A stretch of DNA of 64,000 bases from Micromonospora tarapacensis. Lineage in GTDB: Bacteria > Actinomycetota > Actinomycetes > Mycobacteriales > Micromonosporaceae. The notes under the pieces are model-generated. The model was not told the DNA's origin, did not search any database, and was given only the letters and a program-made list of their open reading frames with translations. The translations under genes were made by a program, and so were the position numbers. The stretch covers positions 2,219,324 to 2,283,323 of the forward strand of contig NZ_JAHCDI010000004.1 of the NCBI RefSeq assembly GCF_019697375.1, in the 5' to 3' direction. This document shows positions 1-64,000 of this stretch, one piece after another; the first letter of the stretch is position 1, and the number at the start of each line of letters is the position of its first letter.

Positions 1-726
1 GACGTTGAACTGGGTGGCGTAGCCCTGGAGGCCGACGGCGAGGGTGCGGCTGTCCTCGTTGGTCAGCACGGAGGCGAAGAGCACCTCGCCCCAGGCGGTC
101 ATGAAGGCGTAGACGGTCACCGCGACCACGCCCGGCACGGCCGCCGGCAGCACCACCTGGAACAGGGTGCGCAGCGGGCCGGCGCCGTCGACCTGGGCGG
201 CCTCGTCGAGGCCGCGCGGGATGGAGTCGAAGTAGCCGACCAGCATCCAGATCGAGAACGGCAGCGAGAAGGTGAGGTAGGTGACGATCAGACCGGTGCG
301 GCTGGCGTAGAGCGCGATGCCGGTGGCGTTGCCGAGGTTGACGTAGATCAGGAACAGCGGCAGCAGGAACAGGATGCCGGGGAACATCTGGGTGGACAGC
401 ACGGTCACCGAGAAGATCTGCCGGCCACGGAACCGGTACCGGCTGACCGCGTACGCGGCGAAGATCGCCACGGCGACCGAGAAGACCGCCGCGACGCTGG
501 CCACCAGCAGACTGTTGAGCAGGTAACGGCCGAGCGGGACGGTGGACCACATGTCCACGAACGCCTGCAAGGTGGGACGCCGGGGCCACCAGGTGAAGGG
601 GCCCTGGACGTCCTGCAACGGTTTGATCGCCGAGCTGACCATCACGTAGAGCGGGACGAGGACGAAGCCGGTCAGCAGGGTCAGCACGATCCGGCGCGAC
701 CAGCGTTCGGCGGCGGTCTCACGCAT
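1..726 (-). CDS. Sugar ABC transporter permease, MalG/UgpE type (3' end off window)
   Basis: Inner-membrane permease of a carbohydrate ABC importer (binding-protein-dependent transport family 1). The visible N-terminal 242 residues begin METAAERW-like after an ATG at 726, carry several hydrophobic segments, and contain the cytoplasmic EAA loop (GYFDSIPRGLDEAAQVDGAG, encoded near 180-240) that docks on the MsmX/MalK-type ATPase. The ATG overlaps the stop of the upstream permease by 8 nt (ATGCGTGA), so translation is probably coupled. The C-terminus lies beyond base 1. No ATPase gene is visible; such actinobacterial systems often share one encoded elsewhere. The substrate cannot be read from the sequence. 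Confidence 0.9.
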   Translation of the reverse strand, partial: MRETAAERWSRRIVLTLLTGFVLVPLYVMVSSAIKPLQDVQGPFTWWPRRPTLQAFVDMWSTVPLGRYLLNSLLVASVAAVFSVAVAIFAAYAVSRYRFRGRQIFSVTVLSTQMFPGILFLLPLFLIYVNLGNATGIALYASRTGLIVTYLTFSLPFSIWMLVGYFDSIPRGLDEAAQVDGAGPLRTLFQVVLPAAVPGVVAVTVYAFMTAWGEVLFASVLTNEDSRTLAVGLQGYATQFNV

Positions 727-1705
727 CGTTCCTCCGTCGGTTGGTCAGCAGCAGGTATCCGGCGGTGACCACGAGCAGGAACAGCAGCAGCGCCACCGAC
801 ATCGCCGAGCCGGAGCCGAAGTCCCAGGTCTGGAATGAGCTGCGGTAGATGTGCAGCGAGATGAGGTCGGCCTCGGCCGGGGCGGAGCCGCCGAAGAGGA
901 CGTACGGGGTGTTGAAGTCGTTGAACGTCCAGAGGAACAGCACGAGCAGCAGGACCAGGTTCACCGGGCGCAGCATCGGCAGGGTCACCGAGCGCAGCCG
1001 CCGCCAGAACCCGGCGCCGTCCATCGCGGCGGCCTCGTAAAACTCGTCGGGGATGTTCTGCAGGCCGGCCATCACGCAGAGGAACGCGAACGGCCAGGTC
1101 CGCCAGATCGACACGACCAGCAGGGCGACGAAGCTGTTGTCGCCGATCAGCCAGAACGGCGGCTCGTCGAGCAGGTTGAGCTGGTCGACGAGGACGTGAT
1201 TGACCAGGCCGGTGTCGCGCTGGAAGAGGAAGGTCCAGGTGATGACGGCGGTGTAGACCGGCAGCGCGTACGGGGTGAGGAAGAGCGCGCGCAGCACGGC
1301 CCGGCCCCGGAACGGTCGTTGCAGCAGCACGGCGGCGGTGGTGCCGAGCACCCAGGACAGACCGACGGAGAGCACCGTGTAGACGACGGTGACCCGGAAC
1401 GAGCGCAGCAGGTCCGCGCCGGCCGCGGTGTTGACGTCCAGCACCACCCGGTAGTTGTCCAGACCCACGAACGGTGCGCCGGACCAGTCGCGAATGTGGA
1501 ACTGGGTCAGCTCCAGCAGGCTCATCCACGCCCCGACGAGCATCGGGATCACGTGGATCGCCAGCTCCAGCACGATGGCCGGAGCGAGCAGCAGGTACGG
1601 CAGCAGTGACCGGCGGGGCTGGCGGGCGGGCCGTCCGGCGGGTCTGCCGGCGGTGGCCGGTGGTGGGCCGGACGCGGTGCCGGCCAGCGGGGTGGTGGTT
1701 GCCAT
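719..1705 (-). CDS. Sugar ABC transporter permease, MalF/UgpA type
   Basis: 328-residue permease, the usual length for MalF/UgpA-like proteins without the long MalF periplasmic loop. A Pro/Arg-rich cytoplasmic start is followed by a first membrane segment (LLLAPAIVLELAIHVI) and five more. The EAA motif is DEFYEAAAMDGAGFWRRLRS, with the following LPML typical of the coupling helix. It is the middle gene of the SBP-MalF-MalG operon: 64 nt after the binding protein and overlapping the next permease by 8 nt. It pairs with that permease to form the channel. Confidence 0.93.
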   Translation of the reverse strand: MATTTPLAGTASGPPPATAGRPAGRPARQPRRSLLPYLLLAPAIVLELAIHVIPMLVGAWMSLLELTQFHIRDWSGAPFVGLDNYRVVLDVNTAAGADLLRSFRVTVVYTVLSVGLSWVLGTTAAVLLQRPFRGRAVLRALFLTPYALPVYTAVITWTFLFQRDTGLVNHVLVDQLNLLDEPPFWLIGDNSFVALLVVSIWRTWPFAFLCVMAGLQNIPDEFYEAAAMDGAGFWRRLRSVTLPMLRPVNLVLLLVLFLWTFNDFNTPYVLFGGSAPAEADLISLHIYRSSFQTWDFGSGSAMSVALLLFLLVVTAGYLLLTNRRRNDA

Positions 1706-1769
1706 TCAGGTCCCTTCGCGGGCTGGCCATGGGAGGGTCGGCGGACCTCCCACGGCCAGCGGTCCGTGG

Positions 1770-3065
1770 TCAGCGCATCTGCTGCTGGGCCCGGGTCAGC
1801 TTCTCCCGGACGCTGTCCTCGGTGACCGGCCTGCCGCTGGCCGCGTCGGCGAAGAGTTCCTTGATCGCGGTGCCGACCAGGGTCTCGAAGGTGCTCTCCT
1901 CGGGCACCTGCGGCAACGGCGCCGCGCTGGTGGCCAGGGTCTGCGCCAGGACCTTCTGCTCCTCGGCGGCGAAGGCGGGGTCGGCGGCGACGGTGCCGAC
2001 CGCCGGCAGCGAGCCGTACGTCTTGTTCAGCGTCACCTGCTCGGCGTCGCTGGTCATGAACCTGACGAACTCCAGCGCCCCGTCGAGGTTCCCGGTGTGC
2101 TTGAACACGGCCATGTTGATGCCGGCGACCATGCTGTTGACCTGCTTGCCGCCGGCCGGCGGGTTGGCCGGGAACGGCACCGGGGCCACCCCGTACCCGT
2201 CGGGCGCCATGCCCTGTGACTTCAGGTTGGCACCGGCGGCCTGCCAGAGCAGCATGGCGGCCTTGCCGTTGGCGAAGTCGGAGACCGACTGGTTCTGCGC
2301 GTACTCGGCGTTGCTCGGATTGACGATCTTGTCGACGGCCATCAGGTCGATGAAGCGCTTGACCGCGGCGACGTTCTGCGGTGTGTCGAAGGTCGGCTGG
2401 CCCGCGCTGTCGAACCAGTCGCCACCGTACTGCTGGCCGAAGGTGAAGGCGTGGTGGGCGTTCTCCGACGGGTTGGCGCCCTCGACGGCGAGGCCCCACT
2501 TGCCGTCACCGGTGAGCTTCCTGCCGACCTCGGCCATCTCCTCCCAGGTGGTCGGCGGGGCGGTGATGCCGGCGTCGGCGAAGGCCCGCTTGTTGTAGTA
2601 GAGGGCGTAGGCGAGGCTGTAGAGCGGCACGGCGGCCGGCGGCTTGTCAGCGGCGCCGGCGGCGGCGAGCGCGGCGGGGACGAACCGGTCCTTGCCGCCG
2701 ACCTTGTCGAGGGTGGCGTCGTCGAACTCGACAAGCGCGCCGGTGGCCTGCAACGAGGCCGACCAGGTGTTGCCGATGTTCACCACGTCCGGGCCCTGCC
2801 CGGTGGTGGCGGCGGCGAGGAGCCGGTTGAGCAGGTCCGACCAGGGCACGACCTCGACGTTGACCTTGATGCCGGTCTGTTGTTCGAACTTGTCCAGCTC
2901 GGGCTGGAGGATCTCCTTGTCGGCCTCCAGACTGGCGCCCTGGTTGCTGGCCCAGTAGGTGAGGGTCTTGCCGCCCTCGCCGGACTCGTCGCCGGCGCCG
3001 CAGGCGATGAGCGACGCGGCGGCCAGGACGGTCGCGGTGAGTATCGCGAGGTGTCGTCTCGACAC
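1770..3065 (-). CDS. Extracellular sugar-binding lipoprotein (SBP family 1)
   Basis: 431-residue solute-binding protein of the MalE/UgpB type, first gene of the importer operon. The N-terminus has a short basic region, a hydrophobic core and a lipobox (SLIAC, Cys22), so it should be a lipid-anchored protein on the outer face of the membrane. The mature part begins LTYWASNQGASLEADKE and keeps the family pattern of ELDKFEQQTGIKVNVEVVPW followed by a GKAAMLLWQAAG stretch. Its upstream region is shared with the divergent ROK regulator and contains a 16-bp palindrome, so it is probably controlled by that regulator. The ligand is unknown; di- or oligosaccharides are usual. Confidence 0.93.
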   Translation of the reverse strand: MSRRHLAILTATVLAAASLIACGAGDESGEGGKTLTYWASNQGASLEADKEILQPELDKFEQQTGIKVNVEVVPWSDLLNRLLAAATTGQGPDVVNIGNTWSASLQATGALVEFDDATLDKVGGKDRFVPAALAAAGAADKPPAAVPLYSLAYALYYNKRAFADAGITAPPTTWEEMAEVGRKLTGDGKWGLAVEGANPSENAHHAFTFGQQYGGDWFDSAGQPTFDTPQNVAAVKRFIDLMAVDKIVNPSNAEYAQNQSVSDFANGKAAMLLWQAAGANLKSQGMAPDGYGVAPVPFPANPPAGGKQVNSMVAGINMAVFKHTGNLDGALEFVRFMTSDAEQVTLNKTYGSLPAVGTVAADPAFAAEEQKVLAQTLATSAAPLPQVPEESTFETLVGTAIKELFADAASGRPVTEDSVREKLTRAQQQMR

Positions 3066-3127
3066 GGTCTGCCCTTTCGGTCTGGGGGTGGTGGTGCGGA
3101 TGACGGGGGAGTTACATCACGGCTTAA

Positions 3128-3143
3128 TTAATGTCGTCATTAA
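3128..3143. promoter_or_regulatory. Perfect palindrome between sugar SBP and ROK regulator (candidate operator)
   Basis: TTAATG-TCGT-CATTAA is a perfect 6-bp inverted repeat with a 4-nt centre inside a conspicuously AT-rich patch of the 152-bp divergent gap. It lies 63 bp upstream of the SBP start and 75 bp upstream of the ROK start. ROK repressors usually bind AT-rich palindromes in such divergent promoters. An additional TTAATTAA sits immediately to its left (3124-3131). Assignment to the adjacent regulator is inference. Confidence 0.6.
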
Positions 3144-3217
3144 AATGGTTCGGCACAGGGTCGTCAAGCACCGGGCCGTACAGTCGCCCCGGGGCGGCCG
3201 ACGGGATGAGGTGACAC

Positions 3218-4417
3218 GTGGAGCTGGCGCGGGCGACGAATCGCAGCGTCCGGTTGCGCAACCGGTCGGCCCTGCTGTCCAGAATCTTTCTCGACGGTCC
3301 GCTGACCCGGCAGGATCTGGTGCGCGGCACCGGGTTGAGCCAGCCGGCGGTGAGCAACGTGGTCGGCGACCTGATCGACGAGGGTCTGGTGATGGAGGCC
3401 GGCGCCGCCGAGTCCGACGGCGGGCGGCCGAGCATGATGCTGCGGGTCGCGCCACGGCACGCCGTCGTGGTCGGGGTGGACGTCGGCGAGACCCGGGTCC
3501 GCGTCGAGCTGTTCGACCTCGCGATGAGCGTGCTGGCCAGCGTGGAATACCCCCTGGAGGACGGCGGCACCGAGCCGGCGACGGTCGCCGGGCACGTGCT
3601 GGCCGGCATCGACCGGGTGCTGGCCGACGCCGGGGTCGGCCGGTCCGAGGTGCTGGGCGTCGGCATCGGCGTCTCCGGGGTGGTCGAGCAGGGCGCCCGA
3701 GCCGTGGTGGACGCGCAGACCCTCGGGTGGGACCGGGTGCCGCTGGAACGGCTGATCGCCGAGGGCACCGACCTGCCCCTGCACATCGACAATGGCGCCA
3801 AGACCCTCGGCCAGGCCGAGATGTGGTTCGGCGCCGGCCGGGGCGCCCGGCACGCGGTCTTCGCCCTGGTCGGCTCGGGTGTCGGAGCGGCCGTGGTGAC
3901 CAACGGCGTCACCTACCGGGGCGCCTCCAGCAGTGCCGGCGAGTGGGGCCACACCACCCTCGTGTACGGCGGGCGGCCCTGCCGGTGCGGCGCCCGGGGC
4001 TGCCTGGAGGCGTACGTCGGCGCCGAGGCGATCATCGATCGGTACCGCGAGGCCCGGCGCGGCCGGCCGGTGCCCGGTGACGACGAGGAGTCCCAGCTCG
4101 CCGGGCTGGTGGCGGCGGCCGACCGGTCGGAGACCGCCCGGCGGGTGCTGGACGAGACGGCCGGCTACCTGGGCGCCGGGGTGGCCAACCTGATCAACCT
4201 GTTCAACCCCGAACGGGTGGTGCTGGGCGGCTGGGCGGCGATGGCGTTGGGCGACCTGCTGCCGGCCGTCCGCGAGGCCGCCGGCCGCCAGGCGCTACGA
4301 CTGCCCTATGCGCAGGCGTCGATCGAGCTGTGCCGGCTGGGCGTGGACGCCGTGGCGCTAGGCGCGGCCACCCTGCCCATCGCCCGCCTGCTAGCCAACG
4401 GCGGCTCCCGCCGCTGA
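3218..4417 (+). CDS. ROK-family transcriptional regulator
   Basis: 399 residues, the standard size of NagC/XylR-like ROK regulators, started at a GTG preceded by a weak purine-rich site (GATGAGG). Residues about 15-60 form a winged helix (LTRQDLVRGTGLSQPAVSNVV). The remainder is the ROK sugar-kinase fold with a phosphate loop (VDVGETRVRVEL) and the zinc signature CRCGARGCLEAY. The first phosphate loop has Glu/Arg where active kinases have GGT, which favours a regulatory over a catalytic role. It is divergent from the sugar importer and most likely senses the imported sugar or its phosphate. Confidence 0.9.
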   Translation: MELARATNRSVRLRNRSALLSRIFLDGPLTRQDLVRGTGLSQPAVSNVVGDLIDEGLVMEAGAAESDGGRPSMMLRVAPRHAVVVGVDVGETRVRVELFDLAMSVLASVEYPLEDGGTEPATVAGHVLAGIDRVLADAGVGRSEVLGVGIGVSGVVEQGARAVVDAQTLGWDRVPLERLIAEGTDLPLHIDNGAKTLGQAEMWFGAGRGARHAVFALVGSGVGAAVVTNGVTYRGASSSAGEWGHTTLVYGGRPCRCGARGCLEAYVGAEAIIDRYREARRGRPVPGDDEESQLAGLVAAADRSETARRVLDETAGYLGAGVANLINLFNPERVVLGGWAAMALGDLLPAVREAAGRQALRLPYAQASIELCRLGVDAVALGAATLPIARLLANGGSRR

Positions 4418-4492
4418 CGCCACCCACGCCAAGCTCAGCACCGACCGTCACCCTGAGCAACAACACATCCCACCCGTCCCCCACTCCTCCGT

Positions 4493-4618
4493 CCCTTTGC
4501 TCTGCTTCAACCGACGCAACAGTTACGGTCTGTACCGACAGTCGGACGGTGATCAACGCCGCCCCATCACTCCGCCGCTGGTCATGGGCTATTGCGTGGG
4601 TTGAAGCAGAGCAAAGGG
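4493..4618. repeat. 27-bp inverted repeat flanking 72 bp
   Basis: The left arm is 4493-4519 and the right arm 4592-4618. The arms are reverse complements at 26 of 27 positions, with the only mismatch at 4598. The shared core is CCCTTTGCTCTGCTTCAACC. The intervening 72 bp has no ORF of note. The element occupies the 440-bp gap after the ROK gene and before the discoidin protein gene. It could be a long stem-loop acting as terminator or mRNA element, or a small non-coding mobile repeat. The rest of the gap (4418-4857) shows no gene. Confidence 0.75.
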
Positions 4619-4857
4619 GGCGAAGGGGAGTTGGGTGGGGGAGGCATCGCCGTCACGGGAAGTAATCGCCACCGTGAGTACCGCGCTGACAGATGTAGAT
4701 CGATGCCTTGACGGCAGCGCAACATCGCCGCAACACTCTTCCGCAAGCGCTCCCCCCACGGCGGTGCCAACCCGGCGGCATCACCGCACGGCAGCGCGAT
4801 CAGTCCCGCCTCCCCGTCGCGCCCGTCGTCAGCAGCTCCCGACCGACAGGCGACGTC

Positions 4858-7128
4858 ATGACACCTCCCGCACCGCTCGTACCAGCCCCGCCAGCACCAG
4901 CCCCGCCAGCACCAGCCCCGCCAGCACCAGCCCCGCCAGGCCGCCCCCGGCCGGCCGCTCGGAGTCTGCTCGTCGGGCTCGCGGTGGCCCTGGTGGCCGC
5001 CCTGGTCCCGACCATCGGGGTGGCCCCGGCGCAGGCCGCGCCGGTGCTGCTCTCGCAGGGCCGGCCGGCCACCGCCTCCAGCATCGAGGGTGGCGCCTTC
5101 CCTGCGTCCGCGGCCGTCGACGGCAACACCGGCACCCGCTGGTCCAGCGCCTTCAGCGACCCGCAGTGGCTCCGGGTCGACCTCGGCACCCGGGCCAGCA
5201 TCACCCAGGTCACCCTGATCTGGGAGGCCGCGTACGCCCGGGCCTTCCAGATCCAGGCCTCCGACGACGGCAATTCCTGGACCACCGTCCACAGCACCGC
5301 CAGCGGTACCGGCGGCACCCAGACCCTGACCGTCACCGGCGCCGGCCGGTACGTACGGATGTACGGCACCCAGCGCGCCACCGGGTACGGCTACTCGCTG
5401 TGGGAGTTCCAGGTCTTCGGCGAGACCGGCGACGGTACCGGCGACCCGGTCGAGCCGACCGACCCGCGCAACCCGAACTTCGGCCCGAACACCTACGTGT
5501 TCGACCCGGCCACCCCGACCGCCACCATTCAGAACCGGCTGAACACCATTTTCAGCCAACAGGAGACCAACCAGTTCGGCGCCCAGCGCTACGCCGTGCT
5601 GTTCAAGCCGGGCAACTACACCGCCGACGTCAACCTCGGCTTCTTCACCCAGGTCGCCGGCCTCGGCATGTCACCGGACGACGTGAACCTCACCGGCCAC
5701 GTCCGCGCCGAGGCGGCGTGGTTCGGCGGCAACGCCACCCAGAACTTCTGGCGGGCCGCGGAGAACCTGTCGGTGACCCTGCCCGCCGGGGTCGCCGTCG
5801 AGCGCTGGGCGGTGTCGCAGGCGGCGCCGTACCGGCGGATGCATCTGCGCGGAGCGCAGAACCAGATCCAGCTCTGGGACGGTTACACCGGCTGGGCCAG
5901 CGGCGGGCTGATGGCCGACACCCGCATCGACGGCCTGGTGGTCTCCGGCTCGCAGCAGCAGTGGTACTCACGCAACAGCGAGTTCGGCAACGGCTGGACC
6001 GGCTCGGTGTGGAACATGGTCTTCCAGGGAGTGGCCGGCGCTCCGACGCCGAACTTCCCCAACCCGTCGCACACCGTCATCCCGACCACCCCGGTGGTCC
6101 GGGAGAAGCCCTTCCTCTACGTCGACGGTACCGGCACGTACCGCGTCTTCGTGCCGGCACTGCGCACCAACTCCTCCGGCACCAGCTGGCACAACAAGAC
6201 TCCGGCCGGCTCATCCATCTCGCTGGCCGACTTCTTCATCGTCCGGCCGGGCACCTCGGCCGCCACCATCAACAACGCGCTCGCCCAGGGTCGGCACCTG
6301 CTGTTCGCCCCCGGCGTGCACCGGATCACCGAACCGATCCAGGTCAACCGGGCCAACACGGTCGTCCTCGGCCTCGGCCTGGCCACCATCCAGACCGACA
6401 ACGGCACCGTCGGCATGCGGGTCGCCGACGTGGACGGGGTCAAGGTCGCCGGCATCATGTTCGAGGCCGGCGCCACCAGCTCCCCGGTGCTGATGGAGGT
6501 CGGGCCGGCCGGCTCCTCGGCCAGCCACGCCGCCAACCCCACCTCGCTGCACGACGTCTTCTTCCGCATCGGCGGACCGGGCGTCGGGCGAGCCACCACC
6601 AGCCTGGTGGTCAACAGCGACAACGTGATCGGCGACCACATGTGGCTGTGGCGGGCCGACCACGGTGACGGTGTCGGATGGACGGTCAACACCGCCGACA
6701 CCGGGCTGATCGTCAACGGCGACAACGTCACCATGTACGGCCTCTTCGTCGAGCACTACCAGAAGTACCAGACCATCTGGAACGGCAACGGCGGGCGGAC
6801 CTACTTCTACCAGAACGAACTGCCCTACGACCCGCCGAACCAGGCGGCCTGGATGAACGGCTCCACCCGGGGCTACGCGGCGTACAAGGTCGCCGACTCG
6901 GTGACCAGCCACCAGGCGTGGGGGTTGGGCAGCTACGCCTACTTCAATGTCGACCCGTCGGTGGTCGCCGAACGCTCCTTCGAAGTGCCGAACAATCCGA
7001 ACGTGCGGTTCACCAACATGGTGACCGTCTCCCTCGGCGGGGTCGGCACGATCAACCGAATGATCAACAACACCGGCAACACGGTCAACGCCGCCAACCA
7101 GGTGTCGTACCTGACCACGTACCCGTAG
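4858..7128 (+). CDS. Secreted discoidin-domain beta-helix protein, probable polysaccharide-active enzyme
   Basis: 756 residues from an ATG at 4858. This start is chosen because it leaves a signal peptide (RSLLVGLAVALVAALVP to APAQAA) after a peculiar Pro/Ala repeat; an upstream TTG at 4708 would add an unlikely 50-residue leader. Residues about 65-190 are an F5/8-type C (discoidin/CBM32-like) domain (PATASSIEG, GTRWSSAFSDPQWLRVDLG, GYGYSLWEFQVFGE). The rest resembles a conserved actinobacterial right-handed beta-helix family (YAVLFKPGNYTADV, AENLSVTLP, DHMWLWRADHGDGVGWT) that is loosely like pectate lyase/GH55 folds. No catalytic assignment can be defended from sequence alone. Some databases label relatives 'adenylyl cyclase', which the sequence does not support. 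Confidence 0.8.
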   Translation: MTPPAPLVPAPPAPAPPAPAPPAPAPPGRPRPAARSLLVGLAVALVAALVPTIGVAPAQAAPVLLSQGRPATASSIEGGAFPASAAVDGNTGTRWSSAFSDPQWLRVDLGTRASITQVTLIWEAAYARAFQIQASDDGNSWTTVHSTASGTGGTQTLTVTGAGRYVRMYGTQRATGYGYSLWEFQVFGETGDGTGDPVEPTDPRNPNFGPNTYVFDPATPTATIQNRLNTIFSQQETNQFGAQRYAVLFKPGNYTADVNLGFFTQVAGLGMSPDDVNLTGHVRAEAAWFGGNATQNFWRAAENLSVTLPAGVAVERWAVSQAAPYRRMHLRGAQNQIQLWDGYTGWASGGLMADTRIDGLVVSGSQQQWYSRNSEFGNGWTGSVWNMVFQGVAGAPTPNFPNPSHTVIPTTPVVREKPFLYVDGTGTYRVFVPALRTNSSGTSWHNKTPAGSSISLADFFIVRPGTSAATINNALAQGRHLLFAPGVHRITEPIQVNRANTVVLGLGLATIQTDNGTVGMRVADVDGVKVAGIMFEAGATSSPVLMEVGPAGSSASHAANPTSLHDVFFRIGGPGVGRATTSLVVNSDNVIGDHMWLWRADHGDGVGWTVNTADTGLIVNGDNVTMYGLFVEHYQKYQTIWNGNGGRTYFYQNELPYDPPNQAAWMNGSTRGYAAYKVADSVTSHQAWGLGSYAYFNVDPSVVAERSFEVPNNPNVRFTNMVTVSLGGVGTINRMINNTGNTVNAANQVSYLTTYP
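4881..4935 (+). repeat. 15-bp tandem repeat encoding PAPPA units
   Basis: CCAGCACCAGCCCCG is repeated three times exactly (4891-4935) after a partial copy at 4881-4890. It encodes repeated Pro-Ala-Pro residues at the extreme N-terminus of the secreted beta-helix protein, before its signal-peptide core. Such repeats can change copy number by slippage without changing frame. Confidence 0.85.
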
Positions 7129-7139
7129 GCCGGATCGTG

Positions 7140-7174
7140 GGCGGGCCCGGCCGGCGTCACCGGCCGGGCCCGCC
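7140..7174. terminator. Bidirectional intrinsic terminator-like hairpin
   Basis: A perfect 15-bp stem (GGCGGGCCCGGCCGG with its complement) closes a 5-nt loop (CGTCA) in the 47-bp gap between two convergent genes. There is no U-tract, as is usual in high-GC actinobacteria. It can serve both the secreted protein gene and the MOSC gene. Confidence 0.8.
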
Positions 7175-7175
7175 G

Positions 7176-7670
7176 TCAGGTCTGTCGCCGCCCCGGCCCG
7201 GCCTCGATCATCGCGTCGACCGCACCGACCCGCAGGATGCCGTCGGTCACCGGCGTGCAACGGATCCCACCGCGTCCGCGCAGTCCGCGCCACGCTCCGG
7301 GGCCGATGGTCACGTCCATCCAGGCGCAGGGGTGCGCCGCCTGGTTCACCCGCAGCCGCACCGGGCCCTGCCCCGAGTCCAGCACCAGCACCGACCCGAT
7401 CAGCTCGTCCACGGCGATGCCGCTGGTCATGATGTTGCGTCGGACCTGCGCCAGGCCGGCCCCCGGCGGCAGTGACTCCGCCGCGACCACGGTCACGCTC
7501 GCCGCGCGGTGCGCTGCCTTGCCGAAGTACCGGTCACCCACGATGCCCAGTTCCGCCCGGATCTCGATCTCGTCCACCAGCTCGCCGGCCGGAGCGGGCA
7601 CCGGCCCGTCCGCCGGCCGACCCACGAAGCGGTGCGCCGGCGAGGCCAGCAGCTGGACGATTTCCGGCAT
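7176..7670 (-). CDS. MOSC-domain protein
   Basis: 164-residue stand-alone MOSC (molybdenum cofactor sulfurase C-terminal) protein. The conserved core is visible: GIVGDRYFGK near residue 43, RNIMTSGIAVDELIG near 85, and the cysteine motif HPCAWMDVTIGPGAWRGLRGRGG. MOSC proteins use that cysteine for sulfur carriage or bind molybdopterin in metal-sulfur chemistry. The specific partner enzyme is not nearby. It is monocistronic and convergent with the secreted beta-helix protein. It could alternatively be an uncharacterised sulfur-transfer protein unrelated to Mo enzymes. Confidence 0.88.
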   Translation of the reverse strand: MPEIVQLLASPAHRFVGRPADGPVPAPAGELVDEIEIRAELGIVGDRYFGKAAHRAASVTVVAAESLPPGAGLAQVRRNIMTSGIAVDELIGSVLVLDSGQGPVRLRVNQAAHPCAWMDVTIGPGAWRGLRGRGGIRCTPVTDGILRVGAVDAMIEAGPGRRQT

Positions 7671-7799
7671 GGCGACACTGTACGACCGGCGCCCGGCCCT
7701 CCACCGTGCGAACCGGTGGTATCCAGAGCCGGTCGGCGGGCCGGCCCGCCGGCGCCCCGGCCCGATGCGGGCGTGGGGGGCGCCGGCGAGCCGGTCAGC

Positions 7800-9174
7800 T
7801 CAGGCGCAGGAGACTCCGTTCAGGGTGAACGAGGTGGGTGGCGGGTTGCTGCCGTTGTGCGTTGCCTGCAGGCCGAAATTGACGCTCTGGTTGGCCGGGA
7901 TGGTGGCGTTCCAGGCGGCGTTGCGCGCGGTCACCTGGTTGCCGCTCTGGCTCACCGTGGCGTTCCAGCCGTTGGTCACCTGCTGGCTGCCGGGCCAGGA
8001 CCACTGCACCGTCCAGCCGTTGATCGTGCTGCTGCTGGTGTTGGTGACAATGAGGTTGGCGACCAGGCCGTTGTTCCATGAGTCGACCGTGTACTGCACC
8101 CGGCACGACGTCGAGCCGGGCGGCGGCGTCGTCGGCGGCGGGGTGGTCGGCGGCGGCGTCGTCGGCGGTGGAGTGGTGGGGGCGGGGTGGTCGGCGGCGG
8201 AGTGGTCGGCGGCGGGGTGGTGGGGGCGGCGTCTGGCTGCCGGTCAGGCCGAAGAACTCGATCGCCACCCGGGCCATGCCGGCCGACGGAAGGCTGTGCC
8301 CGGCGCCCTGGATGCTGTACGCCTCGACGCGCACCGTGCCGGACGAGTCGGCGTAGCGGCGCCGGTTCCAGTTGGCCTGCGGGGTGTCCGTCGACGTGGG
8401 CGTCTGGCTCAGCCCGGCCACGTTCGTCCACTGCTCGACCCCCTCCTGGAGGAGCTGGAAGGGAATGAGGTTGTCGTTGGTGCCGTGCCAGACCTGCACC
8501 CGGGGTCGGGCGCCGTTGTAGCCGGGGTACGCCTGCCGGACGGCGTCGCCCCACTGCTGCGGGGTACGGTCCATCCGCCCGTTCACGCACTGGCTGTTGG
8601 TCGGCGGGAAGTCGGCCGCGTTGGCGAAGCAGGTGAACGGCACGCCCATGAACGCCGCGCCGGCCTTGTACACGTCCGGGTAGAGCGCCATCAGCGCCTG
8701 GGTCATCATCCCGCCGGACGAGCTGCCGGTGGCGTACACCCGCTGCGGGTCACCGCCGTGCTGGCGCTGCGCGTAGCCGACCATCGACATGATCGAAACC
8801 GGGTCGCTGCCGCCGTCGCGGCGCTTGGACGCCGCCGACCACACGTCGAAGCAGTTGCCGAAGCCGGCCTGCTGGGTAGCGGTGGGATAGATGACGATGT
8901 AACCGTACTGGTCGGCGAGTCTGGCGAACTCACTGCCCGAGTGGAACCCCGGGCCGGATCCGCCGCAGCCGTGCATGGCCACCACGATCGCCGGGTTCGC
9001 CGGTCGGGCGTCCGGCACGTAGATGTGCATCCGCATGTTGCCGGGGTTGTTGCCGAAGTTCGTCACCTCGACCAACGACGCGGCCGAGGCCGGCGTCGGG
9101 GCCACGGCGACGCCGGCCACGGCGAGAAGGAATGCGGCAGCTAGGCAAGCCAGCGCCGCTCTGGTTCGGGTCAC
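7800..9174 (-). CDS. Secreted PHB-depolymerase/CE1-type esterase with CBM2, linker frameshifted
   Basis: GTG start at 9174 and a signal peptide ending TPASA-A. The catalytic domain (about residues 33-310) has the esterase pattern: oxyanion MHGCGGSGPG, nucleophile elbow GSSSGG (about residue 150), late His GAGHSLPS. This is like feruloyl or acetylxylan esterases (CE1). A Thr/Pro linker and a C-terminal cellulose-binding CBM2 (VQYTVDSWNNGLVANL to NGVSCA) follow, but in another frame. Catalytic frame, first half of linker and CBM2 lie in three different frames. Adding one G/C at each of two identical 5-nt runs (8178-8182 and 8222-8226) restores one continuous protein. As deposited, the catalytic frame reads through to 7795 without the CBM. 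Confidence 0.82.
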
Positions 9175-9370
9175 GTCTACCTCCGAGATAGGGAAGGTGC
9201 TGCCCTAACGGAAACGTCTCCGTGCACCTCGCCTTGCCAACGGCACATTTCGCACCAAATCTGCGGCTCCTACGCAACTTGATTATGAACTCCTACTGTT
9301 GAGATTTACAACGTGTGCACAGTCATCGATAGTTTCGGTCGATGTGGGACAGCCGGAGCGCAGGACGCCA

Positions 9371-11664
9371 CTACTCACTGCGCAACCCGTCCGCCCTGGT
9401 CAACCGCCAGAGCAGCGGCAGGCTGGCGGCCGTGACGGCCAGCACCATCAGCGCGGCGGCGCCGGACACTCCGGCGGTCGCCCCCCAGTTGAACCCGACC
9501 GACTCGCCTACCACGGAGAGCAGCACCGCGGTGAGTACGCTTCCGGCCCCGACGGCCAGCACCAACCCCAGCACCACCGGAATCCCCACCTGGTAGAGCA
9601 CCGACCGGGACAGGATCCGCCGGCTGGTGCCGAAGGCGGTGAGCACCGCCAGCAGCCGACGCCGCTCGCGAAGCTGTTCGAGCACGTTGACCAGCATGCT
9701 CACGCCGATGAGCAGCAGCAACGCGACCGCACCGACCTGCACCGCCTGCTCGACGTTGGCGAGCAGGGTGGAGTTGTACTGATCCTCGATGGACTGGACG
9801 GCGGCGAACGGATCCACCCGGGCGGTCACGTTACGCACCCGTTCGAGGGCGTCCGGATCGGCGGGGTCGAGCCCCACCAGCACGATCTCCGCGGCCGGCG
9901 CGACGAAGCCGAGCGCCGCCGGGGTGACCAGGTAGTCCACCGCCGCGGCCAGGGGTGAGTGGAGCTCCACCCGACGGAGGTTCTCCGGCACCGTCCACGA
10001 CGCACCGGGCCCCTGCTCGTCGAAGGTCAGGAGCGTCCCGGCCGGCGGACCGCCGGGCCCGCCGACGGCGAAGCTGTCGCCTTCGACGCAGGAGCCCAGC
10101 TCGGCGTACTGTGCCAGCGCCGCGCACTCGCCGACCCGCACGGTCGTCGGGTCGGCGGTGTCCGATCCATCGGTCAGGTACGACACGCCGCTGGTGACAC
10201 GGACACCGGGCAGGTCGGCCAGCGCCCGCGGTAGGGCCGGCAGTTGCTCGTCGGCTGCGGACGTCGCGTACACGGTCGCCTGGAACCGGTCGGTCGGGCC
10301 CGACGGGGTGGAGAACTGTGCCTGTGCCACGCCCAGCACGCCCTGGACCGCGATCACGCCGGCCACCGAGACCGCGATGCCGGCGACCGCCCGCACCGCC
10401 GTGTCGCTGTCGAGCCGCAGCCGGCGTACCGCGAGTTCCCAGGCGACGCCGCCACCATCCAGCCGGCGCACCACCGACGGGACCAGCCAGGGCAGCAGCA
10501 GCGCGATGCCGACCAGTAGGAGGGTGAGGCCCGCGGTGAGCTGAGCCTCGATGATCGGGCCACCGCCCTCGGGCAGCCCGCCGAGAAGCGGGTAGAGCAA
10601 CAGCAGGCCCAGCACCGGCGGGATCAGCCGCCACCACAGCAACCGGCGCCGCTCGACACCGCGCCGGACCACGCCGAGCGGCTCGATCATCACCCGTCGC
10701 AACGCCGAGAGGGTGACCGCCACGGCCGCGGCGGGCACCAGCAGCACGACCACCGCGACCAGCGCGGGCACCGGGCGCAGATCGGCCGGGAAGAAGCTGA
10801 ACCGGGCCGGGACCAGTTCGCCGACGAACGGCCCGGCACCGAGGAAGACCAGCGCACCGAGCAGCATCCCCAGCACCGTGCCGACCAGGGTCTCCCCGGC
10901 GGCGACCAGGCGGGTCATGGTGACGTCCGCGCCCACCAGCCGCAGCGCGGCCAGCTGCCGGTCACGGGCCTCGCTGCCGAACCGGACCGCAGTCGTCACG
11001 AAGATCATGACGGGTAGCAGCAGGACCACCAGGCCGAGGACGGCCAGCACCAGCAGCACCGGCGGCAGGCCCGCCGGCTCCGCCGGACCGCTGGCACCGA
11101 ACGCGCTGATCCGCTGCGTGTAGTAGGGCACCGTGGTGAGTTGATCCGTGCCCAGGTAGAAGAAGTGCTCGCCGGGCCCGGTGAGACCGTCCGGGGCGAT
11201 GGTGCCGACCACCTGACCGCCCCACCGCTCGCGCAACAGGCCGCCGTCCGGGCCGTGCCACAGCTGCGCCAGGGCCGGTGACACGACCATCTCACCGGGA
11301 GCGAGTTGCCGTTCGACGCCGGGTGGCACCGGCGCCCGGTCGCCCTCCGGCCGCAGCAGACGGCCCTCGATACGCACGTCGCGGTACTGCGATCGGACCA
11401 CCGCGTACAGCAGGGTGTCGGGTCCGGCCGCCGCCACCTCGGGGCCCGGCGACCGGGCGGTGCTCCGGTCGTCGCGGGCCGCGCCCACGGTGGGCAGGGC
11501 GGTGGCGGTCAACAGCATCGCCACCCCCAGCCCCACGCCGGCGGAGATCAGGGCCAGCCGGGCCCAGCCGGAACGGCCGCCGGCCACGCTGAAGCGCACC
11601 CCAGGGCCAGGTCACCGGTCCAGGCCAACCGGCCACGACGTGCCGGCCTGTCGGCGGCGCTCAC
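9371..11664 (-). CDS. FtsX-like ABC exporter permease (N-terminal frameshift)
   Basis: Large MacB/FtsX-type permease of about 765 residues with two FtsX cores: membrane segments near the N-terminus, a long extracytoplasmic region, then three helices, repeated. The longest uninterrupted frame starts at a GTG at 11599. The family N-terminus (GRLAWTGDLALG) is encoded just upstream in another frame, beginning at a GTG (11664) that overlaps the ATPase stop as GTGA. One extra base in the four-base G run (11599-11602 on the plus strand) joins ALG to VRFSVAGG. It is the third gene of padR-ATPase-permease. Such systems export peptides or drugs, or act in envelope stress; the substrate is unknown. Confidence 0.85.
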
Positions 11665-12356
11665 CGGACCGGCTCCGGGACGCGGACCCGGCCGTCGCGG
11701 ACCACGGCCTCCCGATCGGAGTACGCCGCCACCCGCGGCTCGTGGGTGACCAGCACGATCGCCGTGCCGGCCTGCCGGGCCGCCGTGACGAGGAGTTGCA
11801 TCACCCGCTCGCCGTTGAGCGAGTCGAGCGCACCGGTCGGCTCGTCGGCGAAGATCACCTTGGGACTGGTGACCAGCGCGCGGGCCACGGCGACCCGTTG
11901 GCCCTGCCCGCCGGACACCTGGCCGGGGCGCTTGTCCGCCGCGTCGGCGACCTCGAGCTCCGCCAGCAGCTCGACCGCGCGCCGGCTCGCCTCCCGCCGC
12001 CGGACCCCGGCCAGTCGCAGCGGCAACGCCACGTTCTCCCGGCAGGTCAGCTCCGGCACCAACTGGCCGAACTGGAACACGAAGCCGAACTCCGTGCGGC
12101 GTAGTGCGCTGCGTCGGGTATCCGGCATGGCCGACAGGTCCGCACCGGCGTAGCTGACCCGGCCGGAGTCCGGGGTGACGATCCCGGCCAGACAGTGCAG
12201 CAGGGTCGACTTGCCGGAGCCGGAGGGCCCCATCAGGGCCAGCACCTCCCCCGCGTACACCCGCAGCGAGGCACCGTCGAGCGCTCGGGTCGACCCGTAC
12301 GTCCTGGTCAGCTCCTCCGCCACCAGCAGCGGGCCCGCCGTCTCCGCGGGGTTCAC
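11661..12356 (-). CDS. ABC transporter ATPase, LolD/MacB type
   Basis: 231-residue ATPase partner of the following FtsX permease. The Walker A is GPSGSGKST, the signature VSGGQGQRVAVARAL, and the Walker B VIFADEPTGALDS, which is the diagnostic MacB/LolD form. The GTG start at 12356 shares bases with the stop of the PadR gene (GTGA), so the two are translationally coupled. The longer open frame upstream runs antisense-like through padR and is not coding. Confidence 0.93.
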   Translation of the reverse strand: MNPAETAGPLLVAEELTRTYGSTRALDGASLRVYAGEVLALMGPSGSGKSTLLHCLAGIVTPDSGRVSYAGADLSAMPDTRRSALRRTEFGFVFQFGQLVPELTCRENVALPLRLAGVRRREASRRAVELLAELEVADAADKRPGQVSGGQGQRVAVARALVTSPKVIFADEPTGALDSLNGERVMQLLVTAARQAGTAIVLVTHEPRVAAYSDREAVVRDGRVRVPEPVR

Positions 12357-12883
12357 GGCGTCTCCTTCCGCAGCTGGGCGCGGAGCTGGTCGAGCCGGGC
12401 CGCGGTCAGCTCCAGCCAGCGCAGGTCGGCTTCCAGGTGGAACAGCGCGTGGTCGCAGACGAGTTGGTCGGCCAGGTCGCCGTCGAACTTGCGGTTGGTC
12501 AACGAGCGCATCTGCGCCAGGTGCGCGGACCGCTGGACGTCCAGCAGGTCGGCCGCGTCCCGGTCGGTGAGCAGCGCCAGGACGACCTTGGTGTAGAGCC
12601 TGCTCTGCAGGTACGACTCGGGTTGCTCCGGCTGCGCCAGCCAACGCTCCACATCGGTGATTCCCGCCTCGGTGATCGCGTACCGCTTGCGATCCGGGCC
12701 GGCGCCGGGCTCGGACTCGACCTCCACGAGGCCGTTCTTCAGCAGCCGGGCCAGGGTCGCGTAGACCTGGCCGTAGTGCAGTGACCGGTCGCGACCGAAC
12801 TGGTCGTCGTAGGAACGTTTCAGGTCGTACCCGTGGCGTGGACCGCGTTCGAGCAGGCCCAACAGCACCAAACCAACAGACAT
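12353..12883 (-). CDS. PadR-family transcriptional regulator
   Basis: 176 residues. The N-terminal PadR winged helix is clear (LLGLLERGPRHGYDLKRSYDD, then LHYGQVYATLARLLKNGLV and the wing with AITEAGITDVERWL). A C-terminal dimerisation region of the Vir/PadR-s type follows (residues about 95-176). It is the first gene of the padR-ATPase-FtsX operon and probably represses it, being relieved by a compound the exporter handles. The promoter region holds repeated CTATACACG elements close to the start codon. Confidence 0.9.
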   Translation of the reverse strand: MSVGLVLLGLLERGPRHGYDLKRSYDDQFGRDRSLHYGQVYATLARLLKNGLVEVESEPGAGPDRKRYAITEAGITDVERWLAQPEQPESYLQSRLYTKVVLALLTDRDAADLLDVQRSAHLAQMRSLTNRKFDGDLADQLVCDHALFHLEADLRWLELTAARLDQLRAQLRKETP

Positions 12884-12891
12884 GACCGCGA

Positions 12892-12913
12892 CTATACACG
12901 CTGTCTATACACG
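12892..12913. promoter_or_regulatory. Direct repeat CTATACACG x2 over the padR promoter
   Basis: Two exact 9-bp copies (12892-12900 and 12905-12913) are separated by CTGT, starting 9 bp upstream of the padR ATG. Read toward padR, TATAGT lies 8 nt before the ATG and could be a -10 for a leaderless or near-leaderless mRNA. The flanking TATA-N9-TATA is roughly palindromic, as in PadR operators. The rest of the 317-bp gap to the chitinase (to 13200) shows no gene; AT-richer sequence at 13135-13175 probably holds the chitinase promoter. Confidence 0.5.
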
Positions 12914-13200
12914 GTGCGTCTATCGGCCCGTGCGACTCGACGGCCCGCCGGCCGCAACCGGGGTTCAGCCGGCGATGCCGGGCCTCACGACGCCGTACGC
13001 CAGGTCAGCGACCGCAGGTCAACACGCCGTCGGGCACCGCACCGGCCGAGTCTCGCATTCGACGCCCGTCGATTCAACAGTGGCCGGGAACCATGGCGAC
13101 GCAGCTCGGCCAACCCTTGACCGCAGACCGTGATCGGCTTAACTTTGTCGATCAGGAAGGTATCTTTACTGATTTCGCCTCACCCCTCCTGGGAGTGCCG

Positions 13201-14544
13201 ATGCGATCGTCCCGCCACCGCCGCCTCACCGCTCTCCTCGCCCTGACCACCCTGCTGGTCACCGCCGCACCGCCGACCGTCGCCAACGCGGCCGGCAAGC
13301 CCGGCCGCGGCACCGGTTACCACCGGGTCGGCTACTTCACCCAGTGGGGCATCTACGGCCGGGCCTTCCCGGTCAAGAAGCTCGACACCTCCGGAGCGGC
13401 GAGCCGCCTCACCCACGTCAACTACGCCTTCGGCAACGTGAGCGAGGACGGGCGGTGCTATGTGGACGGTGGGCCGGGCGAGGGTGACGCCTGGGCCGAC
13501 TACCAGCGCCCCGTCCCGGCGGACGAGAGCGTCGACGGCGTCGCCGACGCCTGGGGCGAACCGCTCAACGGCAACTTCGGCCAGCTTGCCAAGCTCAAGG
13601 CCAAGCACCCCAGCCTCCAGGTGATGATCTCCCTGGGCGGGTGGAGCTGGTCCACGTACTTCTCGAACGCCGCCCGCACCGACGCCTCCCGCCGGGCGTT
13701 CGTGGCCTCCTGCATCGACCTCTACCTCAAGGGCAACCTGCCGGTGCTGGACGGCGGCAGCGGCGGCCCGGGTTCCGCCGCCGGGGTGTTCGACGGCATC
13801 GATCTGGACTGGGAGTGGCCGAACTGGCCGGGCGAGCCGGGCAACGTGCTCCGCCCGGAGGATCGGGAGAACTTCACCAAACTGCTCGCCGAGTTCCGCC
13901 GGCAACTCGACGCGTACGGCCGGCGGACCCGTCAGCACTACCCGTTGACCGCGTTCCTGCCGGCCAACCCGGCCACCATGGACGCCGGCTACGAGGGCCG
14001 CAAGATCTTCAAGTACCTCGACTTCGCCACCGTGCAGGGATACGACTTCCACGGCACCTGGGAGGCGGTGACCAACCAGCAGTCGGCGCTGCGCGTGCCG
14101 AAGGGAGCGCCGGACGACCCGGACTTCTCCGTCGAGGTCGCGATCGACGGCTGGATCTCCCGTGGCGCACCCCGGCACAAGCTGGTCCTCGGCATCCCCT
14201 ACTACGGCCAGGGCTGGACCGGCGTCACCGGCGGCGGCAACGGGCTGTTCCAGCCCGCGACCGGGCCGGCGCCGGCCACCCACGCCGCCGGATACGAGGA
14301 CTACAAGAAGCTCAAGACCCTCACCGGCAACGGCTTCACCGTGCACCGCGACCTCCGTGCCGGGCATGCCTGGCTCTTCGACGGCACGACCTTCTGGACG
14401 TACGACGATCCCGCGGTGGTGCTGCGGAAGACGCTCTACATCCGGCGAGCCGGCCTGGGCGGGGCGATGATCTGGTCGCTGGACGGCGACGACGACAACG
14501 CCACCCTCACCAGGACGATCGGCCTCGGGCTGACGACCTGGTAG
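13201..14544 (+). CDS. Secreted GH18 chitinase
   Basis: 447 residues from the ATG at 13201. A signal peptide (RLTALLALTTLLVTAAPPTVANA) is followed by a single GH18 barrel. The catalytic signature FDGIDLDWEWP lies near residue 198, with the Glu acting as proton donor, and the SLGGWSWS strand-3 motif is present. Later barrel motifs (YDFHGTWE, GIPYYGQGW, GGAMIWSLDGDD) are intact. No chitin-binding module or linker is seen, so it is a catalytic-only enzyme, probably an endochitinase of bacterial subfamily A because it has the Tyr-Asp-Phe-His strand. It is convergent with the next gene, with 9 bp between stops. Confidence 0.95.
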   Translation: MRSSRHRRLTALLALTTLLVTAAPPTVANAAGKPGRGTGYHRVGYFTQWGIYGRAFPVKKLDTSGAASRLTHVNYAFGNVSEDGRCYVDGGPGEGDAWADYQRPVPADESVDGVADAWGEPLNGNFGQLAKLKAKHPSLQVMISLGGWSWSTYFSNAARTDASRRAFVASCIDLYLKGNLPVLDGGSGGPGSAAGVFDGIDLDWEWPNWPGEPGNVLRPEDRENFTKLLAEFRRQLDAYGRRTRQHYPLTAFLPANPATMDAGYEGRKIFKYLDFATVQGYDFHGTWEAVTNQQSALRVPKGAPDDPDFSVEVAIDGWISRGAPRHKLVLGIPYYGQGWTGVTGGGNGLFQPATGPAPATHAAGYEDYKKLKTLTGNGFTVHRDLRAGHAWLFDGTTFWTYDDPAVVLRKTLYIRRAGLGGAMIWSLDGDDDNATLTRTIGLGLTTW

Positions 14545-14553
14545 CAGCACGCC

Positions 14554-15690
14554 TCAGGACGGCTCGGCGGTGAGCAGGTAGTCGTCCGCCTCGGCGCTCC
14601 ACCGCAGACCCACGGCGCCACCGGTCGCGGCGGCCTTGCAGAACTGGAGGAAGCTCCGGTAGCCCAGCTTCTTCTCGCTGAAGTCCGGCCGCACCCGGCG
14701 CAGCTGGTTCTTCAATCCGGACAGGGCCACCTCGCCGGTCTCCGCGGCGAGATCCTGCACCACGGTGCGGAGCAGCGCGAAGGCCACCTCACGGTCGCCG
14801 TGCTCGGGCAGGGAGACCTCCGGGTCGCCCTTGGCGGGGCCTTCCGCCAGCTCGATCACCCGCTGCCCGGCAAGGTGGCGTAGCAGCTCGCCGAAGGTGC
14901 GGAACCCGTAGTCCGACTCGCTGAAGGTCGGATCCTTGCGCAACAGGGTTCGCTTCAACCGCGACGCGGTCACCTCCCCGCCGGAGCCGCCCTGCAGGCC
15001 GGCCACCGTCTGCGCCACCAGGACGGCGAGCGCGTCGACGTCTCGTGCCGGTTCCTCGGCCGGACGCGCCTCGGCCTCCGCCTGCTCGGCGTCGGCCCGC
15101 TCGGCGTCGGCCCGCTCGGCGTCGGTCACCCGCTCGGCGTCGGTCACCCGCTCGACCGGCTCCGCGGCGGACGGCCGGGCCGCGCGGGCACGCCGACTGC
15201 GCGTCGGCAGGATGTCGACACCCTCCAGCCGGTCGTAGTAGAGGAACTCGTCGCAGGCGGGGGGCAGCAGTGCCGAGGTGGAGTTCTCGACACCGACGCC
15301 GATGACCTGCTTGTTCAGTTCGCGGAGCTTGTGCACCAACGGGGTGAAGTCACTGTCGCCGGTACAGAGCACGAATGTCGAGATGTAGTCGCGTTCGAAG
15401 GCCAGCTCGATCGCGTCGACGGCCATCTTGATGTCGGCGGCGTTCTTGCGCGTGGCGCCCATCCGCTGCGGTATCTCGATCAGCTCGACGTGGGACCGGG
15501 TCAGCATCCGCCGGTCCTCGTCGAAGTAGGACCAGTCGGCGTACGCCCGGCGGACCACCACCCGACCCCGCTCGGCCAGGGCGTCGGCGATGGGTCGGAA
15601 GTCGAACATCGCCCCGCCCCGGTGGTCACGCACCCCCAGCGCCAGGTTCTCGTAGTCCAGAAACAGCGCGATCCGGTCTTCTTGCTCCAC
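14554..15690 (-). CDS. NYN-domain putative RNase with two OST-HTH/LOTUS domains
   Basis: 378 residues. The first about 165 are a NYN/DUF88 (PIN-like) nuclease domain with acidic metal ligands: FLDYENLALG at the start, KNAADIKMAVDAIELA, and FVLCTGDSDFTPLV. Then comes an acidic low-complexity linker with repeated ERVTDAER and ERADA units (about residues 178-205). Two LOTUS/OST-HTH modules follow (about 218-285 and 302-372), each ending in a YGFRTFGELL or LGYRSFLQFC motif. LOTUS domains bind RNA, notably G-rich or structured RNA. A cytoplasmic RNA-processing or degradation role is likely but unproven. It appears monocistronic. Confidence 0.88.
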   Translation of the reverse strand: MEQEDRIALFLDYENLALGVRDHRGGAMFDFRPIADALAERGRVVVRRAYADWSYFDEDRRMLTRSHVELIEIPQRMGATRKNAADIKMAVDAIELAFERDYISTFVLCTGDSDFTPLVHKLRELNKQVIGVGVENSTSALLPPACDEFLYYDRLEGVDILPTRSRRARAARPSAAEPVERVTDAERVTDAERADAERADAEQAEAEARPAEEPARDVDALAVLVAQTVAGLQGGSGGEVTASRLKRTLLRKDPTFSESDYGFRTFGELLRHLAGQRVIELAEGPAKGDPEVSLPEHGDREVAFALLRTVVQDLAAETGEVALSGLKNQLRRVRPDFSEKKLGYRSFLQFCKAAATGGAVGLRWSAEADDYLLTAEPS

Positions 15691-15813
15691 CCCAGCAGCC
15701 TACGTCGACCCGATCGTCACGACCGAGGAGGTGGCCACGCGCAGCGCGAGGATGGCCGTGTCGTCGGTGCCTCGCCGCCCGCCGCCGGTACGGCCGGCGG
15801 CTACCATCGCTCG

Positions 15814-16380
15814 ATGGATCTTCGAGGCACCATCAGGCCGGACCGGCCGCTCCTCGTCCTGGCCATCGCGGAGGAGGCGGCCCACCTCGATCCGGAGCTT
15901 CCGGTGCTGCTCACCGGCATGGGAAAGGTCAACGCCGCTGCCGCCGTCGCGGCCACGCTGGCCCGCTCCCCGCTGCCGTCGGCGGTGGTCAACCTCGGCA
16001 CCGCGGGCGCCCTGCACCCCGGTTGGACCGGCACCCACGAGGTGGGCAGCGTCCTCCAGCACGACCTGGACACCGGGTTCATCCGGCAGCTGACCGGCCA
16101 GACCGTCGGGGCGCCGCTGACCCTGGGCGACGGACCGGTGCTGGCCACCGGCGACCAGTTCGTCGCCGACGACGACGCGCGCGCCGCGCTGGCCCGGCGA
16201 GCCCAGCTGGTGGACATGGAAGGCTACGCGGTGGCGTCGACGGCACGCGGGTTCGGCGTACCGGTCCGTCTGGTCAAGCAGGTCAGCGACGAGGCCGGCG
16301 ACGGGGCGGACCGCACCTGGAAGCAGTCGGTCGACGGCTGCGCCCGACTGCTCGCCCGGTGGGTGCGCGACCACCTCTGA
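15814..16380 (+). CDS. MTAN-like nucleosidase/phosphorylase-family protein
   Basis: 188 residues from an ATG at 15814. The fold pattern of the PNP/UDP phosphorylase superfamily is visible: GMGKVNAAAAVAATL, VVNLGTAGAL, ATGDQFVADD, then QLVDMEGYAVASTARGFGVPVRLVKQVSDEA, where the ME pair binds ribose hydroxyls and the late Asp protonates the purine. It probably cleaves 5'-methylthioadenosine, S-adenosylhomocysteine or a related nucleoside. It is shorter than E. coli MTAN (232 aa), mostly at the N-terminus. The substrate is not certain. Confidence 0.85.
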   Translation: MDLRGTIRPDRPLLVLAIAEEAAHLDPELPVLLTGMGKVNAAAAVAATLARSPLPSAVVNLGTAGALHPGWTGTHEVGSVLQHDLDTGFIRQLTGQTVGAPLTLGDGPVLATGDQFVADDDARAALARRAQLVDMEGYAVASTARGFGVPVRLVKQVSDEAGDGADRTWKQSVDGCARLLARWVRDHL

Positions 16381-16397
16381 GACGCGGGGTCGCGGAC

Positions 16398-16431
16398 GGG
16401 CCGCCCCGGCTCGTGTCGACCAGGGCGGCCC
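16398..16431. terminator. Hairpin between convergent genes
   Basis: A 9-bp G/C stem (GGGCCGCCC pairing with GGGCGGCCC) with a 16-nt loop sits 17 bp after the nucleosidase stop. It also lies downstream of the convergent secreted-protein gene. It is a probable bidirectional terminator. Confidence 0.6.
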
Positions 16432-16449
16432 GGCGGACGACCAGCGCCG

Positions 16450-17256
16450 CTATCCGGTGTACCTGCCGTTGCGGGTGTCGCCCGAGGTGGCGTCGTAGAG
16501 CACCTTGCGGTAGCGGTGCACCGAGCCCTTCTTCACCGCCTGCCAGTGCCAGAGCGGCACGGCGTGGTCGTGGTGCTTCTTGTACGACCCGAACGACTTG
16601 TAGTAGACGCGGTGGCGGGCGTAGCCGCCGCAGTTGGCCAGGTAGCTGTGGGAGTACCTCGCCATCCCGCCGAAGCTGGACGAGTAGTAGGTCTTCGCCG
16701 GGTGGTACACCGTGCCCGGGTTCGGGTAGCCGGGTAACTCCGCCCAGTGGTACGAGTTCCAGTACAGGTCCCAGCACGTCGACACGGCCGCGGTGGCCAT
16801 CCCGCCCGACGACGGCGCGGCGAGGTCCTCCGCGACGACCGGGGAGGGTGCGATGGTGCGGCCGGCCAGCTCCGGCGGGGTCGGGGTGCCCGGCGGCGGC
16901 TCCGACAGCAGCTCCCGCGGGACCGGCACGTCCTTCGGCGTGATGCGCAGGTACGCCGCCAGCATGCTTCGGTCGTCGTCGTTCACCAGCGGCGCGTTGC
17001 GGTCGACCTGCCCGTCCTCCCGCAGGCCCCAGTCACCGGACTCCTCGTCGCGGGAGAACACCACCCGCACCCCGTTGCGATAACCGAGCCGCGCCAGCTC
17101 GATCTCCCGGTCCACCGGCTCGTCGCTGGACACCCCGGGCTTGGCCGCACCGGCGGTGCCCGGCGGCGCGGCCGACGCCGGCGCGGCGGTCACCGCCAGC
17201 GTCGGCAGTACGACCAGCGCGGCGAGCAGGGCACGTCCAGGCCGCAGTACTGTCAT
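16450..17256 (-). CDS. Secreted protein of unknown function
   Basis: 268 residues with a clear signal peptide (RALLAALVVLPTLAVTAAPASAA). The mature N-terminal half is acidic and Pro-rich. The C-terminal about 110 residues are rich in Tyr, His, Ser and Trp (STCWDLYWNSYHWAEL, YYSSSFGGMARYSHSYLANCGGYARHRVYYKSFGSYKK) and hold two cysteines that could pair outside the cell. No family is recognised. The composition suggests a small extracellular or wall-associated domain. It is divergent from the large SARP regulator across a 200-bp gap, which may hold both promoters. Confidence 0.75.
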   Translation of the reverse strand: MTVLRPGRALLAALVVLPTLAVTAAPASAAPPGTAGAAKPGVSSDEPVDREIELARLGYRNGVRVVFSRDEESGDWGLREDGQVDRNAPLVNDDDRSMLAAYLRITPKDVPVPRELLSEPPPGTPTPPELAGRTIAPSPVVAEDLAAPSSGGMATAAVSTCWDLYWNSYHWAELPGYPNPGTVYHPAKTYYSSSFGGMARYSHSYLANCGGYARHRVYYKSFGSYKKHHDHAVPLWHWQAVKKGSVHRYRKVLYDATSGDTRNGRYTG

Positions 17257-17457
17257 GGCAACTCCTCATCCCGATCGATCGGTGCACGGACCACGCAGGC
17301 CCGTTGACCCGGCCATCGTGGGCGGCCGGGCTCAGGACTTCGTCAAGGTGGCGTCAAATTCGCCGGTCCACTGCTGTCGCAACGACGACGTTGGCGTAGG
17401 CACCGCCGCCGGCAGGGCGCCAAATGGAGATGGACCAGCTGCCACCGGAGGCGTCGG

Positions 17458-20400
17458 ATGAGCGTGACGGAGGATCGGCCGCTGAACGGCAGGTGCACCC
17501 TCGTCGTCGCCGCGGCCGGCTACGGCAAGACCAGCGCGGTACGGAGCTGGTTGGGTGACCGCCCGGTGCGCTGGTGCGACGGCGCGGAAGCCGTCCAGTT
17601 GGCCACCACCGGCCCGGCCGGACTGGCCGCCTTCTGCACCCGATGTGCCGCCGGCCCGGCCGGAGACGAACCGGTCTGGCTGGTCCTGGACGACGTGCCG
17701 CGGCTGTCCCACCGGCAGTTGCGCACGCTCCTGGACGCCGTGGAGTTGCTTCCGCGACGGCTGCGGCTCGTGCTGCTGACCCGGCATCCGCCGGCAACGC
17801 TCCGGCGTCGACCCGCGGGGCTGCCGGCCGAGGTCGGCCCGGCCGATCTGGCCCTCTCGCCCGACCAGGTGTCGGCCGTCCTGGCCACCGATCACGGCCT
17901 GGCCGATCCGGCGCTCGCGACCCGGATCCACACCGCGACCGCGGGCTGGCCGGTGCTGGTCGCGCTGGCCGCGAAGACGGCCAGCGCCAGTGGGGCGGAC
18001 CGCGACGACCTGGCCGGCCCGGGTACGCCGCTGGAGTCGTACCTGATGCGGGAAGTGCTGGCGGAGTTCGCACCGCAGGCGCGCCGCCTGCTGCGGGACG
18101 CGGCGCATCTCGACCCGGTGCACGCCGATCTCTGCCAGCGTCTCGGGCACGGCCGGGCCGATCGTCTCCTGGCCCGGATGGTGCGCGCCGGCATCCTCAA
18201 CCCGCTGGCGGCCGGCGGGCAGGAGTACCGTCCGGTGCCGGTCGTCGCCGACGTCGTCCGCCGCTGCCTCCCGCTGGTCCCCGCGGAGACGCGGCGCCTG
18301 CACTCGCGGGCGGCGACGTGGTACGCGGAGCGTCACTGCCTGGTGCCGGCGCTACGGTCGGCCGAAAGATCCGGTGCCACCGAGGTCACCGCGCGCCTCC
18401 TCACCGAGCACGGCGCGGGGTTGCTCGCCTCGGGCGGCGCCGAGACCATCGTCGAGGCGTGCCGGTCGCTGCCCGAGCACGCGCTCTCGGCCGGCCTGCT
18501 GATGCTGCACGGCGAGGCGCTGCAGATCCGGGGCGACTTCGACGCCGCGATCGCCGGGTTCGGCAGGCTCGCCGCGGACCGGGAAGACCTGGTGGCGGGG
18601 CTCGCCTGGCGGTACGGGCTCGTGCACTATCTGCGCGGCGAGCCCCGGGCGGCCCTCGACATCTTCCGGCGTGGTCGCCTCGACGCCCACCCGTCCACCG
18701 ACAACGTGCGCCTGCTGGCGTGGGCCGCCGCCGCGTACTGGACGACCGGGGATGCCGGCGCGTGTCGGGACCACGCCCGCCGGGCGCTGGCCGCTGCGGT
18801 CGAGGTCGGCGGCGACGACGCGCTCGCCGCCGCGCACGCGGCGCTGGCGCTGGAGGCCAAGCTGCGCGGTGACCGGCCGGCCGCCGACGAGCACCACGAG
18901 AAGGCGCTCCGGGCCGCCGAGGCGGCCCACGACACCGTGCAGGTGACCCGCATCCGCGCCAACCGCGCGTCCGCGCTGGTGGGCGAGGGCCGCTACGCCG
19001 AGGCGCTGGATCAGTTGCGACCCGCGGTGGAGCTGGCCGAGGCCAGCGGCTACAGCGCGATGCTCGCGCTGGCGCTCTGCAACGAGGGCACCGCGTACTT
19101 CCATCTCGGGCAGCTGGCCGAGGCGACGGCGTGCTACGAGCGGGCGGTGCCGATCCTGCAACGGATGGGATCGCACAAGGTGGCGTACGCCCTGGTGGGT
19201 CTGGGGGAGGTCCACGCGCTGCGGGGCCGCGCCAGCCTGGCCCGGGCCGCCTACGAGGAGGCGCTGCGGGCCAGCGAGCCGGTCGACGACCAGCAGGCCC
19301 GGGTGCCGGCGCTCGCCGGTCTGGCCCGGGTGCTCGCCGCCGAGCACGCCGGCACGGCGATCGCCATGGCCGAGCGGGCCGTCGACCTGGAACGCGGGCC
19401 GGACTCCGCCACCGCCCGGCTCGCGCTCGGCTGGGTGGCGCTGGAGACCGGCGACCAGGCACGGGCCGCCGAGGTGGCGTTGACGGCGTCCGACGCGGCC
19501 CGCCGGCATCGCGACCGTGCGGCGCTGGCCGAGGCGCTGGAGTTGCGCGGTGCCGCCGCGACCGACCCGGACGACACCCGCCGCTCGTGGCGGGAGGCGA
19601 CGGCGATCCTGCGGGACATCGGGGCGCGGGTGGCCACGGATCGGATCGCGGTGCTGCTCGGTCGGCTGCCCGGTGCGGACCCGTCGGAGCGCCTCGGGGC
19701 TCACCTGGCCACCGACCGGCTGGCCGCGGTCGGGGTACCGCCGCCCGACCTGCGGCCCGCCGGCCCACGGGCGCGCATCGGCACCCTCGGCCGGTTCGAG
19801 CTGCACCTGGACGGCACGGCGGTCCCGGCCACGGCGTGGCAGTCGCGCAAGGCGCGGGATCTGCTTCGCATCCTCGCGGCCCGGCGTGGTCGGGCGATCT
19901 CCCGGGAACAGCTCGGCGAGCTGCTCTGGCCCGGCCAGGACCCGAGCCGGGTCGGTCACCGGTTGTCCGTGGCGCTGTCCACCCTCCGCGCCGTGCTCGA
20001 TCCCGATCGCCGCACACCGACGGACCATTTCGTCGTCGCGGCCCACACGAGCCTGGCCCTCGACGTCGCTCACGCGGAACTCGACGTGGAGGAGTTCCTG
20101 ACCGAGGCGGCGCACGGGCTCCACCTCGCCGAGCGGGGTGAGGCCGAGGAGGCGCGGGCCATCCTGCTGCTGGCCGAGCGGCGCTACCGGGGTGACTTCC
20201 TGGCGGACGAACCGTACGACGACTGGGCTCAGCCGACCCGCGACCAGGCGCGCCGGGTCTATCTACGGGTGGTGCGCGAGCTGGCCTCGCTGGCCCGCGG
20301 CCGAGGCCAGGTCGACGAGACGGTCCGCCTGCTCGGGCGGGCCCTGGAACTGGAGCCCTACGACGAGGGGGTGCACGGCGAGTTCGTCGGCACGCTGGTG

Positions 20401-20514
20401 GCCGCGGGCCGGCACGGCGAGGCCGGTCAGGCGTACCGGCGCTACGTCGAGGCGATGCACGCGATCGGGGTGCGACCGCGAGCCCGCAACGAGCTGACCG
20501 AAGCGCCGCGCTGA
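17458..20514 (+). CDS. Large STAND-type regulator with C-terminal SARP (wHTH-BTAD) module
   Basis: 1018 residues. The N-terminus is a MalT-like NTPase: Walker A VVAAAGYGKTSAV (about residue 20), a Walker B-like WLVLDDVP, and a winged-helix arm to about residue 300. A long run of TPR helices (about 320-745) follows. The C-terminal part (about 770-1018) is a SARP unit: OmpR-like DNA-binding helix (SRKARDLLRILAARRGRAISREQLGELLW) and then a bacterial transcriptional activator domain. This order (NTPase-TPR-SARP) is reversed relative to AfsR, where SARP is N-terminal. It is expected to be an ATP-dependent activator. No biosynthetic cluster adjoins it, so the target is unknown. Confidence 0.88.
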   Translation: MSVTEDRPLNGRCTLVVAAAGYGKTSAVRSWLGDRPVRWCDGAEAVQLATTGPAGLAAFCTRCAAGPAGDEPVWLVLDDVPRLSHRQLRTLLDAVELLPRRLRLVLLTRHPPATLRRRPAGLPAEVGPADLALSPDQVSAVLATDHGLADPALATRIHTATAGWPVLVALAAKTASASGADRDDLAGPGTPLESYLMREVLAEFAPQARRLLRDAAHLDPVHADLCQRLGHGRADRLLARMVRAGILNPLAAGGQEYRPVPVVADVVRRCLPLVPAETRRLHSRAATWYAERHCLVPALRSAERSGATEVTARLLTEHGAGLLASGGAETIVEACRSLPEHALSAGLLMLHGEALQIRGDFDAAIAGFGRLAADREDLVAGLAWRYGLVHYLRGEPRAALDIFRRGRLDAHPSTDNVRLLAWAAAAYWTTGDAGACRDHARRALAAAVEVGGDDALAAAHAALALEAKLRGDRPAADEHHEKALRAAEAAHDTVQVTRIRANRASALVGEGRYAEALDQLRPAVELAEASGYSAMLALALCNEGTAYFHLGQLAEATACYERAVPILQRMGSHKVAYALVGLGEVHALRGRASLARAAYEEALRASEPVDDQQARVPALAGLARVLAAEHAGTAIAMAERAVDLERGPDSATARLALGWVALETGDQARAAEVALTASDAARRHRDRAALAEALELRGAAATDPDDTRRSWREATAILRDIGARVATDRIAVLLGRLPGADPSERLGAHLATDRLAAVGVPPPDLRPAGPRARIGTLGRFELHLDGTAVPATAWQSRKARDLLRILAARRGRAISREQLGELLWPGQDPSRVGHRLSVALSTLRAVLDPDRRTPTDHFVVAAHTSLALDVAHAELDVEEFLTEAAHGLHLAERGEAEEARAILLLAERRYRGDFLADEPYDDWAQPTRDQARRVYLRVVRELASLARGRGQVDETVRLLGRALELEPYDEGVHGEFVGTLVAAGRHGEAGQAYRRYVEAMHAIGVRPRARNELTEAPR

Positions 20515-20612
20515 GCACCCGCGCCGCCGGCCTCGTTGCCCGGCCGGAGCACGTTTACCGACGGTGGCAGCCGGGTAGCCGGCGCTACTGCGGCTACGGA
20601 TGGGAACGTGTC

Positions 20613-21062
20613 ATGGCGCTGTCGGCACGCACGACGATCATTATGAGGAGCGGCATCCGGGGTGTCCTCGCCGCGATGGCGATGTCCGGGCTTCGGCAGG
20701 CCACCACGTCCCTGAACCTGGTCCAGAGTTCGCCGCCCAAGTCGGTGATGGAGAAGCTGGCGCCCGGACTGCTCGACCGGCTGCCCCGCGACCGGCATCC
20801 GGCGGCGCTGGCGGTGGCGCACTGGGGCTACGGGCTCGGGGCCGGGCTGGCCTTCGGCGCACTCCCGACGCGCCTGCGTCATCGGATCTGGGTGGGCCCG
20901 CTCTACGGTATGACGCTGCTGCTCGGCTTCCACGCCGCCATCGCGCCGGCCCTGGGTATCGACCGGCGGCTCACCGACTGGCACGAACAGCTGGCGCTGA
21001 TCGCCGATCATCTGCTGTACGGCATCGTGGTGGCGGGCTTCCCGATGCCCCACCGCGACTGA
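20613..21062 (+). CDS. Small predicted membrane protein
   Basis: 149 residues from an ATG at 20613, with about three hydrophobic segments (VAHWGYGLGAGLAFGAL, LYGMTLLLGFHAAIAPALG, LIADHLLYGIVVAGF). The pattern recalls DUF1440/YagU-like proteins, including a conserved H and W in the first segment and a final ADHLLYG. Function is unknown. It follows the SARP gene by 98 bp on the same strand and could be cotranscribed or its target. A hairpin at 21083-21120 ends the unit. Confidence 0.75.
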   Translation: MALSARTTIIMRSGIRGVLAAMAMSGLRQATTSLNLVQSSPPKSVMEKLAPGLLDRLPRDRHPAALAVAHWGYGLGAGLAFGALPTRLRHRIWVGPLYGMTLLLGFHAAIAPALGIDRRLTDWHEQLALIADHLLYGIVVAGFPMPHRD

Positions 21063-21082
21063 GCCCGCCGACGCCGCGACCG

Positions 21083-21120
21083 AGCCCGCCGAGCTGCCCG
21101 GACGGACACCTCGGCGGGCT
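21083..21120. terminator. Bidirectional hairpin terminator
   Basis: An 11-bp perfect stem (AGCCCGCCGAG / CTCGGCGGGCT) with a 16-nt loop lies between the convergent small membrane protein gene and the ABC permease gene. Confidence 0.7.
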
Positions 21121-21130
21121 GGCGGGCGCG

Positions 21131-22789
21131 TCAGGCGCCGCCGGCCAGGTCACGCCGGCGGAACATGGTCACGGCGGCCTGCACCAGCAGCCCCGCGAGC
21201 ACGGTCAGCACCACGACCGCGACCACGCTGATCTCCTCCAGGGGATAGTCACCGACGTGCTCGAACGGCGACAGCCGTAGCGCGGCGGCGGGAATCTCCA
21301 GGATCGGCGCGAAGTACCCGGCGATCAGCCCGTAGCCGAGCACCACCCAGATCACCGGCAACGCCCTCGGGGCCGCCGCGTAGAGCAGGGCCGCGGCGGC
21401 CAGCACCAGCCAGACCGCCGGGGTGTGCGCGACGTGGCCGAGCACCAGGTCGCCGAGCAGCCCCGGGTCGCCGGTGCTCACCACCGCCCCGATCCCCATG
21501 CCCAGGCCGGCGACGAGCAGCAGCCACGGTACGCCGAGCGCCGCCACCGCGACGTGGCTGCCGAGCCAGGCCCGGCGGCTCACCGCCGTGGCGAGGACCG
21601 GCTCGGCCCGCCCGTCGGCCTCCTCGGCGCGCAGCGTCTGCACCGCCAGCACGGCGTAGACCCCGACGGCGAGTGCCATCGTCAGGCCCATGATGCCGAG
21701 GAATCCGGCGAGCAGGTTCTCCGCACCGCCCATCAGGGCCACCATGTCCTCGGGTACGTTCTCGAAGCCGTCTAGCATGGGCTGGGTGAACGAGCCGTAG
21801 GCGAGGCCGGCGACGAGCAGCGCGGCGCTCCAGCCGATCAGGCTGGCCCGGTGCAGCCGGAACGCGAGCGCGAACGGACCGGCCAGCCACGCCGCGGCCC
21901 GCGGTGAACCCGGACGCGGCGGCACCAGGCCGGCGCCGAAGTCCCGGCGCGCCGACAATGCGTAGCCGGCCGCGGCGGCAGCCGCCGCGAAGGCCAGCGA
22001 GATGGCCAGCGGCCACCAGCGGTCGTGGACGTACGGCGCGGTCTGCTGGGACCAGCCCATCGGCGACAGCCAGGACAACCAGGACGGCCCGCTGCCCTGC
22101 ACCGCCGCCATGTCACCCAGTCCGCGCAGCACGAAGGCGGCCCCGAGCGCGGCGCCGGCCATGCCGGAGGCGGCCCGGGGATATTCCGACAGCTGGACGG
22201 TGACCGTGGCGATGCCCGCGAAGGCCAGCGCCACCGCACCGACGGCGGCGCCGAACAGCAGCGATCCGCCCGCGTCGTATCCGCGGCTGGTCAGCATCGC
22301 GCCGATCAGCACCGCGACCAGCACCCCCATCGCGGCGGTGAGGGTCAGCGCGGCGGTGAGCTGGGCGTGCCGGCCGACCACGTTGGCGCGGACCAGCTCG
22401 GCCCGGCCGGAACGTTCCTCGGCGCGGGTGTGCCGCACCACGGTGAGCAGGCCCATCAGCGCGGCACCGATCGCCACGTAGAGGCCGTACTGCCCGGCGA
22501 GGAAGCGCTCGACGGTCACCTCGTCGAAGCCGAAGCCGGGGCCGCCGAAGATCGCACCGGCCGGGCTGCCGGTGAAGGCGGCCAGCCCCTCCAGGTCCGC
22601 CGGGCTCTGCACCATGGTGTCCAGCGCGGTGGCGAAGTACGTCATCAGCAGCGTCAGGCCGAGCGTCCACGCCGGAAAGCGGATCCGGTCGCGGCGCAGC
22701 ATGAACCGCAGCAGGGTGCCGGTGCCGGTGACGGTGTTGCCCCGGGCGGCGACGGCGGGCGCGGGCCGGCTCACGGTCGCGGTGGTCAT
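21131..22789 (-). CDS. ABC-2-type exporter permease (TnrB3-like)
   Basis: 552-residue polytopic protein with about 12 membrane segments arranged as two halves, the pattern of the actinobacterial tetronasin-type 'exporter of polyketide antibiotics' permeases. Conserved stretches include [14 protein letters not shown] near the start and [18 protein letters not shown] and [26 protein letters not shown] in the cytoplasmic loops. The ATG overlaps the ATPase stop (ATGA). It forms a drug or metabolite efflux pump with the preceding ATPase under the linked TetR repressor. Confidence 0.9.
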
Positions 22790-23703
22790 GACGCCACCTG
22801 CGCCGCGCCGTCGTGGACAAGCTGGTCGCCGTAGTGGCGCAGGAGCAACTGCTCCAGCGTCGGCGGTCGCACGGTCAGCCCCTGCACGCCGAGTCCACCC
22901 AGCTCGCGGACCACGCTCGCGAGCTGGTCGCCGTCCACCTCGAAGCGGACGTGGCCGTCCTCGGTGTGCAGCCCGTGCACTCCGGGCAGGCCGGCGAGGT
23001 TGCCGGCCGGCCGGTCGGTGACGGCATCCACCGAGGTGCGGGTGAGGTGACGCAGCTCGGTCAGCGAGCCGGTCTCCACGATCCGCCCCTGCCGGATGAT
23101 CGAGATCTGGTCGGCGAGCACCTCGACCTGGGCGAGGACGTGGCTGGAGAGCAGGACGGTCCGCCCGGCGTCCTTGGCCTGGCGGATGCACTCCTGGAAC
23201 ACCGCCTCCATCAGCGGGTCCAGCCCGGCCGTGGGCTCGTCGAGCAGGAGCAGCTCCACGTCGCTGGCCAGGGCCGCGATCAGGGCGACCTTCTGCCGGT
23301 TGCCCTTGGAGTAGGTGCGGCCCTTCTTGCTCGGGTCCAGGTCGAAACGCTGGCACAGCTCGTCGCGACGGACCGGATCGGTGCCGCCGCGCAACCGGGC
23401 GAACAGGTCGATCGCCTCGCCGCCGGTGAGGTTGGGCCACAGTTCGACGTCGCCGGGGACGTAGGCGAGCCGGCGGTGCAGGCTCACCGCGTCGGACCAG
23501 GGGTCACCGCCGAGCATCCGGGCCCGGCCGGCGTCGGCGCGCAGCAGCCCGAGCAGGACCCGGATGGTGGTGGACTTGCCGGCGCCGTTGGGGCCGAGGA
23601 AGCCGTGCACGGTGCCGGTCTCGACCCGCAGGTCGAGCCCGTCGAGCGCCTTGACCCGCCCGAAGGACTTGTCGAGGTGTTGGATGTCGATGGCAGCAGT
23701 CAT
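22786..23703 (-). CDS. ABC transporter ATPase, drug-export type
   Basis: 305-residue DrrA-like ATPase starting [15 protein letters not shown] at the ATG at 23703. Walker [10 protein letters not shown], signature [15 protein letters not shown] (the divergent SKGNRQK form common in this subfamily), Walker [15 protein letters not shown] and the H-loop SSHVLAQVE are all present. A longer frame begins upstream at 23769 but lacks a family N-terminus. It is coupled to the downstream permease by an ATGA overlap. Confidence 0.92.
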
Positions 23704-23838
23704 GGTCGTGGACCTCGTTCGAGGAAAGCCCCAGGGCGCCCTGGGGTCCGGTGTGGTCGATCGGCGCATCTCCGCCGGAGATGCCGCGGTGGTTCGCGTG
23801 GTTCGCGGATGGAGGGAGCCACGCCGGGAGCGTGGTGG

Positions 23839-24531
23839 CTAGCCCGCAGTGCGGTCCGGGTCGCCGGCCGGCGGCGGATCCGGCACGTACATCAGGTATT
23901 CGTCGAGCATCGACCGGTCGACGAGCAGCCCTTCGGCGAACAGTTCCAGCGCGGGCAGCGCGAGTTCCTCGACGTACCGGCGGAACAGCGCGGCGAACTC
24001 CTCCGCCGGCGCGTCCGCGCCGTGCAGGGTGAACCAGAGCAGCATGCTGCCGGTGGCCTGGTAGGCCAGGTAGCGGCTGCGGGCCGCGCGGTCCCGGCTG
24101 GGCCGGACCACCCCGGCGGCCTCCCCCGCGGACAGGTACGCCTCGGCGTCGGTGATCATGTGCTCGACCAGCTTGAGCGCCAGCTCCCCGCCGGCCTGCA
24201 TGCTGCGCAGCAGGTACTGCACCATCGGCGCGTACTGCTCGACCTCGGCCATCTGGGCCAGCAGCATCGCCGCGGTGCCGTCGGTCAGCGCCTTCGTCTT
24301 CTCCTGGCGCATGATCTCCAGCACGCGCTCGTCGCAGGCGCGGCGCAGCCCGTCCTTCGAGCCGAAGTGGTGGATGACCAGGCCGGCGGTCACCCCGGCG
24401 TCGGCGGCGATGGTGCGCAGCCCGGCGCGGAAGCCGTCGCGGGCGAACCGCTCGATGGCGGCGGCGCGGATCCGGTCGGCGGTGGCGAACTCGCCACCGC
24501 GCTCCCCCGGACCCGCGCCCACCGACGTCAC
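23839..24531 (-). CDS. TetR-family regulator
   Basis: 230 residues from a GTG at 24531. The N-terminal TetR helix-turn-helix is clear (RIRAAAIERFARDGFRAGLRTIAADAGVTAGLVIHHFGSKDGL, split over residues 20-60). The C-terminal ligand domain is alpha-helical and family-specific. It lies 135 bp upstream of the export ATPase on the same strand, giving a tetR-ATPase-permease unit, and probably represses it until an exported compound binds. A palindrome lies just before its start codon. Confidence 0.9.
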   Translation of the reverse strand: MTSVGAGPGERGGEFATADRIRAAAIERFARDGFRAGLRTIAADAGVTAGLVIHHFGSKDGLRRACDERVLEIMRQEKTKALTDGTAAMLLAQMAEVEQYAPMVQYLLRSMQAGGELALKLVEHMITDAEAYLSAGEAAGVVRPSRDRAARSRYLAYQATGSMLLWFTLHGADAPAEEFAALFRRYVEELALPALELFAEGLLVDRSMLDEYLMYVPDPPPAGDPDRTAG

Positions 24532-24540
24532 GACCCCAGA

Positions 24541-24556
24541 TTAAACACTTGTTCAA
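24541..24556. promoter_or_regulatory. Candidate TetR operator
   Basis: Read toward the gene it is TTGAACA-AG-TGTTTAA, a 7-bp inverted repeat with one mismatch and a 2-nt centre, ending 10 bp before the tetR GTG. It is one of the few AT-rich stretches around here. The half-site TTGAACA with its complement is typical of TetR autoregulatory operators; binding is inferred. Confidence 0.6.
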
Positions 24557-24629
24557 CCGCTCGGCAAGGCCCGGCGGCACCGGTCGGCGACCTGTTGCTT
24601 CCCCGAGCACCCCGGCATCGGGCCGTCGC

Positions 24630-26267
24630 TCACTCGGGCTCGGGGGCGGGGATCTCGCGCAGGTCGCCGGCTTCGAGGCGCAGCCATCGCCGCACACCGA
24701 CGTCGTGCAGGAAGCGCTCGTCGTGGCTGACCACCACGAACGCGCCCCGGTAGGCGTCCAGCGCGTTCACCAGCTGCCCCACGCTGACCAGGTCCAGGTT
24801 GTTGGTGGGTTCGTCGAGCAGCAGCAGATGCGGTGCCGGTTGGGCGTACAGGACGCAGGCGAGGGTGGCCCGCAGGCGCTCACCGCCGGAGAGGACACCC
24901 ACCGGCAGGTTGGCGCGGGCACCCCGGAACAGGAACCGGGCCAGCAGGTTCATCCGCTCCGACTGCGGGCGGTCCGGGGCGTACGCGGTGAGGTTCTCCG
25001 CCACCGTACGGTCTCCGTCGAGCAGGTCCAGCCGCTGCGACAGGTACGCCACCCGACCGTCGGCCCGGCGCACCTGCCCACCCTCGGGTTCCAGTTCGCC
25101 GAGCAGCAGGCGCAGCAGGGTGGACTTGCCGACGCCGTTGGGCCCGGTCAGGGCGATCCGCTCGGGCCCTCGGATGGTCAGGTCGACACCGTCCCCGGCG
25201 AACAGCGCCCGGGTGCCGTGCCGCACCTGCATCCGCTGCCCCTCGACCAGGGTCCGACCGGCGGGTACGTCGGTCTCCGGCAGGTCCAGCGCCAGCGTCT
25301 GGTCGTCCCGCAGCGCCCGGCTGGCCTCGTCGAGCCGGCCCTGCGCGTCGCTGACCCGGCTCGCGTGTGCCTGCCGGGCCCGGCCGGCCGACTCCTGGGC
25401 ACTGCGCTTGAGCCCACCGGCGACGATCCGGGCCAGGCCGGCGTTGCCGAGGTTGCGGGCGGCGTTGCCGGCGCGACGCTCGGCCCGTTCCCGGGCCTGC
25501 TGCATCTCCCGCTTCTCCCGCTTGACCTCCAACTCGGCACTGCGCACCTGGCGCTCGGCCAGTTCCTGAGCGGCCCGCGCCGCCTCGGCGTACGCGGTGA
25601 AGTTCCCGCCGTACAGGCGCAACTGCCCACCGTCGAGTTCGGCGATCCGGTCCATCCGGTCCAGCAGTGTCCGGTCGTGGCTGACCAGCAGCAGACAGCC
25701 GGACCAGTTCTCCAGCACCGCGGACAACCGGTGTCGGGCGTCGATGTCGAGGTTGTTGGTCGGTTCGTCGAGCAGCAGCACGTCGGGGCGGCGGAGCAGC
25801 TGCGCGGCCAGGCCGAGGGAGACCGTCTGCCCGCCGCTGAGGGTGTGCAGGCGCCGGTCCAGGTCCACCTCACCCAGGCCCAGCCGGTCGAGTTCGGCGT
25901 GGCTGCGCTCCTCGACGTCCCAGTCGTCGCCGACCGCGGCGAAGTTCTCCTCGCTGGCGTCGCCGGCCTCGATCGCCCGCAGGGCGACAAGTGCCGGGGC
26001 GACCCCCAGCACCTCCGCCACGGTCAGCTCACCGGTGAGCGGGAGGTTCTGCGGCAGGTAGCCGAGCACGCCCTCGACCGTCACGCCACCGCCGGTCGGG
26101 GTCAGCTCGCCGGCGATCAGCCGCAGCAGGGTCGACTTGCCGGCGCCGTTCGGCGCGACCAGGCCGGTGCGGCCCGGCGGCACGGTGAAGGACAGGTCCC
26201 GGAACACCGCGGTGTCGTCGGGCCAGGAAAAGGACAGGTTGGTGCAGACGACGCAGGCGTCGGACAT
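24630..26267 (-). CDS. ABC-F ATPase, probable ribosomal antibiotic-protection factor
   Basis: 545 residues with two ATPase domains and no membrane segments. Domain 1 has [25 protein letters not shown] and DEPTNNLD. Domain 2 has GPNGVGKST, LSGGERLRATLACVL and a second DEPTNNLD. Between them (about residues 190-300) is a long charged linker rich in Arg, Glu and Ala, the ribosome-contacting element of ABC-F proteins. Antibiotic-resistance members free the peptidyl-transferase centre of bound drug; housekeeping members do not. The 268-bp leader carrying a short peptide ORF and hairpins argues for the resistance class with drug-inducible attenuation. Confidence 0.88.
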   Translation of the reverse strand: MSDACVVCTNLSFSWPDDTAVFRDLSFTVPPGRTGLVAPNGAGKSTLLRLIAGELTPTGGGVTVEGVLGYLPQNLPLTGELTVAEVLGVAPALVALRAIEAGDASEENFAAVGDDWDVEERSHAELDRLGLGEVDLDRRLHTLSGGQTVSLGLAAQLLRRPDVLLLDEPTNNLDIDARHRLSAVLENWSGCLLLVSHDRTLLDRMDRIAELDGGQLRLYGGNFTAYAEAARAAQELAERQVRSAELEVKREKREMQQARERAERRAGNAARNLGNAGLARIVAGGLKRSAQESAGRARQAHASRVSDAQGRLDEASRALRDDQTLALDLPETDVPAGRTLVEGQRMQVRHGTRALFAGDGVDLTIRGPERIALTGPNGVGKSTLLRLLLGELEPEGGQVRRADGRVAYLSQRLDLLDGDRTVAENLTAYAPDRPQSERMNLLARFLFRGARANLPVGVLSGGERLRATLACVLYAQPAPHLLLLDEPTNNLDLVSVGQLVNALDAYRGAFVVVSHDERFLHDVGVRRWLRLEAGDLREIPAPEPE

Positions 26268-26346
26268 GGCAGGAAAGACCTCGGAAAGGGAAGCCGGGAC
26301 GCGATCAGCGCCCGGTCAGGGCAGACAGGGGATGCGACAAAGACAG

Positions 26347-26379
26347 GCCGCCCCACGGGCGGCGGGGTTGCTCACCCCG
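26347..26379 (-). promoter_or_regulatory. Tandem hairpins in ABC-F leader (candidate attenuator)
   Basis: Read in the ABC-F direction, the first hairpin is CGGGGT-GAGCA-ACCCCG (plus-strand 26363-26379) and spans the stop codon of the leader peptide. Immediately after it comes GCCGCCC-GTG-GGGCGGC (26347-26363), followed by the pyrimidine-rich CTGTCTTTG. The second stem resembles an intrinsic terminator about 80 nt before the ABC-F ATG. The first stem overlaps the stop codon, so a ribosome stalled on the leader could change folding. This is the standard logic of ribosome-mediated attenuation; proof would need probing. Confidence 0.5.
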
Positions 26380-26404
26380 AGATGTCGTCGTCCCCGGAAA
26401 GCAT
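26372..26404 (-). CDS. Ten-residue leader peptide upstream of the ABC-F gene
   Basis: The ORF encodes MLSGDDDISG and stop. It starts at an ATG with an AGGAG Shine-Dalgarno 5 nt upstream (plus-strand 26410-26414), better than many full-length genes here. It lies 105 bp before the ABC-F start with hairpins over and after its stop codon. Short, well-initiated leader ORFs with such hairpins control antibiotic-inducible ABC-F and rRNA methylase genes by ribosome stalling. It is too short for homology to test. Confidence 0.5.
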   Translation of the reverse strand: MLSGDDDISG

Positions 26405-26535
26405 TCGCGCTCCTCGTCCCCGCGGCTGTTCCGCTCGGGCCCAGCGTAGCAACTGCCCGACGCGGCCGGCACCGGTCCGCTCGGACCGTCCGCCGGGCAC
26501 CCGGCACGACCCCAGCCACCGGCGAGTCGGGGCCG

Positions 26536-27716
26536 CTACCCGTGGCCGGGCGGGGCACCGGGATGGCTGGCCAGGACCACCGACAGCTCGAACCGGGCGG
26601 CCGGGTCGTCCAGGTCGGCACCGTACAGGTCGCGCAGGCGCTTGAGGCGGTAGCTGACCGTCTGCGGGTGGACGAACAGCTCGGCGGAGACCTCGGCGCG
26701 CGAGCCCCAGTGCCGCAGCCAGGAGTGCAGGGTGACCAGCAGGTTGTCCCGCTGCGCGGTGCGCAGGTCGGCCAGTGGCGCCAGGCGGCGAGCGGTGAGC
26801 ACCGACAGCGCGGCCGACTCACCGCGCAGGGCCAGCGCGGTCAGCTGGTCGTCGACGAAGATCGGGCCCGGGTCGGGTCCGACCAGCCCGGCGGCCACCT
26901 CGGCGAGCCGGACCGCGGCCGGCACCTGGGGCCAGCCCAGTTCCGGGCCGACCACCGCCCAGCGCCCGGCCAGCGCCCCGGCCAGCGGCTCGCGGGCCGC
27001 CCGGGGGCCGGCCCGCAGCAACAGCACCGCGTCGCGCCCACGCTCGATGACCAGGCCGTCGGCGCCGTACCGGAACCGCGCGTCGCGGGCCTGGTCCAGC
27101 GGCAGCAGGACGGGCACCACGGCGTCGAGGTCGGGCCAGCCGATCCGGGCCGCCGCCGCCTCCACCGCGCTGGGCATGGCGTCGCCGCGCAGCAGCAGCT
27201 CGGCGAGCTGCCGGCGGCGGTCCCCTCGCCGGCCTGCTCGCGCACCTGCAGGGCGTACCCGTCGGTGCTCGCGGCGGCCAGCTCGGCGACGTACGCGCTG
27301 ACCGCGTCGGAGAGGTCGATCAGTTCCTCGGTGTCGACCGGGCGCAGCCGGGCCAGCGACTGCGACGCGGTACGCAGCAGCAGCCGCGCCGCCGTCCGCA
27401 GCGCGGCCAGCAGGGCCTCCGGCCCCCGGTCCTCGCGCGCCTCGGCGGCCCCCAGCGCGACGAAGACCTCCCGGAAGCGGGGCGGCAGCGCCGGCTCGTC
27501 GGTGCCGATCAGGTCGAGGAACCGGTCGAGCGCCACCTGGACGGCGGTGTGCGCGTCCCGGGTGAACTTGTCGTCGGCGATGCCGGCGAAGGCGGGTGTG
27601 GCCTCGGTGACGGCGACCGCGACGGCGGCCACGGTCGCGGGCAGGTGCGGGCGCATGGCGGCGGCCAGGTCGGCGGAGAGACGTCGCCAGGGAGTCGCGG
27701 AAACAGGCCCACTCAC
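26536..27716 (-). CDS. PucR-family regulator (frameshifted)
   Basis: A start at GTG 27716 gives an N-terminal half (MSGPVSATPWRRLSADL to YALQVREQAGEG) in one frame and the C-terminal half in another. The C-terminal half holds the GGDEF-like region and a PucR C-terminal helix-turn-helix (AELFVHPQTVSYRLKRLRDLYGADL). Adding one base to the four-C run at 27222-27225 joins EGD to RRRQLAELLLRGDAM and gives a normal protein of about 394 residues. PucR regulators respond to metabolites and activate catabolic genes. This one is divergent from the aldolase-aminotransferase fusion gene and is its likely regulator. Confidence 0.82.
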
Positions 27717-27835
27717 CCCGCGATTTTGTCACGGCAGGATAAGAACACCCGGCATTCTCGCTGCCGGTGGGACGGTGTTTCGACCCGATCGCCCGCGCGA
27801 CGATGGACCCGGACGACCCGACGGAGGAGATCGCC

Positions 27836-30118
27836 GTGCAGCACCGCCTGTCCCGCCAGCACGTCGTCGACATGTGCCGGACCATGCTCGCCCGCGGCTA
27901 CCTCAAGGCCACCGAGGGCAACGTCTCGGTCCGCGTGCCCGGCCACCGGCTCTACGCGGTGACCCCGAGCAACTACGACTACGACCGGATGCGCGTGGCG
28001 GACGTCTGCCTCGTCGACTTCGACGGCAGGCAGGTGCCCGACGACTCCGGCGCCGGGCTCGAACCGTCGATCGAGTGCGGGATGCACGCCAACATCTACC
28101 GGCAGCGCCCGGACGTCAACGCGATCGTGCACACCCACCAGCCGTACGCCTCGGCGCTGGCCTTCCTGCGCAAGCCGATCCCGGCGCTGACCGACGAGCA
28201 GGTGCGCTTCCTCGGTCGCGAGGTGGCGATCGTCGACTACGCCCCGTCGGGCACCGGCTTCCTTGCCCGCAACGTGCAGAAGAAGGTGAGCAGCGGCGAC
28301 AACGCGTTCATCATCGCCAACCACGGGGTGGTCGCCGTGGGCACCGACCCGGACCGGGCGGTGTTCAACATGGCGTTGCTGGAGAAGGTCTCCATCGCGT
28401 ACCTGCTGGCACTGACCAGCGAGGCGGGGAAGGTCTACACCATCCCGACCGCGATCCGGGAGATCGCCTTCGGCAAGCTGCGCGCCGACGAGAAGCGGAT
28501 CGCCGCGCAGATCACCAGGGCGGTGCAACCGCTGCGGGTGCCGGCCGACGAGCCGCTTCCGAGCGCCGACGCGACCGCCGCCGAGAGCGCCGACGCCGCC
28601 GAGGCCGCGAGCGCCACGCCAGCGCCGGCGCAGACCACGGCCGGCGAGGCGGCGGGCACCGAGTCGGCCCGCCTCGGCTACGCGATCAGCGAGTACCCGG
28701 ACGTCGACGACGTGCTGCGGCGGCTGAAGGCGCTGACCGCCCAGCCGGTGCGCGGGCTGCGCCACGACGCGCTGCTGGACGTGCTCAACTACTTCGACAC
28801 CAGGTGCCGGGCCAGCAAGGAGATCACCGACCGGGCCCGGGGTCGGATCCCCGGCGGCGTGCAGCACAACCTGGCCTTCAACTACCCGTTCCCGCTCGCC
28901 GTCGACAAGGCCGAGGGCGCCTACCTGGTGGACCGGGACGGCAACACCTACATCGACTTCCTCCAGGCCGGCGGGCCGACGATCCTGGGCAGCAACTACG
29001 CCCCGGTCAACGAGCGGGTCGCCGAGGTGGTCCGGGCCTGCGGGCCGGTGACCGGCCTGTTCCACGAGTACGAACTCAAGCTCGCCGAGATCATCCACCG
29101 GTTCATGCCGCACGTGCAGATGTACCGCTCCCTCGGCTCCGGCACCGAGGCGGTGATGGCCGCCGTCCGGGGCGCCCGCGCCTTCACCGGCAAGAAGATG
29201 GTGATCAAGGTCGGCGGCGCGTACCACGGCTGGTCCGACACGATGGTGTACGGGCTGCGGGTGCCCGGCACGTACCGGATGAACGCCAAGGGCATCCCGT
29301 TCGGCGCGACCAGCCGCACCCGCGAGTCCTTCCCGCACGACCTGGGCCAGCTCAAGCGCAAGCTGATCGAGAACCGGCTGCGTGGCGGCACCGCCGCCGT
29401 CATCGTCGAACCGGTCGGCCCGGAGTCCGGCACCCGCCCGGTGCCCCGCGACTTCAACGCGCACGTCCGCGCGCTCTGCGACGAGTTCGGCGCACTGCTC
29501 ATCTTCGACGAGGTGATCACCGGTTTCCGGCTCGGTCTCGGCGGCGCGGCCGGCTACTTCGGCGTCACCCCCGACCTGACCGTGCTGGGCAAGGCGGTCT
29601 CCGGCGGCTACCCGATGGCCGGCGGGGTCGGCGGGCGGGCCGACGTGATGGCGGTCTTCGGCTCCGGGCTGGACGGCAAAAGTGGGGCGCACATCCAGGT
29701 CGGCGGCACGCTGTCGGCCAACCCGCTGTCCTGCGCGGCCGGCTACTTCGCGATCGAGGAGATGGCCCGGACCAACGCGCCGCTGATCGCCGGCCGCGCC
29801 GGTGACCGGCTCACCCGAGGGCTGCAACGGCTGATCGACTCCTACGGTCTGCCGTACGTCGCGTACAACCAGGGGTCCATCGTGCACCTGGAGTGCAGCG
29901 GCGTGATGCTGCTCGACATGCGCAACCCGGTGAAGCTGCTGCGCGAGAACAAGGCCCGCAAACGGCTGATGGAGCAGATGGGCGCCGCGTACACGGCGCA
30001 CGGCATCATCACCCTGGCCGGCTCCCGGATGTACACCTCGATGGCCGACACCGACGAGGTCGTCGACGACGCGCTCGCCCGGTTCGACCGGGTCTTCGCG
30101 TTGGTCGAGGGGGTCTGA
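27836..30118 (+). CDS. Class II aldolase fused to class III aminotransferase
   Basis: 760 residues from a GTG at 27836 with a strong GGAGGAG site 6 nt upstream. Residues about 1-225 form a class II (FucA/AraD) aldolase/epimerase domain: GNVSVRVPG, ECGMHANIYRQRPDVNAIVHTHQ (Glu and His metal ligands), and ANHGVVAVG. An Ala/Pro/Glu linker (about 240-285) leads to a PLP fold-type I aminotransferase like glutamate-1-semialdehyde aminomutase: YRSLGSGTEAVMAA, GGAYHGWSD, IFDEVITGFRLG, and the lysine in VLGKAVSGGYP. One protein could thus make or cleave a hydroxy-aldehyde and transaminate it. It is followed 4 bp later by an FGGY kinase. The substrate is unknown. Confidence 0.88.
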   Translation: MQHRLSRQHVVDMCRTMLARGYLKATEGNVSVRVPGHRLYAVTPSNYDYDRMRVADVCLVDFDGRQVPDDSGAGLEPSIECGMHANIYRQRPDVNAIVHTHQPYASALAFLRKPIPALTDEQVRFLGREVAIVDYAPSGTGFLARNVQKKVSSGDNAFIIANHGVVAVGTDPDRAVFNMALLEKVSIAYLLALTSEAGKVYTIPTAIREIAFGKLRADEKRIAAQITRAVQPLRVPADEPLPSADATAAESADAAEAASATPAPAQTTAGEAAGTESARLGYAISEYPDVDDVLRRLKALTAQPVRGLRHDALLDVLNYFDTRCRASKEITDRARGRIPGGVQHNLAFNYPFPLAVDKAEGAYLVDRDGNTYIDFLQAGGPTILGSNYAPVNERVAEVVRACGPVTGLFHEYELKLAEIIHRFMPHVQMYRSLGSGTEAVMAAVRGARAFTGKKMVIKVGGAYHGWSDTMVYGLRVPGTYRMNAKGIPFGATSRTRESFPHDLGQLKRKLIENRLRGGTAAVIVEPVGPESGTRPVPRDFNAHVRALCDEFGALLIFDEVITGFRLGLGGAAGYFGVTPDLTVLGKAVSGGYPMAGGVGGRADVMAVFGSGLDGKSGAHIQVGGTLSANPLSCAAGYFAIEEMARTNAPLIAGRAGDRLTRGLQRLIDSYGLPYVAYNQGSIVHLECSGVMLLDMRNPVKLLRENKARKRLMEQMGAAYTAHGIITLAGSRMYTSMADTDEVVDDALARFDRVFALVEGV

Positions 30119-30122
30119 GCCG

Positions 30123-31727
30123 GTGGCCGCCACCGCAGCGCAGACCCTCGCGATCGACCTGGGCACCTCGGGGATGAAGGCCGCCCTGGTCGCCGCCGAC
30201 GGCACGGTCACCGGCTGGGCCGAACGACCCGTCCCGCTGCGACTGCTGCCCGGCGGCGGCGCCGAACAGGACCCCCTGGCGTGGTGGGCGGCGCTCGGCG
30301 AGGTCGCGGGCGAGCTGGGCCGGGCCCACCCGGAGCAGCTGCGGGCCGTCGGCACGGTCTGCGCCTCCACCCAGGGTGAGGGGACCATCGCGGTGGACGC
30401 CGCCGGTGAACCGCTGACCCGATGCATCAGCTGGCTCGACATGCGCGGCGCGGCGCACCTGCGGCGACAGTTCGGCGGCTTCCCCGCGTACCAGGGGATG
30501 TCGGTGCGCCGGATCGCGCGCTGGCTGCGGCTCACCGGCGGGATGCCCTCGCCGACCGGCAAGGACCCCGCCGCCCACATGCTGTTCGTCCGCGACACCA
30601 TGCCGCAGGTGTACGCGCGGACCGCGACCTTCCTCAACGTCCTCGACTGGATCAACCTGAAGCTGACCGGACGCACGGTGGCCACCGTCGACTCGATCCT
30701 GACCTCATGGCTGACCGACAACCGCCGGCCCGGCGACATCCGCTACTCCCCCGCCCTGGTCGCCGACTGCGGCATCGACCGCGACAAGCTGCCGCCGATC
30801 GTGGCCTGCACCGACGTGATCGGCACGCTGACCCCGGCCGCCGCCGCGCACCTCGGGCTGCCCGAGTCGGTGCGGGTCGTCGCCGGCGCGATCGACAACA
30901 CCGCGGCGGCGATCGGCGCCGGCACCACCGGCGACAGGGAACCGCACCTGTACGTCGGCACCTCGTCGTGGATCGCGGCCCACGTGCCCCGGAAGAAGAC
31001 CGACGTCACCGCCGGCATCGCCGCGGTGCCCTGCGCCATCGGCGACCGCTATCTGATGACCGCCCTACAGGCCACCGCCGGGGCCAACCTGACCTGGCTG
31101 CGGGACAAGATCGTCGAGTACGACGATCCGCTGCTCGCCGCCGGGCACCTCAGCCGCGACGAGGGCACCATCTTCGACGCGTTCGACACGATCATCCCGA
31201 CGGTGCCGCCGGGCGCCCGCGGCGTGCTCTACACCCCCTGGCTGTACGGCGAACGCGCCCCCGTGGACGATCCGAACCTGCGCGCCGGCTTCCTCAACAT
31301 CTCGCTCGACACCAACCGCTCCGACCTGTTGCGGGCGGTCTTCGAGGGGGTCGCCCTCAACACCCGCTGGCTCACCCGCGCGGTCGACCGCTTCCTCGGC
31401 GCGCCGGTCACCTCGATGGCCATCACCGGCGGCGGGGCGCTGTCCGACTCGTGGTGCCAGATCTTCGCCGACGTGCTCGGCGTCGAGATCCGGCGGGATG
31501 CCCAGCCGCTCGCGGTCAACGCCCGCGGCGCGGGCTGGATCGGCGCGGTCGGCACCGGGCAACTCACCTTCGCCGACATCCCCGCGTTGATGCGTACCGA
31601 CCGGGTCTTCACGCCAACACCGGCCCACCAGGCCACCTACGACGAGATCTTCCAGACCTACCGGGAGTTGCACAGGCGGCTCGCCCCGGTGTACCGACGC
31701 CTCAACCGGCGCGCCGACCCCACCTGA
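30123..31727 (+). CDS. FGGY-family carbohydrate kinase
   Basis: 534 residues, GTG start 4 nt after the preceding stop, so cotranscribed. The N-terminal ATPase/sugar domain begins LAIDLGTSGMKAALV. The C-terminal domain has AITGGGALSDSWCQIFADVLGVEIRR, the FGGY family adenine-binding pattern, and IDNTAAAIGAGTTG in the middle. The catalytic Asp is probably in SWLDMRG or GAIDN. It phosphorylates a sugar or polyol, most likely producing the phosphorylated substrate for the fused aldolase. Xylulose-, glycerol- or erythritol-type substrates are possible; the sequence alone does not decide. Confidence 0.9.
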   Translation: MAATAAQTLAIDLGTSGMKAALVAADGTVTGWAERPVPLRLLPGGGAEQDPLAWWAALGEVAGELGRAHPEQLRAVGTVCASTQGEGTIAVDAAGEPLTRCISWLDMRGAAHLRRQFGGFPAYQGMSVRRIARWLRLTGGMPSPTGKDPAAHMLFVRDTMPQVYARTATFLNVLDWINLKLTGRTVATVDSILTSWLTDNRRPGDIRYSPALVADCGIDRDKLPPIVACTDVIGTLTPAAAAHLGLPESVRVVAGAIDNTAAAIGAGTTGDREPHLYVGTSSWIAAHVPRKKTDVTAGIAAVPCAIGDRYLMTALQATAGANLTWLRDKIVEYDDPLLAAGHLSRDEGTIFDAFDTIIPTVPPGARGVLYTPWLYGERAPVDDPNLRAGFLNISLDTNRSDLLRAVFEGVALNTRWLTRAVDRFLGAPVTSMAITGGGALSDSWCQIFADVLGVEIRRDAQPLAVNARGAGWIGAVGTGQLTFADIPALMRTDRVFTPTPAHQATYDEIFQTYRELHRRLAPVYRRLNRRADPT

Positions 31728-31798
31728 GCCAACCCTCGCTGACGTCCTGACCTGCCGAAACGGCCTCTGACAGGGTCGCTTTTGGGGAGACTGGGACC

Positions 31799-32512
31799 AT
31801 GGTCGACCTCAGACGGTACGTAGCCGAGCTCATCGGCACCTTCCTGCTGGTGTTCTTCGGCGTGGGCAGCGCCATCGCCGCCCGGGTCGAGGGCGGCGTG
31901 GTGGTGGTCTCGCTGGCGTTCGGGTTCGTGATGCTCGCGCTGGTCTACACGATCGGCCAGCTCTCCGGCAGCCACGTGAACCCGGCGGTGACCCTCGGCG
32001 TGCTGCTCTCCGGCAAGATCTCGCTGCTCGGGGCGGTGGCGTACTGGATCGCCCAGTTCCTCGGTGCCGCCCTGGCGTCCTTCCTGCTCTGGGTGCTGGT
32101 GCGGTGGGGTGGGGTGACCGACCAGACCGGTGTGCTGGGCGCCAACGGCTACGGTACAAACATCAACGCCGGTGGAGCGATGCTGCTGGAGACCGTCCTG
32201 ACGTTCCTGTTCGTCCTGGTCGTGCTGGTGGTGGGCAAGCGCAGCACGGACCTGTCGGGCTTCGCCGGCCTGGCGATCGGGCTGGCGCTGGGCGTGGCGA
32301 ACCTGGTGGGTGTCGGGCTGACCGGGGCGGCGGTGAATCCCGCCCGCGCCTTCGGCCCGGCGATCTTCGAGGGTGGGGACGCGCTCGGGCAGCTCTGGGT
32401 GTTCATCGTCTTTCCGCTGCTCGGTGGGGTCCTGGCAGCGCTGGTCGCGCCACTTGTCGAACACGGCTCCGGCGTCACCAGGATCGGCACGCCCCGGCCG
32501 GCCGGGCGCTGA
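31799..32512 (+). CDS. MIP-family channel (aquaporin/glycerol facilitator)
   Basis: 237 residues with six membrane helices and both NPA boxes intact: GSHVNPAVTLG and GAAVNPARAFGPAI. The compact length and the second-half sequence without the Asp (NPARD) seen in GlpF-type glycerol channels favour a water-selective AqpZ-like pore. It lies 71 bp after the FGGY kinase on the same strand and may belong to that catabolic unit, or be independent. Confidence 0.92.
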   Translation: MVDLRRYVAELIGTFLLVFFGVGSAIAARVEGGVVVVSLAFGFVMLALVYTIGQLSGSHVNPAVTLGVLLSGKISLLGAVAYWIAQFLGAALASFLLWVLVRWGGVTDQTGVLGANGYGTNINAGGAMLLETVLTFLFVLVVLVVGKRSTDLSGFAGLAIGLALGVANLVGVGLTGAAVNPARAFGPAIFEGGDALGQLWVFIVFPLLGGVLAALVAPLVEHGSGVTRIGTPRPAGR

Positions 32513-32687
32513 CCCGGGCCGCCCTGGTGGTGCGGGACCCCACGGTAGGCCGGGATGCCACTTCCCACTATTTGGGATTTGGTGCCGAGAAGCCAGCCCG
32601 AAAGTTTCGGTCGCCATCGATGATGGCTCCTATCCTCCAATCGATGCGACGCTATGACGTCGGCGCCGGCCATCGGCAGGAGGATAC

Positions 32688-34502
32688 GTGCAGGCAATAC
32701 GTCGAAGGCTACTCGGAGCCCCGTCCGCTGACCGCGAGCAAGCCGACCCGGACCAGGCCGAATCGCAGCTCCGGTCCCGATCCGGACAGGAGCGGCTGGC
32801 GAGGGCCTTTCGGAGGGCGTCGCGCCTGCTGCGGCATGAATGGACGTTGACGACGATCGCTGGCCTGGCGTTTGCCGTTCTCCTCACCTGGCCGACGCTG
32901 AAGCAGCCGTGGACGACCATCCCGGGCGACATCGGCGATCCCCCATTGCAGGCGTGGCAGGTCGCCTGGGCCGGGCATGCTCTGATCACCGACCCACTCA
33001 ACCTCTGGCACTCGAACACTTTCTTCCCGGATGTGTACACGTACGCCTACACCGACATCGTGCTCGGATATGCACCGGCCGGCCTGCTCGGCCACGGTGT
33101 GGCGGCTGCCATCTTCCGCTACAACCTCCTCTACGTCCTGGCCCACGCACTCGCCTTCGTCGGGGCGTACGCCCTGGTGCGCCAGCTGGGGGGAATCCGG
33201 ACGGCGGCGGCAGTGGCGGGCGTCGCCTGGGCCTTCGCGCCGTGGCGGCTCGCGCACGGCGGCCACCTGAACATCCTCTCCATCGGCGGTGTCGCGCTGT
33301 GCCTGGCGATGCTGGCTCGCGGCCACGGCTGGTCCCTGCGCGACGGCCACCGACCGGCGCTGCACCGCCCCGGATGGATCATGGCCGGCTGGCTGGTCGC
33401 CGCCTGGCAGATGACCCTGGGCCTGGCGATCGGCCTGCCGCTCGCGTACTTCCTGGCCGGCACCATGCTTGTCGTCCTCGTGGCGGTCGGCTGGACCCGC
33501 TGGCGGACCGGCACCTGGGTGTTGGGCCGCCGGGTGGTGCTGGCCAACCTTCTCGGTGGGGTCGCCTTCGGTGGCGTGTGCGTCTGGTTGGGGACCACCT
33601 TCCTGCGGGTGGTGGAGCTGAACCCGGAGGCGCACCGGGATCTGTCCTGGACGGAGATGTTCTCCCCACCCCTGCGGGGATACTTCGTCGCGCCCGCGGA
33701 CTCGTGGCTGTGGGGCGACCACTTCGCGGCCGCCCGCGCCCAGTTGTCCTGGCCGCCGGAGATGGCGCTGCTGCCGGGCGTCACGTTGATCGTGCTGGCC
33801 GTGGCCGGGCTGAGCTACTCGACGTTCCGGGTCCGCCACCGTCTTCTGCTCGGGCTCGGCGTGCTGGTCAGCGGCGCGCTCGGACTCGGCACCAACCTCC
33901 CCGGTCAGGGCGATCCGGGATACCTGACGTTGTCGCGGCTGCTGCCCGGCTGGGACGCGCTACGAACCCCGGGGCGGCTGATGGTGTGGACGAGCCTGCT
34001 GCTCGCCATTCTCGCAGCAGGAGCGATCAGCGAGTTCGGACGAAATCGCCCCAAGCGCGGGTGGCCGAGGTCGGTGAGCGCGGTAGCGCTCCTGGTGCCC
34101 CTGCTGCTGGTGCTGGTCGAGGGCGTCAACCGGACACCGCACCCCACCGTGCCCACCGCCCCGCCAGCGCTCCGGGCGGCGACCGAACCGATCCTGGTCC
34201 TACCCAGCAACGGTGTGGCCGAATCCGACATCATGCTCTGGTCCACCGACGGATTTCCCCGCGTCGCCAACGGTTCGGTCACCTTCCTGCCGGCCAGTCA
34301 ACAACAGATCCGCGCGGTGACCACGACGTTCCCCGATCCGGGCAGCATCGCATTTCTCCGGCAGGTCGGCATCCGGTCGGTGGTCGTCCTGCCGGATCGG
34401 CTGGCCGGCACGGCCTGGGACGGCCTGCCCAACCGGCCGGTCGATGGCCTCGGCATCACCCGGGAGGAGATAGCCGGGGCGTGGGTGTACCGCCTCGACT
34501 GA
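32688..34502 (+). CDS. Large membrane protein, GT-C glycosyltransferase-like
   Basis: 604 residues from a GTG with AGGAGG upstream. After a charged cytoplasmic start there are about 10-11 membrane segments in the first 470 residues, then a soluble outer domain of about 130 residues. The first outer loop contains GDIGDPPLQAWQVAW and SNTFFPDVYTYAYTD, with the acidic pair in the first loop that is characteristic of GT-C/YfhO-like polyprenyl-phosphate-sugar transferases. No specific reaction can be assigned. It is followed by a convergent antiporter gene; a weak inverted repeat (ACGGGCG / CGCCCGT) lies in the 47-bp gap. Confidence 0.75.
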   Translation: MQAIRRRLLGAPSADREQADPDQAESQLRSRSGQERLARAFRRASRLLRHEWTLTTIAGLAFAVLLTWPTLKQPWTTIPGDIGDPPLQAWQVAWAGHALITDPLNLWHSNTFFPDVYTYAYTDIVLGYAPAGLLGHGVAAAIFRYNLLYVLAHALAFVGAYALVRQLGGIRTAAAVAGVAWAFAPWRLAHGGHLNILSIGGVALCLAMLARGHGWSLRDGHRPALHRPGWIMAGWLVAAWQMTLGLAIGLPLAYFLAGTMLVVLVAVGWTRWRTGTWVLGRRVVLANLLGGVAFGGVCVWLGTTFLRVVELNPEAHRDLSWTEMFSPPLRGYFVAPADSWLWGDHFAAARAQLSWPPEMALLPGVTLIVLAVAGLSYSTFRVRHRLLLGLGVLVSGALGLGTNLPGQGDPGYLTLSRLLPGWDALRTPGRLMVWTSLLLAILAAGAISEFGRNRPKRGWPRSVSAVALLVPLLLVLVEGVNRTPHPTVPTAPPALRAATEPILVLPSNGVAESDIMLWSTDGFPRVANGSVTFLPASQQQIRAVTTTFPDPGSIAFLRQVGIRSVVVLPDRLAGTAWDGLPNRPVDGLGITREEIAGAWVYRLD

Positions 34503-34549
34503 GCCGGATCAGCGCAGGCGGTACGGGCGTCGGCTGCGGACGGCGCCCG

Positions 34550-36028
34550 TCACTCCCGGGTGGCGCCCATCGGCTCGCGGACCAGGGCGCCGTCGATGTA
34601 GCAGTAGCGCCACTCCTCGCCCTCCTCCAGCGACCGGATCAGCGGGTGCCCGGTGTGCCGGTAGTGCTCCTCGGCGTGGTTGTTGACCGAGTCGCTGCAA
34701 CAGCCGACCGCCCCGCAGGTCAGGCACATCCGCAGCTGCACCCAGTCGTCACCGCTCTCCACGCACTGCGGGCACGCGTGCGCGTCGGACTCGGTGATGT
34801 GGATCCGGTCCAGGTGGGTGCAGGCGGTGCTGATGGTCTCCTCGCGCACGTACCGCCAGCTGGCGTGCAGCAGCCGGTCCGGAATGATCCGGGCGAGGTA
34901 GCGGGAGTTCGCGGCGAGCAGCGGGCTGACCACGGCAAGGATCAGCACGTAAAGCGCGATGAACGGGCCGAGTCGGCCGTCGAGGCCGGCGGTGAGGGCG
35001 AGGGTGGCGAGGATCAGCGAGAACTCGCCCCGGCCCAGCACCGTCAGGCCGACGTTGGCCGCCCCGCGCTGGTTGAGCCCGAACAACCGGCCGGCGATCA
35101 GGCCCGCCAGCACGTTGGTGACGATGGTCATCGTGACCGCCAGCAGCACCGGCAGCGCCACCGAACCGAAGTCGCCGACGTCGATGCTCAGCCCGAACGC
35201 CACGAAGAAGACCGCCGCGAAGACGTCCCGCAGCGGCAGCACCAGGCGTTCCACCCGCTCGCGGATGGGAGTGCGGGCCACCACCAGACCGATCATCAGG
35301 GCGCCGATCGCGTCGGAGACACCGATCTCGGCCGAGACGCCGGCGACGAGCACCACCAACCCGACCATGAGAATGGCCAGCAGTTCGTCCTCGTTGCTGT
35401 CGATCACCTTGCTGACCAGGCGGGCACCGAAGCGGGCCACGGCGAAGAGCACCACCAGGTACGCGAAGCTGAGCCCGATGCGCAGCGCGAGTTCCCCGGC
35501 GGTCCCGGCGCCGGACAACAGCGGCGAGAGCAGCGCCAGGTACAGCGCGAGGAACAGGTCCTCGATCACGATGATGCCGAGAATGACCGGGGTCTCCGCG
35601 TTGGCCAGCCGGCGCAGCTCGATGAGCAGCTTGGTGACGATGGCCGACGAGGAGATGCCGAGCGCACCGGCGACCACGAACGCCTCGTGGCCACCCCAGC
35701 CCAGCGCGAGACCGAAGATCAGCCCGGCGCCGACGTTGAGCAGGATGTAGCAGCCGGCCGCGACGAACAGCCGCCTGCCACTGCCGAGCACCTGCCCGAT
35801 CGGGAACTCGACGCCCAGGTGGAACAGCAGCAGCACCAGGCCGAGCGAGGCGAGCAGGCTCAGGTCCTCGGGGTGGGCGATCAGCACGGGGCCAGGGGTG
35901 CCCGGCCCGAGCAGGATGCCGGCGAGCATGAAGAACGGCACGGTGGGCAGGTTGATCCGACGGCCGAAGCGGGCCAGCAGGCCCGCGATCAGCACGAGGG
36001 CTCCGAAGCCCACAAGGTCAGCGTGCAC
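34550..36028 (-). CDS. CPA2 cation:proton antiporter fused to UBP-type zinc finger
   Basis: 492 residues. The first about 395 are a KefB/KhtU-like CPA2 antiporter with about 12 helices (LPTVPFFMLAGILLGP, GISSSAIVTKLL, GRGEFSLILATLAL). The last about 85 residues are a ZnF-UBP domain: CTHLD, then CPQCVESGDDWVQLRMCLTCGAVGCC, then NNHAEEHYRHTGHPLIRS and a final WRYCYID. All Cys/His ligands for the usual zinc sites are present. In eukaryotes this fold binds the ubiquitin C-terminus; here it faces the cytoplasm and has no obvious ubiquitin partner. The upstream 75-residue protein looks like its regulatory subunit. Confidence 0.88.
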   Translation of the reverse strand: MHADLVGFGALVLIAGLLARFGRRINLPTVPFFMLAGILLGPGTPGPVLIAHPEDLSLLASLGLVLLLFHLGVEFPIGQVLGSGRRLFVAAGCYILLNVGAGLIFGLALGWGGHEAFVVAGALGISSSAIVTKLLIELRRLANAETPVILGIIVIEDLFLALYLALLSPLLSGAGTAGELALRIGLSFAYLVVLFAVARFGARLVSKVIDSNEDELLAILMVGLVVLVAGVSAEIGVSDAIGALMIGLVVARTPIRERVERLVLPLRDVFAAVFFVAFGLSIDVGDFGSVALPVLLAVTMTIVTNVLAGLIAGRLFGLNQRGAANVGLTVLGRGEFSLILATLALTAGLDGRLGPFIALYVLILAVVSPLLAANSRYLARIIPDRLLHASWRYVREETISTACTHLDRIHITESDAHACPQCVESGDDWVQLRMCLTCGAVGCCSDSVNNHAEEHYRHTGHPLIRSLEEGEEWRYCYIDGALVREPMGATRE

Positions 36029-36076
36029 GGTGAGGACTCCTGGAGTGGGCGGGGCGGGCTGTCGGAGCGGAGTCGA

Positions 36077-36304
36077 CTACTCGGAGAAGTAGGTGCCGGC
36101 CAGCAGCGCGCCGACCTTGCGCGCCTGCTCCTCCGACATCTCGATCACGGCCACCGGATCATCCTCGCCGGCGGCGAAGACGTACAGGTCGCGGGCACCG
36201 TCGCGGCGCACCACGACCGAGATCCGCTGGGTGTTGCTGCCCAGGTCGACGTCGTACCGCTTGCCGATTCCCGGCAGTTCCTGCACGTATATTCCTTTGC
36301 CCAT
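36077..36304 (-). CDS. Short antiporter regulatory subunit, KhtT-like N-domain
   Basis: 75 residues from an ATG at 36304: ELPGIGKRYDVDLG, ISVVVRRDGARDLYVF, VIEMSEEQARKVGALL. This matches the N-terminal domain of KhtT-like regulatory subunits of CPA2 antiporters. The C-terminal TrkA_C (RCK-C) domain found in full-length members (about 160 aa) is absent, and the following 48 bp to the antiporter start leaves no room for it. It is probably translated with the antiporter and may modulate it. The function of the truncated form is unknown. Confidence 0.72.
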   Translation of the reverse strand: MGKGIYVQELPGIGKRYDVDLGSNTQRISVVVRRDGARDLYVFAAGEDDPVAVIEMSEEQARKVGALLAGTYFSE

Positions 36305-36543
36305 GGCCCCTCCCCACTGCGCGATCCACGATCTCTGCGCAATGGTACGAGTCCAACGTCCGCCAGGGGCGGATCCGCCTCCGAGAGAACCCGGGACCTG
36401 AGCTACACCGTGGCGGCGACGTCGGCACTCGCCCCCCGGGGGACGCGTCAAGACAGAGAGAAACCATGTCCCGAGGTGGCGTTCGTCGACATCGGCTTCG
36501 TGCTGCTGGCCCAGGACGCGAAGGTGCTCACCTCCTGACCGAG

Positions 36544-36663
36544 GCACTCTGCGGGCTCGACTCGCTCACTCCGGTGGAGGCGCGGGTGACCGAGATGCTT
36601 GCCTCGGGCGCCACCAAACAGCAGGCGTCCGGAAGTCTGTTCGTCTCCTTCACGCTCGTTGCT
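36544..36663 (+). pseudogene. LuxR-type HTH fragment
   Basis: Forty codons read ALCGLDSLTPVEARV and then TEMLASGATKQQASGSLFVS, the start of a LuxR C-terminal helix-turn-helix (LTPxExxV-LxASGxTxxQxAxxLFVS). Neither the receptor or ATPase part upstream nor the rest of the HTH downstream continues in any frame. It lies in the 575-bp interval 36305-36879, which otherwise shows no gene but must include the promoter of the lactonase-like gene. Confidence 0.55.
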
Positions 36664-36879
36664 GACCAACCGGCAGCTCGCGTGGGGTCAGTGGGCGCGG
36701 ATTCCGGTGCTGACGGCGATGTCCTGGGCGAGGAACCCCTCGCCTCCGTCTGCTCATTCGACGAAACGTCGCAAAATTACCACTTTAGGGCAAGTCGCCT
36801 AACACGACTACATTCTCCGATAGCTTTCGGATGAGAGGAAAGCTCGTATTCCTTCCATCGAGTGCGTAAGGAGCAATTG

Positions 36880-38055
36880 ATGAAGCGCAGTGTAGCGCTC
36901 GCGGCAGCCCTCCTGGCGGGTCTGACCAGCATCGGATCGGTCCCGGGGGCGGCCTTCGCTGACGGCGGCGGCCCGGGATACAACCACGACGACCGCAAGG
37001 GAGGTGACTACCACCACGGCGACGAGGGCGCGGTCTTCGTCCAGACCAACAAGGCCGAGGGCAACACCATCAAGGTGTACGACCGCGACAAGGGCGGCCA
37101 CCTCACCAAGGCGGGTGAGTACGAAACCGGCGGGCTGGGCGGGTTCACCATCGGCGCGCCGGTCGACGCGCTGGCCTCGCAGGGGTCCTTGACCTACCAC
37201 CGCGGAATGCTGTTCGCCGTGAACGCCGGCAGCAACACCCTGACGGTCTTCGGTGTCGACGGCACCAAGCTGCACAAGCTCCAGGTCATCTGGTCCGGGG
37301 GTCTGCTGCCGGTCAGCGTCACGGCCCGTGGCGACCTCGTCTACGTCCTCAACGCCGGTGGTGAGGGCTCGGTCCAAGGCTTCGAGCTGCACAAGGGGCG
37401 CCTGTCGCGGATCGACGACTCCAATCGGTCGCTCGGGCTGCACAACGGTAACCCGCCCGCGTTCGGGACCGCCCCGGCTCAAATCGAGATCGACCCGGAC
37501 AGCGAGTTCGTGTTGGTGTCGACCAAGGCCGCCAATGTCATGTTCAGCTACGAGATCGGTCGCGACGGCGGACTGGCCCGGAACCCCGTCATCAGCGACG
37601 CGGGGGACGCTCCGTTCGGCTTCACCTTCGACACCGACGACACGCTGCTGGTCACCGAATCCAACACGAACGCGGTCAGCCGGTTCGAGCTCGAGGACGA
37701 CGGCGCCCTCGACCAGATCGGGCCGTCGGTGCCCAACGGCCAGCAGGCGACGTGCTGGATCCAACAGGTCGGCGACTTCTTCTACGTCGCCAACGCCGGC
37801 AGCTCCACCATCAGTTCCTACCGCCTCAACGACCACGGCAAGCTTGAACTCGTCAAGGCCGTCGCCGTCGACACCGGCGGCGGGGCGATCGACATGACCA
37901 CCAGCGACGGCTTCCTGTACGTCCAGAACGCCGCCGCCGGCAACGTGCAGGGCTACGAGGTGAACAAGGACGGCTCCCTGACTCTTGTCACCACTGTGGA
38001 GGGCCTGCCCAAGTTCGAGAACGGTATCGGCATGGAAGGCATCGCTGCCTCCTGA
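36880..38055 (+). CDS. Secreted lactonase-like beta-propeller protein
   Basis: 391 residues from the ATG at 36880, with AAGGAG 6 nt upstream. A signal peptide (VALAAALLAGLTSIGSVPGAAFA) precedes a His/Asp-rich stretch and then a seven-bladed propeller of the YVTN/lactonase (Pgl-like) type: repeated units like GMLFAVNAGSNTLTVFGVDG, DLVYVLNAGGEGSVQGFEL and DFFYVANAGSSTISSYRLN. Cytosolic family members hydrolyse 6-phosphogluconolactone. A secreted copy is more likely a structural or binding protein or an unknown hydrolase. It is monocistronic, ended by a strong hairpin. Confidence 0.85.
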   Translation: MKRSVALAAALLAGLTSIGSVPGAAFADGGGPGYNHDDRKGGDYHHGDEGAVFVQTNKAEGNTIKVYDRDKGGHLTKAGEYETGGLGGFTIGAPVDALASQGSLTYHRGMLFAVNAGSNTLTVFGVDGTKLHKLQVIWSGGLLPVSVTARGDLVYVLNAGGEGSVQGFELHKGRLSRIDDSNRSLGLHNGNPPAFGTAPAQIEIDPDSEFVLVSTKAANVMFSYEIGRDGGLARNPVISDAGDAPFGFTFDTDDTLLVTESNTNAVSRFELEDDGALDQIGPSVPNGQQATCWIQQVGDFFYVANAGSSTISSYRLNDHGKLELVKAVAVDTGGGAIDMTTSDGFLYVQNAAAGNVQGYEVNKDGSLTLVTTVEGLPKFENGIGMEGIAAS

Positions 38056-38068
38056 CGCAACCACCCCG

Positions 38069-38099
38069 CTGGTCCCGGTCGCTCGCCGACCGGGACCAG
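38069..38099 (+). terminator. Strong intrinsic terminator after lactonase-like gene
   Basis: A 13-bp perfect stem (CTGGTCCCGGTCG / CGACCGGGACCAG) with a 5-nt loop lies 13 bp after the stop codon and is followed by TTCTTCTG. It is among the most terminator-like structures in the window. The following DNA to 38321 (222 bp) shows no gene. Confidence 0.85.
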
Positions 38100-38321
38100 T
38101 TCTTCTGTCGGCGCAGTGCGTGCGGCCGACAGCGGGCCGAGGAGTCTGAGACCCCAGAGGTCGCCGCCAACTGCGTGACATCACGGCCGTGGCGAGATAC
38201 CCCTCGCCGTCGCCGGCAGGTGGCACCACCTGAAGCTCCACCCGGACCAGACCAGGCGTGGCGGCGAGCGAGGTGGCCACCTCAAGGAAGGTGGCCACCC
38301 TGCGTCCGACGGCCCGCCCGG

Positions 38322-38684
38322 CTACGAGGTCAGGCGGAATGTGGCGTCGTTGCGCGCCTGCGCGTCGTTGATCGGGTCGAGCCGGAGCTGGTAGGCGTAG
38401 TGCCGGATATGCCGATCCGGGTAGTTGTACGACTGGAAGGACGACCACGACGAGTTTCCCAGCCCGGCGACCTGTCGGAAGGTGGCGTCGGCAGCGAAGA
38501 CCGAGCCGCCGTCGTTGGCCGCCAGCACGAAGTCGAACCCGTAGTGCCGCAGGTAGTAACCCGGGTAGTTGACCGACTCGAACGACACGTGGCCGGCGCC
38601 GCCGGCCAGGCCGGGCAGCACGCGGAACCGGGCGTCCTGGGCGGGACTGACGTTCGGGTCGATGCGGACGTCGAGGTTCTGCCG
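38322..38684 (-). pseudogene. AbfB (CBM42) domain remnant
   Basis: About 120 codons of an alpha-L-arabinofuranosidase B-type binding domain: NLDVRIDPN, ARFRVLPGLAGGAGHVSFESV, YPGYYLRHYGFDFVL, then SYNYPDRHIRHYAYQLRLDPIN and TFRLTS at the end. A stop codon (38685-38687) directly precedes the NLDVRID segment, and no catalytic or secretory part exists upstream. The nearest in-frame start (38621, GTG-like) would truncate the fold. It is a 3' fragment of a former secreted arabinan- or xylan-active enzyme. Confidence 0.72.
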
Positions 38685-38789
38685 TCAGATCACACCCCGC
38701 GCGACCGGCGTCGAACCGGGTACGCCAGGGCTGCGGCGTGGACCTTGGCACACTGGCCGGGATGTCGATCCCACCAGGGGGGCAATCTC

Positions 38790-39536
38790 ATGACGACCGT
38801 CGATCGCGTCCAACCCAACGAGACCACGGTGCCGCTGCTGCCCTGCGCGGCCGTCGAGGAGACCCTCGCCTTCTGGCGGGCGCTCGGCTTCGTGACCACG
38901 TACGAGCAGCGGAAGCCGTACGTGTACCTCGCGCTGCGGTGGAGCGGCTTCGAGCTGCACTACGGACCGGCGCCCCGCGACCTCGACCCGGCGACCGAGA
39001 GCAGCGGCGGCTGCCTGGTCATGGTCGACTCGGTGGCGCCCTACCATTCGGCCTTCACCGACGCGATGCGCCAGGCGTACGGCAAGGTGCTCGGCCGGGG
39101 ATTGCCCCGAATCACCCGCTTCCGCCCCGGCGCGTCGCGGTTCAGCATCGTCGACCCGTCCGGCAACACCGTCATCTTCATCGCCCGGAACGAGCCGGAG
39201 GAACTGGAGTACGGCGGCTCGAAGCGGCTGACCGGGCTGGCCCGGGTGCTGGACAACGCGCGGATCCTGCGTGAGTTCAAGACCGACGACCGGGCGGCGT
39301 TCCGGGCGCTCGACTCCGGCCTGCGCCGGCACGGGGACGACGCGTCGAGCGTCGAGCGGGCGCTGGCCCTCGCCGCGCTGATCGAGTTGGCCACCGCACT
39401 GCCGGAGCTGGAGCGGGTACCGCAGTGGGGTAGCCGGCTCCGGGCGCTCACCCTGACCGAGCCGGAGCGGGAACAGGTTCGGCAGGCCATGGCCGATCCG
39501 GGCCTCCTCGAACCCTGGTTGCCCGGAACCCCCTGA
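38790..39536 (+). CDS. VOC/bleomycin-resistance-like protein
   Basis: 248 residues from an ATG at 38790 with a G-rich site upstream. The first about 125 are a VOC (glyoxalase/bleomycin-resistance) domain: VPLLPCAAVEETLAFWRALGFVTTYEQR, GFELHYGP, and FSIVDPSGNTVIFIARNE. The remaining about 120 residues are an extra alpha-helical domain. These proteins may bind bleomycin-like drugs or catalyse small isomerisation or dioxygenation reactions; no metal-ligand set is complete enough to call an enzyme. Confidence 0.82.
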   Translation: MTTVDRVQPNETTVPLLPCAAVEETLAFWRALGFVTTYEQRKPYVYLALRWSGFELHYGPAPRDLDPATESSGGCLVMVDSVAPYHSAFTDAMRQAYGKVLGRGLPRITRFRPGASRFSIVDPSGNTVIFIARNEPEELEYGGSKRLTGLARVLDNARILREFKTDDRAAFRALDSGLRRHGDDASSVERALALAALIELATALPELERVPQWGSRLRALTLTEPEREQVRQAMADPGLLEPWLPGTP

Positions 39537-39561
39537 GGGCCTACGGCGACGTCGGCCGTAC

Positions 39562-39950
39562 TCAGCCGACCGTTTCACCGGGGAGCCGGCCACCCACAGC
39601 GAAGGCGTCCAGGTCGAGGATCAACGCCCGCTCGGCCGGTTCCAGCGTGGCCGTCGGGTCGACCGTCGCCTCGACCTCGCCCGCCCTGGCCAGGATGGAC
39701 CGGATCGACCACGTACAACAGCCGGTCCGCGCGCGACTCGGTGACCCGGTGCCGCAGCGCCGCGAGGTCGGTCGGAACCGCCGTCACGCTTGCGGACGAT
39801 CAGCGGCGTGGGCGCACCGTCCGGTCCGCGTACGTCGTCGAAGAAGACGCAGAGCGCCCCGTCGCTGGTCACCGCGACCGCGCCGCGTTCCAGGTCGGCC
39901 GCGACCCCGGGCAGCGCGGTGTTGTAGGCGCTCTCCGTGATCCTGATCCG
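39562..39950 (-). pseudogene. Arginyl-tRNA synthetase (ArgS) remnant
   Basis: Three ArgS segments survive in order but in different frames. The first is ESAYNTALPGVAADLERGAV with SDGALCVFFDDVRGPDGAPT and PLIVRKRDGG, the class I catalytic-domain region. The second, after a small deletion, is TDLAALRHRVTESRADRLLYVV. The third follows a large deletion that fuses LLYVV directly to the anticodon-domain piece IRSILARAGEVEAT and ERALILDLDAFAVGG before the stop. The HIGH and KMSKR regions are missing. It is a decayed second argS copy, of interest because duplicate argS genes often accompany antibiotic or aminoacyl-transfer clusters. Confidence 0.75.
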
Positions 39951-40190
39951 GTTGCCGCGCCGACGTCGCGCGCGGCCGACCCAGCTGAGCAGGTGAACCG
40001 CTGGCCACGTGCGCACGGCCGGGCACGGTATGGTGGCCGGCGCCGGCCGACGGCCCCACCACAGGTGATTCACCAGGACGTACGGAGATGCCATGACGGG
40101 CGCGCACCACCCGACGAGCGCGGCGCCGAGCCGGACGCCGCTGTTCGGGTCACCGCGCCGAACCGGACGCCGAGCCGATCCACGGCGCGC

Positions 40191-40859
40191 ATGCGAGTCC
40201 TGGTAATCGAGGACGACGGGCAGGTTCGCGACGCGGTCGTCAGCGCGTTGCGGTCCGCCGGGCTCGCGGTGGACGAGGCGGCCGGCTGGAGCCAGGCGGA
40301 ACTGAATCTGACGATCAACGCGTACGACTGCCTGGTGCTGGACCGGATGCTCGCCGACGGCGACTCCGCCGACCAGTTGTACCGGCTGCGGCGGCGTGGG
40401 CTGGCCGTGCCGGCGTTGATGCTGACCGCGATGGACGAGGTACGGGACCGGATCGCCGGTTTCGAGGCGGGTGCCGACGACTACGTGGCCAAGCCGTTCT
40501 CCACCGCCGAGCTGGTCCAGCGGGTACGGGCGCTGTGCCGACGCAACGGCGCCACCCGGCCGACGGTGCTGCGGGTGGACGACATCGAGGTCGACGCGGC
40601 GCGACGCCAGGTACGCCGGGCGGGTGTCCTGCTCACCGTCACCCCGAAGGAGTTCTCGGTCCTCGAAATGCTCATGATCCGAGACCCGGCGGTGGTGAGC
40701 CGGAGCGAGTTGATCGAGCACTGCTGGGACGAGATGGCCGACCCGGCGTCGAACGTGGTCGACGTGATCATCGCGCAGCTACGCCGCAAACTCGGCGAGC
40801 CGCAGATCATCACGACCGTACGGGGGGCGGGTTACCGGCTCGCCACGCAAGGGTGCTGA
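40191..40859 (+). CDS. OmpR-family response regulator
   Basis: 222 residues from an ATG at 40191. Receiver domain: IEDD acid pair at residues 7-9, phospho-acceptor Asp51 (DCLVLDRM), the conserved Thr in LMLTA, and Lys in VAKPFS. The C-terminal OmpR/PhoB winged helix (TPKEFSVLEMLM to TTVRGAGYRL) is complete. The gene overlaps the sensor kinase start by 7 nt. Upstream DNA (39951-40190) contains only the broken ArgS edge and presumably the promoter. Confidence 0.93.
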   Translation: MRVLVIEDDGQVRDAVVSALRSAGLAVDEAAGWSQAELNLTINAYDCLVLDRMLADGDSADQLYRLRRRGLAVPALMLTAMDEVRDRIAGFEAGADDYVAKPFSTAELVQRVRALCRRNGATRPTVLRVDDIEVDAARRQVRRAGVLLTVTPKEFSVLEMLMIRDPAVVSRSELIEHCWDEMADPASNVVDVIIAQLRRKLGEPQIITTVRGAGYRLATQGC

Positions 40860-42175
40860 GCCCGCGCACCCGGGACGGCCGCCGGCCCTCGTCGCTGCAG
40901 AGCGCGGCACGTCTGGGCCGGCTGCGGATCTGGTTGACCGTGCTGCTGGTCGTCCTCAACACGACCGGGCTCGTCGGCATGGGTGGGGTCGCCCTGCTGA
41001 TCCACGCGGAGCAGCGCGCCGAGGTGGAGGCGGCGGAACTGCTCCGCGCGGCCAGCACCGCGGTCGCGCTGCTCTCCTACGACTCGGGCTCGCTCGACCT
41101 GGGCAACCTGAGCACCGACCCGACCGCGCGGGGCTCGGCCGGGGTGTTCGTCTTCGAGGGCCTGCGCGACGACGTCACGCTGGTCTTCGCCCACCCCGCC
41201 CAGCTGCCGGTCGTCCCGGCAGCCGACCTGACCGCGCCGGCCCGTGCGGTGTGGCGCACCGGGGTCGGGTTGAGCACCGACGTCGCCGACGGGTACGGGG
41301 AGCGGCTGCGCCTGCTGGCGATGCCGTTCCGTCATCCGGTGACCGCAGGGGTGGCCGGCACGGTGGTCGTGGTCGGTGATCCACGCCCCGGCCAGCAGGC
41401 GCACCGCCGCCTCGCCGGGGCGCTGGTCGCCGGTGGTGCCCTCTTCATGCTGGTCAGCGGCGTCGGCGGTCATCTGTTGGCCCGTCGGGGCACCCGTCCC
41501 GCCGTGGAGACGCTGGGTCAGCAGGAGCGGTTCATCGCCGACGCCGCGCACGAACTGCGTGCCCCGTTGACCGCGATGCGTCTGGTCACCGAGGCCGCCC
41601 TGACCGATCCCGGCCGGCAGCCGGCGACGCTGCGTCAGGTGTTGCGCTCGACCGAGCGACTCGCCGGCTCGGTCGACGCCCTGCTGACCCGGGCCCGGCT
41701 GGTCGCCGGGCTACGTGACCTGGAACGCCAACCGTTCCGGCTGGACCAACTCGCCGAGGAGGTGGTGGCGGAGCACATCCAACCGCCACACACGGCACAC
41801 ATCGCGACCTCACCGGTCGTCACCCACGGCGATCCGACGCTGGTCCGGATGGCCGTGCAGAACCTGGTGACCAATGCCATCCGGCACGGCCGCGTCGAGC
41901 AACGGCCGTGCCGGCTGACCCTGACCGTGACCCAGGGCCAGGTCCGCGTCGGCGACGACGGGCCCGGTCTCGGCGACTGGTCCGTGGATCCGGTGCGACA
42001 GCGGTTCCGCAGCGGAACCGCCGACGGGGTGGGCCTCGGATTGGCGATCACCGCCTGGGTGGCCGTGCTGCACGGCGGCGGACTGCGGCTCGAACCGGGG
42101 ACGGCCGGTGGGACGGACGCCGTGCTCACCCTCCCGGACCGGGTCTCCCGGTGGCGGCGCTACCGTCGGGTCTGA
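40853..42175 (+). CDS. Sensor histidine kinase
   Basis: 440 residues from a GTG inside the end of the response-regulator gene. Two membrane segments (WLTVLLVVLNTTGLVGMGGVAL and ALVAGGALFMLVSGVGGHLL) flank an extracytoplasmic sensor of about 130 residues. The H-box is ADAAHELRAPLTAM (His near 233). N-, G1- and G2-boxes are NLVTNAIRHG, VGDDGPGLG and GVGLGLAI. It is an EnvZ/BaeS-like kinase forming a two-component system with the preceding regulator. Its last 50 bp overlap the convergent lipoprotein gene. A neighbouring SBP gene may be regulated by it or sense the same compound. Confidence 0.93.
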   Translation: MLSPRTRDGRRPSSLQSAARLGRLRIWLTVLLVVLNTTGLVGMGGVALLIHAEQRAEVEAAELLRAASTAVALLSYDSGSLDLGNLSTDPTARGSAGVFVFEGLRDDVTLVFAHPAQLPVVPAADLTAPARAVWRTGVGLSTDVADGYGERLRLLAMPFRHPVTAGVAGTVVVVGDPRPGQQAHRRLAGALVAGGALFMLVSGVGGHLLARRGTRPAVETLGQQERFIADAAHELRAPLTAMRLVTEAALTDPGRQPATLRQVLRSTERLAGSVDALLTRARLVAGLRDLERQPFRLDQLAEEVVAEHIQPPHTAHIATSPVVTHGDPTLVRMAVQNLVTNAIRHGRVEQRPCRLTLTVTQGQVRVGDDGPGLGDWSVDPVRQRFRSGTADGVGLGLAITAWVAVLHGGGLRLEPGTAGGTDAVLTLPDRVSRWRRYRRV

Positions 42176-42629
42176 CCACCCGCCAGACGCCGTCGACCTC
42201 CTGGCCGGTGGCGTCACCGGGCGCCCGGTCACCGGCGTACCCGTAGAGCGGCCACCCGTCGAGGGTGAGCTGCAACCGCCCGTCCGGGCGCGCCAGGGTG
42301 CCGACCAGCTGCCGGTTGATGCCCACCACCCGCAGGTCGGACGCGGCCGGCACCGGCAGCCACCGCTGGGCGCAACTGCCCGTGCACCGTGACCGGGACG
42401 GTGCACGATCGTCCCGGTCCGACCGGTAGAGCAGGTAGCCCTGACCGTCGATCACCACGGCGCCCAGGGTCTGTGAGGTACTGGCGAACAGTCCCGACGG
42501 GTGCGCCGGCGGCGTCGAACCGACCGGTGACACCGGCACCGCGCCCGGTGACCGGTCACAGCCGGTGAGCAGCAGCGTCGCGGCCACGGCGAGCGACACT
42601 CGCCGCCCGGTACCCGCGGCAGTTCCCAT
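42126..42629 (-). CDS. Lipoprotein with Yx(F/W/Y)xxD motifs
   Basis: 167 residues from the ATG at 42629. Lipobox LLLTGC at the start. The mature protein is the actinobacterial repeat lipoprotein family (COG4315-like) with two degenerate copies of the Yx(FWY)xxD motif region: GYLLYRSDRDD preceding a CTGSCAQRW segment, and GWPLYGYAGDRAPGD followed by VWRVVRPDG. Function is unknown; it is often near redox or two-component genes. It is convergent with the sensor kinase gene, overlapping 50 bp, and divergent from the SBP gene. Confidence 0.85.
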   Translation of the reverse strand: MGTAAGTGRRVSLAVAATLLLTGCDRSPGAVPVSPVGSTPPAHPSGLFASTSQTLGAVVIDGQGYLLYRSDRDDRAPSRSRCTGSCAQRWLPVPAASDLRVVGINRQLVGTLARPDGRLQLTLDGWPLYGYAGDRAPGDATGQEVDGVWRVVRPDGSAATGRPGPGG

Positions 42630-42743
42630 GACGCCTCATCAAATCCTCATTCGCGCTGGACCACAATGCGAGTCGCACCACGTACGTCGGCTGCGCGGAC
42701 CAGCACCGGCGGTGGGCGGCGCAGCGAACGGGGTGAGGGGCGG

Positions 42744-43897
42744 ATGGCGGTGGACCGGACCAGCGGCAACCGGCGCGGGTGCTCGCGCTGGTGGCGCTGC
42801 TGGCCGCCCTCGCCGGCTGCGTGAGCACGCCGGCCGCCGGCACCACGGCCGTGGCCGCCTGCGTGGCCCGGATCGGCGTCTTCGGCCCGCTCAGCGGCGA
42901 GTCGGCCAACCTCGGCCGCAACATCGGTGAGGGCGTACGCCTCGCGGTCGGCCAGCACAACCGGGACCGGCCCGACTGCCCGGTGCGGGTGGTGGACTTC
43001 GACTCCCAGGGTGACCCGAAGCGGGCACCGGCACTGGCCCAGCGGGTCGTGGCCGACCAGCGGATACTCGGGGTGGTCGGGCCGGCCTTCTCCGGTGAGT
43101 CGGAGGCCGCCAACCCGCTGCTGGAACAGGGCAGCGTGGCCACCATCAGCGCCTCGGCCACCGCGGCCAGCCTCAGCGAACGTGGCTGGTCCACCTTCCA
43201 CCGGATGCTGGGCAGCGACGACACGCAGGGTCCGGCCGCCGGCCGGTACATCGAGAACGTCCTGGCCGGCCGGAAGGTGTTCGTCATCGACGACGCCGGC
43301 GCATACGGGCAGGGCCTCGCCAACAAGGTGATCGAGGTGCTGGGTGACCGGGTGGTGCAGAGCATCACGCTGCCGCCCGGAAGTGCCGATCTGCGCGAGG
43401 TGGTGGGTCAGCTGACGGCCGCGGAGCCGGACACCATCTTCTACGGCGGCTACTACGGCGAGGCGGGGCGGCTGCTGCGCCAGGCACGGGCGGCCGGCGT
43501 GACGGCGACCTTCGTGGCCGGCGACGGGGTCAAGGACGACGGGTTCCTCGCGCAGGCGGGCTACGCCGCCGCCCAGGAGGCCGTCATCACCTGCCCCTGC
43601 CGGCCGCCCGAGACCGTCGGCGGTTCGTTCGCGCGGGACTACCACGACCAGTTCGGACGGCCACCCGGCACGTTCAGCGCCGAGGCGTACGACGCGGCGA
43701 CGGTGTTCCTGCGCGGCATCGAGGCCGGACAGCTCAGCCGGCGCGCCATGGTCCGCTTCGTCAGCTCCTACGAAGGACCCGGCCTCACCACCACGGTGCG
43801 GTTCACCCCGACCGGCGACCTCGTCGACTCGTCCGTCACCGTCTGGGCGTACCGGGTCCGCGGCAGGGCTGTGGTGGCCGATCAACCCATCCCCTGA
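42744..43897 (+). CDS. Branched-chain amino acid-type substrate-binding lipoprotein (start frameshifted)
   Basis: About 384 residues of a LivJ/type I periplasmic binding protein: RIGVFGPLSGESANLGRNIGEG, VVGPAFSGESEAANPLLEQGSV and FVIDDAGAYGQGLANKV. The open frame begins at a GTG (42779) that gives only the hydrophobic end of a signal peptide. In another frame an ATG at 42744, after GGTGAGGGGCGG, encodes MAVDRTSGNRRG. One added G at 42777-42779 joins it to VLALVALLAALAGC, forming a normal basic lipoprotein signal with lipobox LAGC. No permease or ATPase gene accompanies it. It may bind amino acids or act as a sensor for the two-component system. Confidence 0.8.
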
Positions 43898-43914
43898 GAC
43901 CCGGAGTTGCCAGC

Positions 43915-44613
43915 ATGACCGTCGTCAGTCCGGCCGGCATCGGCCAGCATCGGCCACCGGCCGACAACCGCCTGCTGCCGCGCGAGGCGCCGTTGGGCGA
44001 GCACGGCATCGTCGAGGCCGCGCTGGCCTGGCGGCAGCTGCGCCCGACCAGTTTCCGTTCCCCCTGGCAGACCGGCTCGCCGGTCCACCAGACCCACCTT
44101 CCGCTCGCGCGGACCGACCACGAGCCGGTGGCCTCCCGGCTGGCGCGGGCCCTCACCGGGCTCACCTGGGCCGTGGTGACCGAATCCGACGACGCGGCGT
44201 CGCCCCGCCTGTCGGTCACCGTCGCCCGCAACGACTATCACCGGGTGCTACGGGCGCTCACCGTGGTCTGGCGTCGGTGTCGACGCGAGTTCGCCGCCGG
44301 TGCCGGCCAGGGCAGCCCGGAGGCTGCGGTCGCGTTGTGGCGGATGGCCCTGCTGTTGAACCCGACCGCCCCGGTGGAGAGGGCGGTCCGGGTTCGTACC
44401 ACGGTGCCGTTCGCGGCCGAGATGCTGTGCGAGGCGGCTGCCGTGCTGCGGGTCGGCGCGTCGTACCAGCGGACCTGCGGCACCCGTGCGGTGGTGATCC
44501 GCGACCCCCGCGCGGTCCACCGCCTGCTCATGATGACCGGAACGCCGGTCGGGCCGGTGCCGGTCGACCCGGCGCGCTCGTCACGGATGCCCGCCGTCGC
44601 CGCCCGGCGGTGA
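43915..44613 (+). CDS. Conserved-looking protein of unknown function
   Basis: 232 residues, starting 17 bp after the binding-protein gene on the same strand. The composition is ordinary and codon use matches the neighbours, with third-position G/C bias along its length. The central region (PRLSVTVARNDYHRVLRALTVVW) and the C-terminal region (LLRVGASYQRT-like, VVIRDPRAVHRLLMMTG) are reminiscent of an all-alpha regulatory domain. No family can be named and no membrane segment or signal is seen. It is likely cotranscribed with the SBP gene. Confidence 0.6.
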   Translation: MTVVSPAGIGQHRPPADNRLLPREAPLGEHGIVEAALAWRQLRPTSFRSPWQTGSPVHQTHLPLARTDHEPVASRLARALTGLTWAVVTESDDAASPRLSVTVARNDYHRVLRALTVVWRRCRREFAAGAGQGSPEAAVALWRMALLLNPTAPVERAVRVRTTVPFAAEMLCEAAAVLRVGASYQRTCGTRAVVIRDPRAVHRLLMMTGTPVGPVPVDPARSSRMPAVAARR

Positions 44614-44674
44614 GGACGACCCGGCGGTGTCGGTACCGAAACCGTCGAGTGCGGCGCTCGTCGAGCGTGCGCAA

Positions 44675-44789
44675 GCTCCGGCAGCCCGAGCCCGTCGCGG
44701 TAGAACCGCACCGCCGCCTCGTAGTCGTCGGCCGCCACCACGAGCCGTAGCTGGCGTACCGGCGGCCCGGGCACCTCCGCTGAGTTCAC
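44675..44789 (-). pseudogene. VOC (glyoxalase-fold) gene fragment
   Basis: A GTG at 44789 opens VRQLRLVVAADDYEAAVRFY and RDGLGLPELA, an exact VOC N-terminal strand-helix pattern. After about 38 codons similarity ends and the frame runs through the antisense of the preceding gene. The remainder of a VOC domain (about 80 residues) is missing. It is a truncated remnant. Confidence 0.65.
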
Positions 44790-44833
44790 CCTGTCGTCCT
44801 CCCGTCCGTGCCGGTGCGGGTCGGGCTTCCGCC

Positions 44834-45100
44834 GCCTTCACCGTCAATCTGGCCGGACTGCGCGTCGGCCAAGGCCACGACGCGGACGCCGTCGAGCTGA
44901 TGCGCACCGCGCTGGCCTGCCCCGCCTATCGCGACGACCCGCAGTACGCCATCGTCGCCCAGGTGAACCTCGGTAGCGCGCTGATCGAACTCGGACGCCA
45001 CGACGAAGCCGTCGACGGCCTACAGAACGCCTGCATCATCTACGCGAACCTGGTCGAGGTCGCCCTCCGTCGTGATCAGCTCCAGACCGCCCGCAAGTGC
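44834..45100 (+). pseudogene. TPR-protein fragment
   Basis: The frame encodes VNLAGLRVGQGHDADAVELM and QVNLGSALIELGRHDEAVDG with a further helix (ACIIYANLVEVALRRDQLQ), which are two to three tetratricopeptide-like repeats. No start, DNA-binding or other domain precedes them, because upstream lies the VOC remnant on the opposite strand. It is probably the 3' part of a TPR regulator left by recombination. Coding bias is clear, but the borders are guesses. Confidence 0.5.
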
Positions 45101-45183
45101 GACACCGATACGAGGACGGTCGTCCACTGTGTGAATCTGTCTGCATGCCCCCGACGAGGCGACCCTGGGCCGGCAGGTCAGCG

Positions 45184-46722
45184 ATGACCGCCGTTCCGGT
45201 GGCGATCGTCGGCGCCGGCCCCACCGGGCTCACCGCCGCGACGCTGCTCGCCCAGTACGGCGTCGGGTGTCTCGTCCTCGAACGGTGGGCGTCGGTCTAT
45301 CCGCTACCCCGCGCCGTCGCCCTCGACGACGAGGTCCACCGCGTCCTCGCCCGCCTGGGGATCCGGGAGGAGTTCGCCGCCGTCTCCAGGCCACACCGGG
45401 GTCTGCGGCTCGTCGACCGGAGCATGCGGGTGCTGGCCGAGTTCCCGCGCGACACGACGCCGGGCAGGCACGGCTTCCCCCAGGGGAGCATGTTCGACCA
45501 ACCGGAGCTGGAGGCGATCCTCCGCCGCAACCTCACGGAGTACGACACCGTCACGCTACGCGGCAACACCGAAGTCACCGCGCTGACCCAGGACGGCGAC
45601 GGCGTTCGGATCGACGTCACCGACACCACCACCGGCGAGCACGACGTGCTTCGCGCGGCGTACGTCCTCGGTTGCGACGGTGCCAACAGTCTGTCCAGGA
45701 CGTCGATCGGCGCCGCCATGCGCGACCTCGGGTTCACCCAACGCTGGCTCGTCATCGACGTGACCACCCGAGCCGACCTCGGCCAGTGGGACGGCGTACA
45801 CCAGCTCTGCGACCCCGCCCGCGCCGCCACCTACATGCGAGTGGGAAAGACCCGCTACCGCTGGGAGTTTCAACTTGCGCCCGGCGAGAGCGCCGACGAC
45901 TGTCGTGACCCGGCTCGACTGCACCCGCTGATCTCGCCGTGGACCGGGGACATCCCCATCGCGGAGTTGGAGATCGTCCGCGCGTCCGAGTACACCTTCC
46001 GCGCGCAGCTCGCCGACCGGTGGCGCGACCGCCGCGTGTTCCTGCTCGGCGACGCCGCCCACCTCACCCCGCCCTTCATCGGCCAGGGCATGGGCGCCGG
46101 GTTGCGGGACGCCATGAACCTTGCCTGGAAACTCGCCGGCGTACTCGACGGAACCCTGCGCGGGGCGGTCCTCGACACCTACGAGATCGAACGCAGGCAG
46201 CACGCCCGCGCCATGATCAGGTTGGCGAAGCTGGTCGGCACCGCGATGACCGCCGGTGGCCGGGCCGGCGACGTCATCCGCCGCGCGGTGGCGCCGCGGC
46301 TGCACCTGGTGCCCGGCCTCGCCGACCTCACCTCGGACAGCGAGACACCCGCGCTGCGCCGGTCCGCCCTGGTGCTGCGGCCACGCCTGCGCCGCACCCT
46401 CGCGGGCCGGCTGTGCCCGAACGCGATCCTCGACGGCGACCGCCGTCTCGACGACGTGGCGGCCGGCCGGTTCGCGCTCGTCACGTCCACCGAGCCGCCC
46501 GCCACCCTACGGGCAGCCGTCGAAAAATGTGGATCGGTCGTCGTCGCCACCCGGCCCGGCAGCGAACTACACCGGTGGCTGAGGAACGGCCGTGTGGACG
46601 CCGCAGTCGTCCGCCCGGACGGCATCGTCCTCGGTGCCGGTCGCCGGTTGTCCGCGCTCTGCACCTTCCTGCCCGGCTTCGACGGGAACCTTCCCCGCCA
46701 TCCGGCCGGCAACGACGTTTAG
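45184..46722 (+). CDS. FAD-dependent aromatic monooxygenase (MhpA/RdmE-like)
   Basis: 512 residues from the ATG at 45184. FAD-binding GxGxxG is VAIVGAGPTGLTAATLL, the DG motif is YVLGCDGANSLSR, and the second FAD motif is FLLGDAAHLTPPFIGQGMGAGLRDA. A C-terminal thioredoxin-like tail (FALVTSTE to LCTFLPG) is the mark of flavin hydroxylases of the PheA/TfdB/MhpA group. It hydroxylates an aromatic or polyketide substrate with NAD(P)H and O2. The methyltransferase and second FAD oxygenase nearby suggest secondary-metabolite tailoring or aromatic degradation. The substrate is unknown. Confidence 0.9.
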   Translation: MTAVPVAIVGAGPTGLTAATLLAQYGVGCLVLERWASVYPLPRAVALDDEVHRVLARLGIREEFAAVSRPHRGLRLVDRSMRVLAEFPRDTTPGRHGFPQGSMFDQPELEAILRRNLTEYDTVTLRGNTEVTALTQDGDGVRIDVTDTTTGEHDVLRAAYVLGCDGANSLSRTSIGAAMRDLGFTQRWLVIDVTTRADLGQWDGVHQLCDPARAATYMRVGKTRYRWEFQLAPGESADDCRDPARLHPLISPWTGDIPIAELEIVRASEYTFRAQLADRWRDRRVFLLGDAAHLTPPFIGQGMGAGLRDAMNLAWKLAGVLDGTLRGAVLDTYEIERRQHARAMIRLAKLVGTAMTAGGRAGDVIRRAVAPRLHLVPGLADLTSDSETPALRRSALVLRPRLRRTLAGRLCPNAILDGDRRLDDVAAGRFALVTSTEPPATLRAAVEKCGSVVVATRPGSELHRWLRNGRVDAAVVRPDGIVLGAGRRLSALCTFLPGFDGNLPRHPAGNDV

Positions 46723-46837
46723 GGCGTGCGTCGAAGTCCCTGGCCGCCCTGCCGGCGGGCCCAGACAACGAACGGCGGCGTTGGACGACGTCCGGCGGGG
46801 ATGTCGGCGTACCCGCGAACCCCTCGTTGTCCCGACC

Positions 46838-47740
46838 TCAAGCGGGCGGCGTGTGCGCGACGACGATGATCATTCCTTGCACCTGTTCCCCGGCCAGCAT
46901 CCTGCGCCATCCCCGCTCAAGTTCCGCGTCGGTGAGCGGCGGCGCGTCCTCGGTGCCCTTGAGGGTCGGCCCGAAGACGCCGAGGATCCGCTCCACCTCG
47001 GGCGGTACCGGATTGTCGCGGGCGTACCGCCGCAACTTGAGGTAGGTCCACATGCTGGTGTACTTCACGTGGTCGGTGATGTCGGTGACCGCGTCGAGCA
47101 CAAGTCCGGACTGCGAGGCGATCGTCTCGTAGTCCTCCGCGCCGATGGGAACGGCGGCGACCCGCCAGGAGTCGTACACCTTGGCCAAGGTCTCGTCCGA
47201 GCGCCCGTCCGGCCCCTCCTTGACCGTGAAGTCGGTCAGCACGACGCGCCCGCCCGGGCGTACCACTCGGGCGATCTCCTCCAGTGCCCGCACCCGGTCG
47301 TGCACGTGGACGATCGACTCGAAGGCCATCGCGTGGTCGAAGGAGTCGTCGGGGAACGGCAGCGCGAGCATGTCGGCCCGCTCGAAGGCGACCCGGTCCG
47401 ACACCCCCTCGGCGCGGGCCCGCTCGTTGGCCAGGCGCACGTCCTGCTCGCTGACCGAGACCCCGACGAGCCCGGCACCGCTGGCCTTGGCCAGCCGCAC
47501 GCCGGGCCAGCCCAGCCCGCAGCCAACGTCCAGCACCCGCTCACCCGGCCGCGCGGCAACCCGCTCGATCATCATGTCGGTCAACCGGGCGCTGGCCGTC
47601 TCGAAGTCGCTGTCGTCGTCGGGCCCCGTCCAGTAGCCGTGGTGCATGGCTCCGCCCTGGACCCGGGCGATGATCGCGTTCACCTGGTCGTAGAACGCCC
47701 CGACGGAGTCTGGCGTGGGCACCTCGAAGTCAACGTTCAT
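46838..47740 (-). CDS. SAM-dependent methyltransferase (RebM/RifMT-like)
   Basis: 300 residues. SAM motif I is VLDVGCGLGWPGVRLA, motif II region FERADMLALPFPDDSFDHAMAF, then ALEEIARVVRPGGRVVLTDF. The N-terminal VGAFYDQVNAIIARV and GGAMHHGYW segments are typical of small-molecule O- or C-methyltransferases of antibiotic pathways, such as glycosyl O-methyltransferases. It is convergent with the aromatic monooxygenase gene, 115 bp apart. It is likely a tailoring enzyme for the same product. Confidence 0.88.
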   Translation of the reverse strand: MNVDFEVPTPDSVGAFYDQVNAIIARVQGGAMHHGYWTGPDDDSDFETASARLTDMMIERVAARPGERVLDVGCGLGWPGVRLAKASGAGLVGVSVSEQDVRLANERARAEGVSDRVAFERADMLALPFPDDSFDHAMAFESIVHVHDRVRALEEIARVVRPGGRVVLTDFTVKEGPDGRSDETLAKVYDSWRVAAVPIGAEDYETIASQSGLVLDAVTDITDHVKYTSMWTYLKLRRYARDNPVPPEVERILGVFGPTLKGTEDAPPLTDAELERGWRRMLAGEQVQGMIIVVAHTPPA

Positions 47741-48605
47741 CGCTGTTCACCGCTCTCTGCTCGTCGGAAATGTGCCGTGCTCCGTCAGGTGCACTCGGGC
47801 CTGAAGTCGTTGCGGAAATACCCGCCGGTTCGCCGAGACCAGGTCACAGCCGTAGGCCGTATCGGAAAGCCCTTCGAATTGGGCGGCGACCTGCGCTTCG
47901 GCCGTTGGACGCAGCATGCTCGACGGCGAAGGAGACCTGCATCACCGGCGCCACCAGCGGCTGAACGTCACCCACGACCCAATCGGCTTCAGCATTACGC
48001 GCACGAGGTTCCCCATTTCGGGCGGAGTCGGCACGGCGAGGCTGACCTATCAGGCGAGAATCGGCAATACGAGAGTCTATCGACGATCAGCGGCGTTATC
48101 GTAACCGGATCGACTCACCCGGTCAAGCAAAGAGATGGCAGCGGAATAGCACTTAGCTTTGGCTCCGACGGGACATCGACGTCCGGCAGCGAAAGAGCGC
48201 CTTTGGCGACTTCCGAGACGGTTGCGCCCACTTTCGGGTGGCACTTAAACTGGATAATGTTCACCCGAGCCGGTGTTACCATCTTCAATCTGCCCTTTTG
48301 GGCCACCACTGACATTTCCGAGACCGGCCGGGCCCGGACCCGTTCCCGGCAGCCCTGCACGGTCTTGTCGGTAACCTCGACTTCGGGGTGCTGGCGCTTC
48401 CCGTTCGTCGGGTAGTCGACGAGCACCGTCGGGGGTGCGGGACGGGGCAGGTCATCCGCGAAGTCTGCGATCCCCGGCTACGACCGCTCACATCGGGTCG
48501 CTCTGGGAGGCTTCCGTCCATCTTGGACTGTGCGCGGCATGGTCGAATCCTCACCCGGAGAGGCTCATGATCCGCAACTTGCCGATCAACCTATAGTTGG
48601 AAACG
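47741..48605. other. AT-richer 865-bp interval with a weak ORF
   Basis: Visibly lower G+C than its surroundings, especially 47830-48330. The only ORF of note is on the minus strand at 48115-48426 (103 codons, GTG start, with AQKGRLKMVTPARVNIIQFK in the middle). It has no recognised domain, no good ribosome site and non-actinobacterial codon use, so it is not called as a gene. The interval must hold the methyltransferase promoter at its left end and that of the winged-helix/hydrolase gene at its right end. It may be a relic of inserted DNA. Confidence 0.6.
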
Positions 48606-49840
48606 ATGGCCGACGAGGTGTACCGCTTCGGATCGTTCGACTTGGATGTCACGCGCCGCCAGCTCAGCTGTGCGGACCGGCCGATCCATGTCGAGCCGCG
48701 AGCCTTGGCGCTGCTCTGTCATCTTGTCGAGAACCGTGATCGCTTGGTGACCAAGGCCGAACTGCTCGATACGGTGTGGCGCGGACGTTTTGTCAGCGAG
48801 GCCGCGCTCACCACCGCCCTGCGCACCGCCCGCCGGTCGATCGGTGACGACGGCACCCGGCAGCGACTCATTCGCACCCTGCAACGGCGCGGTTACCAGT
48901 TCGTGGCGCCCACGACACTGCGCCCGGCCACCGCGCCGGCCGGCCCCGACGCCGCCGTTCCGGCCCCGGCCCGGCGGCCAGGTCCCGGCGGGGCGGCGCG
49001 GACCGCGAGATCATCCGTTTCTGCCGGACCAGGGACGGCACCCGCATCGCCTATGCCGTCACCGGTGACGGCCCTCCCCTGATCAGGGCCGCCAACTGGT
49101 TGACCCGCCTCGACGTCGAGCGAACGGTCCCCATGTGGTCGCACTGGTTCGACGGACTCGCCCGAAATCGTCAGTTGATCCGCTACGACGAGCGCGGCTA
49201 CGGCCTCTCCGACTGGACCTCGGCGGGAACCTCCGTCGAGGATTGGATCGCCGACCTCGACGCGGTGGCCGACGCGATCGGTCTCGATCGATTCCCACTG
49301 CTCGGCGTGTCCCAGGGCGGGGCGGTAGCGCTGGCGTACGCTGCGCTGCGTCCCGAGCGGATCAGCAGGCTGATCCTCGCCGGGGCCTACGGCAAGGGGC
49401 GGCTGGTCCGCGCCGCTGACGACATGGAGCGCGACGCGGCGGCCGTCGACATGGACGTCGCCCGGGTCGGTTGGCTCACCCAGGATCGCAGTTTTCTGCG
49501 CTTCTTCGCGTCCCAGTTCCAGGCGGACGCCCCGCCGGAGCAGTGGGATGAATTCGTGGCCCTGCAGCGACAGACCACCTCCACAGAGAACGGTGTCCGG
49601 TTTCTGGAGGCACTGGCCCGCATCGACGTCTCGGACCTCGCTCACCGGGTGAGGTGCCCCACGCTGATCATCCATTCCCGAGGAGATCAACGAGTGCCGG
49701 TCGCGGAGGCGACGGAACTGGCCTCCCTCGTCCCCGACAACCGCCTCGTCCTGCTCGACAGCCGCAACCATCTGCTCACCGCGTCCGAGCCGGCCTGGCC
49801 CGTCTTCGTGCACCACGTCAACAGCTTCCTTGCGGAGTGA
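48606..49840 (+). CDS. Winged-helix/alpha-beta-hydrolase fusion protein, copy 1 (frameshifted)
   Basis: ATG at 48606 (TTG at 48597 is an alternative). Residues about 1-105 form an OmpR/CadC-type DNA-binding domain (YRFGSFDLDVTRRQL, PRALALLCHLVENRD, LIRTLQRRGYQFVAPTT). A Pro/Ala linker leads to an alpha/beta hydrolase in another frame: IRFCRTRDGTRIAYAVTGDG, nucleophile LLGVSQGGAV, acid IIHSRGDQRVPV, His DSRNHLL. Inserting one G at 48990-48993 reconnects the two parts into about 411 residues collinear with the intact paralogue at 51377-52606. Possibly a regulator whose hydrolase domain binds or cleaves a small ester or lactone signal. Confidence 0.82.
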
Positions 49841-49970
49841 CCACGTTCGGGTGGCCTCATTCTCTCCTCAGAGAAGCCTCAGATCTTCACCAAGTGTCGG
49901 CTCGATAGCCGCCCGATGCTCGAACGAACCGGCGACCCAGCCGGGTCGGGGACGGGTCGGAGTGGGTAGG

Positions 49971-51374
49971 GTGAGCGACCGCAGAGGCGGCAAGGCCATT
50001 GTCATCGGTGCGAGCATCGCGGGCTTGGCGACCGCGCGGGTCCTGAGCGACCACTTCGACCAGGTGACGATCCTCGAACGCGACTGCCTGCCCGAGGAGC
50101 CGGTGGTGCGACGAGGCGTTCCACAGGGACGTCATGCCCATGTGCTGATGGCCGCAGGCATGCGGCTGTTCAGTGACTGGTTCCCCGAACTCGTCGATGA
50201 CCTCCTGTCAGGTGGCGCTGTCCCCATCCCCGGCGTTGATCTGCTCTGGCACCAGGGGGGCGCCCACTGGAGGATGCCCGACTCCGGTCACCCGGCGATG
50301 TCGATGAGCCGGCCACTGCTCGAAGGCTCGATCCGCCGACGACTCTTGTCGGATCGGCCCAACGTGTCCATCACCGACCAGACGGCGGTGGACAGCCTCA
50401 TCGTGACGGACGGCCGGGCGACCGGAGTCCGCTGCAACGGCGCGGAGCACCGGGCCGACCTCGTCGTCGGCTGCACCGGCCGGAACACCCGGTTCCTCGA
50501 CCACCTTTCCAAGCAGGGCTTCCCCGCACCCGAGGTCTCGACCATCCACCTCGACATGGCCTACGGGACCCAACTGCTGCGACGGCGAGCGGACGAGCGC
50601 GGCGACGTCCTCGCGCTGATCGTCGGGGACCCGGCCCGCGGCCACCGGATCGGCACGGTCATGCCGGTCGAGGGAGACCGATGGATCGTCACCCTCGGCG
50701 CGTTCCACGGTGACGTACCCCCGACCGATCAGGCCGGGTTCGAGGACTTCGCCCGCACCCTGCCGTCGCCCGTACCCGCCGACATCCTGACCCGGTCCGA
50801 GGCCCTGACGCCGGTGCTGACCCACCGGATGCCCACCAGCCAGCGCCGCCACGTGGAACGGATGAAGCGCAGTCCGGCGGGATTCGTGGTGTTGGGCGAT
50901 GCCATCTGCAGCTTCAATCCGGTCTACGGACAGGGGATGTCGTCGGCAGCCCTCCAGGCCAGGGCGCTCGGTCGAGCCGTCGGGCGGCACGGCCCCACCT
51001 CACCAGCGTTGCCACCAGACTTCTACCGGCGGGCCGCCAGAGTGATCGGTGTGCCGTGGCGGATCGCCGCCGGCGCCGACTTCGCCGATCCCCGCACCAG
51101 CGGAACGCGGCCGTTCGGCACCGACCTCATCAACCGGTACATCGCGAAGGTGATCCAGGCGTGCCACACCTCCGTGCCGGTGACCCTGCGGGTGCTGCGG
51201 GTGCAGAATCTGGTGGCGCGGCCGGGATCACTGATGAACCCCGCCATGGCACTGCGGGTGCTGCTGGCCGCTCGCCGCTCGCCGGCCGCGGATCGGCACA
51301 CCCGACGGCTCGTGCAGCCACCTGCGGCCCGCGAGCCGGCCCCGGTTCCCCCGGCCGGCGAGATCGATCGGTGA
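49971..51374 (+). CDS. FAD-dependent oxygenase/epoxidase-like protein
   Basis: 467 residues from a GTG at 49971. Rossmann FAD motif AIVIGASIAGLATARVL near the start, DLVVGCTGRNTRFLDHL in the middle, and FVVLGDAICSFNPVYGQGMSSAA as the C-terminal FAD motif. The substrate-entry region RGVPQGRHAHVLMAAGM is like the squalene-epoxidase-type flavoproteins used in polyether biosynthesis (MonCI/LasC family). It probably epoxidises or hydroxylates a lipid or polyketide. It lies between two winged-helix/hydrolase regulators, one upstream on the same strand and one convergent with only 2 bp between stops, suggesting tight functional linkage. Confidence 0.85.
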   Translation: MSDRRGGKAIVIGASIAGLATARVLSDHFDQVTILERDCLPEEPVVRRGVPQGRHAHVLMAAGMRLFSDWFPELVDDLLSGGAVPIPGVDLLWHQGGAHWRMPDSGHPAMSMSRPLLEGSIRRRLLSDRPNVSITDQTAVDSLIVTDGRATGVRCNGAEHRADLVVGCTGRNTRFLDHLSKQGFPAPEVSTIHLDMAYGTQLLRRRADERGDVLALIVGDPARGHRIGTVMPVEGDRWIVTLGAFHGDVPPTDQAGFEDFARTLPSPVPADILTRSEALTPVLTHRMPTSQRRHVERMKRSPAGFVVLGDAICSFNPVYGQGMSSAALQARALGRAVGRHGPTSPALPPDFYRRAARVIGVPWRIAAGADFADPRTSGTRPFGTDLINRYIAKVIQACHTSVPVTLRVLRVQNLVARPGSLMNPAMALRVLLAARRSPAADRHTRRLVQPPAAREPAPVPPAGEIDR

Positions 51375-51376
51375 GA

Positions 51377-52606
51377 TCATTCGCCCAGGAAGTCGTCGAT
51401 GTGGAACAGGAACTCGTCCCAGGCCGACTCGGAGGCGGTCAGCAGGTGATTCCGGCTGTCCAGCAGGACCAGCCGGCTGTCGGGGATGAGCGCGGCCAGC
51501 TCTCTGGCCTGCGAGACCGGCACTCGCGCGTCGTCGCGGGCGTGGATGATCAGGGTCGGACACTGCACCCGGTGCGCGATGTCGGACACGTCGATCCGAG
51601 CAAACTCCTCCAGGAAACGGACGCCGTTCTCCGGCGAGGTCGTCCGCCGCTGAAAGGCGGTGAACTCCTGCCACTCCTCCGGGGTGCCGTCCGGCAGGAA
51701 CTGGGAGGCGAAGACCCGCAGGAACCCCGGGTCCTGGTGTAGCCAGCCGACCCGGGCCAGGCTCAGGTCGAGTGCCGCCGCGTCACTCTCGGCGGCGTTG
51801 CCGGCCCTGACCCGGCGGCCACGCGCGTAGGCGCCCGCCAGAATCAACCTGCTGACCCGTTCGGGACGCCGCACCGCGTAGGCCACCGCCACCGCGCCGC
51901 CCTGCGAGACACCGAGCAGCGGAAACCGGTCAAGGCCCACCGCGTCGACCACCGTCTCCAGATCATCGACCCAGTCGTCGAAGGTGTAGCTCGGCGCCAC
52001 CCAGTCCGACATGCCACAGCCCCGCTCGTCATAGCGGATCAGCTGCCGGTCACGCGCGAGACCGTTGAGCCAGTGCGACCACACCGGAGTCGCCCACTCC
52101 AGGTCGAGATGCGTCATCCAGTTGGCAGCCTTGAGCAGCGGCGGGCCTGAACCGACGGCGGCGTACGCGATGGCGGTGCCGTCGTCCGCGTTGCAGAACT
52201 GGATGGTCTGGCGGTCCGCGCCGATCACCGGTCTCGGCGGTTTCGACACGGTGCCGGAGACCCGCCCGGGCTCGGCCGTCGGTCCGGCCCGGAGCACGGT
52301 CGTCGGGCCGACGAACTGATAGCCCCGCCGGTGGACGGTGCGGATCATCTGCTGCTGGCTGCCCGTGTCCCCCACGGCCAGGCGCGCGGTCCGCAGCCCC
52401 GTGGTGAGGGCGGCCTCGCTGACGAAGCGGTCACCCCACACCTCGTCGAGCAGTTCGTTCTTCGTGACGATCCGGTCCCGGTGCTTCACCAGGTGGCACA
52501 GGAGGTCGAGGGCACGGGGCTCGACGTGGACCGCCGCACCGGCCCGGCGGAGCTGGTGACGAGAGGGGTCCAGCTCGTAGTCACCGAAGCGATAGGTAGC
52601 TTCCAC
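51377..52606 (-). CDS. Winged-helix/alpha-beta-hydrolase fusion protein, copy 2 (intact)
   Basis: 409 residues. N-terminal OmpR/CadC-type winged helix (FGDYELDPSRHQLRRA, LDLLCHLVKHRDRIVTKNEL, MIRTVHRRGYQFVGPT) without a receiver domain. A linker (about 105-140) is followed by an alpha/beta hydrolase with nucleophile elbow LLGVSQGGAVAVAYA, acid IIHARDDARVPV and His in DSRNHLL. It is clearly a paralogue of the gene at 48606-49840 and marks the intact architecture. The cytoplasmic hydrolase may act as ligand sensor, as in gibberellin/strigolactone receptors and the AHL-like systems; an active enzyme is also possible. Its own target promoter is unknown. Confidence 0.9.
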   Translation of the reverse strand: MEATYRFGDYELDPSRHQLRRAGAAVHVEPRALDLLCHLVKHRDRIVTKNELLDEVWGDRFVSEAALTTGLRTARLAVGDTGSQQQMIRTVHRRGYQFVGPTTVLRAGPTAEPGRVSGTVSKPPRPVIGADRQTIQFCNADDGTAIAYAAVGSGPPLLKAANWMTHLDLEWATPVWSHWLNGLARDRQLIRYDERGCGMSDWVAPSYTFDDWVDDLETVVDAVGLDRFPLLGVSQGGAVAVAYAVRRPERVSRLILAGAYARGRRVRAGNAAESDAAALDLSLARVGWLHQDPGFLRVFASQFLPDGTPEEWQEFTAFQRRTTSPENGVRFLEEFARIDVSDIAHRVQCPTLIIHARDDARVPVSQARELAALIPDSRLVLLDSRNHLLTASESAWDEFLFHIDDFLGE

Positions 52607-52806
52607 AAGGCCCTGAGCCTACTGTCTGCCCCAGCACGGCTCCATGACAGTCCCACGACCGATTGATGACACCCCGCGGCGGCTCATAGGTTCGTCAGGC
52701 AACCCTCAGACTTCCGCCAAGTGGTGGCCCGGCGACGAGTCGATGCTTCACAGGGCGCGCCTGCCCCGCGCCGATCGACGATACGCGGACAACAAGGAGT
52801 TTCGCC

Positions 52807-54294
52807 ATCCACGACAGCACCCCGGAAAGCCTTGTCGACCGTACGCGGGTAGTGCTCGGCCAGGCCGTCGACGTGTACCGCGACACTGCTCACCAACAGC
52901 GGCTGGCCGCGATGCGCGACCGGCTCGACGAACCGCTTCGGGTGGCGATCGCCGGCCGGGTCAAGGCCGGAAAGTCGACGCTGCTCAACGCCCTGGTCGG
53001 GGAACGACTGGCGCCCACCGACGCGGGTGAGTGCACCCGCATCGTCACCTGGTATCAGGACGGGCACACCTATCAGGTCATGGCCCAGCCATATCAGGGT
53101 CCGCCACGGCAGGTCCGGTTCAGCCGTGAGGACGGCGCCATCGAAATGGACCTCGGCGACCTCGGTGCGGACGACGTGGCACAGCTGGAGATCAGTTGGC
53201 CGTCGCAGGCGCTGCGGCCGATGACGCTCATCGACACCCCGGGTATCGGGTCGCTGTCCGAGCAGATCTCGCAGCGGTCCTGGAGTCTGCTCGTCCCGGA
53301 CGACCAGGAGACACCCGCCGACGCTGTGATCTACCTGATGCGCCACCTGCACAGCAACGACGTCGACTTTCTCCGCGCCTTCCACGATGTGGAGGTGTCC
53401 CGTCCCAACCCGGTCAATGCGATCGGGGTGCTGTCCCGCGCCGACGAGATCGCCGTGGGCCGGCTCGACGCGATGGCGTCGGCACGCCGGATCGCCGGCC
53501 GGCTGAGCACCGACCCGAGCGTCCGGAAGCTGGTGCAGTCGGTCGTTCCGGTGGCTGGTCTGCTCGCCGAGACCTCAGGGACACTGACCGAGGTGGAGTT
53601 CGCCCGGCTGCGCCGGATCTCGGAGCTGCCGGCGGCCCAGGCCGATCAGCTGTTGCTCTCCGCCGACAGGTTCGTCCAGACCATGCCGGAGCTGGGCATG
53701 ACCTCGATCGAACGGGAGGCGCTGCTGGCCCGCTTCGGCATGTTCGGGCTGCGGCTGTCCGCGGCCCTGCTGAGACATGGCACCTGCGGCACCGCCACCG
53801 AACTGGCCCGGGAACTGACCGAGCGCAGCGGGCTCGCCCAGCTCCGGGAGGTTCTCGGATCGCTGTTCCTCGAACGCCGGGACGTCCTCAAGTCGAGGTC
53901 GGCCCTGCTCGCCCTGGCCGACGTCACCCGGGCGCACGCCCGGCCGGGTAGTGAGGGTCTCGCCGGAAAGGTGGAGGAGATCATCGCCTCCGCGCACCCG
54001 TTCAACGAGCTGAGAGTGCTCTCCGGCCTGCGGGCCGGATGGGTGACCGGGAAGCCCGACGTCACAGCCGAACTGGAACAGCTCATCGGCGGCAGCGGCG
54101 CCACGCCCCACCAGCGACTGCGGCTGCCACCGGATGCGTCCGCCGCGGAGCTGGACGCGGCGGTGGAGAGGGCGCTGGCCCGCTGGCAGCGCCGCGCCGA
54201 GAATCCGCTGACCTCCGCGGCGATGGCGGTCGCCGCGCGGGTGGCAGTCCGTTCCTGCGAAGGCATGATCGCCGACCGGCACCGGTCGCGGTGA
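52807..54294 (+). CDS. Bacterial dynamin-like GTPase, IniC-like
   Basis: GTPase of 495 residues if read from 52807. G1 is IAGRVKAGKSTLLNAL, G3 is LIDTPGIGS, and G4-like is VLSRADEI. The rest is helical, as in IniC/DynB proteins, with no strong membrane segment, so it likely assembles with the IniA-like partner at 57486-59300. Start: AAGGAG (52794-52799) lies 7 nt before an in-frame ATC, while the first standard in-frame start (GTG 52852) has no ribosome site and would cut the N-terminal helix. I mark the ATC but am unsure. It is convergent with the Hsp70 gene across a hairpin. Confidence 0.85.
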   Translation: MHDSTPESLVDRTRVVLGQAVDVYRDTAHQQRLAAMRDRLDEPLRVAIAGRVKAGKSTLLNALVGERLAPTDAGECTRIVTWYQDGHTYQVMAQPYQGPPRQVRFSREDGAIEMDLGDLGADDVAQLEISWPSQALRPMTLIDTPGIGSLSEQISQRSWSLLVPDDQETPADAVIYLMRHLHSNDVDFLRAFHDVEVSRPNPVNAIGVLSRADEIAVGRLDAMASARRIAGRLSTDPSVRKLVQSVVPVAGLLAETSGTLTEVEFARLRRISELPAAQADQLLLSADRFVQTMPELGMTSIEREALLARFGMFGLRLSAALLRHGTCGTATELARELTERSGLAQLREVLGSLFLERRDVLKSRSALLALADVTRAHARPGSEGLAGKVEEIIASAHPFNELRVLSGLRAGWVTGKPDVTAELEQLIGGSGATPHQRLRLPPDASAAELDAAVERALARWQRRAENPLTSAAMAVAARVAVRSCEGMIADRHRSR

Positions 54295-54331
54295 GGGAGG
54301 CGTCACCCGCGAGGTCGACCAAGCCGCAGGA

Positions 54332-54363
54332 AGCGGGCCCGATGATCAATCTTCGGGCCCGCT
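54332..54363. terminator. Bidirectional terminator between IniC-like dynamin and Hsp70 genes
   Basis: An 11-bp perfect stem (AGCGGGCCCGA / TCGGGCCCGCT) encloses a 10-nt loop (TGATCAATCT), in the 89-bp gap between convergent genes. Confidence 0.85.
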
Positions 54364-54383
54364 CGGCGTTTCCGGCTCGTTGA

Positions 54384-56282
54384 TCAGTTGCGCTGGATCG
54401 GGAAGCAGTTGCCGGTGTGGTAGCTACCGTCGTACGCCCTGGCCAACTGGTGTCCGTTCTTCGCGATCCGGGCACAGATCTTCTCGGCGTCGCCGACGGC
54501 CTCGAAGTCCTCGTCCGAGGTCCGGCGCACCGACGGCTGCTGATCCTCGAAGTAGTACTGGCCGTGGCCGGTGGCCTGGCTGCCCATCAGGGCCTCGTCT
54601 GGCGAGGTGCCGTCGCCGCCGTACAGATGCAGGTGGAAGCCGTTGGCGATGTTCGGCTTGCTGCCGTTCCACTCCGCGTCGAACCACACCGTGAAGGTGC
54701 CGTCCTGCACGGTCGCCTTGGTGATGCAGACCCAGCGGGTGCTCTGCTTCAGCTCCGTGCAGTCCTCGTCCGGCGGCACCTCGTCGGCGGCCGGCGTGCT
54801 GGCGGCCGGTGCCTCGTTTTCCGTCTGGTCCCCTGCCCCGGCGACGATATCGGTGGCCCCGTTGTTCTGGTTCCCCTGGCCGTCCCGACCGACCAGGGCC
54901 CAGGCCGTGCCGCCGCCGACCAGCAGGAGCACGACGACGGCCGCGGCGACCAGCAGCGGCCCGCGCCGCCGGCCACCGTTGTCCACCGCCGACGGCGCAA
55001 CGGGGATCGGCCCCGTGGTCTCGGCATCGTGCGTCTTCGGGACACCTGGCACGGCCGCGGACCCGTACCCGGTGGGGGGCCAGTTCCGGACGACCCGCTC
55101 CGGTGCCGGCGGGCTCGCGGACGCGGGCATCGCGGCGGTCGGCTCGGGGGTGGTGGCGACCGCGGTCACGGGCCGGCCGGTCGCACCGCCGGGCTCCGCC
55201 CGCACCGTGCCGGGGCCGGCGATCGTGGTGCTCGCCTGCCACGCGGCGCCGAGCGCGACCGCGTGCTTGGGATGGGCGTCCACTGCCACCGGACGGCCCA
55301 ACTCCGAGCCGACCAGCTGCGCGACGATCGGCATCCGCGACGATCCACCGACCAGCAGCACCGAGTGCAGATCCCGGGGGTCCACCCCGGCGGAACGGAC
55401 GGCTCGCCGCAACGACTCGATCGAGCCGTGCAGCGCCGGGCGGACCATGGCCTCCAGTTCGGCGCGGGTCAGCCGAATCTCGGTGTTGATGTTCGGCAGC
55501 AGGACCGGGATCGCGGCGTCGGTGTCGGCGGAGAGCGCCTCCTTGGCCTGCACACACTCCTCACGCAGCCGGGCGACCGAGGCGATCACGGCGGGATCGT
55601 CCTCGTCCAGCTCGTCCAGCTTGTCGCCGATGGCCGCGGCGACGTGGGCGAAGATCGCGGCGTCGAAGTCGATGCCACCGAGCCGCTCGATCCCCTCCGG
55701 CGCGCCGATCAGGTCGAAGCCGCTCGACGTCTTGCGCAGCACCGCCGCGTCGAACGTCCCGCCACCGAGGTCGTAGACGGCGACCACCGCACCCGGCTCC
55801 AGGCGCTGCTGGTGCGCGTAGAACACGGCCGCCGCCTCCGGCTCGGTGATGAAATGCACCGGCTGCTCGATGCCGGCCAACCGGACCGCCTGATGCATGA
55901 GGTCCATCTTGTACGGTCCCCAGTTCGCCGGGCGTGAGACGCAGATCGCCGCCGGCTCGCCGCCCTCGCGGGACACCACCTCGTCGACGGCGGCCCGCAG
56001 CATGCGGGCCATCAACGCCTCCGCCGAGTAGGGCACCCCGCCGAGCAGAATCGGGGTGGAGTCGCCGAGGCGCCGCTTGAACTCCCGGGCCACCCGGTTC
56101 GGCTCGCTCAGTCCCCGGCGGCTGGCGCTGTCGCCGGTCAGGAACGTCTCGTCGGCGCGAAGTAGCACCACCGAGGGAATCGCCGCCGAGTGGCTGCCGA
56201 GCGGGGCGATCTCGGCCCGGCCAGCGCGCCAGACGGCCGCAGCGGTGTAGGTGGTTCCCAGATCGATGCCGAGTGCGTACAT
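54384..56282 (-). CDS. Membrane-anchored Hsp70-family protein
   Basis: 632 residues. Residues 1-350 are a DnaK-like nucleotide-binding domain: GIDLGTTYTAAAVW (phosphate 1), VYDLGGGTFDAAVL (phosphate 2) and SVLLVGGSSRMPIVAQLV (adenosine). There is no classical substrate-binding domain. Instead an Ala/Pro/Thr linker leads to one membrane span (LLVAAAVVVLLLVGGGTAW, about 445-468) and an exported domain of about 160 residues with four cysteines (CTEL, WVCIT, KICARI, NCFPIQ). The cytoplasmic ATPase is thus coupled to an outside domain, like a sensor or a scaffold. It lies in the dynamin locus, as found for related actinobacterial genes. Confidence 0.9.
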   Translation of the reverse strand: MYALGIDLGTTYTAAAVWRAGRAEIAPLGSHSAAIPSVVLLRADETFLTGDSASRRGLSEPNRVAREFKRRLGDSTPILLGGVPYSAEALMARMLRAAVDEVVSREGGEPAAICVSRPANWGPYKMDLMHQAVRLAGIEQPVHFITEPEAAAVFYAHQQRLEPGAVVAVYDLGGGTFDAAVLRKTSSGFDLIGAPEGIERLGGIDFDAAIFAHVAAAIGDKLDELDEDDPAVIASVARLREECVQAKEALSADTDAAIPVLLPNINTEIRLTRAELEAMVRPALHGSIESLRRAVRSAGVDPRDLHSVLLVGGSSRMPIVAQLVGSELGRPVAVDAHPKHAVALGAAWQASTTIAGPGTVRAEPGGATGRPVTAVATTPEPTAAMPASASPPAPERVVRNWPPTGYGSAAVPGVPKTHDAETTGPIPVAPSAVDNGGRRRGPLLVAAAVVVLLLVGGGTAWALVGRDGQGNQNNGATDIVAGAGDQTENEAPAASTPAADEVPPDEDCTELKQSTRWVCITKATVQDGTFTVWFDAEWNGSKPNIANGFHLHLYGGDGTSPDEALMGSQATGHGQYYFEDQQPSVRRTSDEDFEAVGDAEKICARIAKNGHQLARAYDGSYHTGNCFPIQRN

Positions 56283-56699
56283 CCCTATGCTCCGGAGTTC
56301 GTCGAAGGTGAGTCAATGGCGGTAACGGACTGTCGGTCAACGACCGGACCGGGACACCCGGCCGCCCGATGGCCGGGTGATTGTGTGCGGCGCGGGCCCG
56401 TCATCGTGGCCGTGCCGGCACGGTAGGGACCGGGCCGCAGGTGGGGATCGGGCGACGAATCCGGCGATGGCGCGATCGGCCCGCGGCCGAGGCATCGCTG
56501 ACGATCTGGCTACCAGGATCAACAGGGCCGGAAGGCTCGGGTAGGTGAGCGCGGCCGGCACCCTGATCTCGATCGACCGAGGCGAGATCATTCATCGCAT
56601 CGATCACGTCGCCCGCCGTCCTTGTCTTTCGCTCGTCGCGCCGAGCACTGACGCCGAGGCACCACGCAAGCGTGGCAGCCTTTGCCGGTACGGGGCATC

Positions 56700-56711
56700 G
56701 GGGTAATCCCC
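56700..56711. promoter_or_regulatory. GGGG-TAAT-CCCC palindrome, site 1 of the dynamin locus
   Basis: A 4-bp inverted repeat with a 4-nt centre, preceded by GCATC exactly as at site 3 (GCATCGGGG-NNAT-CCCC). It lies 109 bp upstream of the gene at 56820 and 418 bp upstream of the divergent Hsp70 gene. It is possibly the operator of the LuxR-type regulator at the end of the locus. The rest of the 537-bp divergent gap (56283-56819) shows no gene; a small hairpin GGTGGG-AA-CCCACC lies at 56726-56739. Confidence 0.55.
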
Positions 56712-56771
56712 CTCGCAGCCCCCGGGGTGGGAACCCACCGTCACCGCCAAGCCGGCGATAGGGGACGGTCA

Positions 56772-56783
56772 GGGGATGTCCCC
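56772..56783. promoter_or_regulatory. GGGG-ATGT-CCCC palindrome, site 2
   Basis: A second copy of the GGGG-N4-CCCC pattern (outer bases A and T also pair loosely) lies 36 bp before the ATG at 56820, a position that would overlap the promoter and suit an operator. The spacing between site 1 and site 2 centres is 72 bp, about seven helical turns. Confidence 0.5.
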
Positions 56784-56819
56784 CTGCCGCGGCCGATGGC
56801 GTGTTCCTAATCTGGTGGC

Positions 56820-57474
56820 ATGGCACCGGCGCGATCCCTCCATGAGATCATCACGGGGTTGACCGGCGACGCCGGAACCTCGGGCGATCTCGCCGCCGCA
56901 CTGCACGCCGGCGGCTATCCGGACCTACCACCGGATCTGCTCGCCGAGGCAGTGGTGAGCTTCGCCGGCACCGCGCCGGCCGAGATCGCCGAGCATCTGG
57001 CACCGTTCGTCATGGCACACGGTCCGATCGCACCGGGCGACACCGCGGCGGGCGACATCGGGCGGCTGTCCGACCTGCTCGCCACCGCTCCCACCACGGA
57101 ACTGGACGGGGATTCGGTCCTGGAGACGCCGGAGATCGATCCGCCCGTCGACAGCGGCAGCGTCGACCCGGCAGATCTGCTGGACGACGACGAGAGCCAT
57201 GCCGGCGGGCACGTGCCCGCCGAACCCGGCCGGCGCCGCCGGACCCGGCGTTCGGCCACGGGCGGCCCCGGCCCGGACGGAACCGGCCGACGACCCGGCA
57301 TTCGGTGCCGTGGCGCCGGAGGCAGCGCCGGCCGGGTACGTCGATGCGCAGCAGCAGTCGGCGCCGGACGATCCGGTGCCGGTGGACGACGAGCCGCCAC
57401 CGGCCGCCGATCCATGGGCGGAACTCCGGTTGTCCGACGACGCGCCGGAGATCGACGACATCGACGGCGACTGA
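56820..57474 (+). CDS. Unknown protein of the dynamin/Hsp70 locus (two apparent frameshifts)
   Basis: Residues 1-135 read cleanly: an all-alpha N-terminal domain (SLHEIITGLTGDAGTSGDLA, LLAEAVVSFAGTAPAEIAEH) then an acidic stretch (PADLLDDDESHAGG). Beyond about 57225 the original frame continues only as an antisense artefact of the next gene. Two added C's, at 57225-57227 and 57266-57269, link it through PAPPDPAFGHGRP to EPADDPAFGAVAPEAAPAGY and the acidic end SDDAPEIDDIDGD, about 218 residues in all. The internal DPAFG repeat supports this reconstruction. It is divergent from hsp70 and convergent with the iniA-like gene. No family recognised; a scaffold role is a guess. Confidence 0.65.
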
Positions 57475-57485
57475 GTCCAGCCGGG

Positions 57486-59300
57486 TCAGGAAACGATCGC
57501 CGACGCGTGTTCTCGCAGCTGCCGAAGGCGGTCGATCTCTGCGGTCAGATCGCGCAGGCGGGCTTCGCGCTCGGCCTTGGTGCGCTGCGCCGCCTCCGCT
57601 GCCGCGCTCAACGCCCTGGTGTTGGACCGGGACAACTCGTCGGCGAGGCCGCTGTAGTGGTCGCGCAACTGACGCTGGATCCGGCGCAGGGTGTCCCTGG
57701 AGTCCTTGGTCATCACGAAGCTGACCTCGTCGCAGTAGCGCCGGATGGCGTTGCGGGCCTGACTCTGCCGGCTCGTCCGTTGCCGTTTCTTCTCCTCGCG
57801 CAGGCCCTTGCGACCCATCACCAGACCGATCCCGACGCCGATCGGGCCGAGGGCGACGCCGGCCAGCGTGCCGAGCATGGTGAACATGAGCGCGCCACCG
57901 TAGGCGCTCTTGAGTGCCACCATCGCCTGCTTCCCGACCTTCATCTTCGCCAGCTCGATCTTGTGATCGACCTGGGCGGCGCCGGCCAACGACACCGGGT
58001 CGGTGACGGCGACCTGGCGAAGTGCCTGACCTGCGGCCTCCTGGAAGTGGCCGGCCACGTCGTCGCTGAGAGCGATCGACCGGTCCCGGAGCATCATGTA
58101 GTTGGCCAGCAGTTCGTCGGAGACCCGGGCCAGCAGCCACCGTTCCGTCTCCTCCCAGACGTCGGCCGGGTCACCTTCCTCGATCTGCGCGTCGGCTTCC
58201 TCGACCAGCCGACGGAACCTGCCGCGCAGGTCGTGATCGATGTCGGAGCTGAGATCGGCGATGCCGTCGCTGAGGGTCTGCTGCCACTTCGCCGCGGCGG
58301 TCTTGAGCGCCTCGACCCGCTGCCTCACCTCGTTCAGGTCGTCCATCACCTTCGCCGCAGCGGCCGGGTCCGCGAGCGCGGCCCGTTCCGCCTCGAACTG
58401 GCTTTCGATCTGCTCGCAGACCCCGACGACCGACGCACCCGCCTGGGCGGCTGCCCGGGTAGCGGCTCCGCCAGAGACCCGCTGAGCGACGAACTTGACC
58501 AGGTCCGGGAACCCGGACTCGGCGTTGAGCTCCTTGTCGCCGCCGGCCACGGCACGCCGCCGGAGATCGGAGGACACCGCGATGATCGGCATGTCCGCCT
58601 CGCCGTGCAGGTGTCCCGCGTCGAGGTCACGGATCTTGCGCCAGTGCGGATAGAAGTCGGTCTTGGTGAGCACGCACACCGCCGTGGAGCACACCTCGCG
58701 GGCTTGACGGAGGAACTGCAACTCGCTGCGGGTGAGTTCTTGCGCCGCATCGGTGACGAACAAGAGCGCGTCGGCCATGGAGGCCGCGGTCAGGCTGGCC
58801 GCCGCGTGCACCGAGCCGAGCCCGCCGACCCCTGGGGTGTCGACGATGACGAGGCCGCTGGAGAGCAGTCGACGCGGCAGCCGGACCTCCACCCCGGTGA
58901 CACCGGCCACCGCGCCCTCGGTCTCCTTCTCCAGCACGAACTCCCGCACCCGGTCGATCGGCACCGGCTCGCGCCGGGGCGGAACCTCGTCGAGGAGCAA
59001 CTGCGCCGACGGTTCCTTGCCAAATCGGATGTAGGTCGGCAGGGCGGTGGCGACGTCGTCGTCAACCGGGCAGATGTCGTGCCCGACCAGCCCGTTCACC
59101 AGGGAACTCTTGCCCTGCTTGAATTCGCCGACGACGACGATGTGCACCACCGGGTCGGCCAGGGTGGCGCGAACGCCGGCGAGCCGGCCGGCGAGATCCG
59201 CACGGTCGTACGCCTCACAGGCGTGTTGTGCGAGGTCGACGATCCGGGTCGCCTGTTGCAGCGTGCCGTCGGCGTCGGATGATGCGGTGGTTGCGGTCAA
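57486..59300 (-). CDS. Bacterial dynamin-like GTPase, IniA-like
   Basis: 604 residues from a TTG at 59300 with AGGAA upstream. GTPase motifs: G1 VVGEFKQGKSSLVNGL, G2 Thr in ATALPTYIR, G3 IVDTPGVGGLG, G4 VLTKTDFYP. A helical stalk follows, with a hydrophobic paddle hairpin (ALMFTMLGTLAGVALGPIG, then VGIGLVMGRKG) and a Lys/Arg-rich tail as in M. tuberculosis IniA and BDLP. This predicts nucleotide-driven membrane binding and fission or fusion. It is the likely partner of the IniC-like GTPase at 52807, and lies downstream of the IniB-like gene behind a terminator hairpin. Confidence 0.9.
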   Translation of the reverse strand: MTATTASSDADGTLQQATRIVDLAQHACEAYDRADLAGRLAGVRATLADPVVHIVVVGEFKQGKSSLVNGLVGHDICPVDDDVATALPTYIRFGKEPSAQLLLDEVPPRREPVPIDRVREFVLEKETEGAVAGVTGVEVRLPRRLLSSGLVIVDTPGVGGLGSVHAAASLTAASMADALLFVTDAAQELTRSELQFLRQAREVCSTAVCVLTKTDFYPHWRKIRDLDAGHLHGEADMPIIAVSSDLRRRAVAGGDKELNAESGFPDLVKFVAQRVSGGAATRAAAQAGASVVGVCEQIESQFEAERAALADPAAAAKVMDDLNEVRQRVEALKTAAAKWQQTLSDGIADLSSDIDHDLRGRFRRLVEEADAQIEEGDPADVWEETERWLLARVSDELLANYMMLRDRSIALSDDVAGHFQEAAGQALRQVAVTDPVSLAGAAQVDHKIELAKMKVGKQAMVALKSAYGGALMFTMLGTLAGVALGPIGVGIGLVMGRKGLREEKKRQRTSRQSQARNAIRRYCDEVSFVMTKDSRDTLRRIQRQLRDHYSGLADELSRSNTRALSAAAEAAQRTKAEREARLRDLTAEIDRLRQLREHASAIVS

Positions 59301-59376
59301 CGTCGTTCCTACCCGTCACATGTTGGGGTACAGCGGACCGAAGCCGGTCGATCGATCGACTTGGGAGCACCAGCAT

Positions 59377-59406
59377 GGCGTGGTGGGTTCGGGAACCCAC
59401 CACGCC
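59377..59406 (-). terminator. Very stable hairpin between IniB-like and IniA-like genes
   Basis: A 14-bp perfect stem (GGCGTGGTGGGTTC / GAACCCACCACGCC) with a 2-nt loop centre (GG). It lies 58 bp after the IniB-like stop and 77 bp before the IniA-like start, both on the minus strand. It is a terminator or attenuator that would set IniB:IniA expression ratios. Confidence 0.8.
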
Positions 59407-59464
59407 ACGATGTCCTCATCCGGCCCGCCGTACGGCATCCGCGAAGCTCTGTCCGATCCTCGGC

Positions 59465-60849
59465 TCAGGCACCCAGGCTCGGGGCCGGCTCGGGGTTGTC
59501 GCCCGACTCCCCGATCTTGATTTCGTTGTCCTCGTTGTTGAACGAGTCCTCGTTGTTGAACGAATCCTCGTTGTTGAACGAATCCTCGTTGTTGAACGAG
59601 TCGTCCACGGACTGGTCCTTGAACGAGTCCTCGACGGACTGGTCGTTGAACGAGTCCTGGGTCGTCGACGCGTCACCGCCGACGGACAGTGCCGAATCCT
59701 CGACATCGTTGGCGTTCTGCTGACTGCCACCACCGAAGTTGAGGTTGATCTGTTCCAGGTCACCGCCGTCGCCACCGTCGTCGCTGCCACCCGCGCCGCC
59801 GCTGGTGTCGATGTCGAGCTGAGCGGTCTGGTTGTTGTCCCCCACGACAGCCTTGTCCACGTCGTCGCCGACGATGCCGAAGTTGTCGCCCAGGATCGCC
59901 TTGTCGACGTCGCCGTCGGCCTGGACGCCCGAGTTGGTGCCCGTGTTGACGACACCGTCGATGTCGTCGCCCGCCGTCACCGCGTTGTCGCCGGTGTTTC
60001 CCACCACGTCACCGTTCTCCGAGGTGCCGAGGAACGCACCGTCGCCGGTCGCGCCGAGCACGTCACCGTCGCCGGCGCCGACCACCGAGCCGTCGCCTGC
60101 GGTGACCTTGTCACCGTCGACGAACTCCACCGACGAGTTGTCGCCGGTGGCGGCGAACGCGTCGTCTCCCGCGGCCACCGCGCCCCCGGTCGCGGCGACC
60201 TGGTCCCCGTCGCCCTGCTGGGCCACCGCACCGTCGCCGGTAGCGGCATTGACGTCACCGTCGCCGGCGCTGCCGACGTTGCCGTCGCCGGCCTGGTTGA
60301 GGTTCGTGGAGTCGATGTCGATGTCGCCGAGAACCTCGCCGTCCACGTCCAGGTCCACCGAGTTGTCGATGTCGGTGGAGTTGTCGGTGAAGGTCTGGGA
60401 GTTGTCCACGAAGTTCTGGGTCGTGAAGGTCTGTGCGACGTTGCTGACCTGCTGCACGGTCTGCACGGCCGGCGCCGAGGCCGCAGCACCGGCTCCCCGC
60501 CACCGCCGCCACCACCGACGCCCCCGGCACCACCGCCACCGAAGCCGCCGCCACCGCCGCCGCCACCGAAGCCGCCGCCACCGCCGCCGCCACCGCCGAA
60601 GCCGCCGCCACCGCCGCCGCCACCGCCGAAGCCGCCACCGCCCGGGCCGGCGCTGCTGCCGAAGGCGGCCTCGTTGACGATCTGGTCGACATCGACGGCG
60701 CTGAGCGTCTCGGCGTCGATGTCGTTGGCGGCGAAGGATCCGGCCGGGTCGGCGAGGAACTTCGCGGTTTCCGCTTCGCTGCTGAAGACCTTCTCGAAGA
60801 GTGCCCGGATGTTGTCGATGATCAGCGGAGTAACTTCCACAGTAGACAT
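59465..60849 (-). CDS. IniB-like low-complexity protein (frameshifted)
   Basis: ATG at 60849 with AGGAAG. The N-terminal about 75 residues form the IniB N-domain: LIIDNIRALFEKVFSSEAET and AKFLADPAGSFAANDIDAET. A poly-Gly/Phe tract (GGGGFGGGG units) follows. The remaining about 335 residues are read after adding one G at 60494-60497, joining GGGG to GAAASAPAVQTVQQ. They are acidic and highly repetitive: AGDGxVxxATGDGA units (about 9-10 residues each) that could form a beta-solenoid, then DNNQTAQLDID and four exact EDSFNN repeats. No signal peptide is seen. In mycobacteria IniB is induced by wall-active drugs; its function is unresolved. Confidence 0.82.
59529..59600 (-). repeat. Four 18-bp tandem repeats (EDSFNN coding)
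   Basis: The unit TCCTCGTTGTTGAACGAR is repeated four times without a gap (59529, 59547, 59565, 59583) near the 3' end of the IniB-like gene. It encodes repeated Glu-Asp-Ser-Phe-Asn-Asn hexapeptides; related DQSVEDSFK units precede it. The frame-preserving repeat could vary between strains. Confidence 0.9.
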
Positions 60850-60928
60850 GGCTTCCTGCCTCGCTCGGGGGCCGGCCCCACCGGCCGGATACCTAAAAGC
60901 TTGCGTTTCAGGGCCGGTGCTTCGCATC

Positions 60929-60940
60929 GGGGCTATCCCC
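60929..60940. promoter_or_regulatory. GGGG-CTAT-CCCC palindrome, site 3 (IniB-like promoter)
   Basis: It lies 80 bp before the IniB-like ATG, in the 142-bp gap after the regulator gene. It is preceded by GCATC as at site 1. A half-site GGGGATTA follows at 60953-60960, equal to the reverse complement of part of site 1. Candidate operator for the LuxR-type regulator. Confidence 0.55.
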
Positions 60941-60991
60941 ATTCCGTGCCAAGGGGATTAGGGACCGGTGGCTGCTCGCCCCCTGGCGGTC

Positions 60992-63322
60992 CTACGGCTC
61001 CGCAGGAAGCCGGCTGCGCAGCGCTGCGATCATCTCGGCCCGGCTGCCGGCGCCCAGCTTTGCCCGGATCCGGGCAACATGGTGCTCCACCGTCTTCGGG
61101 GACACGTAGAGCTGCGAGCCGATCTCCCGGTGGGTACGGCCCGCCAGCACCAACCGAGCCACGTCCACCTCCCGGTCGGACAAGCCGCCCCGGCCCGCGT
61201 CCCGGACCGACTCGTCCGCAACCAGATCCACATAGGACATCTCTCGGGCACGCTCCAGCAGACGGCGCGCCGCCGACGGATCGCTGGTCCGGATCGCGGC
61301 GTGCCCGAGCAACCGGGACGATTCCCAGGGCAGGCCGGTCGCGTCGAGTTCGGCGGCGTCCGCCAGCACGCCGTCCGGGCAGACCTCGCCGGCGAGCGCG
61401 GCTGACCAGCGAGTGGCGGCACGGCACTGGGCCTGCTGCCGGATGCCCTCCGGATCGAGGCTGCCCAGCTGGCTCGCGGCGGCGGCCGAGGCCGCCTGGT
61501 CCTCGCCGACGATGGCGATCTGCAGCCGGATCCAGCCGAGCGACACCGCCCAGTCGGCCGGCGAGTCGAGCCGGTCGACCACCGCTTCGAGGTCGTCGAG
61601 AATCGGCGTGATCCGCCGGTGCTGGCGTAGCCGGGCGGCGGCAACCAGAATTTCCTCCACCATCTCCAGGTGCACCAGGTCCACCGCTCGCCGGGCGAGC
61701 ACCGGCTCGGCGTACGCCCACGCCGCGCGGAGCTGGGCGACATCGCCCCGGCGCCGGGCAATCCCAGCGGTCAGACACGCGAACGTCAGACGTTCCCGCC
61801 CCGGCAGCGCCGTGCCGGAGAGGCGATCAAGTTCGGCGAGAGCGGTGTCGTACCGGCCGGCTCGGAGCCGGATCCAGGCCAGTAGCGTCCGGTGCCGGTT
61901 CTGGGCGACCGGGCCACCGAGCCCGGCGGTCAGCGCCCGTTCCAGGAGGTGCTCGGCGGTCGCGGTGTCACCGGCGGTCACCGCGACCAAGGCGCCGAGC
62001 GCGTGCGGCAGATCGGGGACAGCGACCGCCGGCGGCGCCTGTTCATAGGCCTCCGCCGCCTCGATCAGCAGTGGCAGGGCAACGGTGGGTCGGCCGATCA
62101 CCAGCGCCGCCTGGGCGAGCAGTCGCAACGGCAGCGGACCCTCACCGGTCGCCGCTGATCGCGCGGCTCCCGGCTGGCCGGTCGCCACCAGCGCCGCAAC
62201 GGCCAGAACCGGACCGGGGTGGTTGGCGCCCAGCAGCGCCTCGGCAGCGCGGCCGGGTCGGCCGTCGTAGGCCGCGGCGGCACCGGCGACCAACCTGAGC
62301 CGAGCGGCGTCGGCCGGTGACGCGGTTACCGCGTCCAGGTCCACCGGCAAGCCGAGCAGGATGGCGGCCTCGGCCCTCCCGGCCGCCACGACCGCCGGGG
62401 CGGCACCGGCGTCGAGTGCCTCGTCGTACCAGAACAGGGCCCGGTCGGGGGAGGCGAAGCGGAGCCGGTCCGCGGCCTGCTGGTAGACGCCGGCCGCCGC
62501 GGGCGTACGGGCGCGGGCCGCGTGCAGTTGCTCTGCGGCGCGAACCGGGTCGGCGCCGGTGGCCAGCAGGGCCGTCGCCACGGTGTCATGCAGCCGGCGA
62601 CGTTCCGGCGGTGACAGGTCGGCGAGGACCGCGCGGGCGACCGCCGGGATCATCCGTTCACCGTCGGGCACCAACAGTCCCTGGTCGTGCAGCGAGCGGG
62701 TCGCCGCCGCCGCCTGCGCCGGGTCCAGCCGGGCGGCCGCGCAGACGACGTCGTCGTCGAGATCCAGGCCGAGCGCGAGAATCATGGCCAGTTCCGCAGT
62801 GTCGCGGCCCGGCCCGGCGAGCCGGCGTTGCAGCCGGGCAACCAGCGCGGGTGGCGTGCCGTCCGGGGCGACCGCCACTGTCTCGGCGATGGCGGCCAAG
62901 CCTGCCGAGGCGCTGTGGACCGCAGCCACGTGCTCGGCCGTCGCCGGCCGGCCGAGCACGGCGGTGACCATCGCGGAGAGGGCGTCGTGGGTGAGGGGGC
63001 CGAGGTGTTCGACCGTCCCCACGGCGGCGACCGCCTCGTCGAGGTCGGCCAGTTCCGGCCCGTTGATCGTGGGGCGGCGGGTGATCGCCATCGACACTCC
63101 GGTGCGGGCGGCGGCGGCCAGCGTCGACAGCGCCTCCGCCGGCAGCCGGTGCGCGTCGTCGACCACGACCATCGCGCCGTCAGTGCGGGCGCGGGCAAGC
63201 AGCGTACCCAGATCCTCGGCGGATGTGGCGATGACCGGGAGGACCGGCCGGCCGGAGGCCGCGGCGACCTCGCCGAGCCGGCGGGTTCGCCCGGCACCGT
63301 CCACACCCACCACCACAGTCAC
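60992..63322 (-). CDS. LuxR-type large regulator, IniR-like
   Basis: 776 residues from a GTG at 63322. The C-terminal LuxR helix-turn-helix is complete ([41 protein letters not shown]). The N-terminal NTPase part starts at once with [12 protein letters not shown], a P-loop in which the usual Lys is Arg, followed by the Walker B-like [10 protein letters not shown]. Long alpha-helical TPR-like repeats fill the middle. The protein resembles M. tuberculosis IniR (Rv0339c) in size and position next to iniB. It is the best candidate to bind the GGGG-N4-CCCC sites. With a degenerate P-loop, ATP hydrolysis may be lost while binding remains. Confidence 0.83.
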
Positions 63323-63404
63323 CCGTGCGCTTTCCTTTCACCCTTGTCGTCTGGCAGTTCGCGATCGGTAAGAGGCAGCCGTCTGATCGGCCCCACTGCG
63401 GCGG

Positions 63405-64000
63405 TCACCCGCCGGCGAGGCGGAAAAGCTCGGCGTGGACCTGGCGCTTCGGGACGCCGAGCTGGCGCAGGGCGTCCAGCACGGCCACGGTGAGCGGTGG
63501 CGGCCCACAGATGTAAACGTCACGTTCGGTGATGTCAGGTACCAGCGCGGCGAGGTTCGCCGGGGCGAAGGGGTTGTTGTCCGGTCCGGTGCGACCGGAC
63601 AACAGGTGCAACCGGGCCCCGCGGGCCTGGGCCAGGTTGTGCAGCTCGCCGCCCAGCACGGCATTGGCGGCGTCGCGGACCCGGTAGAGGATGACCATGT
63701 CGGTCAGGTCCGGATCTTCCAGCAGGGCCCGGATCGGGGTGATGCCGATCCCGCCGGCGATCAGCAGGGTCGCCTCGCGGACGCGTTGCGACGCGGTGAG
63801 CGCGCCGTACGGTCCCTCGGCGAAGACCCGGGTGCCGGCCCGTAGCTCGCGCAGTCCCGAACTGGTGGTGCCGACGCCTTTGGCGGTCAGCCGCAGGGAG
63901 CGGCCGTCCGGGGCCGCGGACAGGGAGAACGGGTTCACCTGCCACCACGGGTTGTGGCCGGGGAAGCGCCACAGGAAGAACTGCCCGGCGCGGGCGGGCA
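63405..64000 (-). CDS. Ferric-reductase-like flavoprotein (5' end off window)
   Basis: The visible 198 residues are the C-terminal part of a ferredoxin/ferric reductase: FAD-binding GQFFLWRFPG and NPFSLSAAPDGRSLRLTAKG, then the NAD-binding domain LLIAGGIGITPIRALLED, LLSGRTGPDNNPF and VYICGPPPLTVAVLDALRQ. The usual final aromatic is replaced by HAELFRLAGG. The N-terminal membrane heme domain found in the FRE family would lie beyond base 64000. It is on the same strand as the LuxR-type regulator, 82 bp upstream of it; whether they are linked is unknown. Confidence 0.85.
   Translation of the reverse strand, partial: PARAGQFFLWRFPGHNPWWQVNPFSLSAAPDGRSLRLTAKGVGTTSSGLRELRAGTRVFAEGPYGALTASQRVREATLLIAGGIGITPIRALLEDPDLTDMVILYRVRDAANAVLGGELHNLAQARGARLHLLSGRTGPDNNPFAPANLAALVPDITERDVYICGPPPLTVAVLDALRQLGVPKRQVHAELFRLAGG

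Follow-up and report, generated by a model that had tools for sequence, protein, structure and literature searches.

A predicted membrane-anchored Hsp70-type protein recurs beside the paired dynamins of actinobacterial ini-type loci

The dynamin pair, Hsp70-type proteins, IniB-domain proteins and IniR-like regulators recur together more often than expected by chance. We focused on the window, the whole 64,000-nucleotide stretch of Micromonospora tarapacensis DNA analysed here, in which all six genes that an initial annotation had placed at 52807..63322 were confirmed (Table 1): IniA- and IniC-type dynamins, an IniB-like protein, an IniR-like regulator, an Hsp70-family protein and an acidic protein. 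An ini-type Hsp70 was found near IniA/IniC in 20 of 21 loci of the order set and in 25 of 32 loci of the named set, with one more marginal case in the latter (the sets overlap by two contigs, L108 = L062 and L081 = L053). The initial annotation had staked its grouping on such conservation in related genera, and for the Hsp70 gene it holds. From these sequences we propose, with a little less than even confidence, that this is an ini (envelope-stress) unit in extended form, centred on the two dynamins and on a membrane protein of Hsp70 descent that recruits or regulates them.

Table 1 Features of the ini-type locus, with positions numbered within the window
Feature	Position	Strand	Basis
IniC-like dynamin GTPase	52807..54294	+	Pfam Dynamin_N 45 bits
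Membrane-anchored Hsp70-family protein (predicted), 632 aa	54384..56282	-	Pfam HSP70 173.9 bits
Hsp70 nucleotide-binding domain, residues 1-352	55227..56282	-	PDB and alignment; nucleotide-site residues intact
Predicted transmembrane segment, residues 444-464	54891..54953	-	hydropathy 2.4 over 21 residues
Predicted extracytoplasmic part, residues 465-632, four cysteines	54387..54890	-	alignment
Promoter element copy 2, GGGGATTACCCCGATGC, between hsp70 and acidic gene	56695..56711	-	perfect copy, genome scan
TAGGGGA + AGGGGAT direct repeat before acidic gene	56759..56777	+	similar repeats, same place, L153-L155
Acidic IniB*-like protein, two frames in assembly	56820..57474	+	intact relatives, position
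IniA dynamin GTPase	57486..59300	-	Pfam Dynamin_N 83.8 bits; PDB 6j72
IniB-like protein, two frames	59465..60849	-	N-terminal domain and Gly-rich architecture
Promoter element copy 1, GGGGATAGCCCCGATGC, before iniB	60924..60940	-	perfect copy, genome scan
AGGGGATTAGGG repeat adjoining copy 1	60952..60963	+	TTAGGGG-type repeats at such places in other genera
IniR-like STAND/LuxR regulator	60992..63322	-	NCBIfam NF038181 212 bits

The earlier description of an extended iniRBAC-type locus stands. Residues 20-602 of IniA aligned to the solved IniA (PDB 6j72) with 386 bits, which places the protein in the IniA family. The IniC-like dynamin shares 38-53% identity with 15 IniC-position dynamins, up to 69% with its closest relative and 40-42% with the proteins at the IniC position in four named Mycobacterium contigs (L098, L107, L108, L110), and it belongs to the IniC family. 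The IniB-like protein has the expected N-terminal domain and Gly/Asn-rich tail, in the order N-terminal domain, Gly-rich repeats and Gly/Asp/Asn-rich tail, with the frame split lying within the Gly-rich part. The window's own N-terminal domain was among the five seeds of the IniB profile. At least one frame with this N-terminal domain was detected in 18 of the 21 loci in the order set and in 20 of the 32 in the named set. The regulator aligned to NCBIfam NF038181 over residues 4-771, and because its score falls short of the family cut-off of 750 bits we name it IniR-like, not IniR; its P-loop (GVDGAGRT) has Arg instead of Lys. The two dynamin genes are separated around the Hsp70 gene, as had been noted, but they converge rather than diverge, the IniC-like gene (+) and iniA (-) flanking hsp70 and the acidic gene. 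They are adjacent in the same-genus loci L153-L155, and the gene order and orientation of the window are unlike those of its relatives.

The acidic protein, initially left as unrecognised, is best read as IniB*-like (Rv0340-like), the counterpart of the iniB* product in the available text of PMC5760070, on the basis of its position, its intact relatives and the IniB-domain profile. Both the acidic and the IniB-like genes are broken across two frames in this assembly. Three same-genus relatives (L153-L155) have intact, single-frame acidic genes, so an assembly error or a recent frameshift is likely in the window. The N-terminal piece is 37% identical to the intact 214-aa protein of L154, which is encoded divergently from hsp70. 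The three relatives matched the IniB N-domain profile rebuilt without them at E values of 2e-4 to 7e-4 (0.006, 0.06 and 3.5 with the seeds alone); the N-terminal piece from the window did not match this profile, and the L080 acidic frame was absent from the matches. A plain search of 121 genomes with the acidic protein gave matches in six other genomes only, all weak (18-20 bits). Conservation of this gene beside the dynamins is clear within the genus and was seen once beyond it, in L080 (34 bits).

Within the window's genus the Hsp70 gene was present in all 35 genomes with IniC, in 34 of them on the same contig at a distance of up to about 5 kb, and a related Hsp70 was found in 2 of 26 genomes lacking IniC. 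The ini loci are patchy in the genus (35/61 genomes), and all six families occurred together in the three loci L153-L155. Hsp70 was not detectable beside the dynamins in 6 of 32 named loci, three of which (L093, L096, L101) lie less than 4 kb from a contig end, and it was absent from 7 of 15 divergent dynamin-pair loci. Across 31 loci (L066 and L103 were excluded for stops inside the IniC coordinates) the co-divergence correlations were 0.85 for IniC-Hsp70, 0.93 for IniC-IniA and 0.74 for IniA-Hsp70, values that any joint inheritance would also give. The number of Pfam HSP70 matches per genome ranged from 0 to 10 among the matches listed; with ten Hsp70 genes in every 5 Mb, about 4% of 20-kb stretches would be expected to include one by chance.

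The Hsp70-type protein was described as single-span, and indeed has a single strongly hydrophobic stretch (residues 444-464), with RRR on its N side. In the PDB it matches DnaK and other Hsp70s, and the two top-scoring alignments span only residues 4-356 and 4-351. The Pfam HSP70 profile is covered only up to position 373 of 599, leaving the substrate-binding domain unmatched, and the 14-row Hsp70 alignment shows no conserved region beyond the nucleotide-binding domain. D8, T11, K70, E171, D194, T199 and D201 of E. coli DnaK, which we take to be its nucleotide-site residues, are all retained in the window protein and in the 13 others of alignment A2. Nucleotide-site residues are missing in the Mycobacterium-type and common Micromonospora-type Hsp70s checked, which are probably pseudo-ATPases. 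At the columns of DnaK R167, N170, T173 and D393, presumably J-protein contact and interdomain linker positions, the window protein has H, T, E and a gap, and so has neither the linker nor the J contacts. The alignment used for these residues had 40 rows, two of them DnaK; among the other 38, which include second Hsp70 copies and cut frames, none combined R167, N170 and T173, and D was present in two at the linker column, a position aligned with some uncertainty.

The predicted outside parts vary by lineage: some contain cysteines, those of the window being common to L079 and L080, a few of the 14 gave propeller matches, and others form Thr/Pro-rich stalks. Searching solved structures (PDB) with the outside part from the window returned no relative better than E 0.87. 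Judging by this anatomy, we read the ini-type Hsp70 as a receptor or adaptor in the membrane and not as a chaperone. HSPA13/STCH of eukaryotes is an Hsp70 without a substrate domain and in this respect resembles the window protein. The HSP70 of GAP1-N2 systems, as described in the available part of PMC7159879, likewise has a nucleotide-binding domain without a peptide-binding domain. The window protein differs from both in that a C-terminal membrane span links its nucleotide-binding domain to an outside part that varies among relatives, and in its association with dynamins. We suggest, while rating it marginally below an even chance, a family of Hsp70-derived transmembrane receptors that have the nucleotide-binding domain on the inner side, a single span and an exchangeable outside module, which may be Cys-containing, a beta-propeller or a Thr/Pro stalk. 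Such receptors would do the sensing or docking for the envelope-repair machine of actinobacterial ini loci, under the control of IniR via TTAGGGG / GGGGATNNCCCC, and would have turned into pseudo-ATPases in Mycobacterium and Micromonospora. This membrane protein, co-inherited with the locus and with a predicted part outside the membrane, is a concrete candidate for a missing sensor or docking component and, if the suggestion is true, Hsp70 domains have been reused as receptors.

A shared promoter element connects two parts of the locus. Perfect copies of GGGGATNNCCCCGATGC occur only twice in the 6.9 Mb genome, before iniB and between hsp70 and iniB*. Paired TTAGGGG, likely the mycobacterial counterpart of this element, was found in 30 of 30 genomes with IniC versus 1 of 10 without; an exact TTAGGGG pair is missing from the window, and TTAGGGG is wholly absent from 30 of the 64 stretches scanned. 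The element, to which the IniR-like regulator may bind, is a directly testable candidate for the IniR binding site. The available text of PMC5760070 gives no IniR motif, and the iniBAC promoter carries a different element, for the repressor HpoR, according to the accessible part of PMC13413693. No copy is visible before iniC in the window, and so there is no sign here that all six genes are co-regulated. An extra TTAGGGGATTAGGGG copy in genome G007 could not be linked to any gene.

The mycobacterial iniR-iniB*-iniBAC locus (PMC5760070, as far as its available text goes; PDB 6j72) shares with the window the IniA, IniC, IniB- and IniR-type genes, probably the IniB*-type gene, the low-complexity IniB tail and, in M. 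smegmatis, a dnaK-like gene. The latter, stated to adjoin iniR in one sentence of this 2017 IniR paper, means that the initial annotation was not quite right in holding that the mycobacterial locus was not known to include an Hsp70. Among the open papers searched, no other mentioned a dnaK-like gene at this locus, and we found no report of the breadth of the grouping, the non-chaperone anatomy or the promoter element. Compared with the mycobacterial locus, the window has an Hsp70-type membrane protein with a complete nucleotide site, a rearranged order with IniA and IniC apart, an IniR below the NCBIfam equivalog cut-off with the P-loop Lys replaced by Arg, and the promoter element in its GGGGATNNCCCCGATGC form. 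Many species keep the Hsp70-type protein, which the M. tuberculosis arrangement in PMC5760070 does not show between iniR and iniB*. The same text reports induction of ini relatives by cell-wall drugs, and the envelope-stress theme for the window is inherited from this mycobacterial literature.

Under the proposed explanation, envelope damage would activate the IniR-like regulator, which would bind the shared element and switch on both the iniB and the hsp70/iniB* units. The Hsp70-type protein would sit in the cytoplasmic membrane with its outside part contacting or sensing the wall or envelope, while its inside domain, possibly a nucleotide switch in the window, would recruit or regulate IniA/IniC. 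The recruited dynamins might then remodel or repair the membrane at that spot, with IniB-type proteins as low-complexity accessories.

MalK and its partners hold the related regulator MalT inactive, and by analogy the membrane Hsp70 could be an upstream gate that senses the envelope, holds IniR inactive at the membrane and releases it on damage, the dynamins being merely targets of the regulon. We consider this somewhat unlikely. In 30 of the 34 loci tabulated, hsp70 immediately precedes iniR on the same strand, which fits a partner of IniR as well as or better than a dynamin adaptor, and the gap is -4 to 18 bases in 19 of the 34 (including L100, with 6 bases). This tally leaves out L061, L098, L108 and L110, where the Hsp70 nearest IniC is not the one beside iniR, and uses the hsp70 beside iniR for L062. 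The promoter element also precedes hsp70, and M. marinum IniR has a MalT-like middle domain (available text of PMC5760070). However, Hsp70 accompanies dynamin pairs with no full-length IniR found in the stretch in 8 of the 15 divergent dynamin-pair loci (L043, L045, L047, L049, L051, L052, L114, L115) and in L087, L090, L095, L103 and L109. In addition, hsp70 and iniR are separate units in the window, and mycobacteria without hsp70 between iniR and iniB* still have IniR (L110, and M. marinum and M. tuberculosis, in which IniR works, in the portion of PMC5760070 available).

The recruitment of dynamins by the Hsp70-type protein was also weighed against a GTPase/Hsp70 conflict (anti-phage) system, resembling either the Leo dynamins or those double-GTPase systems whose HSP70 has no substrate domain, a reading that we find improbable. 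GTPase pairs with HSP70s, some lacking the peptide-binding domain, are described in the available part of PMC7159879, PADLOC Leo models matched IniA (74 and 66 bits) and IniC (33 and 28 bits), and the patchiness of ini loci in the genus would suit such a system. LeoABC and other paired bacterial dynamins also have more than one dynamin gene per locus, but the accessible parts of PMC4159319 and PMC6104087 name no Hsp70, IniB or IniR partners, and their similarity to the window dynamins is distant. The double-GTPases of PMC7159879, again as far as available, are a different family with a GAP1 partner, whereas both window GTPases are Dynamin_N proteins, with IniA close to the solved IniA. The response of ini relatives to cell-wall drugs also argues against a conflict system, and none of the six genes showed an effector domain.

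Hsc70 acts on clathrin coats, and a working Hsp70 chaperone might similarly assemble or dismantle dynamin coats, in keeping with the chaperone component initially envisaged and with the nucleotide site retained in the 14 proteins of A2. We rejected this reading as very improbable: the window protein keeps the nucleotide-binding domain and lacks the substrate-binding domain, linker and J-protein contact residues, its C-terminal half consists of a predicted membrane span and an outside part, and the members of the Mycobacterium type and the common Micromonospora type that were checked have lost nucleotide-site residues. A chance neighbourhood of unrelated stress genes, to which the unusual gene order and orientation of the window might point, is scarcely credible and was rejected, being contradicted by the conservation across genera, the shared element and the rarity expected of an Hsp70 in any 20-kb stretch.

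The start of the IniC-like gene can be placed in two ways. An open frame extends from 52807, at which an ATC codon follows a Shine-Dalgarno-like AAGGAG, and the first standard start is the GTG at 52852 (residue 16 of the longer version). The alignments of several IniC homologues begin at residues 3-10 of the longer version.

All six genes of the unit described by the initial annotation, namely two dynamins (IniA and IniC-like), IniB-like, IniR-like and acidic proteins and an Hsp70-type protein, are present in the window. IniA (residues 20-602) aligned to the solved IniA structure PDB 6j72 with 386 bits. The LuxR protein and the NCBIfam IniR model aligned over their full length at 212 bits, below the cut-off of 750, so we call it IniR-like; its P-loop, GVDGAGRT, has Arg in place of Lys, likewise in three relatives from the same genus. 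The IniB-like and acidic genes each occupy two frames in the window assembly, probably due to assembly errors. The splits lie at about 57225-57240 (acidic) and about 60500 (IniB-like), both near GC-rich or repetitive stretches. Adjoining iniC, a gene at 51377-52606 (minus strand) encodes an alpha/beta hydrolase carrying a fused Trans_reg_C DNA-binding domain.

Positions of the six genes and of the perfect promoter-element copies in the window.
Feature	Position	Strand	Location
IniC-like gene	52807-54294	+	
hsp70	54384-56282	-	
Acidic protein gene	56820-57474	+	
iniA	57486-59300	-	
IniB-like gene	59465-60849	-	
IniR-like gene	60992-63322	-	
GGGGATNNCCCCGATGC copy	60924-60940		before iniB
GGGGATNNCCCCGATGC copy	56695-56711		between hsp70 and acidic gene

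The proposed grouping of Hsp70 with the dynamins held up across genera. IniC matches were detected in 60 of 121 genomes of the order, and we fetched all 21 loci with an IniC match of at least 262 bits outside the window's own genome, plus ten weaker ones. A non-DnaK Hsp70 nucleotide-binding domain was encoded within the stretch (up to 20 kb) at 20 of these 21 loci, and the stretch of the sole exception (L055) begins at a contig end. A scan of named genomes gave at least 74 loci, and 32 (L079-L110) with both IniA and IniC among the matches listed were counted. Among the matches listed, 25 of the 32 had an ini-type (non-DnaK) Hsp70, including loci from Pseudonocardia, Kribbella, Arthrobacter, Agreia, Paractinoplanes, Saccharopolyspora, Nocardia, Micromonospora and Mycobacterium; it was marginal in one (L110) and absent from six, three of which (L093, L096, L101) are less than 4 kb from a contig end. 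The Frankia, Parafrankia and Cellulomonas stretches contained dynamins, and Hsp70 was not found in them. More distant dynamin pairs had an Hsp70 at 8 of 15 loci. Same-genus locus L070 matched Micromonospora orduensis locus L105 with 1234 bits for IniR and 586 bits for Hsp70, which makes Micromonospora very probably the window's genus. Some Mycobacterium-type loci (L057, L058, L062, L098) have a second or third Hsp70-domain gene, 3' of iniC or iniR.

Within the window's genus, IniC was found in 35 of 61 genomes, all 35 of which had an ini-type Hsp70 of at least 195 bits, on the same contig and about 5 kb apart or less in 34 and on two contigs in one (G204). Among the 26 IniC-less genomes, two (G161, G165) had an ini-type Hsp70 match of about 175 bits and the others at most 89 bits. 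Two loci from IniC-less genomes (L156, L157) encode membrane-anchored Hsp70 relatives near frames with weak LuxR-type matches. The co-occurrence of all six families was confirmed in three of the 35 (L153-L155), the nearest relatives of the window locus found. Across 31 loci, protein distances were correlated between IniC and Hsp70 (r 0.85), IniC and IniA (r 0.93) and IniA and Hsp70 (r 0.74; permutation p 0.0001 for each).

Judged by its sequence parts, the Hsp70-type protein is no chaperone, and the "chaperone component" of the initial annotation is not sustained. The window protein matches the Pfam HSP70 profile only up to profile position 373 of 599, nothing after the nucleotide-binding domain is conserved across 14 aligned rows, and the three J-protein contact residues occur together in none of 38 Hsp70-type rows. 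In the window protein, the nucleotide-binding domain is followed by a Pro/Ala-rich linker, one strong hydrophobic segment (444-464, preceded by RRR) and a predicted outside part with four cysteines common to L079 and L080. Scanning 14 Hsp70-type proteins detected PD40 propeller repeats in two and a YNCE propeller in one (by our reading of the alignment, L087, L090 and L083). Other Hsp70 tails are Thr/Pro-rich stalks (L057-L062), short (L066, L068-L070) or end in C-terminal hydrophobic anchors (L043, L049, L051). The window protein and 13 relatives in one alignment (A2) retain every nucleotide-site residue, whereas the site is degraded in Micromonospora-type L068-L070 (e.g., V replaces K70 and A replaces D194) and Mycobacterium-type L057-L059 and L062 (S replaces D8, V replaces K70 and G replaces T199); we take D8, K70, D194 and T199 to be nucleotide-site positions in E. 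coli DnaK numbering.

What such a protein does may be read in two ways. It could well be a dynamin adaptor, a tentative assignment falling just short of probable, and would then serve the dynamins, as suggested by 13 stretches in which Hsp70 stays with dynamin pairs and full-length IniR was not found. Those same stretches count against the rather unlikely alternative that it gates IniR, which is suggested by hsp70 lying directly 5' of iniR in 30 of 34 tabulated loci.

The window piece of the acidic protein, "unrecognised" in the initial annotation, did not match the IniB N-domain profile in any round, but the relatives and position of the protein point to an IniB*-like protein. PMC5760070 describes iniB*, located between iniR and iniBAC, as a small gene whose homology to the iniB start is weak. 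The acidic gene of L153-L155 is an intact frame (214-236 aa; 42-48 acidic vs 5-8 basic residues) divergent from hsp70, and the N piece of the window protein shares 37% identity with its L154 counterpart. When the profile was iterated with these acidic proteins excluded, the three relatives reached E 2e-4 to 7e-4 by the final round (0.006, 0.06 and 3.5 with five seed sequences alone). An iniB*-like gene lies between hsp70 and iniB in L057-L060 and L062, and the window acidic gene adjoins hsp70 divergently. Based on these matches, the L154 identity, the iniB* description and the position, the acidic protein is likely IniB*-like.

GGGGATNNCCCCGATGC occurred without mismatch at two places in the 6.9 Mb genome containing the window (rough expectation, 0.07) and with one mismatch at four further places; its reversed control, allowing up to one mismatch, matched once. 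Five of the window's 35 GGGGAT copies fall in the 679 bases of the two intergenic regions that contain the perfect copies, and no such element was found upstream of the window iniC. We infer that IniR binds this element. Many relatives have TTAGGGG between hsp70 and iniB or iniB*, often as direct repeats. It was present in 34 of 64 stretches and absent from 30, the window among these; 77 of its 78 sites were outside called genes, a count obtained with a crude gene caller for a word rare in such coding DNA anyway. Given their places and shared AGGGGAT core, the GGGGATNNCCCCGATGC and TTAGGGG forms may be one element.

The pair pattern TTAGGGGN{1,11}TTAGGGG was searched in 40 genomes of G007's genus (taken as Mycobacterium) and found in 31 (76 sites; reversed control, 16 sites). 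IniC was found in 30 of the 40, and the pair was present in 30/30 genomes with IniC vs 1/10 without (G148; Fisher 3.7e-8, uncorrected for kinship). For 61 of the 76 sites, IniC is no more than 12 kb away. Among the remaining 15, three are far off on its contig, and 12 belong either to a different contig or to the IniC-less genome. A perfect TTAGGGGATTAGGGG lies near 9508 of L159 (G007:C1:1107508), 474 kb from IniC, and G128 and G135 each carry a copy that is likewise remote from IniC or sits on a different contig. Such distant copies possibly mark further regulon members.

The initial annotation regarded the mycobacterial locus as not known to include an Hsp70; this needs amending, as PMC5760070 mentions the association once, in a single sentence, for M. 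smegmatis. No other report was found among openly available papers, a set largely without subscription journals and preprints. PMC7159879 describes as conflict systems some GTPase pairs accompanied by an HSP70 without the peptide-binding domain; their GTPases belong to another family than those of the window locus.

Elsewhere in the window, one frame (27767-30118, plus strand) fuses a class II aldolase domain with a class III aminotransferase domain, and a Na+/H+ exchanger (34550-36028, minus strand) has a C-terminal UBP-type zinc finger.
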